From assembly GCA_946614095.1 (NCBI GenBank), contig CAMOGG010000004.1, positions 1-53,732 of the forward strand: a DNA stretch of 53,732 nucleotides, read 5' to 3'. Of this stretch, positions 1-53,732 are shown in pieces (the first letter of the stretch is position 1; every line of letters starts with the position of its first letter). Source of the DNA: an uncultured Caryophanales bacterium (lineage in GTDB: Bacteria; Bacillota_I; Bacilli_A; RF39; UBA660). The position numbers were made by a program, and so were the translations under genes. The notes under the pieces are model-generated. The model ran no database searches and was not told the origin of the DNA. It saw only the letters and a list, made by a program, of their open reading frames with translations.

Positions 1-7
1 AATATGA

Positions 8-55
8 TATAATACATACAGAAAGGAGTGGGAAGAAAAGCCCACTCTTATTATG
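8..55 (+). promoter_or_regulatory. promoter -10 and hairpin leader upstream of rimP
   Basis: A TATAAT box lies at 8-13; its -35 would fall outside the window. The transcript would then carry a hairpin with a perfect 7-bp stem, GAGTGGG (27-33) pairing with CCCACTC (42-48), followed by a T-rich stretch and the rimP Shine-Dalgarno at 60-66. Short hairpin leaders before rimP/ylxS are common in Firmicutes, so this is probably a cis-regulatory leader or attenuator of the nusA operon. The function is inferred from position. Confidence 0.6.
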
Positions 56-72
56 TATTAGGAGGGAGAAAG

Positions 73-327
73 ATGAAAGAACAGGTAGCAGCTTTAGTAG
101 ATGATTCCATAAAAGAATTAAATGTCTTTGTATTTGATGCATATACTAGTGAAGAAGAAGGAAAAAAGATATTTAATGTTGTTCTAGATAGCGAAGAAGT
201 AATTGACTTAAATAAAGTTACAGAAGCATCTAGGATTATTAATAAAATTATGGATGAAAATGAAAGTTTATTAGAAGATGCTGATGAGTTAGATATTTTC
301 TCTAAAGAGAAAGGAGATACAGAATAA
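73..327 (+). CDS. rimP: Ribosome maturation factor RimP, N-terminal domain only
   Basis: RimP helps 30S subunit maturation. This 84-residue protein matches only the N-terminal alpha/beta domain of RimP (motif VVLDSEEVIDLNKVTEASRI near residues 39-60); family members are normally about 150 residues with a C-terminal SH3-like domain that is absent here. The ATG at 73 is preceded by AGGAGGG and is preferred over an upstream in-frame start at 28, whose codons run through the leader hairpin. nusA starts 1 nt after the stop, so the missing domain cannot lie immediately downstream. Identification rests on the order rimP-nusA-ylxR-infB-rbfA as much as on sequence. Confidence 0.8.
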   Translation: MKEQVAALVDDSIKELNVFVFDAYTSEEEGKKIFNVVLDSEEVIDLNKVTEASRIINKIMDENESLLEDADELDIFSKEKGDTE

Positions 328-328
328 A

Positions 329-1555
329 ATGGATGGAAAAGAATTTAAAAAGGCATTAGATAACATTGTAAAAGAAAAAGATATTGATCCTGAGATTGTC
401 TATAGTGCTATGGAGTTAGCTCTAACTTCTGCTTATAAAAAGAATTTTAATTCTAAGACAAATGTAAAAGTACTATTTGATCGTGATACAGGAGAAATTA
501 AGGTATATTCCTATTTGACAGTAGTACCAGATGATAAAATGACAAAAGAAGAATATGAAGATGCTTTATTTGAAAAGTATGCAGAAGATGAAGAATTAGA
601 TACGAAACCAGAAGAGGAAGAAGTACCTGCTACAGAAGAAAGTGAATCAGAAGAAAATGGAGAAGAAGAAAAAAAAGAAAAAGAAGTAATCTCATTTTTT
701 AATCCAGAGACAGAAATTAAACTTAGTGATGCGAAAAAGATGGATAAACTATTAGAAGTAGGAGATACCATTGATACAGAAGTAACACCAAAAGACTTTG
801 GTCGTGTCGCAACATCAACTGCAAAACAAGTAGTAATTCAAAAGATAAGAGAAGCAGAAAGAAATAGTATCATGGAAGAATTTGGTGATAAACAAGATGA
901 ATTATTAATTGGAACTGTTGCTCTAGAAGACACTGATAACTATTTCATAGACTTAGGTAGAACCAATGGAATCTTACCAAAGAAAGATTGTATTCCAGGA
1001 GAAAAAATAGAAATGGGTTCTCAAATTAAAGTATATGTGTCAAAAGTAGACAATAACGGTAAAAATCTTTTGATACTATTAAGTAGAACACATTATGGAT
1101 TTGTAAAAAGACTATTTGAATTAGAAATACCTGAAATCAATGATGGAACAGTAATGATTTATAGTGTTGCAAGAGATGCAGGAAATAGAAGTAAAGTAGC
1201 AGTATATTCAGAAAATCCTAATGTAGATCCAATAGGAGCATGTATTGGAGAAAAAGGAAGTAGAATAGCCAGAATTATTGAAGAATTACATGGAGAAAAA
1301 TTAGATGTAGTTCGCTATGACCCAGACCCAGCAGTATTTATTGAAAATGCATTATCTCCTGCAAAAGATTTAACAGTTGCTATTACAGATCCTAAAAAAT
1401 TAGAAGCAATGGTAATTGCAGATGGAGATAATTTCTCTTTAGCAATAGGTAAAAAAGGACAAAATGCACGTCTAGCAACTCGTCTAACCAAGTTCAAAAA
1501 GATTGATATTAAAACAACAGAACAAGCAAGAGAAGCAGGAATTAATTTTAGATAG
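329..1555 (+). CDS. nusA: Transcription termination/antitermination factor NusA
   Basis: NusA binds RNA polymerase and modulates pausing, termination and antitermination. The 408 residues show the N-terminal polymerase-binding domain (about 1-165), an S1 domain (about 185-255, GTVALEDTDNYFIDLGRTNG) and two KH domains (about 260-400, IGACIGEKGSRI and LAIGKKGQNARLA with their GxxG loops). The N-terminal domain carries a strongly acidic insertion around residues 85-125, rich in Glu, not usual for the family. There is no C-terminal acidic-repeat extension, as in Bacillus. Its Shine-Dalgarno (AAAGGAGA) lies inside rimP and the genes are 1 nt apart, so translation is probably coupled. Confidence 0.96.
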   Translation: MDGKEFKKALDNIVKEKDIDPEIVYSAMELALTSAYKKNFNSKTNVKVLFDRDTGEIKVYSYLTVVPDDKMTKEEYEDALFEKYAEDEELDTKPEEEEVPATEESESEENGEEEKKEKEVISFFNPETEIKLSDAKKMDKLLEVGDTIDTEVTPKDFGRVATSTAKQVVIQKIREAERNSIMEEFGDKQDELLIGTVALEDTDNYFIDLGRTNGILPKKDCIPGEKIEMGSQIKVYVSKVDNNGKNLLILLSRTHYGFVKRLFELEIPEINDGTVMIYSVARDAGNRSKVAVYSENPNVDPIGACIGEKGSRIARIIEELHGEKLDVVRYDPDPAVFIENALSPAKDLTVAITDPKKLEAMVIADGDNFSLAIGKKGQNARLATRLTKFKKIDIKTTEQAREAGINFR

Positions 1556-1563
1556 AGGTTTTT

Positions 1564-1827
1564 ATGAAAGTAAAAAAAATACCAATGAGAACTTGTGTAG
1601 TAACAAAAGAATCTCTTCCAAAAAAAGAATTACTTCGAATTGTTAGAACTCCAGAAGGAGATATTCTAGTAGATGAAACTGGTAAGAGTAATGGAAGAGG
1701 AGCTTATATCAAAAAAGATTTAAGTGTGTTAGAAAGTGCAAGAAAAAGTAAAATATTAGAAAAAAGACTAGAATGTGAAATAGAGGACAGTGTATATGAA
1801 GAAATAAAGAATATATTAGAAAAGTGA
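1564..1827 (+). CDS. ylxR: YlxR/RnpM family RNA-binding protein
   Basis: Small basic protein of the YlxR family (DUF448), described in Firmicutes as an RNA-binding modulator of RNase P (RnpM). The 87 residues contain the conserved start PMRTCVVTKESLPKKEL, then LLRIVRTPEG and the NGRGAYI motif. The gene sits 8 nt after nusA and 11 nt before infB, the usual position. It ends in TGA, which helps establish the standard genetic code. The L7Ae-like gene ylxQ that often follows ylxR in Bacillus is missing. Confidence 0.93.
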   Translation: MKVKKIPMRTCVVTKESLPKKELLRIVRTPEGDILVDETGKSNGRGAYIKKDLSVLESARKSKILEKRLECEIEDSVYEEIKNILEK

Positions 1828-1838
1828 GGTGAGTCTTC

Positions 1839-3971
1839 ATGATGACCATGGAAGATTATGCACAGGATGTAGGAAAAACAATAGAAGAGATTAAAGCTCT
1901 ATGTGAAAAAGTTGGCATTGACTATGAAGATGAAAATACATTATTAGATGATGTTAGTATTACACTATTAGATAATGCCATAGAAGAAGATGATGTAGAA
2001 GAAAGCACAGAAGAACAAGAAGAAAGAAGACTTCAAGAAGAAGTAGAAGATAAAGCGGAAGAACTTGCATATGATACAAAAATTGATTTAGAAGATACAA
2101 CATCTTTTACAAAAGTAAAACAAAATAAACAAGCAAAAAAAGTTGATAATAAAAAAGAATTCTTAAAAGAGAGAAAAAAGATTTATAAACATCGTGAAAA
2201 ACTACAAAGTAATGAAACTCCTCAAGATGAAAATGTAATTCTTTACAAAGAAGGAATGACTGTTACAGATTTAGCAAACTTATTAGAAGTTGCTCCTGTA
2301 GAACTAGTAAAAAAATGTATGGGACTAGGAGTAATGGCTTCTGTTAATCAGTCTCTTGATTATGACACCGTAGAAATCATTGTAACAGACTACAATAAAG
2401 TTCTTAAAAAAGAAGAAACAGCAGATATTTCTAATTTTGAAAATTATGAGATAGAGGATAGAGAAGAAGATTTACAAGAACGTCCTCCAGTAGTAACAAT
2501 CATGGGACATGTTGACCATGGTAAAACTACATTATTGGATTACATTAGAAATAGTAATGTAGTAAGTGGAGAAGCAGGAGGAATTACTCAAGCAATCGGT
2601 GCTTATTCAGTAACTTGTAATGGAAAAGTTATTACATTTATTGATACTCCAGGACATGCTGCATTTACGGAAATGCGTGCAAGAGGTGCTCAAATTACAG
2701 ATATTGTAATTATCATTGTAGCTGCTGATGATGGAATCATGCCTCAAACAAGAGAAGCAATTGACCATGCAAAAGCTGCAGGAGTACCAATTATTGTCGC
2801 AATTAATAAAATTGATAAACCAGAAGCTAATGTCGAAAGAGTAATGTCAGGACTTGTTGAAAATGGTCTAACCCCAGAAGAATGGGGAGGAGATATTATT
2901 GTCAATCAAATCTCTGCCGCAACGGGAGAAGGAGTAGAAAGCTTATTAGAAAACATTTTATTAGTTGCTGAAATGCAAGAATATAAAGCAAATCCATCTC
3001 GTTACGCATCAGGTGCTGTAGTAGAATCTAGAAAAGATTCCAAAGTAGGTTCTATTGCAACCTTACTAATTCAAAATGGTACACTTCGACTAGGAGATCC
3101 AATTGTAATTGGAAACTTTGCAGGAAAAGTTAGAACCTTAAAAAATGATAAAGGACAAAATATAGTAGAAGCTGGACCATCTACTCCAGTAGAAGTAACT
3201 GGTATTTCAGAAGTACCAAGTGCTGGAGATAAATTTATGGCTTTTGAATCAGAAAAACAAGCCAAAGAAATCGCAGCAGAAAGAGCTCTTCGTTCAAGAG
3301 AACAAGATACCAATTTTAGTGGTATGACATTAGAAGATTTATTTGGAAAGATTAAAGAAGGGCAAAAAGAAATCAAGGTTGTTTTAAAAGCCGATGTCAA
3401 CGGCTCATTAGAAGCAGTGAAAAATGCTCTTGAAAAGATTGATGTAGAAGGTGTCAAAGTATCTGTAATCCGTGGAGGAGTAGGAGCAATCACAGAAAGT
3501 GATGTTGTTCTAGCAAGTGCATCAGATGCTATCATTATTGGATTCAATGTTCGTGCTTCAAATACTACAGTAGATACAGCTAAACAATATGGAATAGAAA
3601 TCAAAACATATGATATTATCTATAAAGTTGTAGAAGACATGGAAAGAGCTATGAAAGGTATGTTAGATCCAGAATTTGAAGAAAAAGTAATTGGAACAGC
3701 AGAAATTAGACAACTATTTAAATTCTCAAAAGTAGGACTAATTGCAGGTTGTCATGTAACAAGTGGAGTAATCAAACATAATGCTAAAGCTCGTATTATC
3801 CGTGATGATATTATCGTATATAATGGAGCAGTTAACACTCTACAACATGAAAAAGATCAAGTAAAAGAAGTTAAAAAAGATATGGACTGTGGTATTACTT
3901 TAGAAAACTGTCAAGATTATAAAGAAGGAGATATAATCGAAGTCTACGAATTAGTAGAGATTGAAAGATAA
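1839..3971 (+). CDS. infB: Translation initiation factor IF-2
   Basis: GTPase that places fMet-tRNA on the 30S subunit and promotes subunit joining. The 710 residues have two IF2_N-like helical modules (about 8-50 and 140-185), a charged Lys/Glu linker between them, and a GTPase domain starting near residue 215 with G1 GHVDHGKTT, G3 DTPGH and G4 NKID, followed by domains II-IV. GAGGTGA precedes two closely spaced starts, ATG 1839 and ATG 1845; either is possible. The length matches compact Firmicute IF-2. It belongs to the rimP-rbfA operon. Confidence 0.97.
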   Translation: MMTMEDYAQDVGKTIEEIKALCEKVGIDYEDENTLLDDVSITLLDNAIEEDDVEESTEEQEERRLQEEVEDKAEELAYDTKIDLEDTTSFTKVKQNKQAKKVDNKKEFLKERKKIYKHREKLQSNETPQDENVILYKEGMTVTDLANLLEVAPVELVKKCMGLGVMASVNQSLDYDTVEIIVTDYNKVLKKEETADISNFENYEIEDREEDLQERPPVVTIMGHVDHGKTTLLDYIRNSNVVSGEAGGITQAIGAYSVTCNGKVITFIDTPGHAAFTEMRARGAQITDIVIIIVAADDGIMPQTREAIDHAKAAGVPIIVAINKIDKPEANVERVMSGLVENGLTPEEWGGDIIVNQISAATGEGVESLLENILLVAEMQEYKANPSRYASGAVVESRKDSKVGSIATLLIQNGTLRLGDPIVIGNFAGKVRTLKNDKGQNIVEAGPSTPVEVTGISEVPSAGDKFMAFESEKQAKEIAAERALRSREQDTNFSGMTLEDLFGKIKEGQKEIKVVLKADVNGSLEAVKNALEKIDVEGVKVSVIRGGVGAITESDVVLASASDAIIIGFNVRASNTTVDTAKQYGIEIKTYDIIYKVVEDMERAMKGMLDPEFEEKVIGTAEIRQLFKFSKVGLIAGCHVTSGVIKHNAKARIIRDDIIVYNGAVNTLQHEKDQVKEVKKDMDCGITLENCQDYKEGDIIEVYELVEIER

Positions 3972-3972
3972 T

Positions 3973-4323
3973 ATGGCAAGTATTAAAATAGAACGTCTAA
4001 ATCATGCTTTTCAAGAAGAAATTAGTATGATTATAATGCGTGAAGTGAAAAATCAAGAATTAAAAATGGTAACCATTACTGGAGTAGAAACAGCAAATGA
4101 TTTAAGTTATGCAAAAGTATTTTACACAATCTTAGATAATGATAAACAACCAGTAATTGATGAAGCATTAAAAAAAGCTTCACCATTTATTCGAAAAAAA
4201 CTTGCAGAACGAGTAGAAGTAAGACACACACCAGAGTTAAAATTTCTTTATGATACTTCAATTGCTTATGGAGAACATATCGATAAAATTATGGAAGAAA
4301 TCAATAATAAAGAAAGTAGGTAA
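3973..4323 (+). CDS. rbfA: Ribosome-binding factor A
   Basis: RbfA binds the 30S subunit during late maturation of the 16S 5-prime end. The 116 residues show the KH-type fold pattern: ERLNHAFQEEISMIIMREV, then the VTITGVETANDLSYAKVF core and the typical end VRHTPELKFLYDTSIAYGEHID. The ATG at 3973, 1 nt after the infB stop, is chosen; an in-frame TTG at 3961 would only add four residues inside infB. It is the last gene of the operon and is followed by a terminator. truB and ribF, usual neighbours in Bacillus, do not follow. Confidence 0.95.
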   Translation: MASIKIERLNHAFQEEISMIIMREVKNQELKMVTITGVETANDLSYAKVFYTILDNDKQPVIDEALKKASPFIRKKLAERVEVRHTPELKFLYDTSIAYGEHIDKIMEEINNKESR

Positions 4324-4350
4324 GAAAGCAATATCTTTCCTATTTTTTTA
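4317..4350 (+). terminator. terminator of the rimP-rbfA operon
   Basis: GAAAG (4324-4328) pairs with CTTTC (4335-4339), extended by TAGG/CCTA outside, and is followed by a run of seven T. It begins at the end of rbfA. The sequence just after it closely resembles 8152-8182 (see findings). Confidence 0.65.
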
Positions 4351-4393
4351 ATTTTATGATAAAATGAAGTTAAATAAAATAGGAAGTGAAAAC

Positions 4394-5569
4394 ATGTGTA
4401 ATAGTGAAACATTACCAGGAATATTTAGTATTGTAAAAAGAGCAATGTTACTAATACAAATTATAGTACCAATACTATTAATTGTATTTGCATCTATTTC
4501 CTTCATGAAATTAATAAAAAATCCAGAAGAAAAGAATGGTTCAAAAAAAATAATAAATCAGTTTATTGCTGCCATAATTGTCTTCTTTATTCCATTACTT
4601 GTAAATGTAGTAATGAATTTAGCTGGAGATAATAACGAGATAAGTAGTTGTTGGAAACATGCGAATGATAAGATGGAAAGTAATCCAAGTTATCAGAAAA
4701 CGGGAGATAAGGAAAGAAAATCAATTACTTATAGTGCAACCGATTATGAAAAGGGAAAAGCAAGTAACTATTTAGATTTTAGTTGTACAAGTAGTATTGT
4801 AAAATCACAATTTTCTTGTGATACTTTAAAGATAGTAGAGAAACATTTAAATGACTTTGATGCGACAAATTTTAATAGTATTATTAATAATAAATATGGA
4901 GGAGACTTTGAGCAATACGCAAAAAGTCTTGGAGGAATATTTGGAGAGTATTATGGTAAGAAAATGCCAAATGAGACAGAAGCGGATTTTCAACGAGCGG
5001 CTGAATATGTTTTAGGTTGGATGTATATGTATGGTTGGGAGTATATGAGTCATCAAAATAGACATGTAAAGTGTAAAGGAACAGATTGTTTTTATGCAAA
5101 TGGTGGATTTGTAGGAAAATATGTTACGGATCCTGGAGTTAGCCATTATGAACTTAATGTAGGAACTGACTTTGATCATGTCATTTCAGGAAAAAACGGA
5201 GGATCAGGTAGGATGGCATCAGAATGCGGTGATATTGAAGTATTTACTTATAATAAACTCGGAATTGAAATGAAGGGATGGAAACTAGCAAACTTTACAG
5301 GACTTAATGATTTAAAAGTTGGAGATGCGTTTGGAATGTGGAGTTCTAGTGGAGATCAAGAACATATTGTTATTGTTGGAGAAGTTTACTCTGATCGTGT
5401 TGTATTTTATGATACTGGTTCTGTTTATCCTCTTACAAGAAATTACAAGAGAACTATATATAAATCAAACTCAGGTTCTATAGAAGAGGATAAAAAATCT
5501 TTAAAGACAGAATTTCATTATTATGATTCCTATGGAATAAGAAGACACCACAATTTTACAGAATCATAA
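4394..5569 (+). CDS. VirB2/TrbC-like two-helix membrane protein with C-terminal NlpC/P60-like domain (paralogue A)
   Basis: Predicted membrane-anchored cell-wall hydrolase, 391 residues. Residues 1-80 form a two-helix module: hydrophobic helix LLIQIIVPILLIVFASISF, a Lys-rich loop (KNPEEKNGSKK), then a second helix ending AGDNNEISSCW. A basic loop between helices predicts both ends outside, as in VirB2/TrbC pilins. A shared middle region (about 130-225, GIFGEYYGKKMPNE, EYVLGWMYMYGW) precedes a papain-like domain with Cys in SECGD and His in QEHIVIVGEV, the order seen in NlpC/P60 or CHAP enzymes. The start at 4394 follows AGGAAGTGA and is shared with paralogues; an upstream in-frame ATG at 4364 has no good ribosome site. 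The family assignment is by pattern; the substrate is unknown. Confidence 0.85.
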   Translation: MCNSETLPGIFSIVKRAMLLIQIIVPILLIVFASISFMKLIKNPEEKNGSKKIINQFIAAIIVFFIPLLVNVVMNLAGDNNEISSCWKHANDKMESNPSYQKTGDKERKSITYSATDYEKGKASNYLDFSCTSSIVKSQFSCDTLKIVEKHLNDFDATNFNSIINNKYGGDFEQYAKSLGGIFGEYYGKKMPNETEADFQRAAEYVLGWMYMYGWEYMSHQNRHVKCKGTDCFYANGGFVGKYVTDPGVSHYELNVGTDFDHVISGKNGGSGRMASECGDIEVFTYNKLGIEMKGWKLANFTGLNDLKVGDAFGMWSSSGDQEHIVIVGEVYSDRVVFYDTGSVYPLTRNYKRTIYKSNSGSIEEDKKSLKTEFHYYDSYGIRRHHNFTES

Positions 5570-5595
5570 AGAAAAGTATAGAAGGAAGTGAAAAT

Positions 5596-6624
5596 ATGTG
5601 TACTAATCAGTCATTACAAGGAATATTTAGTATTGTAAAAAGAGTAATGTTGCTAATACAAATTATAGTACCGATACTATTAATTGTTTTTGCATCTATT
5701 TCTTTCATGAAATTAGTAAAGAATCCAGAAGAAAGGAATGGTACTAAAAGAATTATTAATCAGTTTATTGCTGCTGTAATTGTTTTCTTTATTCCAATAC
5801 TTGTAAATGTAGTAATGAATTTAGCTGGAGATAATAACGAGATAAGTAGTTGTTGGATGAGTGCAAGTGATAAAAATATAATAAATACTACTTATAATTC
5901 ATCTGGAGAAAAAGAAAGAAAAAAAATAATTTATGATGCAGTAGAATATGAAAAAGGAGAAAGTGGCCATTGGGAAATCGATAATAATAAATACATATAT
6001 CATTATCTTGATGGAACAGCAAAAAAATGGACAGAATCTGAATATGTAGCATGGAATAAGTTAATAGAACAAAATGTAAAAGCAATGGATCCAACAGCAT
6101 ATACAATAACTTATAAAAAGGGTAAAAAAACAATTAATTATTTAGGAATATCACACACTTACAGATGCTCTGATGATACAGCAAACCAAAAAGCAATAGC
6201 AAATGGTGTTTCACCATATGCTATAACAGTAGACTTAGATAATAATCGTCAATCTATATTTGAAAATCATAATGAAGTATGGGAACCAATAAAAAATTTA
6301 AAAGTAAATATTGGAAAAACATGGAAAGAATATGGTAAACCAAATTCTAATCCAAAAATATATGCCAAAGACTCTTTGACACCAACAGGATTATTTTATA
6401 CAGATGGCTGTAATTTAAAAACTTGGGGTGAGGGTCAACCATATTGGGTTGCGTTTGGAGTATATCCTAGAGATAGAGATTTCAACGAGGATTACTTTCA
6501 TACAACGTTAGATAAAGTCTCAGTTGGAAGAGATTGGACACTAGGATGTATTTCTTTAAAAATAGAAGATGCAAAATGGATTTATTATAACTGTGGTAGA
6601 GGTACCCCTGTATTAATTTGGTAA
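5596..6624 (+). CDS. VirB2/TrbC-like two-helix membrane protein with C-terminal L,D-transpeptidase-like domain (paralogue B)
   Basis: The first 80 residues of this 342-residue protein are nearly identical to paralogue A (MCTNQSLQGIFSIVKR, helix, NPEERNGTKR, helix, AGDNNEISSCW), but the rest is different. The C-terminal 120 residues look like a YkuD/ErfK L,D-transpeptidase: TPTGLFYT, an upstream His in FHTTLDK, and GCISLKIEDAKWIYY followed by GTPVLIW, matching the family's HGCIRL..DA..LY....GTPV pattern. The His directly before Gly-Cys is Leu here. Such enzymes make 3-3 crosslinks or attach proteins to peptidoglycan. It has the same Shine-Dalgarno context (GGAAGTGAAAATATGTG) as its neighbours and lies 26 nt after paralogue A. 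Confidence 0.83.
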   Translation: MCTNQSLQGIFSIVKRVMLLIQIIVPILLIVFASISFMKLVKNPEERNGTKRIINQFIAAVIVFFIPILVNVVMNLAGDNNEISSCWMSASDKNIINTTYNSSGEKERKKIIYDAVEYEKGESGHWEIDNNKYIYHYLDGTAKKWTESEYVAWNKLIEQNVKAMDPTAYTITYKKGKKTINYLGISHTYRCSDDTANQKAIANGVSPYAITVDLDNNRQSIFENHNEVWEPIKNLKVNIGKTWKEYGKPNSNPKIYAKDSLTPTGLFYTDGCNLKTWGEGQPYWVAFGVYPRDRDFNEDYFHTTLDKVSVGRDWTLGCISLKIEDAKWIYYNCGRGTPVLIW

Positions 6625-6707
6625 GTTATAATAAATAATTCATGGAAGAACTTATATTAATTTTAAATGGTAGCTTATAGATAATAATAATCAAAGGAAG
6701 TGAAAAC

Positions 6708-7892
6708 ATGTGTAGTAGTGAAACATTACCAGGAATATTAAGTATAGTAAAAAGAATAATGATACTAATCCAAATTGTAGTACCAATACTATTAATTGTT
6801 TTTGCATCCATCTCTCTAATCAAATTATTAAAAAATCCTGAAGAAAAAAATGGTATTAAGAAAATTATTAATCAGTTTATTGCTGCTGTAATTATTTTCT
6901 TTATACCATTACTTGTAAATGTAGTAATGATTCTAGCTGGAGATAGTAACGAGATAAGTAGTTGCTGGAATAATGCCTCAGAAAAAATAATATTAAGTAC
7001 TACTTATAGTCCAATAGAAGAAAAGGAAAAAAAGAAATTTATTCCTAATGCAAAAGACTATGAAGCAGGTAGAGGAGAATTAGATTTCTCCTGTACTAGT
7101 AATACTGTGAAAGCTCAGTTTTCTTGTGAAACATTAAAAATAGTAGAAAAACATTTATATGATCTAAATGCTGATAACTTTCACTCAGTAATTAATTCAG
7201 TTGGAGGGTTTGAAAACTATGCTAAAAGTGTAGGAGGAATCTTTGGAGAATACTATGGTAAGAAGATGCCTAATGAAACAGTAGCTGATTTCCAAAAAGC
7301 ATGTGAATACGTTCTAGGTTGGATGTATATGTATGGCTGGGACTATAAAAATGGTTTTGAAGCTTCAGAAGGTGAACATGTTAAATGGGGAGGCAGGGGT
7401 CATGATTATTCCAAAGATGCTTTTTATTATAATACGAAAGTAAAATGGAAAAGAAAATATGTACCAGATTCTGGAACTACTACAAATTTTGATAATGTTA
7501 TTTCAACAAAAAATACAAATGGAGAAACGTATGCAATGGCTTCAGAATGCGGAGACTTAGCTGGCTTTGTATATAACAAATTAGGTTTAAATGTTAAATT
7601 CAAATCAAGTGATATTCAAAAAGTCAGTTTGAAAGATGTAAGGGTTGGAGATGAAATCCTTTTTGGGAATAAACGAGGTCAAGGACATAATGCTATTGTT
7701 GGAGAAGTTTATAGTGACCACATTGTTGTATATGATGGGGCAAGAATGGTTACTGAAGATAAAAACTACAAGAGAATAGTATATATTCCAACTAATTCAA
7801 ATACAGAAACCGACCTAGCGGCAATAAGACAGTATGTAACATGGTGTGATGAATGGTGGATACGAAGACATCATGATTTTAAAGAATCATAA
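6708..7892 (+). CDS. VirB2/TrbC-like two-helix membrane protein with C-terminal NlpC/P60-like domain (paralogue C)
   Basis: A 394-residue close relative of paralogue A along its whole length: two-helix module (1-80), linker, shared region with LDFSCTSNTVKAQFSCETL and GGIFGEYYGKKMPNE, and a papain-like C-terminal domain with Cys in SECGDLAGFVYNKLG and His in QGHNAIVGEVYSD. Both end in an almost identical RRHHDFKES/RRHHNFTES tail. Cys2 and the Cys of SSCW would both be extracytoplasmic and could form a disulfide. No terminator is evident between A, B and C, so they probably form one transcript. Confidence 0.84.
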   Translation: MCSSETLPGILSIVKRIMILIQIVVPILLIVFASISLIKLLKNPEEKNGIKKIINQFIAAVIIFFIPLLVNVVMILAGDSNEISSCWNNASEKIILSTTYSPIEEKEKKKFIPNAKDYEAGRGELDFSCTSNTVKAQFSCETLKIVEKHLYDLNADNFHSVINSVGGFENYAKSVGGIFGEYYGKKMPNETVADFQKACEYVLGWMYMYGWDYKNGFEASEGEHVKWGGRGHDYSKDAFYYNTKVKWKRKYVPDSGTTTNFDNVISTKNTNGETYAMASECGDLAGFVYNKLGLNVKFKSSDIQKVSLKDVRVGDEILFGNKRGQGHNAIVGEVYSDHIVVYDGARMVTEDKNYKRIVYIPTNSNTETDLAAIRQYVTWCDEWWIRRHHDFKES

Positions 7893-7919
7893 TAGAATAT
7901 CATAGAAAAAAGTGAAAAT

Positions 7920-8133
7920 ATGTATAGTAAAAAGAATAATATTACTAATTCAAATTATAGTACCAATTCCGGAAAAAAAGTTGTAATTGGCGAAGGATAT
8001 AGTATAACGTTGTAATTTATGATGCAGGAATCCACTACTCATCAAATCAAAACTATAAGGACGCAGCTATAAAAAAGTATTTGGTTATTCAAATTGGAGC
8101 ATACGTAGATGGTATGTTTTTGTAGAAAGTTAG
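7920..8133 (+). pseudogene. decayed fifth copy of the two-helix/cell-wall-enzyme family
   Basis: After an AAGTGAAAATATG start like those of the intact copies, a short segment reads CIVKRIILLIQIIVPI (7921-7968), the first helix, and then breaks off. Directly after the break, other frames read VIGEGYS, VVIYDAG..NQNYKD and finally WSIRRWYVFVES before the stop at 8131, matching the last 45 residues of paralogues A and C (VGEVYSDHIVVYDG, NYKR, WWIRRHHDFKES). An internal deletion has thus joined the first helix to the C-terminal end, with frameshifts. This explains the 321-bp space between paralogue C and the next gene. Confidence 0.85.
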
Positions 8134-8138
8134 CATTT

Positions 8139-8168
8139 ATAGAGAAATAAAATCTTTTCTATTTTTTC
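8139..8168 (+). terminator. putative terminator after the decayed paralogue
   Basis: ATAGAGAAA pairs imperfectly with TTTTCTAT and leads into a T tract. It probably ended transcription of the paralogue A-C cluster. A weak -10-like TGATAAAAT follows at 8174-8182 for the next gene. Confidence 0.5.
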
Positions 8169-8213
8169 ATTTCATGATAAAATAATCAATATAGAATAAG
8201 AGGTGGTATTATT

Positions 8214-8795
8214 ATGACAAGAAAGAAAAAAAAAGAAGATTATAATGATTGTTGGATGTATATTTTATTACTAACAACCCTAGTCATCCTACTAGAATCA
8301 TTAAAAACATACACATTCCAAGTAGCAGGAGTACATTTAACATATGCAGTATTCCTTCTCCCATTAATCTATTTACTAGCAAATTATATTACAAAAAAAT
8401 ATGATTATAAAAAGACAGTAGCTGCAATTGCAATATCAGGAGTATTATTTGTAAGTTTTGTTGCTGTAATATCTTTTGCCTTAGGAGAAAGATTAATTCT
8501 TACTAGCTTAACAGGAGAATTCTGTGGATATGTCATTAGCCAATTTGTAAACTTAACGATATATATGTTTCTTTTAAACAATACAAAGTCTCCATTCATA
8601 TTAATACTACTAACATATCTATTCTCATTAATTGTTTACTATATGTTTTATACACTGATTTATTTAAATATGATTACACTAGATACATATTGGAAAGGTT
8701 ATTTCATAACATTAGGAATTCAAACAATATTATGTATCCCAATTTCCTATATTGATAAAAAAATAGCAAGAGGGAAAGAAAAGCTAATAGACTAA
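8214..8795 (+). CDS. Multi-pass membrane protein, VUT/YhhQ-like (possible transporter)
   Basis: A 193-residue, very hydrophobic protein with about six predicted membrane helices and a positively charged N-terminus (MTRKKKKED). The layout, with YILLLTTLVILLESLKTY, LTYAVFLLPLIYLLANYITKKY, YKKTVAAIAISGVLF and a final IPISYIDKKI, resembles VUT/DUF165 proteins such as the queuosine-precursor transporter YhhQ, but no residue is diagnostic and no queuosine gene is nearby. GAGGTGG precedes the ATG. A strong terminator overlaps its 3-prime end. The function is tentative; the reading frame is secure. Confidence 0.7.
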   Translation: MTRKKKKEDYNDCWMYILLLTTLVILLESLKTYTFQVAGVHLTYAVFLLPLIYLLANYITKKYDYKKTVAAIAISGVLFVSFVAVISFALGERLILTSLTGEFCGYVISQFVNLTIYMFLLNNTKSPFILILLTYLFSLIVYYMFYTLIYLNMITLDTYWKGYFITLGIQTILCIPISYIDKKIARGKEKLID

Positions 8796-8812
8796 AACTA
8801 TTAGCTTTTATT
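8781..8812 (+). terminator. terminator of the VUT-like gene
   Basis: A perfect 10-bp stem, AAGCTAATAG (8781-8790) with CTATTAGCTT (8798-8807), loop ACTAAAA, then a T-rich tail. The stop codon lies in the loop. Confidence 0.85.
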
Positions 8813-8840
8813 TTGCAATTTAAAAAAAATATGATACAAT
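8813..8840 (+). promoter_or_regulatory. promoter of the 8869 gene
   Basis: TTGCAA (8813-8818), a 16-bp spacer and TACAAT (8835-8840), with TG two bases before the -10. It lies directly after the preceding terminator. Confidence 0.65.
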
Positions 8841-8868
8841 AAGGTTTCTGGTAGGAAAGGAGAAGAAA

Positions 8869-9516
8869 ATGAAAGCAAATCATAATAGAAAAAATAAAAT
8901 TTATAGACTAAATAATGGTACAATTCAAGTATTTAGTTTTGAACCATTTCAAAGTAGAATTGTTAATTTTCGTCTACAAGAAATGAAAAAAATAAAAGAA
9001 GACGACCAAGTAATAAAAAAAGCTGGTCCATTAACTTGGTTTTCATCAAAAAAGAATGTAATATTTGAATGCGAAGCTTATGTCTTAAAAAGAAATCCAG
9101 CAAAAAGTTTTGAAGAAAAAGAAGACAACTATGCATTAGTAAGAGGATACATCGATGGTATTTATACAAATGCATCAGTTCATATTAGAGAACGTGACGA
9201 TAAAGAAGGAGAATCTATCATTATATTAAATCCAAAACATGATGTTCCAGGAAAACGAATTCAAATAACTCCTGATTTATATTTAGAATATTTACTAGAA
9301 AATGAACGTTTTGAAGAAGAAGCACTTCAAACAGAAGACTTAACAAAAGAAAAAAAATTATTTATAATTTCAGAACAACCAATCATGGAATGTAGTGAAA
9401 ATTCACTTAAGAATCTTATCAATAGTGGTTTAGTAAAAGGAGATTTAGATGAAAAATTAGAACTATTAGAAGGTTCTACAAAAGTATATGAAAAGTTAAA
9501 ACATTCCAAAAAATAA
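8869..9516 (+). CDS. Uncharacterised soluble protein
   Basis: I do not recognise this 215-residue protein. It has no signal peptide or membrane helix. The first 150 residues look like a mixed beta-rich domain (IYRLNNGTIQVFSFEPF, VIFECEAYVLKRN, ALVRGYIDGIYTNASVHIRERD, SIIILNPKH), followed by a charged helical end. AAAGGAG precedes the ATG. It has its own promoter and a shared bidirectional terminator, so it is a single-gene unit between the accessory membrane genes. Confidence 0.75.
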   Translation: MKANHNRKNKIYRLNNGTIQVFSFEPFQSRIVNFRLQEMKKIKEDDQVIKKAGPLTWFSSKKNVIFECEAYVLKRNPAKSFEEKEDNYALVRGYIDGIYTNASVHIRERDDKEGESIIILNPKHDVPGKRIQITPDLYLEYLLENERFEEEALQTEDLTKEKKLFIISEQPIMECSENSLKNLINSGLVKGDLDEKLELLEGSTKVYEKLKHSKK

Positions 9517-9540
9517 GAAACCAAATAAGGTTTCTTTTTA
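9515..9540. terminator. bidirectional terminator between convergent genes
   Basis: AAGAAACC (9515-9522) pairs with GGTTTCTT (9529-9536). T runs flank the stem on both strands, so it can serve the 8869 gene and the convergent CPBP protease gene ending at 9538. Confidence 0.8.
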
Positions 9541-10242
9541 TAATACAAAAATAGATAATAAAACCAAAACAGTATTATGAAACATATGAAGAGAAAGAGA
9601 AGTAAAAATAGTATCAGTCTCATAATAAGCTAGGGCAAATGCACCACCTAAAGCTCCATAAGGAATGATATATAAATAATCTACAAATTGAGTAGCATTA
9701 CCAATTACGTGACCACCACCAAATAGTAGAAAGGAAAGAAATGCAAAAAGCCATTTATTAGAAAAAACATCTTTTAAAGTCTTACGAAAAGCAATTTCTT
9801 CATTAAAAGGAGCAAGAATACCAGCATCAATAAGCATTAACCAAGGAAGAGCATCTAACATATCCTGAACAATCTTTTCATTTCCAGCTCCTCCAGCTTT
9901 AAAGAAGTAAGTAATCATAACATTAGATACCATCATAATGAATAAGCCAACCATCCACCAACGAACACCAATATCCATATTTTCCATAAAGTGTTTTGTA
10001 AACTTTTTAAATTCCTTTTTGACATCTTTCCAATAAATAAATAGAAAAATAAAAAATAAGATAGCACTAGAAAAAGTAGATAATAATACTTGTATTGTTT
10101 TACTAGCTGTATGAGGTTGAATATGGAATAGTCGGATAGGAATATATTGAAAATAAGCACTAAACCAAAACAGAAGAAAAACGATAACACTTCGTATTAT
10201 TACATATAATTTAGGATACTTTTTTATCATTTGATTTATCAT
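9538..10242 (-). CDS. CPBP family intramembrane glutamic endopeptidase (CAAX/Abi-type)
   Basis: A 234-residue membrane protein with about six helices. The CPBP motifs are present: NEEIAFRKTL (EExxxR), GGGHVIGNATQF with the second-motif His, and HMFHNTVLV at the C-terminus. Family members are intramembrane proteases; in Firmicutes some give immunity to bacteriocins, others process membrane proteins. The start has GGTGAT upstream on the minus strand. It is the only minus-strand gene in the accessory block and separates paralogue D from A-C. A role in processing or protecting against the neighbouring fusion proteins is possible but unproven. Confidence 0.88.
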   Translation of the reverse strand: MINQMIKKYPKLYVIIRSVIVFLLFWFSAYFQYIPIRLFHIQPHTASKTIQVLLSTFSSAILFFIFLFIYWKDVKKEFKKFTKHFMENMDIGVRWWMVGLFIMMVSNVMITYFFKAGGAGNEKIVQDMLDALPWLMLIDAGILAPFNEEIAFRKTLKDVFSNKWLFAFLSFLLFGGGHVIGNATQFVDYLYIIPYGALGGAFALAYYETDTIFTSLSLHMFHNTVLVLLSIFVL

Positions 10243-10335
10243 ATTATCACCATTCTAAAGATATCATAAAAATAAAAATATGAAAAGAAAAATATGTTAT
10301 AATTACTTTATTAAGATGAATAAAAGGAGTAAAAA

Positions 10336-11391
10336 ATGGAAATAATGAATCAATGTAATGAACCATCATTAATCATAATCATTCATATTATCAAAAAAAT
10401 ACTATTCTATATTCAAATGTTAGTACCTATTTTACTAATTATATGGGGAAGTATTGGATTTATAAAATTAGTAAAAAGTCCAGAAGAAAAAAATGGTACA
10501 AAGAAAATAATTAATAAATTTCTAGCAGCAGTAGTAGTTTTTATGATACCAGTAATTGTAAATGCAACAATGTATCTAGTAGGAGAAAAAACAAAAATAA
10601 GTAACTGCTGGAATAGTGCAGAAAGCAAAATTATGATGCCTACTTATATTCCTACAAAAAAAGAAAAAGAGAAAAAGAAGATTATTAAAAATCCAGATTC
10701 TTATGAAATAGGAACAGCTAGTACTGGACTAGAAACAGCAAAATTAGCATTACGAGTTGTTCCCACAGCAACACCAGAAAAATCCCTGCACACACCAAAA
10801 TCAAATGAAGAAAATGGAGCTTGGTGTAAGACAAAAGATGAGAGATTATATAACTATTTTAAAATTATGGATGAAACAATTGGAAAATATCCATCTCATG
10901 ATAATAATAATCATAGCAGAAAACAAGGAATAAACAACAATAACGCTTATGCTTCATGTGCCCAAGCAGTAGCAGGAATTGTTAGAGCAACCGTAGATCC
11001 AGACTTTGAATCTGGAAGTCCAGATTTAGAATTAGATTATTTAAAACAAAATGAAGAAAAATGGAATCTAGTCGCAAGATTAAAAGCAGGGGAACGTTAT
11101 GATTCCATATGTCAGCCAGGAGATGTTATTTTTTTAGAGAAATTTTCAAACCACGTAATGATATATATAGGAAATGAATTGGTAAGAGAAAAATTTCCAA
11201 ATTCTAATGGAGATATGTATGAAGCCTCTTATAGTGAAGACCGATACCCAACCATTACCCATCATGAAATTGTCTATGGAACATACGCCAGAATATATCG
11301 TGCAACAGGAGAAGGAAAATTTTACTATCCATTCATTGATATCGAAAAAACATTAAGTAATCCGGTTGATTTAAACAAACAAATGTGTTAA
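10336..11391 (+). CDS. VirB2/TrbC-like two-helix membrane protein with C-terminal NlpC/P60-like domain (paralogue D)
   Basis: A 351-residue member of the fusion family. The N-terminal module is more divergent than in A-C but keeps the plan: helix LFYIQMLVPILLIIWGSIGF, loop KSPEEKNGTKK, second helix ending GEKTKISNCW. The C-terminal domain (about 175-330) has Cys in AYASCAQAVAGIV, PGDVIFLE and His in SNHVMIYIGNELV, a typical NlpC/P60-like order. The catalytic domain differs from those of A and C and lacks their shared middle region. AAAGGAG precedes the ATG at 10336. It has its own upstream TATAAT (10298-10303) and lies just before the rpsO promoter. Confidence 0.83.
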   Translation: MEIMNQCNEPSLIIIIHIIKKILFYIQMLVPILLIIWGSIGFIKLVKSPEEKNGTKKIINKFLAAVVVFMIPVIVNATMYLVGEKTKISNCWNSAESKIMMPTYIPTKKEKEKKKIIKNPDSYEIGTASTGLETAKLALRVVPTATPEKSLHTPKSNEENGAWCKTKDERLYNYFKIMDETIGKYPSHDNNNHSRKQGINNNNAYASCAQAVAGIVRATVDPDFESGSPDLELDYLKQNEEKWNLVARLKAGERYDSICQPGDVIFLEKFSNHVMIYIGNELVREKFPNSNGDMYEASYSEDRYPTITHHEIVYGTYARIYRATGEGKFYYPFIDIEKTLSNPVDLNKQMC

Positions 11392-11396
11392 AAAGC

Positions 11397-11425
11397 TTGC
11401 AATATCAGAGAATTAATTGTATAAT
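11397..11425 (+). promoter_or_regulatory. rpsO promoter
   Basis: TTGCAA (11397-11402), a 17-bp spacer and a perfect TATAAT (11420-11425), starting 6 nt after the stop of paralogue D. It is one of the best sigma-A-type promoters in the window and gives a leader of about 98 nt before rpsO. Confidence 0.85.
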
Positions 11426-11431
11426 ACTATT

Positions 11432-11522
11432 GATTCCTGTGGATTAGGAAAATATTACCATTACCCGGAAGGGAGATTTTCCGACTCTCTACTTAGTAAT
11501 GGTGGACGAAGAGAAAGGAAGT
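11432..11522 (+). promoter_or_regulatory. structured rpsO leader, candidate S15 autoregulatory RNA
   Basis: The leader can form a hairpin TTCCT/AGGAA (about 11433-11448) and a long-range stem ACCATTAC (11457-11464) with GTAATGGT (11496-11503). Inside this lies CGGAA (11466-11470) with TTCCG (11479-11483), whose loop GGGAGA (11471-11476) is complementary to TCTCT (11486-11490), allowing an alternative fold or pseudoknot. S15 is known to repress its own mRNA through several unrelated leader structures in different bacteria. Structure is read from the sequence; binding is inferred. Confidence 0.6.
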
Positions 11523-11529
11523 GTAAAAC

Positions 11530-11799
11530 GTGGCTTTAACAAAAGAACAAAAAGCAAAAATCGTAAAAGAATTTGCTAAGAATGAAAAAGATACTGGTTC
11601 TGCAGAAGTTCAAATAGCTATTTTAACTCAAGAAATCAATGAGTTAACAGAACATTTAAAAGTACATATTCATGACTATCATTCACGTAGAGGTCTTCTT
11701 AAAAAAGTTGGTCAACGTAGAAGTATGTTAAAATACTTAGCAAAGAAAGATATCCAAAGCTATCGCGAGGTTATCAAAAAATTAGGATTAAGAAAGTAG
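11530..11799 (+). CDS. rpsO: 30S ribosomal protein S15
   Basis: S15 binds the 16S rRNA central domain early in 30S assembly. The 89 residues match the full family: [55 protein letters not shown] and the end IKKLGLRK. It starts with GTG, 5-10 nt after GAAAGGAAGTG. A structured leader precedes it and a terminator follows, then pnp, the usual Firmicute neighbour. Confidence 0.98.
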
Positions 11800-11826
11800 A
11801 CACATTTTTTCGTGTCTATTTTTTTT
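11796..11826 (+). terminator. rpsO terminator
   Basis: TAGACAC (11797-11803) pairs with GTGTCTA (11812-11818), followed by eight T. Partial read-through probably feeds pnp, which has no clear promoter of its own. Confidence 0.8.
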
Positions 11827-11845
11827 AGAAGTGTGAGGTAAAAAA

Positions 11846-14038
11846 ATGAAAAGTAAAAAGAAAGTATTTGAATTAGATTTCCATGGAAGAAAAATTATAG
11901 TAGAACATGGAGAAATGGCAAAACAAGCAAATGGTGCTGTATTAGTAAGATATAATGATACAGTTGTTCTTACTGCTGCAGTAGTATCTAAAACTGCAAA
12001 CTTATTATCAGATTTCTTCCCATTAACAGTTAATTATCAAGAAAAATTGTATTCAGTAGGTAAAATACCAGGAGGATTTATCAAAAGAGAAGGACGTCCA
12101 AGTGAAGCTGCAACTCTAGCTGCTCGTATGATTGATCGTCCAATGAGACCACTATTCCCAGAAGGATTTAAAAATGAAGTACAAGTTATTTCTACAGTAT
12201 TATCAGTGGACCAAGATTGTTCTCCAGAACTAACAGCAATGCTAGCATCATCTCTTGCTGTATCCATTTCAAAGATTCCATTTAATGGACCAATTGCTGG
12301 AGTAAAAGTAGGTAGAGTAAATGGTAAATTTATCATTAACCCAACTCCAGAAGAACTAGAAGAATCAGAATTAGAATTAACAGTAGCTGGTACAAAAGAT
12401 GCTATTAATATGGTAGAGTCAAGTGCAAAACAAGTATCAGAAGAAGTGATGTTAGAAGCACTAATGTTTGGTCATAAAGCAGTAAAAGAATTAATTAAAT
12501 TTGAAGAGAAAATTATAAAAGAAATTGGGGAAGAGAAAATGGAATATGAAACATTAACTCCAGAACCAGAACTTGTAGAAAGAATTGAAAAGTTAGTTAC
12601 AAAGAAAATGGATAAAGCTCTTCGTATCAAAGACAAATTAAAAAAATATGCAGCAATTGATGAAATAAAAGAAGAAATGGAAGAACTATTTACAAAAGAA
12701 AATGAAGATACTATGAAAGAACAAGAACTAAAAGAGTTACTTGTAAAAGTTCAGATGGTAGTATCTGATATTGAATATCGCTTGTTTAGAGGTATTGTTG
12801 TAAAAGAAAAATTACGTGCAGATGGACGTAAAATGGATGAAATTAGACCATTATCAACAGATATTGATATTCTACCAAGAACTCATGGCTCAGCATTATT
12901 TACTCGTGGAGAAACACAAGCATTATCTATCACAACACTAGGAGCTTTAAATGAACATCAAATTATTGATGGACTTTCTATGGAAGATCAAAAAAGATTT
13001 ATGTTACATTATAACTTCCCACAATTCTCAGTAGGAGAGACAGGAAGATATGGAGCACCAGGTAGACGTGAAATAGGACATGGTGCATTAGGTGAAAAAG
13101 CACTAGCTCAAGTGATACCAACAGAAGAAGAATTCCCATATACCATAAGAGTAGTATCTGAAATATTAGAATCAAATGGATCATCTTCTCAAGCAAGTAT
13201 TTGTGCAGGATGTATGTCTCTAATGGCCGCAGGAGTTCCAATTAAAGCTCCAATTGCTGGTATCGCTATGGGATTAATTACAGATGGTGATGATTATACC
13301 ATCCTAACAGATATTCAAGGAATGGAAGATCACCTAGGAGATATGGACTTTAAAGTAGCAGGTAGTGAAGAAGGAATTACTGCCCTTCAAATGGATATTA
13401 AGATTAGTGGTATAACAGAAAATATCTTAAAAGAAGCACTAGCTCAAGCTAAAAAAGCTCGTCTAGAAATATTAAAAGTCATTAAAAAACAAATTAAAGA
13501 ACCACGTAAAGAAGTATCAAAATATGCTCCTAAGATGGAAACATTCATGATTAATCCATTAAAGATAAAAGATGTTATTGGTAAAGGTGGAGAAATGATT
13601 ACAAAGATCATTTGTGAAGCATCAAATGTAACAGAAGTTACTAATGTAAATGCAGTAAAAGTAGAATTAGAAGATGATGGAAGAGTTATTATCTATCATA
13701 GTGATCAAGAAATTATTGATAAAACAAGAAAAATGATAGAAGAAGTCGTAAGAGAAATAGAAGTAGGAAAAATCTATGAAGCAAAAGTAGTAAAAGTAGA
13801 AGACTTTGGATGCTTTGTAGAACTATGGCCTGGAGCAGAAGGAATGGTACATGTATCACAACTTGCTCATGAAAGAGTTGCAAAAGCAAGTGATGTAGTA
13901 AGTGTAGGAGATGAAATCATCGTAAAAGCCCTAGGACCAGATAAAAGAGGCAGACAAAACTTTTCAAGACGTGATGCACTACCAAAACCTAAGAAAAAAG
14001 AACCAAAAAAAGTAGAAGAAACGAAAGAAGAAGCATAA
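11846..14038 (+). CDS. pnp: Polyribonucleotide nucleotidyltransferase (PNPase)
   Basis: Phosphorolytic 3-prime to 5-prime exoribonuclease. The 730 residues show two RNase PH domains (about 1-230 and 315-545) with the RNA-contact motifs [20 protein letters not shown] and [14 protein letters not shown] and the catalytic-side [14 protein letters not shown], a linking helical domain, a KH domain ([15 protein letters not shown]) and an S1 domain ([20 protein letters not shown]). The C-terminal tail is Lys/Glu-rich. The length is normal. It follows rpsO as in Bacillus. Confidence 0.98.
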
Positions 14039-14052
14039 TCTTCTTTTTTTCT
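14024..14052 (+). terminator. pnp terminator
   Basis: AAAGAAG-AAG (from 14024) pairs with CTTCTTT (14040-14046), loop around CATAAT containing the stop codon, followed by T residues. Confidence 0.7.
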
Positions 14053-14079
14053 TGAAAAATAAGAAATTTATGATATAAT
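14052..14079 (+). promoter_or_regulatory. promoter of the Asn/Thr-rich surface protein gene
   Basis: TTGAAA (14052-14057), a 16-bp spacer and TATAAT (14074-14079), with TG two bases before the -10 box. Confidence 0.75.
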
Positions 14080-14103
14080 ATGGGCATACGGAGGGTGAGT
14101 GGA

Positions 14104-14469
14104 ATGAGTGATTTAATAAGAAGTATCATAAAATGGATAATAGTAGTACTAATTATAATCTTTATAATTTTCCTATTAGCAAAACTAGCAGACAATGAAA
14201 CAAAATCAAAATCAAATATAAATACAAATACAGGAATTAAGACAATAAAGAGTAGTCAAGCAACAAATACAACCAATACAAATAATAACAATAATAATAC
14301 AGAGAATACAAATACAACAACGGATACCAATACAAATACAAGTAACACAACAGTTGTAGATTCTCCTGATACCGCAACAACGCCAGGTATCAGTATCCTT
14401 TTAGGAACAATCATATTAGGAGGAAGTACATACTATATCTATAAAAATAAAAAATTATTAAATAATTAA
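14104..14469 (+). CDS. Small membrane-anchored protein with Asn/Thr-rich stalk and sorting-signal-like C-terminus
   Basis: A 121-residue protein. An N-terminal hydrophobic helix (about 7-28, WIIVVLIIIFIIFLLAKLA) is followed by some 60 residues made almost only of Asn, Thr and Ser, then VDSPDTATTPG, a second hydrophobic stretch and the basic end YKNKKLLNN. The last part looks like a sortase signal with a non-canonical SPDTA in place of LPxTG. The ATG at 14104 follows GGAGGGTGA and is preferred over 14080, which overlaps the promoter. No known function; it could be a wall-spanning tether. It lies between pnp and a ylxY-like gene. Confidence 0.75.
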   Translation: MSDLIRSIIKWIIVVLIIIFIIFLLAKLADNETKSKSNINTNTGIKTIKSSQATNTTNTNNNNNNTENTNTTTDTNTNTSNTTVVDSPDTATTPGISILLGTIILGGSTYYIYKNKKLLNN

Positions 14470-14470
14470 A

Positions 14471-14497
14471 AAGGATTCATGAAAGAATTCTTTTTTT
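14471..14497 (+). terminator. terminator overlapping a false start of the next gene
   Basis: AAGGATTC (14471-14478) pairs with GAATTCTT (14485-14492), loop ATGAAA, followed by T residues. The loop contains the ATG at 14479 that would otherwise look like the start of the following reading frame. Confidence 0.75.
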
Positions 14498-14520
14498 CAT
14501 ATAGTAATATAGGTGATAAC

Positions 14521-15360
14521 TTGAATAAATTAAAAATAAATATTATAGGATTGTTCCTAATAGGAATCTGTTTTTATACAACAGAATATACTCTTCAAAG
14601 AATGAAAGAAAAAGACCCCATCATGATAGAAATAAAAGAAAAAAGTAAAGAGTATGAAGAAAAATATCATAATGCCCAAGTAAATGGAAATGATATTACA
14701 TCCGGAAAAAAAGGAAAAGAAGTAGATTATAATACTTCTTATTCCAAAATGAAACAATATGGAGCTTTTAATGAATCATTAATTACTACAAAAGAAGTAT
14801 TACCAATAATTTCTATTGAGAAAAACTATGATAAATACTTAGTAAGTGGTAATCAAAAAGAAAAAAAAGTCTCCCTAGTTTTTCCAATTAAACAAGACGA
14901 AGAAATAGAATCAATCATAACTGTATTAAATAAAAAAGAAGTACCAGGAACATTCTTTATAGATGGAACCATATTAGAAAAGTATACAAATGTAATTAGA
15001 AAAAATAAACAACATGAATTTGAAATATTAAGTTATCAAGACTCTTATCAAACATCATTTTTCACAACCGCAATAGCATACCTAGAAATGGTTACCAAAA
15101 AAGAAGCAAATTATTGTTATACAGAAAAAGATAATCAAGAATTATTAGATATCTGTAAAAAGAGAAGACTTCATACCATTAAAGCAAATGAACTGATAAA
15201 AAAAGAACTCTATCGAACCATTAAAAATAATCTAGATAGTACAAAGTTCTATTCCATTGAATCAAACTCTTATAATTTAAAAGAATTATCCACAACGATT
15301 GATTACATAGAAGAAAAAGGCTATCAAATTACAAAATTAGAAGAATTACTTTCAGAATAA
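14521..15360 (+). CDS. Membrane-anchored NodB-fold (polysaccharide deacetylase-like) pseudoenzyme
   Basis: 279 residues from a TTG start at 14521, preceded by AGGTGAT. This start is preferred because the in-frame ATG at 14479 lies in a terminator loop. An N-terminal anchor (INIIGLFLIGICFY) leads to a domain whose core reads VSLVFPIKQDEEIESII, KKEVPGTFFIDGTILEK and EFEILSYQDSYQ, matching the NodB pattern FDDGP, VPATFFVDG and HEIGNHSY. The metal-binding Asp and both His are absent, so it is probably not a deacetylase. In Bacillus, ylxY, a deacetylase-like gene, follows pnpA; the position suggests this is a divergent ylxY counterpart. Confidence 0.72.
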   Translation: MNKLKINIIGLFLIGICFYTTEYTLQRMKEKDPIMIEIKEKSKEYEEKYHNAQVNGNDITSGKKGKEVDYNTSYSKMKQYGAFNESLITTKEVLPIISIEKNYDKYLVSGNQKEKKVSLVFPIKQDEEIESIITVLNKKEVPGTFFIDGTILEKYTNVIRKNKQHEFEILSYQDSYQTSFFTTAIAYLEMVTKKEANYCYTEKDNQELLDICKKRRLHTIKANELIKKELYRTIKNNLDSTKFYSIESNSYNLKELSTTIDYIEEKGYQITKLEELLSE

Positions 15361-15388
15361 TGAAAACAAAAAAAGATTATGATATAAT
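15360..15388 (+). promoter_or_regulatory. promoter of the 15415 gene
   Basis: ATGAAA (15360-15365) as a weak -35, a 17-bp spacer and TATAAT (15383-15388) with TG upstream. Confidence 0.6.
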
Positions 15389-15414
15389 AGAGCACAAATA
15401 AATGGAGAAATCAT

Positions 15415-16665
15415 ATGAAAAAAATAAAAATTACTTGGTTATTATTAATGATATTATTAATTGATAATCCATCATGTTTGGCTCTTACTAAAAGTGAATT
15501 AACAGTTTTAAATTTAAATCCTATCGCAACCGTAGAAAAGCCAGAAGGTTATACGAGTGTACAAGGTGGAACCACAACGGATAAATATGTAATAACATTA
15601 TTCATTAATCAAAATGAAAATTCAGATGGAAAATGTGCTATTATGGCACTCAATAAAAAGAATTATAAAAAAGTGAGACTTCTAAAAAATCCCATTAGAG
15701 AATATAATTTTGGTCATGCCAATGATGCTACTTATAATTCCCTAACCAATGAATTAGTCATATTAAGTGGAAAAAAGTTAAACTTTTTAGATTTAACAGA
15801 TGATAAATTCACTCTAACAAGAACAGTAAATTTAGAAAAATACTATCATGCAGTTGGTTATGATGAAGAAAATGATCAATATGTTCTCGCAAGAGGAATT
15901 GATGGAGGAACATTCTTTGAAATCAGAAATAATGAATTTGAAATCATTAGAACGTTTATTTTAAAAACAAATTTAACCAAACAATCTCTAACGGTTTATA
16001 AAGGTAATATTTATTATGTTTGCTATGAAGCAGGTAGACTAACCAAATATCAAAGTGTCTATGATGGACTATTAAAAAGAAAAGAAAACTTAATTTATGT
16101 TTATAATTTAAAAGGAGAAAAACAAACCATTTATTATATTCCATATTCTTATAAAGAAGTAATCTTTGGAGAAATAGAAAATATATCCTTTAATCATGAT
16201 AAAATGTTAATACAATTTAATCATGCTCAAAAAGCTGGATATTTTACTGCTGAATATCCAAAAGAAGTAGAAACAAAAGTAAAATTAAACTTAAAAGAAG
16301 AAGATAATATAGAATACACTCTATATCAAGATGAGAAAGAAGTATTAAAAATAAAAACAAAAAATAATGAATTAGAATTTAACTTACATTATACAGAAGA
16401 AGGAACTTATCAGTATACAATACAACAAAAAAAGAAAGAAGTACAAAAAGAAGAAACAGAAATGGTTTTCGAGGAAGAAGAGCTTGAAAAAATAAAAAAA
16501 CCATTAGAAGTAACGGTTTATTATGATCCAGTAGTCAATCGCTTAAGAGCAACTACGAACTCAAAAGATTTACAATGGAATAAAGAATATTTCTATTCCA
16601 AAACAGAATTAAAGAAACTACAAGAATCAGAAAAGGAGACACTTCCAGATACAGGCATCTCCTAA
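15415..16665 (+). CDS. Secreted beta-propeller-like protein ending in LPDTG without a membrane tail
   Basis: 416 residues with a signal peptide (MKKIKITWLLLMILLIDNPSCLA). The body (about 30-270) has repeated beta-strand motifs around a propeller-like pattern (TDKYVITLFINQN, NELVILSGKKLNFLDL, NDQYVLARG, GNIYYVCYEAG), followed by a Lys/Glu-rich beta region. The protein ends TLPDTGIS: a canonical LPxTG sortase motif, but the hydrophobic segment and basic tail needed for a working signal are missing. The convergent lipoprotein gene overlaps the stop. The function is unknown. Confidence 0.78.
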   Translation: MKKIKITWLLLMILLIDNPSCLALTKSELTVLNLNPIATVEKPEGYTSVQGGTTTDKYVITLFINQNENSDGKCAIMALNKKNYKKVRLLKNPIREYNFGHANDATYNSLTNELVILSGKKLNFLDLTDDKFTLTRTVNLEKYYHAVGYDEENDQYVLARGIDGGTFFEIRNNEFEIIRTFILKTNLTKQSLTVYKGNIYYVCYEAGRLTKYQSVYDGLLKRKENLIYVYNLKGEKQTIYYIPYSYKEVIFGEIENISFNHDKMLIQFNHAQKAGYFTAEYPKEVETKVKLNLKEEDNIEYTLYQDEKEVLKIKTKNNELEFNLHYTEEGTYQYTIQQKKKEVQKEETEMVFEEEELEKIKKPLEVTVYYDPVVNRLRATTNSKDLQWNKEYFYSKTELKKLQESEKETLPDTGIS

Positions 16666-17333
16666 CAATCAATACAAATAGATATTTGATGTTTACTATT
16701 TCCTCTATATTCATTTTCTAAAAAGTCATCTTCACTATCATAAGTAAATACAGAAAGTTTAATATTAGATGCATCCCTACAATAAGCACCACATTGTAAT
16801 TTAAAAGAAGTAAATAAACTACTATCGGTATATTCATCATTCTCAATATGAGAATAAAAACTCTTTCCATGATTCGCATAATCATCATATAAATAAGCCA
16901 TAAACTGTTCCCAATGATCCATTGTATTACTAGGAGTCAAGATGTTATAAGATATTTCTTCTCCATTTACAGTATAAGTAATATGAAATCCAATCTTAAT
17001 TGGATTTTTTTGTTGATATTTCATATATTCTTCATAAAAACTATTACTAAAATCACTATTTAAATTAACAGTATCTAAATTAGATGGATATACTTGTAAA
17101 AACAAAATATCATCCATTGAATTAAAATTACCCTTAATTTCATTTACTTTCGTAAGAGTATTACCCTTCAACTCATAAAAAGAAATAGGAGTATCATTCA
17201 TATCTTGATAAGTAGGACTTACTTCTTCTTCCTTAATCTCTTTTTCCTTTTTAACACCTTTATTACTTTCAACTTTCCCACATCCACTAACGAATAATAC
17301 AATTATAATAAAAAAGAATATTTTATTTTTCAT
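16662..17333 (-). CDS. Lipoprotein of unknown function
   Basis: 223 residues with a typical lipoprotein signal: MKNKIFFFIIIVLFVSGC, the lipobox Cys at residue 18, then a Lys/Glu-rich linker. The mature part contains NGEEISYNILTPSNTMDHWE and four Cys (QCGAYC and CIDC at the very end). The family is not recognised. It overlaps the end of the convergent 15415 gene by about 4 nt, leaving no room for a terminator between them. Confidence 0.78.
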   Translation of the reverse strand: MKNKIFFFIIIVLFVSGCGKVESNKGVKKEKEIKEEEVSPTYQDMNDTPISFYELKGNTLTKVNEIKGNFNSMDDILFLQVYPSNLDTVNLNSDFSNSFYEEYMKYQQKNPIKIGFHITYTVNGEEISYNILTPSNTMDHWEQFMAYLYDDYANHGKSFYSHIENDEYTDSSLFTSFKLQCGAYCRDASNIKLSVFTYDSEDDFLENEYRGNSKHQISICIDC

Positions 17334-17399
17334 AGAATCACCAAACTAAGTATATCATAAATATCAAAAAATTGTTGATACTTTACAGTCCTAGTAAAT

Positions 17400-17430
17400 A
17401 ATAGAATTGTAAACAACAATATTCTATGTT
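17400..17430. repeat. imperfect inverted repeat upstream of the first TasA-like gene
   Basis: ATAGAATTGT (17401-17410) faces ACAATATTCTAT (17416-17427), an almost perfect inverted repeat with a 5-nt centre. It overlaps the likely promoter (TTGTAA near 17407 and TAAAAT near 17429), so it could be an operator or the stem of a leader. No regulator can be named. Confidence 0.45.
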
Positions 17431-17463
17431 AAAATCAAACTATAAAATAGAGGAGGAAAATAT

Positions 17464-18567
17464 ATGAAAAGAAATAGAAGAGGATGGTACTATTTATTAT
17501 TTGCAGTATCCATTCTAGGAATAACTCTAGGATATGCATATCTTAATACAGAATTACAAATCAATGGAACAACGAATGTTTCGTCTGCTAGTTGGAATGT
17601 ATATTGGAATAATGTTCAATTAGGTACAAACAATGTCACAACCGTTACAACTCCAGCAACCATCTCTACAGGTAAGACAGAAGTATCTTTTAATGTAGAT
17701 TTCAAAGAACCAGGAGATACCTATGAATTTACTGTAGATGCTGTAAATGATGGTACAATAGATGCGATGATAAGTACTTTTTCTAAAGGAGTATATGCAG
17801 CAAATGGTACAACAGAAAAGACATTACCAGACTACTTAGAATATACGGTTACCTATAGTGATGGAGTAGCAATTGCCAACAAACAATTATTAGAATCAGG
17901 TAAAACAGAAACTTATAAAGTAAGAGTTCACTACAAAGAAGATATCACTGCAACACAATTACCATCCACAGACGACAACTACATGTTCAAGTTCAGTGTA
18001 ACCTATGCACAAGGAGACGATACCGCAGTGGATAAACCATCACCATATGTTTATACAGTAAACAAATATGATGAAAGTGTAACAACACCAAAATGGAATG
18101 CAGTATGGTTAAATCAAGCAATTCATGAAAGTATCACACAATATCAAACACCAAGTGAAGCATTAGCTGCCATCAAAACTGCTTCTTCTAAAGATTTACC
18201 ATTCTACCTAAAACACAAAATAGAAAACGATGTCGTAACAGAATCTTATGTAGAGTTTGTAGTAACACCAGAAATGGCCGCGGCAAACACAGAAATGACT
18301 GCCGGAACTTATACATTAAGAGGAGGAATTAATGAATCACCATTAACGGATAAACCAATATATATACAAAATGCTAAAACAATCTATGATGCTTTTGGAA
18401 CAAAATGTTCTACTAACCCATATACAACTACTATAGACTCTTCTTACTTCCTTTGTAGTGTTTCCGGTTTGAATGCTTTTGCGAGTGCGACTGGCGATGT
18501 GGGCTCTTACAGTTCCAGCGGCAGCTGCAACGTGTACAACACCGGTAGCTCTTACTGCCTTTTGTAG
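17464..18567 (+). CDS. TasA/CalY-like surface protein with variable C-terminal cassette (copy 1)
   Basis: 367 residues. A basic N-terminus and hydrophobic helix (YYLLFAVSILGITLGYAYL) precede a TasA/camelysin-like beta domain: INGTTNVSSASWNVYW, EPGDTYEFTVDAVNDGTIDAMI, LEYTVTYSDG and YKVRVHYKEDI. A second part (about 195-290) is shared with the next gene. The last 37 codons (18454-18564) change character: 52% G+C by hand count, codons such as AGC, GGC, GCG and TAC that are rare elsewhere, and Cys-containing CSVSG..GSC..GSSYC. The C-terminal cassette aligns without gaps to that of copy 2. Probably cell-surface exposed; TasA-like proteins form fibres or matrix. Confidence 0.85.
   Translation: MKRNRRGWYYLLFAVSILGITLGYAYLNTELQINGTTNVSSASWNVYWNNVQLGTNNVTTVTTPATISTGKTEVSFNVDFKEPGDTYEFTVDAVNDGTIDAMISTFSKGVYAANGTTEKTLPDYLEYTVTYSDGVAIANKQLLESGKTETYKVRVHYKEDITATQLPSTDDNYMFKFSVTYAQGDDTAVDKPSPYVYTVNKYDESVTTPKWNAVWLNQAIHESITQYQTPSEALAAIKTASSKDLPFYLKHKIENDVVTESYVEFVVTPEMAAANTEMTAGTYTLRGGINESPLTDKPIYIQNAKTIYDAFGTKCSTNPYTTTIDSSYFLCSVSGLNAFASATGDVGSYSSSGSCNVYNTGSSYCLL
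18454..18567 (+). repeat. variable C-terminal cassette, copy 1
   Basis: 114 bp including the stop, same length as 19749-19862. Hand alignment gives 16 identical residues out of 37 and no gaps. The ends are best conserved (TGTAGTGTT at the start, GGTAGCTCTTACTGC near the end), while the middle differs at most codons. This pattern resembles a variable repeat of a diversity-generating retroelement or a recombining cassette. Confidence 0.6.
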
Positions 18568-18605
18568 TAGTGTCTGTCCCCAGTACATCTCAAAGTCTCT
18601 CCATC

Positions 18606-18629
18606 CATCATTTTTGATAAAAAATGATG
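18606..18629 (+). repeat. hairpin downstream of variable cassette 1
   Basis: CATCATTTTT (18606-18615) pairs perfectly with AAAAATGATG (18620-18629), loop GATA. The same hairpin with the same loop follows cassette 2 at 19903-19924, and the sequence between stop and hairpin is also similar in both (CCCCAG, ATCT, ATCCAT). It could be a terminator, though no long T tract follows on the plus strand. Confidence 0.7.
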
Positions 18630-18630
18630 T

Positions 18631-18700
18631 GTGTCGAGGGCTCTGCCCGAGCTTGTGGCGAACTTTTCATTCGAAGTGTAGCCACAGGAAAAAGATAGTA
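18631..18700. other. G+C-rich structured intergenic segment
   Basis: The stretch between the hairpin and the next gene is unusually G+C-rich for this genome. It contains GGGC-TCT-GCCC and a stem TGTGGC/GCCACA (about 18654-18696) whose loop has a further ACTT/AAGT pairing. It has no counterpart after the second copy. It may be a small structured RNA or a relic of a transferred element; I recognise no known family. Confidence 0.4.
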
Positions 18701-18746
18701 TAAAAGATGAAAAAATATAAAAGAAAAATTTTTTGGAGGAGTACAT

Positions 18747-19862
18747 ATGAGAAGTAATAAAAAGAAAAATAGTATCATTCTATTAGTATTACTATTATTA
18801 GGAATCAGCTTAGGATATTCTTTATTATCCAGTAACTTAAATATTAGTGGTACAACAGGACTAAGTAATAATACTTGGAATATTCATTGGAGTAATTTAT
18901 CTGTTACAAATGGAAGTGTTACAGGTACACAGGTAACGACTCCTGCAACCATTAAAACAGGAGATACAGAAGTAGAGTATTCTATAACACTATCTACTCC
19001 AGGAGACTTCTATGAGTTTACAGTAGATGCGGTAAATGAAGGAAGTATTGATGCGATGATTGAATCCTTCTCCAATAAAACATATGAAACTAATGGAACT
19101 ACCGAAAAAACACTACCAACATATCTAAACTATTCAGTAACTTATAGTGATGGAATAGCTCTAGCACCAAAACAAAAACTAGCTGCAAATACAACCGAAA
19201 AAGTAAAGGTGCGAGTAGAATTTAAAAAAGATATAGAAGCATCTCAGTTACCAACTGAAACAGATAGCATAGTCTTTAAATTTAATGTTACATATGTACA
19301 AGCAGATAATACAGCAGTTGCTAAACCATCACCATATGTTTATACTGTTAATAGATATAATTCAAGTGTAACTGGAAAAAATTCAGTATTGTTAAATCAA
19401 GTAATTCCAACAAATATTACCCAGTATAATACACCAAGTGAAGCCTTAACCGCCATCTCAACAGAATCTGGTAAAAATGCACCATTCTATCTAAAACATA
19501 AACTTGAAAATGGAATTGTTACCGAATCTTCTTTAGAATTTGTGGTAACTCCAGAGATGGCAGCAGCAAACACAGGAATGGTTTCAGGTACTTATACATT
19601 AATAGGAGAAAAAACTACGGATAAAGCTTCAGATTATATTAGTCCATATTATGATATTAATAAAGAAATAATAAAAACTGCATTTGGATATTCTAACAAT
19701 CCATCCCGTTGTACTGGTTCCGGTACCGGACATTCTTCCGATTTCACTTGTAGTGTTACCGGTTTGGTCGTTGGCCCGTTTGCAAATGGCGGTGTGGTCG
19801 TCAATAGTGAGACATGCATTTGTAGCGTAAACAGCGATGGTAGCTCTTACTGCTTTTGGTAA
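18747..19862 (+). CDS. TasA/CalY-like surface protein with variable C-terminal cassette (copy 2)
   Basis: 371 residues, paralogous to the previous gene over its full length: signal/anchor SIILLVLLLLGISLGYSLL, TasA-like domain with ISGTTGLSNNTWNIHW, TPGDFYEFTVDAVNEGSIDAMI, LNYSVTYSDG and VKVRVEFKKDI, then the shared second part (PSPYVYTVNRY, FVVTPEMAAANTGM). The C-terminal cassette (19749-19862, 47% G+C) ends GSSYCFW and matches copy 1 in length but not in most internal residues. GGAGGAG precedes the ATG. Tandem duplication is clear; the tails have diverged far more than the body. Confidence 0.85.
   Translation: MRSNKKKNSIILLVLLLLGISLGYSLLSSNLNISGTTGLSNNTWNIHWSNLSVTNGSVTGTQVTTPATIKTGDTEVEYSITLSTPGDFYEFTVDAVNEGSIDAMIESFSNKTYETNGTTEKTLPTYLNYSVTYSDGIALAPKQKLAANTTEKVKVRVEFKKDIEASQLPTETDSIVFKFNVTYVQADNTAVAKPSPYVYTVNRYNSSVTGKNSVLLNQVIPTNITQYNTPSEALTAISTESGKNAPFYLKHKLENGIVTESSLEFVVTPEMAAANTGMVSGTYTLIGEKTTDKASDYISPYYDINKEIIKTAFGYSNNPSRCTGSGTGHSSDFTCSVTGLVVGPFANGGVVVNSETCICSVNSDGSSYCFW
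19749..19862 (+). repeat. variable C-terminal cassette, copy 2
   Basis: Partner of 18454-18567, also 114 bp. Conserved positions include CSV, GL, V, three Cys and GSSYC. A one-base length difference near the end (TGC-TTTTGG against TGCCTTTTG) changes the last two residues from LL to FW, compensated just before the stop codons. The shared hairpin follows 40 bp later. Confidence 0.6.
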
Positions 19863-19949
19863 TAGAGGTCCATCCCCAGACTATCTTATGATCTCATAAT
19901 CCATTATTTTTGATAAAAAATGATATGCTATGATAATAGAAATAATATG

Positions 19950-19980
19950 GCGTAAGTTTTATGAACTTATGCTTTTATTT
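19950..19980 (+). terminator. terminator after the second TasA-like gene
   Basis: GCGTAAGTT (19950-19958) pairs with AACTTATGC (19964-19972), loop TTATG, then TTTTATTTT. Confidence 0.8.
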
Positions 19981-19990
19981 TGATTAGTAT

Positions 19991-20019
19991 TTGCTGAAAC
20001 TCTTCTTTTATTGTATAAT
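19991..20019 (+). promoter_or_regulatory. smc promoter
   Basis: TTGCTG (19991-19996), a 17-bp spacer and TATAAT (20014-20019). It directly follows the TasA-region terminator. Confidence 0.75.
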
Positions 20020-20038
20020 GATGAATAGGGTGAAAGAT

Positions 20039-22993
20039 ATGTATTTAAAAGGAATTGTAACGAGTGGTTTTAAATCATTTGCGGATAAATTAGAATTAAA
20101 ATTAGATGATAAGATTACTTGTATAGTAGGACCAAATGGTTCAGGAAAAAGTAATGTAGTAGATGCAGTACGTTGGGTATTAGGAGAACAATCTGTAAAA
20201 TCTTTACGTGGAGATGGTTCCATGTCAGATATTATATTCTCAGGTAGTAAATCAAGAAGCCCTCTAAATGTCGCAAGTGTAGAATTAATCTTTGATAATA
20301 GTGATCACTATGTAAATATTCCTTATACGGAAATATCAATCAAAAGAAGAGTCTATCGTAGTGGAGAAAATGAATACTACTTAAATAATGAAAAATGTAG
20401 ATTAAAAGACATTAATAACTTACTTATGGATACTGGTATGGGAAAAGAATCTTTTAATGTAATCTCTCAAGGAGAAGTAGATAAAATTCTAAGTAATTCT
20501 TCAAACGATAGAAGAGTAATCTTTGAAGAAGCATCCGGTATTCTAAAATATAAAAAAAGAAAAGAAGAAGCACTACGTAAACTAGATAGAACTCATAATA
20601 ATATTGATAGAGTAAATGATATTATTACAGAGTTAGAATTACAAGTAGGACCATTAAAAGAACAAAGTAAAAAAGCAGAGGAATACTTAGAAAATAAAAA
20701 AGGCTTAGACACTTATGAAGTAGCATTACTAGCTTATGATATTGAAAATATTCATAATACTTTAGAAAATACCAAAACCAAAAAAGAAAAAGTAGATGAT
20801 GAAATCGTAAAACTCTCGAATGATACAAACTTAAAAGATGCGAAATATGTAGAAGAAAATAATAAATTAGAAAAATTAGAAAAAGAAAGAAATAACTTAA
20901 ATAGAGAATTATTAACAGTTACAGAAGAAAAAGAAAAAATAGATGGAGAAAGAAATCTATTAAAAGAAAGAAGTAAAACAACAAAAGAAGAAAATGAAAT
21001 AAAAGAAGAAATTAGAAGTTTAATTGAAAGAAGAGAAAAAACATCAGGAGATATTACGATTTTAGAAGAAGATTTAAAAGATATTATGAAAAGTCTCACA
21101 GAAAAAGATAGTGAGACGATTGGAGTTGAAAGAGAACTTCAAAATGAAAAATTAAAAAAGAATATGTTAAATAATGATTATAATTCTCATAGTCAGGAAT
21201 ATATCTCTACCATTCATAAAATGAATAATTTAAAAACTGAAATGGAACAAAATGGAGATATGCCAAATAGTGTAAGAAAAGTACTACAATCCAATTCTCT
21301 AACAGGAATTCATGATACCATAGGAAATGTTTTAACGACTGAAGATGAATATGTAAAAGCATTAAATACAGCAATTGCTTCTAATAAGAATTTTATAATT
21401 ACAAAAGATGAAGAATCTGCGAAAAGAGCAATTGCTTATTTAAAAGATAATCACTTGGGTAGAGCAACTTTCTTCCCAATGAATATTATTAAAGAAAGAT
21501 ATGTAGATCATGAGACTTTAAATATCTTAAAAAATAGTAATGATTTTTTAGGAGTAATGTCAGACTTAGTAACATATAATAAAGAATATACATCAATTAT
21601 TAAGAATCAATTAGGAATAGTAGTAGTCGCTACAAATATTGATGCCGCAACGCGTCTATCTCACATGATAAAAGCAAAGTATAAGATTGTTACATTAGAA
21701 GGAGATGTCATCAATGTAGGGGGGTCCCTTACAGGAGGATCTTTATATAAAGGAAAAAGTACTATTATTTTAAAACAAGAATATAGGCATTTAGAAGAAA
21801 AAGCTAACTTACTAAAACAAGAACAAGAAGAAATCTCTAAAGAATTATTAGAAATCAATGAAAAGACAAATGAAATAGAAGAAAGATTATTCTTAATTAG
21901 TAAAGAAAAAGTAACTTTAAAAGAAAAGCAAGATACAAAAAATAAAGAAATAAAAGAAAAAAATGATTTATTATCTTCTATTATGAAAGAAGAAGAATCT
22001 CTTGAATCTATTCATAATCATTCTATTGATGAAAAAGAAAAAGAATTAATTCGAATGTATCATGAAAAAACAGCCTATAAAGAACAAATTGAAATAAGAA
22101 TGAAATCTTTAGACAAAGAAATTAGTGATTTAAAAGATAGAATAGAAAGAGAACAAGCAGATGATAAAGTAAAATTATCTCATCTAAGAGAACTTGAAAA
22201 ATCTTCTCGTGAATATGAAATATCTTTAAATCGTATGGATGTAAAATTAGATAATATGTTAGAAACTCTATCAACAGAGTATGAATTAACTTATGAAAGA
22301 GCAAAACAAGAATATGTATTAGATATTGAACCAGAAGAAGCAAGAGCAAAGGTAAATAATTATCGTGCTAATATCAAAAGAATTGGTATGGTAAATTTAG
22401 ATGCCATTGAAGAATATGAAAAAGTAAATAGTCGTTATGAATTCTTATCAAATCAAAGAGAAGACTTACTTCATGCAGAAGATACTTTATTAGAAATTAT
22501 GAGAGAAATGGATGACGTTATGAAGGAAGAATTTCAAATTACTTTTGACAAGATTCGAACAGAATTTCAAATAGTGTTTAAGGAGTTATTCAATGGAGGA
22601 AAAGCAGATTTGGAATTAACCAATCCTGATGATTTACTAACAACAGGAGTAGATATTAAAGCATCTCCTCCAGGAAAGAAACTAACAACAATTTCACTAC
22701 TAAGTGGTGGAGAAAAAACGTTAACTGCAATCTCATTATTATTCGCAATATTAAATGTAAGAACAGTTCCATTCTGTCTATTTGATGAAGTAGAAGCGGC
22801 GCTTGATGAAGCAAACGTTGTACAGTTTGGTAAATATCTAAATCATTATAAAAATAAAACACAATTTTTAATTATTACGCATAAGAAAAAAACGATGGAG
22901 TATGCTAATACGTTATATGGAATTACTATGCAAGAGTCAGGTGTATCTAAACTAGTTAGTGTAAAATTAGAAAATCATTTAGAAACAATTTAA
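20039..22993 (+). CDS. smc: Chromosome partition protein SMC (short-armed)
   Basis: SMC loops and organises DNA with ScpA/ScpB. The 984 residues carry the N-terminal head with Walker A GPNGSGKSN, a coiled coil, a hinge (about residues 405-575, ending VGGSLTGGSLYKGKS), a second coiled coil, and the C-terminal head with signature LLSGGEKTLTAISLLF and Walker B FCLFDEVEAALDEANV. Family members are usually near 1,180 residues; both arms are shortened by a similar amount while heads and hinge are complete. The ATG at 20039 follows AGGGTGA; the upstream in-frame ATGs at 20018, 20021 and 19991 overlap the promoter. rnc and ftsY, usual neighbours, are absent. Confidence 0.96.
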   Translation: MYLKGIVTSGFKSFADKLELKLDDKITCIVGPNGSGKSNVVDAVRWVLGEQSVKSLRGDGSMSDIIFSGSKSRSPLNVASVELIFDNSDHYVNIPYTEISIKRRVYRSGENEYYLNNEKCRLKDINNLLMDTGMGKESFNVISQGEVDKILSNSSNDRRVIFEEASGILKYKKRKEEALRKLDRTHNNIDRVNDIITELELQVGPLKEQSKKAEEYLENKKGLDTYEVALLAYDIENIHNTLENTKTKKEKVDDEIVKLSNDTNLKDAKYVEENNKLEKLEKERNNLNRELLTVTEEKEKIDGERNLLKERSKTTKEENEIKEEIRSLIERREKTSGDITILEEDLKDIMKSLTEKDSETIGVERELQNEKLKKNMLNNDYNSHSQEYISTIHKMNNLKTEMEQNGDMPNSVRKVLQSNSLTGIHDTIGNVLTTEDEYVKALNTAIASNKNFIITKDEESAKRAIAYLKDNHLGRATFFPMNIIKERYVDHETLNILKNSNDFLGVMSDLVTYNKEYTSIIKNQLGIVVVATNIDAATRLSHMIKAKYKIVTLEGDVINVGGSLTGGSLYKGKSTIILKQEYRHLEEKANLLKQEQEEISKELLEINEKTNEIEERLFLISKEKVTLKEKQDTKNKEIKEKNDLLSSIMKEEESLESIHNHSIDEKEKELIRMYHEKTAYKEQIEIRMKSLDKEISDLKDRIEREQADDKVKLSHLRELEKSSREYEISLNRMDVKLDNMLETLSTEYELTYERAKQEYVLDIEPEEARAKVNNYRANIKRIGMVNLDAIEEYEKVNSRYEFLSNQREDLLHAEDTLLEIMREMDDVMKEEFQITFDKIRTEFQIVFKELFNGGKADLELTNPDDLLTTGVDIKASPPGKKLTTISLLSGGEKTLTAISLLFAILNVRTVPFCLFDEVEAALDEANVVQFGKYLNHYKNKTQFLIITHKKKTMEYANTLYGITMQESGVSKLVSVKLENHLETI

Positions 22994-23038
22994 AAATGTA
23001 AATTTACATATTAGATAAATGTAAGTTTGCATTTTTTT
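22994..23038 (+). terminator. smc terminator
   Basis: AAATGTAAATTTACAT (22994-23009) pairs with ATGTAAGTTTGCATTT (23019-23034) with wobbles, followed by T residues. Confidence 0.8.
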
Positions 23039-23091
23039 ATTATAAAAAAAGATACATGATACAATAAGCATAAGAGAAGGGAGAAAGAAAA

Positions 23092-23988
23092 ATGAAAAAC
23101 AATATATTTATTGGGATCTTAATTGCTTTAGTGATTGGATTGTCTTGCTATATAGGATATGACAAAGTAATTCTCGAAAAGGAAGCTAAAACGGTAGAAA
23201 ATACTAATGATATGGAGAAAGAAATACCACAACCAGATAGTACATGGAAAGATATCGATATCAATGATGATAGAATAAAAGGAATCTATAATGCTATAAA
23301 AGATTTTTCTTACAAAGCTAGTCGAGGAGCGGGTATAAATGATTTTACGAATTATGAATTACTTAGTTTAGGAGTAGTGAATGGAGACTTTAAGAAAGAG
23401 GATCTGACAAATGAGAAAAAAGATCCGAGTAGTGGTATCATTTCTGCTACCTTAAAACTAGATGGAGTTTATAATGGTTTGGAGAAAGTTTTTAATCAAA
23501 CGAAAAAGTTAAACTTTTCAACAATTGATGGTTTTTATTCTTCCCCAAAAGTTAATACTAGTTTAAGCAATAATTCATATTCCAAGATCATGAGTCCTTG
23601 TGGATTTACATTTAACCAATATAATAAAGAAAGCAATTCCATAGATATTTCCATTGTTGGAGTTTGTGATTCTGTAACTGGGCCAGCCCCTGAAATGGAA
23701 GAAACTAAGATTGTATCTGTACAAGAAAAAAATGATATTATAATACTAAAAGAAAAGGCAATATATATATCACCATTAGGAGGAACAGACACCGAAGCAT
23801 ACTATCAAGTCTATTATGATCCGCTTAAAACTAGATATCTAGATGCTATGAATTTCAATTTAGATACCATATCAAATGAAAAAATAAGTGTAGAAAAATA
23901 TCTAGATAAAGCTACTACAATCACTTATACCTTCAAAAAGAATAATGATACAAATAAGTACTATTTTGTAAGTAGTACAATTGAATAA
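23092..23988 (+). CDS. Membrane-anchored extracytoplasmic protein of unknown function
   Basis: 298 residues with one N-terminal hydrophobic helix (IFIGILIALVIGLSCYIGY) and a soluble outer part. Recognisable segments include DRIKGIYNAIKDFSYK, two Cys in SPCGFTF and GVCDSVTG, and a beta-rich end (AYYQVYYDP, ATTITYTFKKN). The lack of a lipobox and the uncleaved-looking helix suggest an anchored protein. AAGGGAG precedes the ATG. The family is not recognised. It lies alone between the smc terminator and the TnpB element. Confidence 0.75.
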   Translation: MKNNIFIGILIALVIGLSCYIGYDKVILEKEAKTVENTNDMEKEIPQPDSTWKDIDINDDRIKGIYNAIKDFSYKASRGAGINDFTNYELLSLGVVNGDFKKEDLTNEKKDPSSGIISATLKLDGVYNGLEKVFNQTKKLNFSTIDGFYSSPKVNTSLSNNSYSKIMSPCGFTFNQYNKESNSIDISIVGVCDSVTGPAPEMEETKIVSVQEKNDIIILKEKAIYISPLGGTDTEAYYQVYYDPLKTRYLDAMNFNLDTISNEKISVEKYLDKATTITYTFKKNNDTNKYYFVSSTIE

Positions 23989-24029
23989 AGAAAAAGAGTC
24001 ATTGCAGTCTTCTTTTTTGTGTATAAGGA

Positions 24030-24052
24030 AAGTGCTTTTTTTGGACACTTGA
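24030..24052. repeat. small inverted repeat, possible left end of the TnpB element
   Basis: AAGTG and CACTT flank an 11-nt loop some 50 bp upstream of tnpB. IS200/IS605 ends carry subterminal hairpins, so this may mark the left side of the element. The exact boundary cannot be fixed from one copy. Confidence 0.3.
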
Positions 24053-24097
24053 CGAACGAACATATGTATTGTATATTGGATTTAGGAGGCTCGATAT

Positions 24098-25225
24098 ATG
24101 TATAATACTTATCGTTTTCGTATGTATCCAAATGATAGTGAGAAAGGCTTAATTCATAAAACATTTGGATGCTATCGATTTATTTATAATTATTTTTTAA
24201 ATCAATGTAAAACAAGTGGTTATCATAAAGCATTTGATATGATAAAAGAGTTACCTTTTCTAGAAAAAGAATATCCATGGCTTAGGGAAGTAGACTCTTG
24301 TAGTTTAAGATGTGCTATTTTTAATTTAGAAGATGCTTATCGTAACTTCTTTTCTAAAAGAAGTAGTTATCCAACTTTTAAAAGTAAATGGAGTAGACAG
24401 ACATATCGAACGAATTGCATCAGAAGTACATATAAAGGAAAAGAGTATCAAAGTATTAAGATTAATTTAAAAGAGAGAACAATTAAATTGCCGAAATTAA
24501 AAGAAATATCGATTCGTGGATATCGAAACTTAGAAATGATTAGTGGAAGAATAATAAATGCTACTGTTATTTATGAGACAACAGGAAAATATTATGTTAG
24601 TGTCCTAGTAGATGAAGTGAATGTAAAACGAGAAAAAGTAAAACCAAGAAATATTGTAGGAATAGATTTAGGAGTAAAAGACTTAGTAATTACATCTAGT
24701 GGAGAAAAATATAATAATCCAAAAAGTTTAATGAAATATGAGAAACGCTTAAAAAGATATCAAAGAAGTTTATCTAGAAAAATAAAGGGTAGTAAAAATT
24801 ACCAAAAAATGAAAAGAAAATTATCAATCCTTCATAATAAAATAAAGAATGCAAGAAAATATAGTATTATTAATATTGTGAATAATATAGTAAAAGAATA
24901 TGACATTATTATCTCAGAAAAGTTAAAAGTAAAAGAAATGAGTAAGAATCATCATTTATCAAAATCTATACATGATGCAAGCTTTCATAAAATATGTTCT
25001 ATGCTCCAAGAAAAATGTGAAGAAAAAGGAAAATACTATTATCAAGTAGATACTTATTATCCCAGTAGTAAAACATGTTCTGTATGTGGAACAAAAACAA
25101 AACAAACAGAAAGTTTAGGAGTAAGAGAGTGGGAATGTGAAGTGTGTAGGACTCATCATGATAGAGATATAAATGCGAGTATAAATATATTATTTGAAGG
25201 ATTAAAATATTGTTTTGATAAATAA
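24098..25225 (+). CDS. tnpB: RNA-guided endonuclease TnpB (IS200/IS605 family accessory protein)
   Basis: 375 residues, full length. N-terminal OrfB/HTH part (YRFRMYPNDSEKGLIHKTFG, YNYFLNQ), then the RuvC-like core: Asp190 in GIDLGVKDL, Glu274 in ISEKLKVKEM and Asp355/357 in HDRDINASINI, with a zinc ribbon CSVCG...CEVC between. All catalytic residues are intact, so it is probably active as an omega-RNA-guided nuclease. No TnpA transposase is nearby, so the element cannot move alone. TAGGAGG precedes the ATG. A structured right end follows. Confidence 0.95.
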   Translation: MYNTYRFRMYPNDSEKGLIHKTFGCYRFIYNYFLNQCKTSGYHKAFDMIKELPFLEKEYPWLREVDSCSLRCAIFNLEDAYRNFFSKRSSYPTFKSKWSRQTYRTNCIRSTYKGKEYQSIKINLKERTIKLPKLKEISIRGYRNLEMISGRIINATVIYETTGKYYVSVLVDEVNVKREKVKPRNIVGIDLGVKDLVITSSGEKYNNPKSLMKYEKRLKRYQRSLSRKIKGSKNYQKMKRKLSILHNKIKNARKYSIINIVNNIVKEYDIIISEKLKVKEMSKNHHLSKSIHDASFHKICSMLQEKCEEKGKYYYQVDTYYPSSKTCSVCGTKTKQTESLGVREWECEVCRTHHDRDINASINILFEGLKYCFDK

Positions 25226-25345
25226 AAAATAAGTAATTAAAAGTACGGTGGCGACCATCGGAATTTAAGCCTGTGGAGAAGGAAGGGTACTTCCTCTATG
25301 AAGCAGGAAACTTGGGAGGCAACGACCAAGGCGATTTAAAACTTG
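25226..25345 (+). ncRNA. putative omega-RNA / right end of the TnpB element
   Basis: The sequence after tnpB folds into CGGTGG/CCATCG (about 25244-25258), GGAAG/CTTCC (about 25281-25294) and CTTGG/CCAAG (about 25312-25331), and contains the CTATGAAGCAGGAA segment typical of TnpB right ends. Family knowledge says TnpB guide RNA is transcribed across this region with the guide taken from the flank just beyond the right end. The 3-prime boundary is estimated near 25335-25345, so the guide would derive from the dacA upstream region. Confidence 0.7.
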
Positions 25346-25368
25346 TTTTAAAATTTTTTGTTCTACGT

Positions 25369-25374
25369 TATAAT
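25369..25374 (+). promoter_or_regulatory. -10 box immediately upstream of dacA
   Basis: TATAAT at 25369-25374 ends 6 nt before the dacA ATG. No Shine-Dalgarno lies between, so transcription from this box would give a nearly leaderless mRNA. A -35 match is weak (TTGTTT or TTTTAA upstream, non-ideal spacing). Confidence 0.5.
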
Positions 25375-25380
25375 AAAACT

Positions 25381-26583
25381 ATGAAAAGAATAAGTACAAT
25401 GATAATAAAAATTTTTTTATTCAGTTTATTTTCTATATATCAAGTTCAAGCATTAGAAATAAATATTGATTCCAATCATGCAATTCTTTATAATACGAAA
25501 GAAAATAAGATTGTTTATGAAAAAAAAAGTACAGAAAAAGTAAGTATTGCATCTCTTACGAAAATAACAACAGCCTTAGTAGCTTTAGAAAACATCAAAG
25601 ATTTAGATGAAAAAGTCATTCTAACAAGAGAAGACTTTCAAGGTTTATATGAAGCAAATGCTGCAGTAGCAGGTTTTAAAGTAGGAGAGGAAGTTACTTA
25701 TAGAGATTTATTATATGGATTATTACTTCCAAGTGGAGCAGATGCTGCTCAAGCTCTAGAAAGAACTGTTGCTGGTTCAAATGAAGAATTTATCAATTTA
25801 ATGAATGAAAAAGCCAAAGAATTAAAATTAGAAAATACTCATTATCAAAATCCAACAGGCTTGGATGATGAGAATCATTATTCTACGGTAAAAGATGTCC
25901 TAACAGTATTTCAATATGCCCTAAAAAATCCTGACTTTAAAACCATAATAACAACTCAAAAGTACACAACAAGTAATCAAGCTCATATATTTACTTCTAC
26001 ACTAAGAAAAGTTCAATCATTAGAAATGGATTACGTATTAGGTGGAAAGACAGGTACGACAGAAGATGCCGGATTGTGTTTAGCAACCCTTGCAAACTTT
26101 GATGATACAGATTTTTTATTAGTAACAGCTAAAGCAGAATATTCAAAAACTACCCCAAGAAACTTTCTAGATCATAAAACAATCTATGAATATGTAAAAG
26201 ATAACTATGACTATCAGGAAGTAGTGAATAAAAAAAATATCTTAGTAACTTTAAAAACAGAATACTTAAAAGAAGACAAAATAGATTTTTATAGTAAAGA
26301 TAATAAATCTTTTTACTTAGAAAATAACTTTGATAAAGACAAAGTAAAATATCAATATACCGGAATAAAAAAGATTACTCCTAATCATAAAAAAGGACAA
26401 AAACTAGGAAAAGTAAAAATATACTATGATAATCAATTATTAGATACAGAAGATATTATTTTATTAGAAAAACCAAAACTATCCATTCCAAAATATTTAG
26501 TAGGACATCAAAAAGAAATCATTCTTTTTGGATTACTAATTTTTCTAATGATTAGTTTTCATAAGAAAAAGAAAAAAGACTAA
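25381..26583 (+). CDS. dacA: D-alanyl-D-alanine carboxypeptidase (PBP5/DacF family)
   Basis: Serine-type peptidase that trims the terminal D-Ala of peptidoglycan stem peptides. The 400 residues have a signal peptide (IFLFSLFSIYQVQA), catalytic Ser58-Leu-Thr-Lys61, PSGADAA at 117-123 where many relatives have SGN, and KTGTT at 223-227. A C-terminal PBP5-type beta domain and a membrane anchor (EIILFGLLIFLMISF) with a Lys-rich tail follow. The ATG at 25381 begins a proper signal peptide; the upstream in-frame start at 25273 lies in the TnpB right end. Its stop overlaps the convergent def gene. Confidence 0.93.
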   Translation: MKRISTMIIKIFLFSLFSIYQVQALEINIDSNHAILYNTKENKIVYEKKSTEKVSIASLTKITTALVALENIKDLDEKVILTREDFQGLYEANAAVAGFKVGEEVTYRDLLYGLLLPSGADAAQALERTVAGSNEEFINLMNEKAKELKLENTHYQNPTGLDDENHYSTVKDVLTVFQYALKNPDFKTIITTQKYTTSNQAHIFTSTLRKVQSLEMDYVLGGKTGTTEDAGLCLATLANFDDTDFLLVTAKAEYSKTTPRNFLDHKTIYEYVKDNYDYQEVVNKKNILVTLKTEYLKEDKIDFYSKDNKSFYLENNFDKDKVKYQYTGIKKITPNHKKGQKLGKVKIYYDNQLLDTEDIILLEKPKLSIPKYLVGHQKEIILFGLLIFLMISFHKKKKKD

Positions 26584-27149
26584 ATGCCACGCATTTGGTC
26601 TTTTCCTTTAAATGGATTCTTTGGATCAATATGATCAGTAAATAAAATACCATTCAAATGATCTAATTCATGTTGAAAGCAAATTGCTAACTCTTCACGA
26701 GCTCTTACTTGTATTTTATTTCCATCTCGGTCATAACCTTCCATAGTAACTCTAGCATATCTAGGAACAATTCCATCTACTGGACGGTTAACACTTAAAC
26801 ATCCTTCTCCTTCAGTAACATATATTTGTTCCATAGAATTACTAATAATCTTTGGATTTACTAACACATAAGTTTCAAATTCTTTCTGATCATCTTCCGT
26901 CTCAGGATCAGTAAGTTCATTTACAACAACAAAGTATCTTTTCGCAACTCCTAACTGAATAGCAGACATTCCCATACCAGGACGTAAATCATATTTTTCA
27001 GATAATTCATTTATTTGACTATCATGTAAATATTGTATCATTGTATCAATAAGTTCTTGATCTTTTTTAGTAAGTGGAAACTGAACTTCCTTACTAATTA
27101 ATCTTAAACGTTTATCTTTTTCATCTAAAATATCTTTTGTTTTTAACAC
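26580..27149 (-). CDS. def: Peptide deformylase
   Basis: Removes the formyl group from nascent proteins. The 189 residues carry the three family motifs: GMSAIQLG (GxGxAAxQ-type), EGCLSV with the metal Cys, and QHELDHLNG (HExxH). The insertion between motifs (TDPETEDDQKEF) is typical of type II enzymes of Gram-positive bacteria. A GTG at 27149 lies five bases after GAGGTGG and is preferred; the in-frame GTG at 27158 overlaps that ribosome site. It overlaps dacA by about 4 nt at the convergent ends. Confidence 0.95.
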   Translation of the reverse strand: MLKTKDILDEKDKRLRLISKEVQFPLTKKDQELIDTMIQYLHDSQINELSEKYDLRPGMGMSAIQLGVAKRYFVVVNELTDPETEDDQKEFETYVLVNPKIISNSMEQIYVTEGEGCLSVNRPVDGIVPRYARVTMEGYDRDGNKIQVRAREELAICFQHELDHLNGILFTDHIDPKNPFKGKDQMRGI

Positions 27150-27208
27150 TAGTACCACCTCAACTTCCTATATTTTATCAAAAAATCCTTCATTTGAAAA
27201 GAAAAAGA

Positions 27209-28162
27209 TTAATAAAGAACCTTTCTTTTTCCTTTTGGAAATTGCTTAACAGCATTTTTAATATATTTTTTCGCAAGCCTGTATTTCTTTCCACGTCTAT
27301 TCTTTTGATTAGCCTCATCAATCATTTCTAATGCAAGACTCAAACCTTCAAAAGAATCATTTCCCATAATTTCTTCATACTGTTTGATAATAGAAGATAT
27401 CCTTCCATCTACTAAGTGGCTCTCAATAATTTCTCGAAATAATTCATCTTCCCATAATGGTCTCAATAGTCGAGTAGCTTCTTCATAACCAAAGTCTTTT
27501 TTTGCTTCATCTTCATTTAAAGACTCTAAATAATTTTGAATTTCTTCATCCATAACAATATCTTTTAAAGATAATACATGTTGTGTTAATTCTGTACTTT
27601 GAATAGTATTAATGACTTCATCTAACATACCAAAATCATCACTTTCCCATAAATTTCCAGAAATATTATTATATTGATAATAATGAGTATTCAATCCTGT
27701 TCTACAAGCATAATAAAAGTTTTCTCCATCTTGATGAAAGTAAAAAGAATGAATTGCTCCTTTTATTAAATGATTCATCTCATGTAAAAAAATATTTAAG
27801 ACTTCAGTATTAGAATGATAAAGACTACTACAAATAACAAATGGGGCTCTTTTACTAGAAATGAGATTTCCATCTTGAAATAATACAATATTTTCTCCAG
27901 AGGATAATCCTGAAGTTTCTGCGTATTCATCATCCTCTTCATCATAAGCAATAAAAGAAAAAAAATGACGATCTAATATCTTTGAAATAGAATCTTCTTC
28001 AATAATAATATCCGCAGACTGAAATAGAGATAACACCAACTCTTCATAATCTTCATATTTTTCTAATAAAGAATATAATCCAACTACAAATAAAGGATAA
28101 TAAGAATGATTAGGATATTTTGAAAAAACTACTTGTTTTGCTAAAAGATAATGTTCTAACAT
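27209..28162 (-). CDS. Uncharacterised protein with HExxH motif (possible metalloprotease)
   Basis: 317 residues, no signal peptide or membrane helix. It contains FLHEMNHLIKG near residues 127-137, a zinc-peptidase HExxH, and 50-60 residues later MLDEVINTIQ, whose Glu could be the third ligand. The rest is acidic and helical, ending in a very basic tail (KNRRGKKYRLAKKY, FPKGKRKVLY). The family is not recognised; protease activity is inferred from the motif only. The ATG at 28162 follows GGGTGAT and is preferred over the TTG at 28174. Confidence 0.75.
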   Translation of the reverse strand: MLEHYLLAKQVVFSKYPNHSYYPLFVVGLYSLLEKYEDYEELVLSLFQSADIIIEEDSISKILDRHFFSFIAYDEEDDEYAETSGLSSGENIVLFQDGNLISSKRAPFVICSSLYHSNTEVLNIFLHEMNHLIKGAIHSFYFHQDGENFYYACRTGLNTHYYQYNNISGNLWESDDFGMLDEVINTIQSTELTQHVLSLKDIVMDEEIQNYLESLNEDEAKKDFGYEEATRLLRPLWEDELFREIIESHLVDGRISSIIKQYEEIMGNDSFEGLSLALEMIDEANQKNRRGKKYRLAKKYIKNAVKQFPKGKRKVLY

Positions 28163-28204
28163 CAAATCACCCAACTGATTATTATAATGAAATAAGAAAA
28201 AAAG

Positions 28205-28232
28205 TCAAAAAAAGAACGAATTGTTCTTTTAA
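28205..28232 (-). terminator. terminator of the YjcZ-like gene
   Basis: AAAAGAAC (28210-28217) pairs with GTTCTTTT (28223-28230). Read on the minus strand it is followed by seven T. Confidence 0.8.
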
Positions 28233-28384
28233 TTATTCGTCCATCTAGTACCAATAATAATAACAAGTAAAATAAATAATACCAAGATAACTGCATAATT
28301 AGAATTATTGTTTCCATAATTAACAGGATAATAGTAAGATGTTTGATTAGGACAACAAGTGGAACCTCCACCGTAATAATACAT
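28229..28384 (-). CDS. YjcZ-like small membrane protein
   Basis: 51 residues starting MYYYGGGSTCCPNQ, Tyr/Gly/Asn-rich, followed by one hydrophobic helix (YAVILVLFILLVIIIGTRW). This matches the plan of YjcZ/YrvJ-type miniproteins of Bacilli, which have a Gly/Tyr-rich start and a FALIVVLFILLIIVG helix, often sporulation-associated. The ATG at 28384 has a perfect AAAGGAGG upstream; the longer in-frame reading to 28444 has none. No other sporulation gene is visible here. Confidence 0.75.
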   Translation of the reverse strand: MYYYGGGSTCCPNQTSYYYPVNYGNNNSNYAVILVLFILLVIIIGTRWTNN

Positions 28385-28519
28385 AATGAAACCTCCTTTT
28401 TCAAATTCTACTATAAGGTATGTAACTTGACAATTTTTGTTCATGAAAGTGTCCTAAGTACAAAGAAATTAAAAAAATATTTGAAATTTGTGTTATATTA
28501 ATATAGAAGGGAGAATATC

Positions 28520-29665
28520 ATGAGAAAAATAATGAAGTATTTAGACAAACCATTATTAATAATTACCATAATATTATTTATCTTTGGATTAATTATGGTT
28601 TTTTCAGCATCGAATGTTACTGCTTATATGTCTCATGAAGTAAGTCCATATAATTACTTTATCAAACAATCCATCTTTTTAATAATTGGATTAGTTTTAT
28701 CAATGATTATGATAAAGTTTAATACCAAGTCTTATGGATTTTTCTCTTGGGGATTATTATTAATATCGATTGCTTCTTTAGTGGTATTACTCATCATTGG
28801 TACAGCGAAAAATAGAGCAATCAGTTGGTTTGATTTAGGTGCAATTAGTATTCAACCTAGTGAATTTGTGAAAGTAATAACGATTGTATTTTTAGCTCAT
28901 TATTATGATAAAAATGAAAGAAAATTAAATCGATGGAGTAAGAGTCTATTCCCAATAGGAATTTGTGCAATAATTGCAGGATTAATCTTTGTCCAACCAG
29001 ACTTAGGAACTACAATTATCTATTGTGCAATAGTTGGAATTATCTTTTTATCAGTTCCAATATCAAAAGAAATTAAGTTTAAAACAGTTTTCTCCATTGT
29101 AGGATTAATTGCCTTTGGAGTAATGGTTCTTTTAGGAAGTGGCAAAGGGGTATTATTAGAAAGACAGTTGCAAAGATTTGATTTTTCTAATCCATGTGAT
29201 AAAATCCTTGATAATGGAAATCAAGTATGTAACTGTTATATTGCAATTAATAATGGAGGATTAACTGGAGTAGGATTAGGAAATTCTACTCAAAAGTATT
29301 TATACTTACCAGAACCATATACTGATTTTATTTATGCAATTATTGTAGAAGAATTAGGAGTAATAACAGGAGTAATATTAATATTACTTTATATCATTAT
29401 CTTATTTAGAATTCTATTAATTGGTAGAAGTTGTCCAAATAATAGAGGAGCAGTATTATGTTATGGAGTAGCTGCTTATATCTTCTTACATATAGCAATC
29501 AATCTCATGGGTATTATGGGTATTATGCCAATGACAGGAGTCCCACTTCCATTTATGAGTTATGGAGGTAGTTTTACCATCTGTTTAATTGCAGCATTAA
29601 CGATAGTGCAAAGAGTAAGTGTAGAAAATGGAATCATCAAAGAAAGGGGAAAAAAGAATGCCTAA
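28520..29665 (+). CDS. ftsW: FtsW/RodA/SpoVE family peptidoglycan polymerase
   Basis: SEDS glycosyltransferase that polymerises lipid II. The 381 residues form about ten helices. Key motifs: FSASN at the first helix, WFDLGAISIQPSEFVK, FVQPDLGTTI with the catalytic-type Asp, GVGLGNSTQKYLYLPEPYTDFI and GVPLPFMSYGGS. The YLPEPYTDFI and GGS motifs favour the FtsW/SpoVE branch over RodA. AGGGAG precedes the ATG. The next gene overlaps its end by 8 nt. Confidence 0.93.
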   Translation: MRKIMKYLDKPLLIITIILFIFGLIMVFSASNVTAYMSHEVSPYNYFIKQSIFLIIGLVLSMIMIKFNTKSYGFFSWGLLLISIASLVVLLIIGTAKNRAISWFDLGAISIQPSEFVKVITIVFLAHYYDKNERKLNRWSKSLFPIGICAIIAGLIFVQPDLGTTIIYCAIVGIIFLSVPISKEIKFKTVFSIVGLIAFGVMVLLGSGKGVLLERQLQRFDFSNPCDKILDNGNQVCNCYIAINNGGLTGVGLGNSTQKYLYLPEPYTDFIYAIIVEELGVITGVILILLYIIILFRILLIGRSCPNNRGAVLCYGVAAYIFLHIAINLMGIMGIMPMTGVPLPFMSYGGSFTICLIAALTIVQRVSVENGIIKERGKKNA

Positions 29666-30254
29666 TATTATCATTCATGAAGAAGTAGGATATTTACTAG
29701 GAAAAATAAAACATAAAAACTCTTATGAATACTATCTTGGTCTACTTTCTCCAGATTCTCCTAATTTTGAAGGCTTTGCTCCCAAAGAAGAACGTTGGAA
29801 TGCTCATGTAAGAAGAAAAAATCTTCAAGATTGGAGAAACTCTTTAAAAGATTTTTATCAAAGAGAAAAGAATCATTATCCAGAAGATTTTCTATTGGGT
29901 TATATAATTCATATACTAACAGATATCATCTATGATGATTTCTTTTATCATAAAGTCAAAGAAAGAATACTAAGAGATTCTATTTCAGAAGAAGATGCCC
30001 ATACAACAATGAGAAATGATATGGACAAGTATTTCTTTCCAGAGTATTCAAAAGTCAAAGAAATCTTAAAGAAAAAAAGTAATACTTTTGATATCAATAA
30101 CATTTCAAAAGAATTAATGCATAAATGGAAAGAAAAACAAATCTCTCTTCCTATAAAAGAATCTTCCTCAAAGTATATAGAGAAAGAATTAATTCAACGT
30201 TTAACAGAAAAAGTATCAGAAGAGCTTCCAAATATTGTGAATGAAAAAGAATAA
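29658..30254 (+). CDS. Zinc-dependent phospholipase C-like protein
   Basis: 198 residues resembling the zinc-dependent phospholipase C/HD-like fold (PF00882): PNIIIHEEVGYLLGK, YYLGLLSPDSPNFEG, RWNAHVR, then FLLGYIIHILTDIIYDDFFY with His and Asp in the expected metal-binding order. It has no signal peptide, so a cytoplasmic hydrolase of unknown substrate is likely. The ATG at 29658 follows AAAGGGGA and lies inside the ftsW end; the in-frame ATG at 29628 has no ribosome site. Confidence 0.8.
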   Translation: MPNIIIHEEVGYLLGKIKHKNSYEYYLGLLSPDSPNFEGFAPKEERWNAHVRRKNLQDWRNSLKDFYQREKNHYPEDFLLGYIIHILTDIIYDDFFYHKVKERILRDSISEEDAHTTMRNDMDKYFFPEYSKVKEILKKKSNTFDINNISKELMHKWKEKQISLPIKESSSKYIEKELIQRLTEKVSEELPNIVNEKE

Positions 30255-30261
30255 AAATGGC

Positions 30262-30296
30262 AAAAAGGCTAAAACATGATATATTGCCTTTTTTTT
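30262..30296 (+). terminator. terminator after the ftsW-PLC pair
   Basis: AAAAAGGC (30262-30269) pairs with GCCTTTTT (30286-30293), followed by more T. The 16-nt loop is long; TGGCAA/TTGCC is an alternative stem. Confidence 0.6.
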
Positions 30297-30312
30297 ACTT
30301 GTATGCTATAAT
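30284..30312 (+). promoter_or_regulatory. promoter of the DHH phosphodiesterase gene
   Basis: TTGCCT (30284-30289), a 17-bp spacer and an extended -10 TGCTATAAT (30304-30312). The -35 overlaps the terminator stem of the upstream gene. Confidence 0.7.
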
Positions 30313-30344
30313 AAGTCTGCTTTTTATGAAGGGGAAGAGGAAGC

Positions 30345-31439
30345 ATGTCAGCAGCAGAAATAAGAGTGTTAAAAGAAATGTTGGAAAGAGAAATACAAGC
30401 TAGTTCTAATGTTTTTATTATCGGTCATAATAGTCCGGATTTTGATTCAATAGGATCTTGTATTGGATTATATGAGTTTGCAAAACACTTTGGGAAAGAT
30501 GTTTATATTATTGTCAATGATGATGAATTAAAAATAGAACCAGGTGTAAAAAGGATATTAGATGAAAATAAAGGAAAATTACCAATTATTAAGAAGAATG
30601 ACTTTCTTTCTTTAGTGAATCCAAATTCTCTTTTAATTGTAACTGATGTGAATAAAGATTACATGATAGCAGTAGGAGACTCTCTAAATCAAGTAGGAAG
30701 TATTATTATAGTTGATCACCATACTCAAGATAAACATACTATACAAACAGAGAAAAAGTGTATTACAACTGAAGTATCTAGTGCTTGTGAAATTGTCGCA
30801 AGAGTATTAGGATTATCAAGAATTCGTTATCCAAAAAATGTTGCGAATTATCTTCTCGCAGGTATCAGTTTAGATACCCATCGTTTTAAACAAAATACAA
30901 CATCCATAACTCATGATGTTGCGGAAAAATTAATTAATAGAGGAGCCGATATTGATTATGTAAATAACTTATTCTTAGAAGAATTTGAAAGTTATTGTCG
31001 TATCAGTAATTTAATAATCAATGGAACAACCATAAAAAAATATAGTGATTCATTACTCGCACCAATTCAAGTATCTTTTACATTAAATAGAAATCAACCA
31101 AAGTCCATTTATTTAAAAGAGGATTATGCGAAAGCAGCAGATAGAATGATGAAGTTTACAGGAATAGATGCATCTTTTGCCCTAGGTTTTGTAGATGAAG
31201 GAATCATTCATATATCTGCTAGAGGCGGAAAAAAAGTAAACGTTGGTAAAATTATGAAAAGTATGAATGGTGGAGGAAATGATCAAAGTGCTGGTGGAAG
31301 AATTCAAAGTGAAGACTTAAAAGCAGTAGAAGAAGAATTAATGTCAAAAATACCATTAGGAATTTCATCAGAAGAAGAAATTATTGAAGAACCTCCAGTA
31401 ATTAAAATAAAACAAATAAAAAGAGGAAAAAAGAAATAA
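30345..31439 (+). CDS. Stand-alone DHH/DHHA1 phosphodiesterase, GdpP-like (c-di-AMP or pApA)
   Basis: 364 residues. Motif I GHNSPDFDSIGS, an Asp in VTDVNKD, the DHH motif IIVDHHTQD and a DHHA1 C-terminal domain (HISARGGKKVNVGKIM, NGGGNDQSAGGRI) match the catalytic half of GdpP, the c-di-AMP hydrolase. GdpP normally has two membrane helices, a PAS and a degenerate GGDEF domain before this; they are absent, so the enzyme is soluble. The usual GGGH of DHHA1 reads GGGN. The C-terminus adds a basic tail. GdpP in Bacillus sits by rplI, not here. NrnA-type oligonuclease activity is possible. Confidence 0.85.
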   Translation: MSAAEIRVLKEMLEREIQASSNVFIIGHNSPDFDSIGSCIGLYEFAKHFGKDVYIIVNDDELKIEPGVKRILDENKGKLPIIKKNDFLSLVNPNSLLIVTDVNKDYMIAVGDSLNQVGSIIIVDHHTQDKHTIQTEKKCITTEVSSACEIVARVLGLSRIRYPKNVANYLLAGISLDTHRFKQNTTSITHDVAEKLINRGADIDYVNNLFLEEFESYCRISNLIINGTTIKKYSDSLLAPIQVSFTLNRNQPKSIYLKEDYAKAADRMMKFTGIDASFALGFVDEGIIHISARGGKKVNVGKIMKSMNGGGNDQSAGGRIQSEDLKAVEEELMSKIPLGISSEEEIIEEPPVIKIKQIKRGKKK

Positions 31440-31445
31440 AATGAC

Positions 31446-31474
31446 AAGAAAAGTTGGAAGACTTTTCTTTTTTT
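31446..31474 (+). terminator. terminator of the DHH gene
   Basis: AAGAAAAGT (31446-31454) pairs with ACTTTTCTT (31461-31469), loop TGGAAG, followed by T residues. Confidence 0.8.
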
Positions 31475-31502
31475 TCGAATAATAAAGTAGAGGAGGTTTT
31501 TT

Positions 31503-32198
31503 ATGACTTTTCATTATCGTTATCGAAAACAAATTATAATAGGAATTGTATTATTCCTCATCATAGCAAGTATCATATCATTTAGTCTTTATCATTTTTT
31601 AAAGGAAGATAAAACAGAAGAAGAACCAATAGTTTTAGAAAAAAAAGAAAAGAAGGAATCAAAGTCAAAAGAGAAAGTAGAAGAGTATAAAGTAGATATT
31701 AAAGGAGAAATAACCATGCCTGGAATCTATACATTAAAGGCAAATTCCAGAATCATTGATGTCATTGAACTAGCGGGAGGTCTTACAGAAGAGGCAAACA
31801 CCTCAGTCATTAATTTAAGTAAAAAAATAAAAGATGAAATGGTAATCATTATCTATAGTAATACTCAAGTACAAGATTTTGAACATACAAAAGAAATTGA
31901 AAAAATAGTTCAAGATAAGTGTCAACAAATAGATGAGAATTCTCTAAAAAATGATGCCTGTATTTCTTCAGATAATAATCAAACATCAAATGAAATAGTA
32001 AGTAATGGTAAAATATCGATTAATACAGCAACCAAAGAAGAATTAATGACACTACCGGGCATCGGGGAATCCAAAGCCAAAGACATCATTGCCTATCGAG
32101 AAGCCAACGGCCCCTTTGCAACGATAGAAGATATTACTAAAGTATCAGGAATAGGAGAAAATACACTTGCTCAGATTAAGGAAAATATTACTGTGTGA
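31503..32198 (+). CDS. comEA: Competence protein ComEA (DNA-binding receptor)
   Basis: 231 residues. One N-terminal membrane helix (IIIGIVLFLIIASIISFSLY), a Lys/Glu linker, an SLBB domain (about 62-120, DIKGEITMPGIYTLK) and a C-terminal helix-hairpin-helix pair (about 170-231, INTATKEELMTLPGIGESKAKDIIAYRE). ComEA binds incoming double-stranded DNA outside the membrane. A strong AGAGGAGG precedes the ATG. The stop (TGA) overlaps the start region of comEC, indicating translational coupling. Confidence 0.95.
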   Translation: MTFHYRYRKQIIIGIVLFLIIASIISFSLYHFLKEDKTEEEPIVLEKKEKKESKSKEKVEEYKVDIKGEITMPGIYTLKANSRIIDVIELAGGLTEEANTSVINLSKKIKDEMVIIIYSNTQVQDFEHTKEIEKIVQDKCQQIDENSLKNDACISSDNNQTSNEIVSNGKISINTATKEELMTLPGIGESKAKDIIAYREANGPFATIEDITKVSGIGENTLAQIKENITV

Positions 32199-34203
32199 TT
32201 TTCTTTATCTTGGTATCTTTCTTTTTAGTCTTATGATTTTAATCATTCGACTATCACTTCCTAATACTTCTATCTATCAAGAAGCTCCACAAGAATTTAC
32301 TGGCATCATAGAGAAGATAAATATTCAAGAGAATAAAATATCCATCACTCTAAAAAAAAAGGAAAGAGTAATTGGAACTCTTTATCAAAAAGAAAAAGAA
32401 TCTCTTCCTAACCTCCACTTAGGAGATCAAATAAATGTTACAGGAACTTTCAAAAGACCTAGTGTAAATACAACCGATTATTTATTTAATTATCAAAAAT
32501 ACTGTGAAAGAAATCATATTTTTTATCTAGTTGAAATAGAATCTTTAAAACAAATCAAGAAGAATCATAATTTTTACTATTATTTAAAACAACGTTGTCT
32601 AGATTATCTAACCAATCCATATCTTAGAACTTTTCTTTTAGGAGATAAAACTCTCTTAGAAGAAACCATCAAAAGATCTTATCAAGAAAACGGTATTAGT
32701 CACTTATTTGCGATTAGTGGAATGCATATTACTTTATTAGTAAATCTAATCAGTAAAGGACTAAAAAAATTAAAAGTAGGCGAAAATACGATATTTAAAA
32801 GTACAATGATTTTCTTATTAATCTATTTATCACTGATTGGACCATCTCCCTCTGTTGTAAGAGGAGTATTATTCTATTTCTTTTTTACATTAAATAAAAA
32901 CTATTACTTTTATATCAAACCAATCAATTTGTTCTTAGTTATATTATCTATTTCTTTTTGGATTAATCCATATAATATTTATGATGTAGGATATCAGTAT
33001 TCTTATACAATTAGTTTTACATTAATATCTCTTTCAAAAGAATTACAAGAAAAGAATTATTTCCATTCTCTATTAAAAGTATCTTTTCTAGCATTCTTAG
33101 TCAGTATTCCTATTACCATTTATTCATTTTATCAAATCAATCTATTAGGTATTCTTTATAACTTATTCTTTGTACCATTAATCAGTCTCATAATATTTCC
33201 AATGTCTTTAATAGTTGCGATGATAAAACCATTAGAACCAATCTATCAAATAGGAATTTATTTTCTAGAAAAAATATCATTACTTCTATCAAAAATAACA
33301 ATAGGAAAACTAATCTTTAAAAGAGTACCTTTTCCAATTTATTTATTCTATGGATTACTATTATTCTCATTTATTATATTCAAAAATAGAAAAATATTAT
33401 TTTTATTTCTATCCGTTCTAACAATTCATTATCTACTTCCGTTTTTTGATAATCAAGAATACTTAAAAATGATTGATATTGGTCAAGGAGATAGTATCCT
33501 TCTTCATTCTAAAAATAAAAATATTTTAGTAGATACAGGTGGTTATGAGTCATTTGGCCCAAGTCGAGATGGAACAATTTTCTATCATACACTACAACCA
33601 TTATTTAGAAGTATAGGAATTCATAAACTAGATTATTTGATTTTAACTCATGGTGATAAAGATCATTTAGGAGAAGCACAAACAATAGTAGATAATATGA
33701 GAGTAGACAAGATTATCATTAATGATAATAGAATGAATGTTTATGAAAAAATGTTACCAAAAGAAAAAATAACAAGAGGAAAACAAGGATTCTATATTCA
33801 TTTGAAACATATTCGAATGTGGCAGTTAAACGAAGATTTAGAAGATGAAAATGATAGTAGTCAAATTTACTATGTAATATGGAACCGAAAAACAATTCTT
33901 TTAACAGGAGATGCTTCTATAAAAAGTGAACAATTATTATTAGAAAATTATGATTTAGGACATATTGATATTTTAAAAGCAGGACATCATGGTTCTAAAA
34001 CTTCAACATCAGAAGAATTATTAAAAAAAATCACTCCAAATGTAGTATTAATTTCATGTGGAAGAGACAATAAGTTTAAACATCCCAATGTAGAAACAAT
34101 CGAAAAGCTAAGAAAGTATCATATCCCATATCACAGAACAGATATAGAAGGAACCATTACTGTTAATATGAAAAAGAAAAAATACAATGAATATGGAAAA
34201 TAA
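32167..34203 (+). CDS. comEC: Competence protein ComEC/Rec2 (DNA uptake channel)
   Basis: Up to 678 residues with all three expected parts: an OB-like region near 40-120, the membrane competence domain (HLFAISGMHITLLVNLIS, SPSVVRGVLFYFFF) and a C-terminal metallo-beta-lactamase domain (MIDIGQGDSILL, LTHGDKDHLGEA, LTGDASIKSE, LKAGHHGSKTS) with intact metal ligands, thought to degrade the non-transported strand. The start is uncertain: TTG 32167 overlaps comEA by 32 nt, while the first in-frame ATG is 32233; AAGGAAA lies between. A working ComE pair suggests natural transformation, although no comG genes are in view. Confidence 0.93.
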   Translation: MLRLRKILLCDFLYLGIFLFSLMILIIRLSLPNTSIYQEAPQEFTGIIEKINIQENKISITLKKKERVIGTLYQKEKESLPNLHLGDQINVTGTFKRPSVNTTDYLFNYQKYCERNHIFYLVEIESLKQIKKNHNFYYYLKQRCLDYLTNPYLRTFLLGDKTLLEETIKRSYQENGISHLFAISGMHITLLVNLISKGLKKLKVGENTIFKSTMIFLLIYLSLIGPSPSVVRGVLFYFFFTLNKNYYFYIKPINLFLVILSISFWINPYNIYDVGYQYSYTISFTLISLSKELQEKNYFHSLLKVSFLAFLVSIPITIYSFYQINLLGILYNLFFVPLISLIIFPMSLIVAMIKPLEPIYQIGIYFLEKISLLLSKITIGKLIFKRVPFPIYLFYGLLLFSFIIFKNRKILFLFLSVLTIHYLLPFFDNQEYLKMIDIGQGDSILLHSKNKNILVDTGGYESFGPSRDGTIFYHTLQPLFRSIGIHKLDYLILTHGDKDHLGEAQTIVDNMRVDKIIINDNRMNVYEKMLPKEKITRGKQGFYIHLKHIRMWQLNEDLEDENDSSQIYYVIWNRKTILLTGDASIKSEQLLLENYDLGHIDILKAGHHGSKTSTSEELLKKITPNVVLISCGRDNKFKHPNVETIEKLRKYHIPYHRTDIEGTITVNMKKKKYNEYGK

Positions 34204-34264
34204 CTAGAAAAAAAGAAAAAAAAATGATATCATAAGAAAAATATTTAGTTCAAAGGAGAATAGT

Positions 34265-34882
34265 ATGTCAAAAAATAATCAATTTAAATATGAGTATCCA
34301 TTAACACCAACAAGATATGTAAAGGAGAGTCCAGAAGAATACATCATTCCAGATTGTTTAGATGCCTGTAAGATACTTTGGGAAAAAGGAATTGATACAA
34401 CTCAATGCAGTAATTATCAAGATCATAATAGCCGATATATTGAAATTGATATTACAACTTTATCCGAAGAAAATTATAATTTTTTCAAAGAAAAAGTCAA
34501 TAATCATGAAGAAGGATTCTATATTGAACCAACGCAACATTATCCACGAATCTCAGTTAATTGTGAAGGAGAAGAAGCTAGAACTCGATTATGTGAACTA
34601 GCAAGAATGTTTTTTCTACAAGATACGAGTGAATATGTAACTGCAGAAGAATATTTAAATAGTTATAGAAGAACAAATGGACAATATATACTATTAGAAA
34701 CCGGTGAATCTCAAAGAGATATCAACCCTGAATATGCAAATGCCACACTAGCAGATGCCTTAGATGCAAGAGATGATTGGGAATTATATATAGAAGAAGA
34801 AGGAAAAATTTATTATAATCAAGAAGCATTAAAAAAACATCATGAATATTTAGAAAGAAGAAAACAAGAATTTACAAAATAG
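34265..34882 (+). CDS. Uncharacterised acidic cytoplasmic protein
   Basis: 205 residues with no signal or membrane helix. Segments such as YIIPDCLDACKILWEKGIDT, CSNYQDHNSRYIEID, HYPRISVNCEGEEARTRLCELA and DALDARDDWELYIEEEGKIYYN suggest an alpha/beta domain. Five Cys are present but do not form a clear zinc motif. The family is not recognised. AAAGGAG precedes the ATG and a strong terminator follows, so it is transcribed alone between comEC and dnaI. Confidence 0.75.
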   Translation: MSKNNQFKYEYPLTPTRYVKESPEEYIIPDCLDACKILWEKGIDTTQCSNYQDHNSRYIEIDITTLSEENYNFFKEKVNNHEEGFYIEPTQHYPRISVNCEGEEARTRLCELARMFFLQDTSEYVTAEEYLNSYRRTNGQYILLETGESQRDINPEYANATLADALDARDDWELYIEEEGKIYYNQEALKKHHEYLERRKQEFTK

Positions 34883-34912
34883 AAAAAAGAACGGATACGG
34901 TTCTTTTTCTTT
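34883..34912 (+). terminator. terminator of the 34265 gene
   Basis: AAAAAGAAC (34883-34891) pairs with GTTCTTTTT (34899-34907), loop GGATACG. Confidence 0.85.
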
Positions 34913-34990
34913 TTCAAATAAATCAGTGAAATAATATAGACTTTTTCTCCATTTTTCGGTACAATTTATGTAAACGGTGGTGATGGGTAT

Positions 34991-35893
34991 ATGAAAAAAA
35001 TAATAAATGATTATGATGTCGATATGACAAAATTAACCCATTCCTTCCAAGATGCTTGTCAAGATAAAGAATTTAAAGAATTTGCTTATGGATTAAACAT
35101 AAAAGAAGATATCATGATGAAATATACTTCTCAACTACAAGAAGCTTATATAGAATATCAAAATTGTGTACAATGTAAAAATCTAGCTACTTGTAAGAAC
35201 AAAGTAGTAGGATATCGTTATACTCCAATAGATTCAGGAAAAGCCATTATCTTCTCTTATGACCAATGTAAAAAAATGAAGAAAAAAGAAGAAGAAGAAG
35301 CTTATAAAGATAAATTAGACATTTATGATATGCCAACAGAATTAAAAGAAGCATCTTTTAAGAATATTTATAAAGATGATAAGTCTCGTGTCCCTATTAT
35401 TAAATATTTTAAAGAATTTATGGATAACTATTCTAAAGAAGAAAAACCAAAAGGAATCTACTTAACAGGATCTTTTGGAAGTGGAAAAACTTATTTAGTT
35501 GCTTCCTTATTGAATGAAATGGCAAAAAGGGGAGTTCATAGTATTTTAATATATTATCCAGAATTCTTAAGAAAATTAAAATCTTCTTTTAATAGTAATT
35601 ATTCTGAAATCTATGATTCGATAAAAAAAGTTCCACTACTTTTACTAGATGATATTGGTGCAGAGAATGTAAGTAACTGGTCAAGAGATGAAGTTCTAGG
35701 ACCACTTCTTCAACATCGAATGGACAACCACTTACCAACATTTTTTACATCAAACTTATCATTAGAAGAATTAGAAAAATCATTATCAATAACTTCCTCT
35801 GGAATTGATAAAGTAAAAGCAAGAAGAATTATTGAACGAATAAAACAATTAACAGTCCCACTAGAATTGATTAGTAAGAATAGAAGGAAATAA
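34991..35893 (+). CDS. dnaI: Primosomal protein DnaI (helicase loader)
   Basis: Loads the replicative helicase at the origin. The 300 residues have the DnaI N-terminal domain with a Cys-rich zinc motif (QNCVQCKNLATCKNK) and an AAA+ domain: Walker A TGSFGSGKTYLVASL, Walker B LLLLDDIGAENVS, sensor/Arg region TFFTSNLS and RIIERIK. Bacillus has dnaB-dnaI next to it; dnaB is absent here and the gene is instead followed 4 nt later by an RNB-domain protein. Confidence 0.94.
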   Translation: MKKIINDYDVDMTKLTHSFQDACQDKEFKEFAYGLNIKEDIMMKYTSQLQEAYIEYQNCVQCKNLATCKNKVVGYRYTPIDSGKAIIFSYDQCKKMKKKEEEEAYKDKLDIYDMPTELKEASFKNIYKDDKSRVPIIKYFKEFMDNYSKEEKPKGIYLTGSFGSGKTYLVASLLNEMAKRGVHSILIYYPEFLRKLKSSFNSNYSEIYDSIKKVPLLLLDDIGAENVSNWSRDEVLGPLLQHRMDNHLPTFFTSNLSLEELEKSLSITSSGIDKVKARRIIERIKQLTVPLELISKNRRK

Positions 35894-35897
35894 AGCG

Positions 35898-37841
35898 ATG
35901 AAGAATCTTGAAAAACAATTATCTAATTTTGTGAAAGGAAATGGACCAAGAGTGAATTATGATACTCTTTGTGCTTATGCCAATAGAAATCCTAATGAAG
36001 TAATTCATATTCTATTTAAAGTAATCAATGATGAACTAAATTCTGTAACTGGAGTGGGAAATTTAGATAAAATAAGAGAATTAGTTCAAAGTGTTGGGAT
36101 ATTACTAGCAAATTATGATGAAATTAATCGCAAAGTAGTATCCAGGAAATTACGAAAATTAGATGAAAAAATTGATCGTTTAAAAATAGAAAATAGAAGA
36201 AAATTCGTAGATTTAGAAAACGCTTATCAAGAATTAGAAAAAGTAAGACTAGAATTAGAAAAAATAGAAGAACAAGCTCAAGAAAAAGACACAAAGCAAT
36301 ATGATTTTATGAATTATTTAACCAATGGTGTAAGAAATATTACTTATTTAGAATATACTTTTGCTAAAATGCCTAGTCTAGTTAACATTAAAGATCGAGA
36401 AGAGATTCCTCTTATTCGTAATGTGATAGAAAGATTTGTTGAAAGCGTAAAAGAAGAAAAAGAAGAAGATATTTTATATTATAATAATTTGATATCTTTA
36501 ATTATTTCACAAAAAAACTTTCACAATAATGAACATGAAAAACAGAATTGTCTAAATTTACTATATACAGCTATTAATCAATTAAGTATTGGGAAAAAGC
36601 AAGCAAAAAAAAATAAAAGAAAAATAGAATGGTTGAACAATTTAATTAATACTTTGAAAGGAACAAAAACAAAAGATAGTCAAATTGAAATTGTAGCAGA
36701 AAAATATAATATTCAAGTACATTTTAATGAAGATTTATTAAGTCAAGCAAGATTAGTAAGAACTCCAAAAATAGGAGAAATGACAGATAGAAATGTAGTA
36801 GAAGATTACGTGATTACAATTGATGGAGATAGAGCAGTAGAAATAGATGATGCCTTATCTTGTAGAAGACTACCAAATGGTAATTATTTATTAGGAGTAC
36901 ATATTGCTTCTATTTTAGGATACTTTCCATATGAATCAGATATGGTTCAAACAGCGATTAGTAGAAATCGTTCAATTTATCTACCAAAGAAATATCAAAT
37001 TACAGAAGATGACTTCAATCGAACAATACCAATCTTTCCATATGAATTTTCTGTAATAAAAGCATCCTTAGTACCAGAAAAGCCAAGATTAACAAGAAGC
37101 TATTTCTTTGAAATAACTCCAGAAGGAAATATTGTAGAAGAACACTTTGAAAAGACGATTATCAAAAATAATCGAAAAACAACTTATCATGAAGTAGATC
37201 AAATATTAGAACAAGGTAGTCCAAATAAAGATTTAGAAGAAACTATAAAAAATCTTCAAGCAGTAACAAATATCTTAGAAGCAAAATATCAAGGAACGGA
37301 ATTATATGAACAAGTAAAAGGTAGCAGTGAAGATTATAGTGACTTAAGAGTAAAAAGAATCGGTGCAGAAAAAATTGTTTATCAAACTATGTTATTAACA
37401 GGAAATCGAGTAGCAGAGTTTTTTGCCAATTCTAAAGAAGGATACCCATGTCTTTATCGAGTTCACGAAGTAAATGAAGAAAATATTGAAAAATTAGAAG
37501 CTATGGTAGAAAACTTAACAAATACTTATGGGGGAGATCAATATCAAAAGTTATATCAACTGATTGAAGGAATCTACCCAAAAGGATGGTATGACACTTC
37601 CGGCTCTCATGCAGGACTTGGTCTAGATCATTATTGCCATTGTACTTCTGGATTAAGAAGAGGAGCTGATATCGTAGTAGAACATGCTTTAGAAGTTTGC
37701 TACGACAACACTCCAACACCAAGAGAAATAGACCTTCTATCAGCAGAAATAGAAAGCAAAGCAAAACAAATTAATGCGAAACAAAACCCAATTGATTGGT
37801 TTGTAAAAGATTATAGACGTTCCTATAGAAGAAGACATTAA
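35898..37841 (+). CDS. Divergent RNB-domain (RNase II/R-like) protein with coiled-coil N-terminus
   Basis: 647 residues. The first 280 are helical with a coiled coil (about 75-135, repeated KLRKLDEKIDRLKIE-type heptads) and contain no cold-shock domain I can see. The C-terminal half is an RNB domain: ITIDGDRAVEIDDALS, GVHIASILGYF, FSVIKASL and HAGLGLDHYCHCTSGLRR. The family's IDGE.A.DFDDA site reads IDGDRAVEIDDA, so one of four metal-site Asp is Glu. No S1 domain follows. It is 4 nt downstream of dnaI and is probably co-translated. Whether it degrades RNA is uncertain. Confidence 0.85.
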   Translation: MKNLEKQLSNFVKGNGPRVNYDTLCAYANRNPNEVIHILFKVINDELNSVTGVGNLDKIRELVQSVGILLANYDEINRKVVSRKLRKLDEKIDRLKIENRRKFVDLENAYQELEKVRLELEKIEEQAQEKDTKQYDFMNYLTNGVRNITYLEYTFAKMPSLVNIKDREEIPLIRNVIERFVESVKEEKEEDILYYNNLISLIISQKNFHNNEHEKQNCLNLLYTAINQLSIGKKQAKKNKRKIEWLNNLINTLKGTKTKDSQIEIVAEKYNIQVHFNEDLLSQARLVRTPKIGEMTDRNVVEDYVITIDGDRAVEIDDALSCRRLPNGNYLLGVHIASILGYFPYESDMVQTAISRNRSIYLPKKYQITEDDFNRTIPIFPYEFSVIKASLVPEKPRLTRSYFFEITPEGNIVEEHFEKTIIKNNRKTTYHEVDQILEQGSPNKDLEETIKNLQAVTNILEAKYQGTELYEQVKGSSEDYSDLRVKRIGAEKIVYQTMLLTGNRVAEFFANSKEGYPCLYRVHEVNEENIEKLEAMVENLTNTYGGDQYQKLYQLIEGIYPKGWYDTSGSHAGLGLDHYCHCTSGLRRGADIVVEHALEVCYDNTPTPREIDLLSAEIESKAKQINAKQNPIDWFVKDYRRSYRRRH

Positions 37842-37873
37842 AAAGAAGAAAATTGACAATTTCTTCTTTTTTC
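37841..37873 (+). terminator. terminator of the dnaI-RNB operon
   Basis: AAAAGAAGAAAATT (37841-37854) pairs with AATTTCTTCTTTT (37858-37870) with one bulge; a T run follows. Confidence 0.85.
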
Positions 37874-37908
37874 AGTATAATAAGCTCTGTTTTTTAGGAC
37901 GTGTTAAA

Positions 37909-38694
37909 ATGAAGAAAGAGGAATTAAGAAAAAAGTCATTAGAATTAATTTGTATTGCGATATTGATGATTTCCATCGGATTACAAACCGTTCATGCTTT
38001 TAATACGAAAGATAATAATGAATTAGAATATGAATATATTAATATTAAAGATATGGCCCAAGTAAAAGTTGCTAAGAAGGAAGATAATTCTACTATTATA
38101 AATACCTTACTAACAGGACTCTCTATGGAGACAGTAAAAGAAGTAGAATTTCCAACTGTTGTAAAGGAAGAAAATCTTCCTGTCATAAAAAGTGTAACAG
38201 AACCAGCTGTTCCAAAACAAACTTGGCATCTTCCTACAGAAGTTGGTAGAGTATCACAATATCCAAGCTATTGGCATATGGCTTATGATATTACAAGTTG
38301 GAGAGGAACAGGAGAAACAATCTTTCCAATTGCCAATGGTGTAGTATCTGGTATCTACACGGATAATGCCGGAGCTTTAGTAGTAACCGTATTACATGAA
38401 GTAAATGGGAAAAAATATACATCACAATATGCCCATCTATCAAGATATGCTGGAGACTTATATGTAGGAAAACCAGTTACCATTAATGATAGTTTAGGAC
38501 AAATGGGAACCACTGGATACTCTACTGGAGTACATTTACACATTGCAGTACTAGACTGTGCTTTATTTGATCCGACAGACCCATATTGTCCAGACTTAAA
38601 TGGATTCTTCCGTTATGGAAAAACAAGAATCTCTCAAAACTTTTTAGGGCTAGGTTCCGTAGTATATGTTCCAGGAGAATGGAGTGGACGATAA
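37909..38694 (+). CDS. M23 family (LytM-type) peptidase
   Basis: 261 residues with a signal peptide or anchor (LICIAILMISIGLQTVHA), a linker and a LytM domain (about 100-215). The zinc site is complete: WHMAYDI (HxxxD) and VHLHIAV (HxH), with the catalytic-region His in QYAHLSRYAG. Such enzymes cleave peptidoglycan crosslinks or act as activators. The Cys in AVLDCALFDPTDPYC could form a disulfide. Its Shine-Dalgarno is weak. The T-box promoter starts just after its stop. Confidence 0.9.
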   Translation: MKKEELRKKSLELICIAILMISIGLQTVHAFNTKDNNELEYEYINIKDMAQVKVAKKEDNSTIINTLLTGLSMETVKEVEFPTVVKEENLPVIKSVTEPAVPKQTWHLPTEVGRVSQYPSYWHMAYDITSWRGTGETIFPIANGVVSGIYTDNAGALVVTVLHEVNGKKYTSQYAHLSRYAGDLYVGKPVTINDSLGQMGTTGYSTGVHLHIAVLDCALFDPTDPYCPDLNGFFRYGKTRISQNFLGLGSVVYVPGEWSGR

Positions 38695-38700
38695 GAAAAG

Positions 38701-38729
38701 TTGTCAAAAGAATCAAAAAGTGTTATATT
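38701..38729 (+). promoter_or_regulatory. promoter of the T-box operon
   Basis: TTGTCA (38701-38706), a 17-bp spacer and TATATT (38724-38729) preceded by TG. The predicted transcript starts near 38736 and carries a leader of about 225 nt. Confidence 0.75.
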
Positions 38730-38735
38730 ATTAAT

Positions 38736-38942
38736 AGAAAAGAAATACAGAGACAAAGGACACGATTTAGTATAATTGTTTCAAAGAGAGCTCATGTTAG
38801 GTGAAAATGAGAAAATAATCTACTAAATTACTACCTTTCGAGTAGAATTATGAAAAGTAATTCCGGCAAATGTCGTTAAGAAAAGAAAGAAAAACAAAGG
38901 ATGGTACCGTGCATCAGCACTCCTGTACAATCCTTTTTATTT
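38736..38942 (+). promoter_or_regulatory. T-box riboswitch, threonine type
   Basis: The leader has the T-box hallmarks: AGAGAG (from 38785), GGTGAAAATGAG in the distal part of stem I, the T-box core GATGGTACCGTG (about 38900-38911), and a terminator GGAT..GTGC-ATCA-GCAC..ATCC (38899-38933) followed by TTTTTATTTT. A candidate specifier region reads ACTACC (38830-38835), two adjacent Thr codons, which fits thrS as third gene. Uncharged tRNA-Thr would stabilise the antiterminator and switch the operon on. Which codon sits in the specifier loop was not proven by folding. Confidence 0.88.
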
Positions 38943-38960
38943 TGGTAAGGAGGTATAAAA

Positions 38961-39578
38961 ATGAAAATAGAAGTATTTCATCAAGCAGCCATAAAATTAG
39001 TGGGAGAAAAAATCATATATTTTGACCCATATAATTTAAAAGAAGAATATCATGATGCAGATTATATATTTATTACACATGATCATTATGATCATTATGA
39101 TGAAGAATCAATAAAAAAGATATCCAAAGAGAATACAAAATTAATAGTACCAAAATGTCTAGAAGGGAATGATGAATATTTAGTTGTAGAACCAAATAAA
39201 GAATATGAAATAGATAATATAAAGTTTCAAACCATTCCTTCTTATAATTTAGATAAACCATTTCACCCAAGAAAAAAAGAATACGTAGGCTATAATATGT
39301 TATTAGAAGATGAATATTACTATATTATGGGAGATACTGATCGAACACCAGAGACCGATATGGTCAAAACAGATTATTGCTTTGTTCCAATAGGTGGAAC
39401 ATACACAATGAATGTCGAAGAAGCTGCAAAGTATATAAATGATATAAAACCAAAAGTTGCGATACCAATTCATTATGGAAGTATTGTTGGAAATATCAGC
39501 TTAGGGAAAGATTTTAAAGAAAAAATAGAAGCTGATATTGAGGTAAAAGTATTAATAGGTGAAAAGCATGAATATTAA
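38961..39578 (+). CDS. MBL-fold metal-dependent hydrolase (UlaG/YtkL-like)
   Basis: 205 residues of the metallo-beta-lactamase superfamily: FDPYNLKEEYHDADYIFITH, the metal motif THDHYDHYD, MGDTDRTPE and a C-terminal IPIHYGSIVG His. The short form without extra domains matches UlaG/YtkL-like hydrolases of unknown substrate. AAGGAGG precedes the ATG. It is the first gene after the Thr T-box, so its expression should rise on threonine starvation. Its link to threonine or tRNA is unclear. Confidence 0.88.
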   Translation: MKIEVFHQAAIKLVGEKIIYFDPYNLKEEYHDADYIFITHDHYDHYDEESIKKISKENTKLIVPKCLEGNDEYLVVEPNKEYEIDNIKFQTIPSYNLDKPFHPRKKEYVGYNMLLEDEYYYIMGDTDRTPETDMVKTDYCFVPIGGTYTMNVEEAAKYINDIKPKVAIPIHYGSIVGNISLGKDFKEKIEADIEVKVLIGEKHEY

Positions 39579-40038
39579 AAGGTTTAGTGAATTAGATGAT
39601 AAAGAACTTGATATCATAATTGAAAAGCACTACTCCCATTGGTCTCAATATAGTAAGCAAATGAATTTAGAAAACACAATATATAAATTTAAAGAATTAT
39701 ATGCTAAAAACAAAGAGATTCCATATGGGATAGCGCTTTTCGATGAAAAAGAAATCATAGGTTTTTGTGTATTAAAAATAGATAATTTAAAATTTTATCC
39801 AGAATATAATCCTTGGATAAGTGACGTAATGATATTTGATCAATTTAGGGGAAAAGGAAATGGTATAAAATTAATAAATGCTGCGAAAGAAGAATTAAGA
39901 AAAAATAATTACAAAAAAGCTTATTTATGGACAGATAAGGCGCCTATTTTTTATGAAAAACAAGGATTTCAATACATAAAAGATGTTTTAAAAAATGATG
40001 AAACAGGATATGGAAGACTATATTCTATAGATTTATAA
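39568..40038 (+). CDS. GNAT family N-acetyltransferase
   Basis: 156 residues with the acetyl-CoA fold: substrate half (IKRFSELDDKELDIIIEKHYSHWSQ), beta4 GIALFDEKEIIGFCVL, motif A VMIFDQFRGKGNGIKLI (R/Q-x-x-G-x-G/A) and the motif B end FYEKQGFQYIKDVL. The acceptor is unknown. The ATG at 39568 follows AGGTGA and overlaps the MBL gene by 11 nt; an in-frame GTG at 39559 overlaps the ribosome site. Second gene of the T-box operon. Confidence 0.9.
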   Translation: MNIKRFSELDDKELDIIIEKHYSHWSQYSKQMNLENTIYKFKELYAKNKEIPYGIALFDEKEIIGFCVLKIDNLKFYPEYNPWISDVMIFDQFRGKGNGIKLINAAKEELRKNNYKKAYLWTDKAPIFYEKQGFQYIKDVLKNDETGYGRLYSIDL

Positions 40039-40051
40039 AGGAGAGATAAAA

Positions 40052-41806
40052 ATGATAAATATAAAAGAAGATGAAAAATTAAATGTAAAAAATCACTCTT
40101 GTGCACATCTAATGGCACAAGCAGTAAAACACTTATATCCAGAAGCAAAGTTCTGGGTAGGACCAGTCATAGAAGAAGGATTCTACTATGATATTGACCT
40201 AGGAGATAATACCCTAACAGAAGAAGATTTACCAAAAATTGAAAAAGAAATGAAAAAAATTGCCAAAGATGGAAAAAGAATTATCAGACATGAAATATCA
40301 AAAGAAGAAGCCTTAGAGCAATTTAAAGATGATCCATATAAAATTGATTTAATTAGTAGAATGGATGAAGATGAAACAGTAATTAGTTGTTACAGTCAAG
40401 GAGATTTTACAGATCTTTGTCGTGGACCACATGTAGAAAGTGTTAAAGAATTAAAAAACTTTAAATTATTAAAAGTATCAGGAGCTTATTGGAAAGGTGA
40501 TTCTAATAATAAAATGCTACAACGTATTTATGGAATCTGTTTTGAAACTCCAGAAGAATTAGAAAATCATTTAAAAGAATTAGCTGAAGCTGCAGAAAGA
40601 GATCATAGAAAAATAGGAAAAGACTTAGGTATCTATATGATGAGTGACCTAGTAGGAAGAGGACTTCCAATGTATTTACCAAATGGATTTACTTTATGGA
40701 ATCTATTAGAAAACTATATTCGTAATAAAGAATTAGATAGAGGTTATGTTCATGTACAAACTCCACCTCTTGGAAATGTAGAATTATATAAAACAAGTGG
40801 ACACTGGGATCATTATCAAGAATCAATGTTTCCAAAAATGGAAGTAGAAGGAGAAGAATTTGTTCTTCGTCCAATGAACTGTCCACATCACATGGTAATC
40901 TATGGAAATGAATTACATTCTTATCGTGATTTACCACTTAGAATTGCAGAAATTGCAAGAGACTGTCGTTATGAAGCAAGTGGAGCATTAAAAGGAATCG
41001 AGCGAGTACGTACTTTCTGTCAAAATGATTCTCATATTTTCTGTACACTAGAGCAAGTAGAAAGTGAATTTAAAGGAGTAGTAGACTTAATTCTAGAATG
41101 CTATCAAGAATTAGGAATTAAAAATTATCGTTTTGAATTAAGTCTAAGAGATCCTGAAGATAAAGTAAAATATCATCCAGATGATAAGATGTGGGATGAA
41201 GCAGAAAATATGTTAAGAGAAGTATTAAATGACTTAAAAATTGACTACGTTGAAAAAATAGGAGAAGCTGCATTCTATGGACCAAAACTAGATGTACAAG
41301 TTCGTCCAGCAGTAGGAAATGAAATTACACTATCAACTTGTCAATTAGACTTCTGCCTACCAGCCAAATTTGACTTAACTTATGTAGATGCAGATGGAGA
41401 AAAGAAAACACCAGTAGTACTTCATAGAGCTGTATTTGGATCTATTGACAGATTTATTGCTTATTACTTAGAAGAAACAAAAGGAGCCTTACCAGTATGG
41501 CTTGCTCCAACACAAGTGAAAGTAATCCCAGTAAATCCAGAATATCAAGGAGAATATGGAGAAAAAGTAACAAAACTATTAAGAGAAAATGGTATTCGTG
41601 TAGAATTAGATAATCGTAATGAAAAATTAGGATATCGATTAAGAGAGGCACAAACAAAGAAAATTCCATTTACATTAATATTGGGAGATCAAGAAAAAAC
41701 AGATAAAACGATTTCATATCGATTATTTGGACAAAAAGATACAACTACGGTATCTCAAAAAGATTTTGTAAAATTATTACAAAAACAAATCGAAGAAAAA
41801 AAATAA
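40052..41806 (+). CDS. thrS: Threonyl-tRNA synthetase lacking the TGS domain
   Basis: Charges tRNA-Thr. The 584 residues start directly in the editing domain (HSCAHLMAQAV as HxxxH; LCRGPHV as CxxxH), then the class II catalytic core (motif 2 FVLRPMNCPHHMVIY, RYEASGALKGIERVRTF; motif 3 LHRAVFGSIDRFIAYYLEE) and the anticodon-binding domain (PVWLAPTQVKVIPV). Most bacterial ThrRS have about 640 residues with an N-terminal TGS domain, which is missing. A good GGAGAG site supports the start; no upstream in-frame coding space exists because GNAT ends 13 nt before. Confidence 0.96.
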   Translation: MINIKEDEKLNVKNHSCAHLMAQAVKHLYPEAKFWVGPVIEEGFYYDIDLGDNTLTEEDLPKIEKEMKKIAKDGKRIIRHEISKEEALEQFKDDPYKIDLISRMDEDETVISCYSQGDFTDLCRGPHVESVKELKNFKLLKVSGAYWKGDSNNKMLQRIYGICFETPEELENHLKELAEAAERDHRKIGKDLGIYMMSDLVGRGLPMYLPNGFTLWNLLENYIRNKELDRGYVHVQTPPLGNVELYKTSGHWDHYQESMFPKMEVEGEEFVLRPMNCPHHMVIYGNELHSYRDLPLRIAEIARDCRYEASGALKGIERVRTFCQNDSHIFCTLEQVESEFKGVVDLILECYQELGIKNYRFELSLRDPEDKVKYHPDDKMWDEAENMLREVLNDLKIDYVEKIGEAAFYGPKLDVQVRPAVGNEITLSTCQLDFCLPAKFDLTYVDADGEKKTPVVLHRAVFGSIDRFIAYYLEETKGALPVWLAPTQVKVIPVNPEYQGEYGEKVTKLLRENGIRVELDNRNEKLGYRLREAQTKKIPFTLILGDQEKTDKTISYRLFGQKDTTTVSQKDFVKLLQKQIEEKK

Positions 41807-41842
41807 GAAATATTATGAAAAGAAAATAATATTTCTTTTTTT
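41805..41842 (+). terminator. thrS terminator
   Basis: A perfect 12-bp stem, AAGAAATATTAT (41805-41816) with ATAATATTTCTT (41826-41837), followed by T residues. Confidence 0.9.
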
Positions 41843-41882
41843 GTCTATTAAAATTAAAAAAAATTGTATACAAATAAAAAGA

Positions 41883-41912
41883 TTGATTTTTCATAACCAT
41901 TTAGTTTATAAT
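41883..41912 (+). promoter_or_regulatory. promoter of the large prepilin gene
   Basis: TTGATT (41883-41888), an 18-bp spacer and TATAAT (41907-41912). Confidence 0.6.
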
Positions 41913-41943
41913 ATAAATATATATAATAAAATGTGGTGATAAA

Positions 41944-44211
41944 ATGATTAGAAAAAAGAATAATAAAGGATTCACACTAGTGGAACTTTTAGTAGCAGTT
42001 GCAATCCTAGGAATAATTACAGGAATGAGTATTCCAATAATAACAAATATAAAAAATAACAATGAAACAAAAAAGTTTGATATTTATGGGAAATCTTTAA
42101 TCACAGCAGCCAAATTATACAAAGATTCTTATGAAGAAGACTTATTCGGACATAAAACATCCGGTTGTAGTAATATTACTATAGACAAACTAAAAGAGAA
42201 AAAATTAATACATGATTTTCCAGATGAAAATATTTCATGTATTAGTGATAGTACATTTGTAAAAATTATAAAATTAAAGAATCAATATGGATATAGTTAT
42301 TCTTTAGGCTGTGGGAAGAAAAGTTCTTCAGGAACAGTAGAAGGAACTCCTATTTATTACTTTCATACAACTTCAAAAAATGAAAAAAGAGTAATAGAAG
42401 CTTTAGAAAAACCAGCACCAGAAGACTTATGTAATCCTCTAGGAGCTATTACTATTAGTGCAAATCCAAGTGAGGGACTGGTTTTGGCAGAAAGTTATAA
42501 ATCAAAAATTATCATTAGAAGTTCTACTGGAATAGAAAACGCTAATATTCAATATTCCTGGAGTGAAAGTACAGATTTTCATTCTATTACAGATTGGAAG
42601 GCCTTAAAAGTTAATATTCCTAATATTACCAATCAAACAGAGAAAGTATTAAATGGAGTAGATGTTGTCATTCAAACCTCAAACATAGCACCACCAGCTG
42701 GGCAACCAGGAACCTATTATTTGTATTTAAAAGTAAATTCACTAAAAGATTTAGGAGGAGAATATTGGAAGGCAGAAGATGGTGGTATTTATACAAAATT
42801 TGGTCCATTTAATGTTGCAAATAAATATACATTAAAATATGATGATGATAATAAAGCTTTATGTGATAATGAACAAATTATTGTATATGTAAAAAAGAAT
42901 GAGACGAAAAAATGGGGAACATTATGTACTCCTACCAAAGTTGGATATGACTTTAACGGATGGAATAAAAATAAGACCGGAGGAGAAAGCACCAAGGTAA
43001 CAGAAGATACTATCGCAAATACAAATTTAACAGCATATGCTCAATGGTCTCCAAAGAAATTAAAAGTTACATTTGATTGTAATGGTGGAAGTACGAATCA
43101 AGAACAAACATTTACGTACGGAGTGGAAAATCAACAATTTAATAAGCTCTGTACAAAAACAGGATACACACTACTAGGATGGGCAGGAAAAAGTGATGCA
43201 ACCGAAAAAAATTGGAATGTAGCAAGTAATGTCACTGATAATTGGATTGATAATAATTCTCCAACCAAAACAATCTACGCAGTATGGGATAAGGCTAGTT
43301 ATACACTTAGTTATGACAAGAATCAAGGAGATGGAGGTTCTACAGCATCAACAACATGTGTACATGGAGAAAACTGTACTGTAGCTACAAACGGATTTAC
43401 AAGAACAGGATATACATTTACAGGATGGAATACAAAAGCAGATGGAACAGGAACAAATTATGCTTCTGGAGCAACTATAAAAATAACGTCAAACACTACT
43501 TTATATGCAAAATGGCGAATAAATGTTGTAAAAATTAGATATAAAGTAAATTCAGGAGAAACATTAGATACAGGAACTGGTCAAGGATTTACCAACGTAA
43601 ACGGCTTTGCCACAAAAGGTGGAAGTAATGTCATCCATACTGTTAAATATGGAGAAAGTATAGGAAGTGCAGGACTTGCAGACTATAACAATAAGTCTTG
43701 GTTAAATATCTCAAGAGACTATAACTGTATAGCAATGTCCGGAATAGAATGGAAGAGTACATCTAATACATATAGTCAATCAACAGTTTATACAGCTTCT
43801 CAGTTATGCAGTACGATAGCAACAGGTGATTGTACCTTAGATTTAAGTGTTAACTGGGGAAAAATAGTTACGATAAAATATAACATGAATGGTGGAAGTC
43901 TTGCTTCTTCTCATGGAGATTCAATAGGGCATAGTGGGCAGTGGATAACAGTAAGTGGAAATACAGAAGCACTCAAACTATACAATGGATGTGCCACATC
44001 CAGTGGTGGATTAGCAAACTATAACAATAGTACTTATATCAACATAAAAAAACCAAGTGGTAAAAATAACCCGACAGCAAAGAAAGAATGGAATACGGCA
44101 AGCAATGGTAGTGGAACAGACTACGACCAAGCAAAAGTATACAGAGGAAGTGACTTCTGTAATGCAAAAACAACAAATTGTACCAGAAATTTATATGTAC
44201 ACTGGAAATAA
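41944..44211 (+). CDS. Large prepilin-like surface protein with InlB-type (Listeria-Bacteroides) repeats
   Basis: 755 residues. The N-terminus is a class III/type IV prepilin signal: basic start, then GFTLVELLVAVAILGII with Glu at +5 after the predicted Gly cleavage site. A pilin-like head (about 35-160) leads to an Ig-like region and then several InlB B-repeats (about 290-520) with the pattern GY.F.GWN......A.W, for example GYDFNGWNKNKTGG, GYTLLGWAGK and GYTFTGWNTKADGTG. Two further related modules (about 520-755) have KIRYKVNSG and KYNMNGGSLASS. Ordinary pseudopilins have 100-200 residues, so this is a pilus-linked adhesin candidate. No pilus assembly gene is in the window. Confidence 0.88.
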   Translation: MIRKKNNKGFTLVELLVAVAILGIITGMSIPIITNIKNNNETKKFDIYGKSLITAAKLYKDSYEEDLFGHKTSGCSNITIDKLKEKKLIHDFPDENISCISDSTFVKIIKLKNQYGYSYSLGCGKKSSSGTVEGTPIYYFHTTSKNEKRVIEALEKPAPEDLCNPLGAITISANPSEGLVLAESYKSKIIIRSSTGIENANIQYSWSESTDFHSITDWKALKVNIPNITNQTEKVLNGVDVVIQTSNIAPPAGQPGTYYLYLKVNSLKDLGGEYWKAEDGGIYTKFGPFNVANKYTLKYDDDNKALCDNEQIIVYVKKNETKKWGTLCTPTKVGYDFNGWNKNKTGGESTKVTEDTIANTNLTAYAQWSPKKLKVTFDCNGGSTNQEQTFTYGVENQQFNKLCTKTGYTLLGWAGKSDATEKNWNVASNVTDNWIDNNSPTKTIYAVWDKASYTLSYDKNQGDGGSTASTTCVHGENCTVATNGFTRTGYTFTGWNTKADGTGTNYASGATIKITSNTTLYAKWRINVVKIRYKVNSGETLDTGTGQGFTNVNGFATKGGSNVIHTVKYGESIGSAGLADYNNKSWLNISRDYNCIAMSGIEWKSTSNTYSQSTVYTASQLCSTIATGDCTLDLSVNWGKIVTIKYNMNGGSLASSHGDSIGHSGQWITVSGNTEALKLYNGCATSSGGLANYNNSTYINIKKPSGKNNPTAKKEWNTASNGSGTDYDQAKVYRGSDFCNAKTTNCTRNLYVHWK

Positions 44212-44215
44212 AACA

Positions 44216-44242
44216 GGAAAAGTCTATGACTTTTTCTTTTTC
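44216..44242 (+). terminator. terminator of the large prepilin gene
   Basis: GAAAAGTC (44217-44224) pairs with GACTTTTTC (44228-44236), loop TAT, then further T. Confidence 0.75.
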
Positions 44243-44319
44243 TATAAATTAACGAAATAATATAGAAAAACAATAAAAATTATGATACGATAATTAGGTC
44301 GACTAAAGGTGGTGGTAGG

Positions 44320-46044
44320 ATGAATCATGATCTTGCGAATAATATCCGTTCAAAGGTAGATATAGTAGACATTATTGGTGAAAGAATCCCTCTAACTGCC
44401 CAAGGAAAAAACTTTTTTGGAGTTTGTCCATTTCATAATGACACGAATCCTTCTATGAGTGTCTCTAGAGAAAAACAAATATATACCTGTTTTTCTTGTC
44501 ATGCAACAGGAAATGTTTTTACTTTTTTAATGAATTATGAACACATGGAATTTAAAGAAGTATTAAAGTATTTAGGAAATAGAGTCGGTGTAGATGTTGG
44601 TAATATTTCCCTTTCAAAAAAAACAACAAAATATGATCATTTATATAAAGCCTATCAATTATCTGTAAAATACTTTCAAAATAATTTAAATAGTAATATT
44701 GGAAAAGATGCAAAAAAATATTTACAAAATAGAAAAATAGAAGAAGAAACCATAAAAGAATTTGAAATAGGTCTTTCCCTTGATAAAAAAGATGACTTAA
44801 CCAAATTACTTACTAGTAAAGATTATGATCTAGTCACGTTAAATAGAATTGGTCTATCGAGTGACAATCATGATATCTATAATGATAGAATTATGTTTCC
44901 TTTATATGATATATCAGGAAAAGTAGTAGGCTTTAGTGGAAGAATTTATAAAGAGAATGGTCAAAATAAATATGTAAATACCAAAGAAACAGAAATCTTT
45001 AAAAAAAGAGAACTCTTATATCATTACCATATAGCTAAAGAAGAATGTAGAAAAGAAAAGTCTGTAATCATTATGGAAGGATTTATGGATGTGATTCGAG
45101 CATCAACAGTAGGAATAAAAAATACCATAGCTTTAATGGGAACAGCACTGACAAAGGAACAAATCAATTTAATTAAAAGACTATCAAATAATATTATTTT
45201 ATGTCTAGATGGAGATGATCCGGGACAACATGCAACCTTAAGTATAGGAAACACCTTATTAGAACAAGGAATGGAAACAAAAGTAATTGTCTTACCAAAT
45301 CCAGAAGATCCAGATAGTTATATATTAAAGAATGGAAAAGAACGTTTCCTAGGACTAATAAATTCAGCTATTAACTTTTCAGATTATAAAATGCAAAAGA
45401 TGAGAGAAAATGTAGATTTTCGCTCTGATGAAGAAAAAGCCAAATATATTAATGAAGTAGTAGCAGAAACAGCAAAATTAGAAGACCCAATTCGTATAGA
45501 AGTTGTATTAAAAAGACTTGCAAAAGAGTTCGATATAAGTTATAATACTTTGGAACTGCGTTTGAATAGTCTAAAAAAAGACAACCAGAAGCAAAAAAAA
45601 GTAATCGTCAAAACAGAAAAAAAGCCTAGAAAAGATAAATATCAAAAAGCTTTCGAACAAATACTCTTTTTTATGCTAAATAATGATTGGATTATTACTC
45701 AAGTAGAACAGGAACATTTAATCTTTCCAGAAGAAATCATGAGAACCACATGTAATGAAATTATTTATTATTATAAAACGTATGGAAATATTAATGTAGC
45801 CGATTTCTACACATATGTTCAAGAAAAGGAGAACATTTTGCTATTCTTAAACAATATTTTAGCAGAAAATTATAATGAGACTACTGATAAGGAAGAGTTA
45901 TTTCTATATTTTAAAGTAGTACGAGAATATAGTATGAAACAAGAAATAAAGAGACTCACAAATTTAATGAAAAAAGAAATAGATCCATTAGAACAAGCTA
46001 AAATAGTAGAAAGGATTAGAAAGCTGAGGTTAGGAGATAGTTAG
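44320..46044 (+). CDS. dnaG: DNA primase
   Basis: Synthesises RNA primers at the replication fork. The 574 residues have the CHC2 zinc domain at about 36-60 ([27 protein letters not shown]), the N-terminal catalytic region with [10 protein letters not shown] and GFSGRIY, the Toprim domain with [10 protein letters not shown] and [10 protein letters not shown], and a C-terminal helicase-interaction region. AAAGGTGG precedes the ATG. It starts the dnaG-rpoD-trmK operon; rpsU, often upstream, is absent. Confidence 0.96.
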
Positions 46045-46045
46045 T

Positions 46046-47137
46046 ATGGTAGAAGAAATTAAAACATTAGACGAAAGAAAAAATAAGTTATTAGTACTTG
46101 GACAAAAGCAAGGATACGTAACATATGAACAATTAGCAGAACAATTAAAGGGGTTAGATGTTGATAGTGATACTCTAGATGAATTATATAATTTCTTAGT
46201 AGAGGCAAACATTGAAATCGTCTCAGAAGATGGTAGTGATGATGCTAGTGGTGAAGAAATTACCGATGATATGTCTGTTGAAAACTTAACATTATCAAAA
46301 GATGTTAAAATCAATGATCCGGTAAGAATGTATTTAAAAGAGATTGGACGTATTAACTTATTAACATCTGATGAAGAATTTGAATACGCTAAAAGAGCAG
46401 AAGAAGGCGATGAAGAAGCTAAAAGATTACTTGCAGAATCAAATTTACGTTTAGTGGTTAGTATAGCTAAAAGATATGTAGGAAGAGGTATGCTATTCTT
46501 AGATTTAATCCAAGAAGGAAATATTGGTTTAATGAAGGCAGTAGATAAATTTGACCCAACTAAAGGATATAAATTTTCAACTTATGCAACATGGTGGATT
46601 AGACAAGCAATTACTCGTGCAATAGCAGATCAAGCAAGAACCATTCGTGTTCCTGTACACATGGTGGAAACCATCAATAAATTAGCTAGAGTACAAAGAC
46701 AATTAACACAAGAATTAAACAGAGAGCCAACCGATGAAGAAATTGCTAAAAAATTAGGAATTACTGTAGAAAAAGTACGTGAAGTATATAAAATATCACA
46801 AGATCCAGTTTCTCTAGAAACTCCTATTGGAGAAGAAGATGATTCTCATTTAGGAGATTTCATCAAAGATGAAAGAACAATGGGGCCTGAAGAATATGCA
46901 ACAGTTGAAATGTTAAAAGAAGAATTAAAAGGAGTTCTAGCAACATTAACAGAAAGAGAAGAAAAAGTATTAAGATTACGTTTTGGACTAGATGACGGAC
47001 AATGTAGAACCCTTGAAGAAGTAGGACAAATCTTTGGTGTTACACGTGAAAGAATTCGTCAAATAGAAGCAAAAGCTCTTCGTAAATTAAGACATCCATC
47101 TCGTTCTCGTAAATTAAAGGACTTTTTAACAGACTAA
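46046..47137 (+). CDS. rpoD: RNA polymerase primary sigma factor (SigA)
   Basis: Housekeeping sigma-70 factor, 363 residues. Region 1.1 is short and acidic (about 10-85); region 1.2 starts [17 protein letters not shown], region 2 contains [36 protein letters not shown] and [10 protein letters not shown], region 3 follows, and region 4 has [24 protein letters not shown]. It recognises TTGACA/TATAAT-type promoters like those seen here. It starts 1 nt after dnaG and its stop overlaps trmK as TAATG. Confidence 0.98.
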
Positions 47138-47805
47138 TGAGAATTAATGCAAGACTAAAAAAAATAGGGGATTTAGTGGAAGCTAATTCCTTTTGTTTAG
47201 ATGTAGGATGTGATCATGCACTATTAGATATTTATCTAGTAAAGCAAAAGAAAGATATTAAAACAATCGCATCCGATATTGCAGAAGGTCCTCTAGAGCA
47301 AGCAAAAAAAAATATAAAAAGAGAACGATTAGAAAATGAAATAGAAACACGTTTGGGAGACGGATTAGACACTTATTCCGAAGAAATCAATACCGTAATT
47401 ATTTCAGGAATGGGTGGAAAAAGCATTATTGGTATTCTAAAAAGAAATCCAAAAGTACTAAAAAAAATAGATACTTTAATATTAAGTCCCAATAATTATC
47501 AAGAAGATGTAAAAAGATATTGTTGTAAAAATAAATTTTTCATTCAAAATGAAGAATTTGTTCGTGATAAAAACTTTATTTATCAAATCATTATATTAAA
47601 AAAAGGAAAGAAAAAATATACAAGAAAAGAATATTTCTTTGGGCCAGTTTTTATAAAAAAGAAAGGCCCATTATTTAGAGAGTATTATGAAAGAGAAAAA
47701 AAATCACGAGAAATTCTTTTAACATTATTACCTAAGAATTTTTATTATAAAAGATGGACTACTAAAAATGAAATAAAAATGATTGAAAAAGAAATAGAGG
47801 ACTAG
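47137..47805 (+). CDS. trmK: tRNA (adenine-22-N1)-methyltransferase TrmK
   Basis: Methylates A22 in the D-loop of tRNA. The 222 residues show the SAM-binding start CLDVGCDHALLDIYLV, ASDIAEGPLEQAKKN, the LGDGLDT segment and the family NPPY-like motif LSPNNYQEDVKRY with ISGMGGKSI before it. The C-terminal coiled-coil tail is present. Its ATG shares bases with the rpoD stop. Bacillus also places trmK (yqfN) after rpoD. Confidence 0.94.
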   Translation: MRINARLKKIGDLVEANSFCLDVGCDHALLDIYLVKQKKDIKTIASDIAEGPLEQAKKNIKRERLENEIETRLGDGLDTYSEEINTVIISGMGGKSIIGILKRNPKVLKKIDTLILSPNNYQEDVKRYCCKNKFFIQNEEFVRDKNFIYQIIILKKGKKKYTRKEYFFGPVFIKKKGPLFREYYEREKKSREILLTLLPKNFYYKRWTTKNEIKMIEKEIED

Positions 47806-47822
47806 TAATTAGTCCTTTTCTG
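47798..47822 (+). terminator. terminator of the dnaG-rpoD-trmK operon
   Basis: AGGACTA (47798-47804) pairs with TAGTCCT (47810-47816), followed by TTTC. The stop codon lies in the stem. Confidence 0.75.
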
Positions 47823-47857
47823 TACTATAATAGAGTTATGAATTACTGAGGTGTATT

Positions 47858-49201
47858 ATGAAAAAAAACATAATAATATTAATAATAATTGGATTAATAT
47901 TAACGTATCAAGAAAATGTTTATGCAAAAGATACTGTTTTTTCATTAAACAAATATCAAGAAGAAACTTATAATTTTATTAGAAATAGCTATGATAACAA
48001 TCAACAACAAGATGGTTTAATAGTTGCTGGAAATTATTTAAAAGAAGAAATAGAACAAAATGATGAAGTATATGAAGATTATCAAATCATCTTAGGAAAG
48101 TACAATAAACAAGGAAAATTACTATGGAAATATAGCTATGGTAAAACAAAAGAAGATAAAATAGATGATTTATTTTATACTTATAATGAATCTGGTAAGA
48201 TAGATGGATATGGAGTTTGTCTAGAAAAGACACTAGATATAGGAGAAACATTACCAGATAATACTTCAAATACAACATTTTTAAAAATAGATTTATCAGG
48301 AAAACTAGTTTTAGAAAAAGATTCTGGTATTCAAAAAAAAGAAAGAATTATAAAAATAAGTCCAATTTTAAAAGAAGATAAAACTCTAGACTATTATATA
48401 GCAATTGGAACAATCAATAATTCATCTGTTATTGTAAAATATGATAGAGAACTAAATATTATTTGGGAAAAAGAATTAAATGAAGAAGCAACAACTTATC
48501 AAGAAATTGTTCCTATTTGGAATAATAATCAAGTAACTTCTTTTGCAATCATTAAGTCAAAAGAAGAAAACAATCAAAAACAAGTATTCTTAATGAAATA
48601 TGATCTAGAAGGAAATGCAATAAATACAATAAATGATCATCTGGAGCAATATGACTCTTATCAATTACTAGAGTCTAGTGAAGGCTTTCTTCTATATGGA
48701 ATTACTTCAGAAGTAAAATTAAAAAAAGGAGAAAAAAGCTATTATCTAATCAAATATAATACAGAATTAGGAGAAGAGTGGGAAAGTATTGGAGAAATTC
48801 CAATTGAATCAAATCAAAAAATTAACATTCAAAAAGATGATGAGAAAAAAAATTATTATCTACAATACATTAATAAAGTAGACTCTAGTCTTGAAGTAAT
48901 TGAATTAGATGAAGAGGGATTATTTCAAAAGAAAATCAAAAAAATACAAGCTGATTATTATGATATAGAAGACTTTATAACAGATGGAGAAGTACTATTC
49001 TTTGTAGGTCAAATTAATTGCCCAGAAGATGATACTTGTGATTATGATTCTAATTCATTATTCTTAATCAGTGATGAAGATAAAGTAATAGAAGTAAAAG
49101 AAGAAGATAGTAAAAATATTTTAGTAATCACGATAATCGCTGTCATAGGAATTACTGGTATAGTATTAATAAGACAAAGAAGAAAGAGCTTACAAAAATA
49201 A
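47858..49201 (+). CDS. Membrane-anchored propeller-like surface protein
   Basis: 447 residues. A signal peptide (IIILIIIGLILTYQENVYA) is followed by a long outer part with repeated motifs of the type G(K/N)YNKQGKLLWKYSYG, LKIDLSGKLVLEK, VKYDRELNIIWEKEL and KYNTELGEEWES, the Trp-centred strands typical of beta-propellers. A C-terminal helix (ILVITIIAVIGITGIVLI) and RQRRKSLQK tail anchor it, without an LPxTG motif. Ligand unknown. It resembles the 15415 protein in plan but not in anchoring. Confidence 0.8.
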   Translation: MKKNIIILIIIGLILTYQENVYAKDTVFSLNKYQEETYNFIRNSYDNNQQQDGLIVAGNYLKEEIEQNDEVYEDYQIILGKYNKQGKLLWKYSYGKTKEDKIDDLFYTYNESGKIDGYGVCLEKTLDIGETLPDNTSNTTFLKIDLSGKLVLEKDSGIQKKERIIKISPILKEDKTLDYYIAIGTINNSSVIVKYDRELNIIWEKELNEEATTYQEIVPIWNNNQVTSFAIIKSKEENNQKQVFLMKYDLEGNAINTINDHLEQYDSYQLLESSEGFLLYGITSEVKLKKGEKSYYLIKYNTELGEEWESIGEIPIESNQKINIQKDDEKKNYYLQYINKVDSSLEVIELDEEGLFQKKIKKIQADYYDIEDFITDGEVLFFVGQINCPEDDTCDYDSNSLFLISDEDKVIEVKEEDSKNILVITIIAVIGITGIVLIRQRRKSLQK

Positions 49202-49212
49202 GCTCTTTTATG
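49183..49212. terminator. bidirectional terminator
   Basis: AAAGAGCTTA (49183-49192) pairs with TAAGCTCTTT (49199-49208), loop CAAAAA. It lies between the convergent 47858 and 49208 genes. Confidence 0.85.
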
Positions 49213-49576
49213 ATGAAGTCTTTTTCTTACAATTAATTCCCAAAATACTTCCAATAATAGAAGTAAAGAGAATAAGAAAATAGTAAAAGAATATTTTCCA
49301 TTGAAATTTAGAAAGTAGAATTGTAATAGAAAATAAAAAGATAATAATAGGGGAACTGAATTTCATTCCTTCTAAATATCCTTGTCGAGAGGAGCTTTTT
49401 CCTAAAAGTAAACTATTGATAAAAATTGGAATCAATAGAGAAAATAATAAGAAAATTGAAAATAAATGAGAAGAAATAAAATCAAAATAATAGAGTAATG
49501 TAAAAATAAAGGATAAAAGAAAAATTTCCAAAATAGTCCAAAAATATCGAATTAGTATTTTTTTAAGATAATTCAT
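49208..49576 (-). CDS. Small membrane protein, TIGR04086/YrzE-like
   Basis: 122 residues with four predicted helices and a conserved-looking central segment LLLGKSSSRQGYLEGMKFSSP between helices two and three, as in TIGR04086 proteins (Bacillus YrzE). The end is basic (NCKKKTSS). The function of this family is unknown. It is transcribed divergently from the next gene; the 74-bp gap must hold both promoters. Confidence 0.72.
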   Translation of the reverse strand: MNYLKKILIRYFWTILEIFLLSFIFTLLYYFDFISSHLFSIFLLFSLLIPIFINSLLLGKSSSRQGYLEGMKFSSPIIIFLFSITILLSKFQWKIFFYYFLILFTSIIGSILGINCKKKTSS

Positions 49577-49650
49577 AATTCACCTCATAAAAAGAATATG
49601 AAAAAGTATAAAAAAATATGATTCTTATCATAATAGAAGTAGGTGATTTC

Positions 49651-50295
49651 ATGAAATATTTTGTAATTTTTTATCGTAGTATATTCTTCTATCTTTTAAT
49701 TACCACAGTATACCGTATTATGGGAAAAAGAGAAATAGGAGAATTATCTATTATTGATTTTATTGTATCAATTTTTATTGCAGAAATGGCTGCGATTTCT
49801 ATTGAAAATTATGATGCAAGTATCTTAGTATCAATTATTCCAATTTCTATTTTAGTGATTCTTCAAGTAATATTTTCTTTCCTATCATTAAAGAGTGAAA
49901 ATGCAAGAAATATCTTAGATGGAGAGCCATCTGTTATCATTAATAGAGGAAAAGTAAACTTAAAAGAAATGAAAAAACAAAGATATAATCTAGATGACTT
50001 ATTAACTCAATTAAGAGAAAAATCCATTAAATCCATAGAAGAAGTAGACTACGCAATATTAGAAACTAGTGGTAAATTATCCGTATTTACAAGAGAAGAT
50101 GATCCAACTAGAAGCTACCCATTACCAGTTATTATGGATGGTAAAGTAGAAGAAGAAGTATTAACTCAAATAAAAAAAAATAAAACATGGTTAGAAAAAG
50201 AACTAGAAGAAGAAAATATATCATTAGAAAATATCTTTTATGCCTTTTATAAGAATAAAAAATTATATATTATTGAACAAGATAAGATAAAATGA
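49651..50295 (+). CDS. DUF421 (YetF-like) membrane protein
   Basis: 214 residues. Three N-terminal helices (YFVIFYRSIFFYLLITTVYRI onward) with RIMGKREIGELSIIDFIVSI, the family signature, precede a cytoplasmic alpha/beta domain (LDGEPSVIINRGKVNLKEMKKQRYNLDDLLTQLREK, VDYAILETSGKLSVF). DUF421 proteins in Bacillus are spore or envelope associated, with no defined activity. The ATG at 49651 follows AGGTGAT; the in-frame ATG at 49618 has no ribosome site. Confidence 0.9.
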   Translation: MKYFVIFYRSIFFYLLITTVYRIMGKREIGELSIIDFIVSIFIAEMAAISIENYDASILVSIIPISILVILQVIFSFLSLKSENARNILDGEPSVIINRGKVNLKEMKKQRYNLDDLLTQLREKSIKSIEEVDYAILETSGKLSVFTREDDPTRSYPLPVIMDGKVEEEVLTQIKKNKTWLEKELEEENISLENIFYAFYKNKKLYIIEQDKIK

Positions 50296-50339
50296 CAAAA
50301 TTATTCCTATAACAATCATAAAATAAGAATGGTGATGAT

Positions 50340-51494
50340 ATGAAAAAAACAGTTTTCTTATTTTCTTGTTTATTATTAGGAATAATCATGATAAATCAAA
50401 ATGAAAGAACTCAAGAAGAAAAAAAAGAAGAAACAAGAGCAGTCTTTATTAGTTATATGGAATTGAATAAATATATTAATAAAGAGGAAAATGAAAGTAA
50501 AAATAATATTGTAAAGATGATTCATAATATAAAAAACATGAACTTAAATACGATTATCTTACAAGTACGAGCAGCATCTGATGCTATATATCCATCTAAA
50601 ATATTTCCAACAAGCATGTATATTGTAAAAGAAGAAGGAAATAAAACATATGATGTATTAAATTATTTTATAGAAGAATCACATAAAAACCATATAAAAG
50701 TAATTGCTTGGATAAATCCTTATCGTATACGAACAACGAATGATTTCACAACTATTAGTAAGAATAATCCTGCTTATCAATACTTAAATACCAATACAAT
50801 ATATCAAAATAATGGTATTTACTATAATCCTTCTAAAAAAGAAGTAACAAAATTAATCATAGATGGAGTAGAAGAGTTATTAAAATATCCAATTGATGGA
50901 TTATTAATGGATGATTATTTTTATCCCAGCAATGATATTGATGAAGAAGATTATTTAGAATATTTAAAAACTCATGATTATATAGAAAAAAAAGAATATC
51001 ATCTTCAAATAATTAGTGAAATGATCAAACAAGTTCATGAAAAATGTCAAAAAAAGAAGGTATTATTTGGAGTATCTCCAGATGGTAATATTGAGAATAA
51101 TTATGAAAAACATTTTGCCGATGTAAAAAAGTGGATGGAAGAAGAGAATTATATTGATTTTATCATGCCACAAATTTATTATGGTTTCTATAATAGTACC
51201 AAAGACTATTGTAAAGTGACGAAAGAATGGGAATCACTTCTAAAAAATGATAAAATACATCTTTTAGTAGCATTAGCATTCTATAAAGTAGGGAAAGAAG
51301 ATCCTTATGCCAAAGAAGGAAGAGAAGAATGGATTTATAATCAAGATATCATTATGAGAGAGATTCTTTTATCAAGAAACTTAAAAAATTATCAAGGTTT
51401 TTCTCTATTTCGATATGATAGTATTTTTGATGTAGAAAGCTATAGTACCAATAGTATTCCAGAAATAGAAAATTTAAAAAAAATAATAAAATAG
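50340..51494 (+). CDS. Family 10-like glycoside hydrolase (GHL10/YngK type)
   Basis: 384 residues with an N-terminal signal or anchor (VFLFSCLLLGIIMI) and a TIM-barrel pattern typical of GHL10: TRAVFISYMELN, LNTIILQVRAASDAIYPS, HIKVIAWINPYRIR, YPIDGLLMDDYFYP with likely acidic catalytic residues, VLFGVSPDGN, IDFIMPQIYYGF and YQGFSLFRYDSIF. YngK-type proteins are thought to act on peptidoglycan or wall polymers. GGTGAT precedes the ATG. Confidence 0.9.
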   Translation: MKKTVFLFSCLLLGIIMINQNERTQEEKKEETRAVFISYMELNKYINKEENESKNNIVKMIHNIKNMNLNTIILQVRAASDAIYPSKIFPTSMYIVKEEGNKTYDVLNYFIEESHKNHIKVIAWINPYRIRTTNDFTTISKNNPAYQYLNTNTIYQNNGIYYNPSKKEVTKLIIDGVEELLKYPIDGLLMDDYFYPSNDIDEEDYLEYLKTHDYIEKKEYHLQIISEMIKQVHEKCQKKKVLFGVSPDGNIENNYEKHFADVKKWMEEENYIDFIMPQIYYGFYNSTKDYCKVTKEWESLLKNDKIHLLVALAFYKVGKEDPYAKEGREEWIYNQDIIMREILLSRNLKNYQGFSLFRYDSIFDVESYSTNSIPEIENLKKIIK

Positions 51495-51544
51495 TTTTGT
51501 AAAAGAAAAGATTCTGTTATAATGAAAAGGAAAGTAGGCGTAAT

Positions 51545-52084
51545 ATGGAAAATGAAAAAGGATTTACACTAGTAGAGTTACTTGCAATGTTAGTAGTACT
51601 AGGTATACTTATGGGAGTAACTATTCCCAATATAACAGGAATCTTAAGTCAATCAAAAAATAATCAAATACTAGAAGATGCAACAAAGATGATAGAAACA
51701 ACAAAAATAAAAATCGCAACACATAGTACTGGATATGATAAGATTCCTAAAATATCTGCTGGAGAGTGTATCGTTCTAAGTCTAAATTATTTAAATGATA
51801 ATGAAGATATTGGAACAGGACCTAATGAAGGAGAATATCAAGATTATGATTCTTATGTAGTTTATACCATTGAAGGAAAACAGAGAAAGTACTACGTACG
51901 CTTAGTAGAAGAAGTAAAAGGAAAATATTCAGGTATAGATGAAGTAGAATCACAAGTACTAGAAAAAAATACCTATAACAATATAGGACCTATTTCTAGT
52001 CTCAAAGGGATAAGTGAAGCTTCGACTCCAAGTGAAGTTCAAACAAAGATCAATAAAAGCTGTAATGTAAAATATTTTAAATAA
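51545..52084 (+). CDS. Prepilin/pseudopilin-like protein
   Basis: 179 residues. MENEKGFTLVELLAMLVVLG is a type IV prepilin signal with the Gly-Phe cleavage site and Glu at +5, followed by a long N-terminal helix and a small beta domain (YQDYDSYVVYTIEGKQRKYYVRLVEEV). Two Cys could form a disulfide. It shares no obvious sequence with the next gene beyond the N-terminus. TATAAT (51518-51523) lies upstream. Candidate minor pilin or competence pseudopilin. Confidence 0.88.
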   Translation: MENEKGFTLVELLAMLVVLGILMGVTIPNITGILSQSKNNQILEDATKMIETTKIKIATHSTGYDKIPKISAGECIVLSLNYLNDNEDIGTGPNEGEYQDYDSYVVYTIEGKQRKYYVRLVEEVKGKYSGIDEVESQVLEKNTYNNIGPISSLKGISEASTPSEVQTKINKSCNVKYFK

Positions 52085-52116
52085 ATGTAAAATAATGTCA
52101 TTTTTATAAAAAAATA

Positions 52117-52145
52117 TTGTCAACCAAATAAAACTATGTTACGAT
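52117..52145 (+). promoter_or_regulatory. promoter of the 52182 prepilin gene
   Basis: TTGTCA (52117-52122), a 17-bp spacer and TACGAT (52140-52145). It is stronger than average for this region, matching a pilin expected to be abundant. Confidence 0.6.
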
Positions 52146-52181
52146 AATAATGTAAAAAATAGAAAGAGAAAGGTGAAAAAA

Positions 52182-52772
52182 ATGAAAAAGTTAAATAAAA
52201 CAGGTTTTACATTGATCGAGTTGCTTGCTGTTATCACAATCATGGGTATCTTAATGTTAGTAGCAATCCCAGCAGTATCTCGTACCATTGAAAACTCAAG
52301 ACGTGACACTTATATGGACACAGCTAAGGCATACATGAATGCTATCAAAAATGCCGTAGCAGCAGATGAACTTGAATGTAAAAAAGCTGCAACGGACAAT
52401 ACTTTTACGATAATGTCTGCATTACCACAAAGTGACAACTATGTATATCGTTTTTCAACTGCAGCAGCTACTAACGGTGGAGTTTCAATTCAAGCAACAA
52501 CGGCAACAGACTTGATGGAACAAGGAGGTAAATCTTCTTGGGGAAATGCAAATGTTGCAGGAGTAATCAAGATTAAAAAAACAGTAACAGGACCAGGGCG
52601 TACTACATATGCATATGAAGTAAAAATGGTAGACGAAGGTGGAAGAGGTATTACAGATTATGTTGCAGAAAGTAATTTGAGAAGATCAAATGTTGCAACT
52701 TCAGGTTTAACAAATTATACTACAGTGTGGAAATTAGGTTCTGGCGAGTTAGATTGTCAAATTATTAGCTAA
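52182..52772 (+). CDS. Prepilin-like protein, candidate major pilin
   Basis: 196 residues starting MKKLNKTGFTLIELLAVITI: short basic leader, Gly-Phe cleavage site, Glu at +5 and a hydrophobic helix. The globular part has RRDTYMDTAKAYMNAIKNAV, two Cys (LECKKAATD, LDCQIIS) likely forming the C-terminal disulfide loop, and a beta region (AGVIKIKKTVTG, TYAYEVKMVDEGG). Codon use includes more C and G at third positions than neighbours, which could reflect high expression. The ATG at 52182 follows AAAGGTG; the GTG at 52173 overlaps that site. Confidence 0.9.
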   Translation: MKKLNKTGFTLIELLAVITIMGILMLVAIPAVSRTIENSRRDTYMDTAKAYMNAIKNAVAADELECKKAATDNTFTIMSALPQSDNYVYRFSTAAATNGGVSIQATTATDLMEQGGKSSWGNANVAGVIKIKKTVTGPGRTTYAYEVKMVDEGGRGITDYVAESNLRRSNVATSGLTNYTTVWKLGSGELDCQIIS

Positions 52773-52797
52773 GGATGAATTCCATCCTTTTTCTTTT
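52771..52797 (+). terminator. terminator of the prepilin gene
   Basis: AAGGATG (52771-52777) pairs with CATCCTT (52783-52789), loop AATTC, then TTTCTTTT. Confidence 0.85.
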
Positions 52798-52832
52798 GTC
52801 TAAATATTGATATAATGAAATAGGTGATGAAA

Positions 52833-53720
52833 ATGTTACTGATAGGTAGTCATGTTGGTTTTAAAAAAGATAGTCAGTTACTAGGAAGTTTAGAAGAAGC
52901 ACTTAGTTATGGAGAAAATACTTTTATGTTTTATACTGGAGCTCCTCAAAATACTGCAAGGAGTAAGATTGATGAAGAGTTAACTTTAAAAGCACTTGAT
53001 CAAATGAAAGAATTAAAAATAGACTCTTCTAAAGTAATTGTTCATGCTCCATACATTATCAATCTATGTAATGAAAAGAATTTTGATTTTTCAGTATCAT
53101 TTCTAACAGAAGAGGTAAAAAGAGTAGAGCAATTACATCTAAAATACTTAGTTCTACATCCTGGAAGTCATGTAGGAATAGGAGTAGAAAAAGGAATAGA
53201 AAATATCAAGAAAGGAATCAATCAAGTATTTGAAAATACAAAAGATTCCAATGTAGTGATATTATTAGAAACAATGGCTGGAAAAGGTAGTGAAATTGGA
53301 AGAAATTTAGAAGAGATAAAAACAATCATAGATGGAATTAATAATAAAAAAAGAATAGGAGTATGTCTAGATACTTGCCATTTACATGATGCAGGATATC
53401 ATTTAAATCATTTTGATGAATTTTTAGATAAATTTGATTCTTTAATAGGACTAGATAAAATCGGTTGTATTCACGTAAATGATTCAAAAAACGAATGCAA
53501 TTCCCATAAAGATAGACATGAAAATATAGGATTTGGAACAATAGGATTTGATACATTAATGAATATAATTTATCATAAAAAATTAAAAGATATTCCTAAA
53601 ATCTTAGAAACCCCATACATAGAAAAAAAGTATCCTCCATATAAATATGAAATAGAAATGATAAAAGAGAAGAATTTTTATGAAAATTTATCAGATATAA
53701 TAAAAGAAACAATGGAATAA
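52833..53720 (+). CDS. nfo: Endonuclease IV (AP endonuclease)
   Basis: Cleaves abasic sites in base-excision repair. The 295 residues show the TIM-barrel metal ligands in order: GSHVGF, VIVHAPYIINL, LVLHPGSHVG, ILLETMAGKGSE, CLDTCHLHDAGY, IHVNDSKNECNSHKDRHENIGFG and KILETPYI. The length is close to family norm. The ATG at 52833 has TAGGTGAT upstream; in-frame GTG 52824 and ATG 52827 overlap that site. Confidence 0.95.
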   Translation: MLLIGSHVGFKKDSQLLGSLEEALSYGENTFMFYTGAPQNTARSKIDEELTLKALDQMKELKIDSSKVIVHAPYIINLCNEKNFDFSVSFLTEEVKRVEQLHLKYLVLHPGSHVGIGVEKGIENIKKGINQVFENTKDSNVVILLETMAGKGSEIGRNLEEIKTIIDGINNKKRIGVCLDTCHLHDAGYHLNHFDEFLDKFDSLIGLDKIGCIHVNDSKNECNSHKDRHENIGFGTIGFDTLMNIIYHKKLKDIPKILETPYIEKKYPPYKYEIEMIKEKNFYENLSDIIKETME

Positions 53721-53732
53721 ATTGTTTCTTTT
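53704..53732 (+). terminator. nfo terminator
   Basis: AAGAAACAAT (53704-53713) pairs perfectly with ATTGTTTCTT (53721-53730); the stop codon is in the loop and the T tract runs off the window. Confidence 0.85.

What the first reader, a model, noticed from the sequence alone, without database searches (positions are those of the whole stretch)
4394..11391. Family of VirB2/TrbC-like two-helix modules fused to interchangeable cell-wall enzymes
Four intact proteins share an 80-residue N-terminal module (two helices around a Lys-rich loop, Cys near the N-terminus and in SSCW/SNCW after helix 2) but carry different C-terminal domains: two related NlpC/P60-like, one distinct NlpC/P60-like, one L,D-transpeptidase-like. 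The predicted both-ends-outside topology matches VirB2/TrbC pilin subunits. A conserved oligomerising membrane platform with swappable peptidoglycan enzymes could be a wall-remodelling machine, a pore- or pilus-linked lytic system, or a polymorphic effector family. I know of no described system of this form.
Basis: partly seen in the sequence, partly recalled or inferred. Interest (0 to 1): 0.78.

Follow-up and report, generated by a model that had tools for sequence, protein, structure and literature searches.

The report
Pilin-enzyme fusion family in gut bacteria
Uncultured gut Bacilli carry up to about 20 surface enzymes per genome, mostly cell-wall-cutting ones, each attached to the same pilin-like membrane piece related to the pilin gene of their own type IV secretion machine, which suggests a secretion pilus or platform with interchangeable enzyme tools.

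Summary
Four intact genes at 4394-11391 (plus remnants of a fifth copy) share a ~120-residue module: two membrane helices, invariant prolines, an invariant Cys on each side of the helix pair, then a conserved Y...YExG linker. Their C-terminal halves are unrelated: two papain-like, one other NlpC/P60-like, one YkuD. The same genome has about 20 such fusions. Across the genus the tails include at least 12 kinds of mostly envelope-acting or extracellular hydrolases, and near-identical modules carry unrelated tails. The module is homologous to the stand-alone VirB2-like pilins of a conserved chromosomal type IV secretion cluster (VirB6, VirB4, SpoIID, VirD4) in the same genomes (pairwise E 3.5e-10; profile-profile E 3e-20). 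It was found only in this one uncultured Bacilli family: 323 of 337 genomes there, 0 of 140 genomes elsewhere in the class. A 2025 review says VirB2 pilins are missing from Gram-positive T4SSs except Patescibacteria; mollicute ICEs have a pilin-like protein. I found no report of enzyme-fused VirB2-like pilins. Best reading: 'modular' VirB2-like pilins that display enzymes. Homology is shown; incorporation into a T4SS filament is inferred (~0.5). The main rival is a pilin-derived membrane anchor.

The parts
4394..5569 (+). Fusion protein 1: VirB2-like module (4397-4759) + papain-like tail (4760-5566)
   Evidence: tail has Cys (ECGD) and His (EHIV) in papain-like positions; Foldseek top hits CHAP/NlpC-P60/C39, E 0.03-0.3
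5596..6624 (+). Fusion protein 2: VirB2-like module (5599-5961) + YkuD L,D-transpeptidase tail (5962-6621)
   Evidence: T4SS_pilin E 2.9e-6 (above curated cut-off), YkuD E 3.1e-12
6708..7892 (+). Fusion protein 3: VirB2-like module (6711-7070) + papain-like tail related to protein 1 (7071-7889)
   Evidence: T4SS_pilin E 1.1e-5; tail 55% identical to protein 1
7918..8068 (+). Remnants of a broken fifth copy (helix-1 piece 7918-7968, tail piece 8009-8068, different frames)
   Evidence: tblastn, E 6e-5 and 0.001
10336..11391 (+). Fusion protein 4: VirB2-like module (10354-10716) + NlpC/P60-like tail (10717-11388)
   Evidence: T4SS_pilin E 0.0012, NLPC_P60 E 0.003 (both below curated cut-off); tail clusters with 10 other copies

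Best explanation
These are 'modular' VirB2-like pilins: copies of the pilin subunit of the organism's own core, chromosomal type IV secretion system with interchangeable, mostly envelope-acting or extracellular enzymes grafted onto the C-terminus. Proposed working: (1) the module inserts as a hairpin with the Lys-rich loop inside and both ends outside (supported by charge pattern; one relative has a signal peptide); (2) the two invariant Cys, both outside, close the hairpin or link subunits by a disulfide (inferred); (3) the hairpin packs through its conserved prolines and Asn with other VirB2-like subunits on the VirB6/VirB4 machine, as platform or pilus, so enzymes are held at the envelope or carried to the surface of the cell or its neighbours (inferred); (4) the tails then cut or remodel peptidoglycan and other glycans, for wall passage, muropeptide scavenging or attack (inferred). 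New tools arise when a module is copied in front of another catalytic domain; near-identical modules with unrelated tails show this directly.
For: Homology to operon pilins: plain tblastn 38% identity, E 3.5e-10; a profile built without operon pilins finds the two operon pilins at E 5e-13 and 2e-9; hhalign E 3e-20, 34% identity. PF18895 in 50 of 71. Operon order VirB2-VirB2-VirB6-(TcpE-like)-VirB4-SpoIID/C39-VirD4 is largely syntenic in 8 further genomes (Pfam). VirB4 is 70-92% identical, usually single-copy, unlike ICE VirB4 at 26-34%, so the machine is core rather than a passing ICE. Module presence goes with core VirB4 (24/3/5/10, Fisher p 4e-4). Topology charge pattern; signal peptide in L086. 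Invariant helix prolines and Cys, some shared with operon pilins. Stand-alone modules beside fused ones. Module swapping: L076 modules 99% identical, one with and one without enzyme; L089, L098/L099 and window 4394/5596 at 76-81% aa identity with unrelated tails. Tails are extracellular enzyme families.
Against: Nothing shows polymerisation or contact with the T4SS. Fusion genes are scattered over many contigs, not in the T4SS operon. Three genomes have a module but no detected core VirB4, and five have VirB4 without module (MAGs are incomplete). The co-occurrence sample was hand-picked, is phylogenetically non-independent, and its module count includes the operon's own pilins. Most single PF18895 scores are under the curated cut-off. 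Fold search of the hairpin is uninformative.
Confidence: 0.5

Rival explanations
1. Pilin-derived membrane anchor: the hairpin descends from a VirB2-like pilin but now only tethers extracellular enzymes in the cytoplasmic membrane, with no role in the T4SS.
For: Fusion genes lie away from the T4SS operon, in many small tandem groups. They form a subfamily with a linker (Y...YExG) absent from operon pilins. Tails are typical of ordinary wall hydrolases. G006 has a fused copy (L168) but no detected core VirB4.
Against: Strong conservation inside the helices (three invariant Pro, Asn, Cys pair) exceeds what a simple anchor needs. Stand-alone modules without any enzyme exist, some beside fused ones. 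The genome has six sortase hits, so other surface anchors are available. Nine of the 14 family genomes without any module match also lack a core VirB4.
Confidence: 0.35
2. Polymorphic effector family: the module is an export tag that takes variable enzymes through the T4SS to neighbouring bacteria or the host.
For: Constant N-terminus with variable C-terminus, paralogue arrays, tail swapping; many tails attack peptidoglycan; coupling protein VirD4 present.
Against: No systematic adjacent immunity genes were seen; tails are typical wall-remodelling or hydrolase enzymes; a two-helix membrane module is unlike known T4SS signals, which are hydrophilic. Not tested in depth.
Confidence: 0.1
3. Unrelated look-alike: any hydrophobic hairpin would score against T4SS_pilin, and the link with VirB2 is coincidental.
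For: PF18895 also rings weakly in 11 of 14 control genomes, over cut-off in only one; single Pfam scores are modest; no structural match.
Against: Direct 38% identity (E 3.5e-10) and profile E 3e-20 to the pilins lying between a CpaE-like gene and VirB6 in the same genome, with shared Pro/Cys positions; no match in 140 other Bacilli genomes.
Confidence: 0.05

Closest known systems
VirB2-like pilin arrays of the Patescibacteria T4SS (PMC12102498; review PMC12857230)
   Same: Monoderm, reduced-genome bacteria; PF18895-type two-helix pilins, several divergent copies per genome; T4SS with VirB4, VirB6 and VirD4 on the chromosome.
   Different: The passages I read describe pilin genes only, with no enzyme domains; there the arrays lie near virB4, whereas here fusions are spread over the genome. 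Different phylum.
Mollicute ICE T4SS (Mbov_0395 pilin-like, Mbov_0396, Mbov_0397; NCBIfam NF045849, NF045889, NF045975)
   Same: Same gene types for pilin-like, VirB6-like and VirB4; VirB4 of this genome matches NF045975 at E 1.2e-104.
   Different: That is a mobile conjugative element with stand-alone pilin-like protein; here the system is core, vertically conserved, no MobP relaxase found, and enzyme fusions exist.
Modular type 4 pilins, e.g. PilB and PilC of Streptococcus sanguinis (PMC9934059)
   Same: [quoted passage not shown] variable C-terminal domain displayed by a surface filament.
   Different: Type IV pilins have a class III signal peptide and one-helix lollipop fold, unrelated to VirB2 hairpins; grafts there are adhesins or lectins, not enzymes.
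VirB1 / SpoIID-C39-type T4SS wall enzymes
   Same: Peptidoglycan enzymes that serve a T4SS; one is present in the operon here (SpoIID E 6e-11).
   Different: Separate proteins encoded in the operon, not fused to pilin and not a multi-paralogue set.

Membership tests
VirB2-like T4SS pilin (PF18895 T4SS_pilin) | Sequence match to the pilin profile | tested here: met
   50 of 71 members at E<=1e-3, best 2.2e-9; of the window copies only 5596 exceeds the curated cut-off as a protein
VirB2-like T4SS pilin (PF18895 T4SS_pilin) | Homology to a pilin encoded in a VirB6/VirB4 operon | tested here: met
VirB2-like T4SS pilin (PF18895 T4SS_pilin) | Two membrane helices, positive cytoplasmic loop, both ends outside | tested here: met
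   predicted only: AF2 hairpin pLDDT 80; loop net positive in 93/93, N-terminus in 5%
VirB2-like T4SS pilin (PF18895 T4SS_pilin) | Structural match to solved VirB2/F pilins | tested here: inconclusive
   no significant match of any kind for the hairpin
VirB2-like T4SS pilin (PF18895 T4SS_pilin) | Small stand-alone subunit | tested here: not met
   fused members are about 280-594 aa; but at least a dozen stand-alone modules of about 122-148 aa occur in relatives
VirB2-like T4SS pilin (PF18895 T4SS_pilin) | Polymerises on VirB6/VirB4 | not testable with these tools
   needs experiment
TrbC/VirB2 (PF04956) | Sequence match to profile | tested here: inconclusive
   not reported at E<=1 for the four window proteins
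Conjugative T4SS / ICE | VirB4, VirB6, coupling protein | tested here: met
   AAA_10 3e-12, TrbL_4 6e-9, T4SS-DNA_transf 8e-57
Conjugative T4SS / ICE | Relaxase | tested here: inconclusive
   no PF03432 hit in own genome; other relaxase families not searched; MAG 76% complete
Modular type 4 pilin | Class III signal peptide and lollipop fold | tested here: not met
   N-terminus is M-C-x-x-x with a two-helix hairpin
YkuD L,D-transpeptidase (tail of 5596-6624) | Profile match and catalytic Cys | tested here: met
   E 3.1e-12 over full profile; DWTLGCIS retained
NlpC/P60 or CHAP (tails of 4394, 6708, 10336) | Profile or fold match with Cys/His | tested here: inconclusive
   10336: E 0.003 sub-threshold; 4394: weak papain-like fold hits E 0.03-0.3; Cys/His motifs present
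Polymorphic toxin | Adjacent immunity gene and toxic tail | tested here: inconclusive
   no systematic neighbour seen by eye in the loci read; no dedicated analysis

The most novel reading that the evidence does not exclude
A Gram-positive lineage builds a T4SS pilus or platform from VirB2-like subunits of which many carry different enzymes, i.e. an enzyme-decorated secretion pilus whose tool set is changed by shuffling catalytic domains behind one pilin module.
Probability: 0.45. Interest if true: 0.88.

Novelty: new variant of a known kind. Interest (0 to 1): 0.73.

Why it matters
A 2025 review states that VirB2 pilins are absent from Gram-positive T4SSs except in Patescibacteria (PMC12857230). 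Here a whole family of gut Bacilli has them in a conserved chromosomal T4SS and has turned the subunit into a carrier for at least 12 kinds of hydrolase and other tail domains. That would extend the modular-pilin idea from type IV pili to T4SS pili, give a concrete function for T4SSs that have lost conjugation, and explain how small-genome gut bacteria with incomplete wall precursor pathways might process peptidoglycan outside the cell. The claim is directly testable because the machine, the plain pilins and the fused subunits are all identified.

Tried and rejected
(1) Fold search of the hairpin for VirB2/F-pilin: only generic helical hairpins (EsxA, c-ring, designed bundles), uninformative; PDB sequence search only chance GPCR hits. 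(2) Phage/prophage origin: none found in viral contigs, and the window copies sit between rbfA and rpsO/pnp core genes. (3) 'No sortase, so a new anchor is needed' (suggested by PMC10868615 for related orders): rejected, six sortase hits in this genome. (4) T4SS as an ICE passenger: disfavoured by 70-92% VirB4 identity and synteny across genera. (5) Lipoprotein reading of the N-terminal Cys: no lipobox-type signal peptide precedes it in most members (median 9 residues before the Cys). (6) PF04610 TrbL for VirB6 gave no hit; PF19597 TrbL_4 did. (7) A1 was too diverse for a genome-contig scan; a narrower alignment worked. (8) Literature searches found nothing on enzyme-fused VirB2 pilins. (9) The alignment of VirB2b C-termini failed on coordinates and was not repeated.
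Full report
Observation. Four intact ORFs lie between rbfA and rpsO: 4394-5569, 5596-6624, 6708-7892 and 10336-11391 (sequence). The first three share a GGAAGTGAAAAYATGTGT start context. Their N-termini are alike and their C-termini are not: 4394 vs 5596 has module DNA identity 84% but unrelated tails, while 4394 vs 6708 has module DNA 84% and tails 55% identical. Pieces of a fifth, broken copy lie at 7918-8068. Pfam finds T4SS_pilin (PF18895) in all four (E 1e-3 to 3e-6; only 5596 above the curated cut-off), YkuD in 5596 (3e-12) and a sub-threshold NlpC/P60 in 10336 (0.003).

Extent in the own genome. A plain protein search with the first 93 residues gives 24 matches in the 1.38-Mb, 76%-complete MAG. 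About 20 are full fusions of 319-415 aa on 11 contigs. Besides the window types, tails match or resemble Amidase_3 (2.6e-10), metallo-beta-lactamase (5e-13), D-Ala-D-Ala carboxypeptidase S11 (weak, 8e-4, with SxxK, SG and KSG motifs visible), NlpC/P60 (2e-5), an SGNH/DUF4886-like domain and a beta-propeller-like domain (the last two by sequence inspection and cluster relatives).

Extent in relatives. 35 of 36 genomes of the same genus have the module, 1-23 copies each. From 97 distinct proteins I obtained 18 tail clusters. Pfam on 71 fused members gives T4SS_pilin in 50, plus NLPC_P60, Glucosaminidase, NAGPA, Lactamase_B, Esterase, S11, CHAP, GH114, YkuD, Amidase_3, DUF4886 and GDSL. One profile (A1) finds the module in 323 of 337 genomes of the order sample, all in one family and in 101 of 107 genera; many of these matches outside the genus are stand-alone or operon pilins. 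In a class-wide sample it is in 18 of 19 genomes of this family and 0 of 140 others. Fusions occur in other genera of the family too (L169-L175). NCBI titles of related MAGs are uncultured Bacillales, Erysipelotrichaceae, Bacilli and 'Candidatus Onthousia' from gut and rumen.

Anatomy of the module. In 61 non-redundant modules C1, P25, P43, P66 and C85 are invariant; I26, K46, N54, A58, F63, Y99 and Y117 reach at least 90%. The predicted structure is a helical hairpin (H6-41, H46-75, short H81-88; mean pLDDT 80). The loop is net positive in 93 of 93 modules and the N-terminus in only 5%. With extracellular enzyme tails this gives both ends outside. One relative (L086) has an evident signal peptide before the Cys, as do the operon's second pilins. 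The Cys pair would therefore lie outside and could form a disulfide (inference).

The T4SS link. Contig C2 carries CpaB-, CpaF-, TadB- and TadC-like genes, two pilin-like genes, a CpaE-like gene, two VirB2-like genes, a VirB6-like gene (TrbL_4 6e-9), VirB4 (AAA_10 3e-12), a SpoIID+C39 protein (SpoIID 6e-11) and VirD4 (8e-57). The first VirB2-like protein is hit by the window module in a plain search (38% identity, E 3.5e-10). A profile built without operon pilins finds it at 5e-13 and the second at 2e-9. Profile-profile comparison with operon pilins of several genomes gives probability 99.3%, E 3e-20, 34% identity. Operon pilins share the first-helix Pro, the N-terminal Cys and a Cys (often CW) after helix 2. 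The core of the cluster is syntenic in eight other genomes, and one (G173) has an array of VirB2-like genes in and around it. A TcpE-like gene lies between VirB6 and VirB4 (E 0.024). VirB4 is 70-92% identical across the family, with ICE-type copies at 26-34%. NCBIfam's nearest named system is the mollicute ICE set Mbov_0395/0396/0397.

Co-occurrence. In 42 family genomes chosen from both ends of the module table, module and core VirB4 are both present in 24, module only in 3, VirB4 only in 5, and neither in 10 (Fisher p 4e-4). Limits: hand-picked sample, related genomes, incomplete MAGs, and module hits that include the operon's own pilins.

Domain swapping. On a module tree (97 columns, low resolution) tail types are clustered but need 39 changes against a minimum of 18, and near-identical modules in one genome carry unrelated tails: L089 (SGNH vs NAGPA; 81% aa), L098/L099 (glucosaminidase vs esterase; 79%), and window 5596 (YkuD) inside the papain-like clade at 99% support. 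L076 has modules 99% identical, one ending after YENG and one continuing into an SGNH domain. So one module is re-used with different enzymes. Stand-alone modules that end at the linker occur in several genomes, often next to fused ones.

Mechanism. Shown: family, module, tails, homology with T4SS operon pilins, core T4SS, swapping. Supported by prediction: topology and the hairpin. Inferred: disulfide, packing with other VirB2-like subunits, placement on the VirB6/VirB4 machine, enzymatic action on own or foreign envelopes. I put 0.5 on T4SS-incorporated modular pilins, 0.35 on a pilin-derived membrane anchor, 0.1 on exported polymorphic effectors and 0.05 on coincidental resemblance. The organism has its own wall machinery (FtsW/RodA 1e-84, S11 9e-46 in the window) and six sortase hits, so neither absence of a wall nor absence of other anchors explains the family. 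Literature on related orders predicts thin walls and missing muropeptide precursor steps (PMC10868615), which would fit scavenging, but this is speculation here.

Comparison with known systems. The 2025 T4SS review states that VirB2 is not found in Gram-positive T4SSs except Patescibacteria (PMC12857230). The Patescibacteria paper reports arrays of 2-11 VirB2-like genes near virB4 and mentions no enzyme fusions in the passages read (PMC12102498). Modular type 4 pilins such as S. sanguinis PilB/PilC show the same design logic on an unrelated pilin fold (PMC9934059). I found no description of enzyme-fused VirB2-like pilins. The library holds open-licence papers only, so absence is not proof.

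Verdict. Real, multi-copy and family-wide. New variant of a known kind.

Noticed in passing
L163:12933-14063, L164:1027-2364 and 14983-16308, L165:15088-16377 (all - strand): In other genera VirB2-like proteins in or beside the T4SS operon have the reverse architecture: signal peptide, a 250-350-aa ectodomain, then the two-helix pilin at the C-terminus. An N-terminal counterpart of the enzyme fusions.
   Followed up: partly
L143:1229-2743: Signal peptide + VirB2-like hairpin + glycosyl hydrolase 99-like tail (Pfam E 5e-8), showing that the fusion also occurs on a pilin with a cleavable signal.
   Followed up: partly
L031 (G000:C2:18000-36000) and L157-L167: A conserved gene block joins Tad-like genes (CpaB, CpaF, TadB, TadC, CpaE-like) directly to a T4SS (VirB2, VirB6, VirB4, VirD4); in G066 and G167 the Tad part is not in the stretch read. 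A sortase hit lies upstream at C2:14926-15393.
   Followed up: partly
L158:12377-12694 and equivalents in L160, L163-L167: A 105-113-aa protein with an N-terminal 'NxYLIPANxxxx(L/Q)LI' motif between VirB6 and VirB4, weakly TcpE-like (E 0.024); possibly the VirB3/PrgI position.
   Followed up: no
window 4397-4759 and all modules in A1, positions 99-120: Conserved extracellular linker Y...(K)..I.....YExG directly after the pilin hairpin; stand-alone modules end just after it. Function unexplained (assembly tail, processing or capping site?).
   Followed up: no
window 15415-16665 and 14080-14469: Secreted proteins with LPxTG-like C-terminal motifs (LPDTGIS at the extreme end; a TTPG-type tail with a membrane segment).
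   Followed up: no
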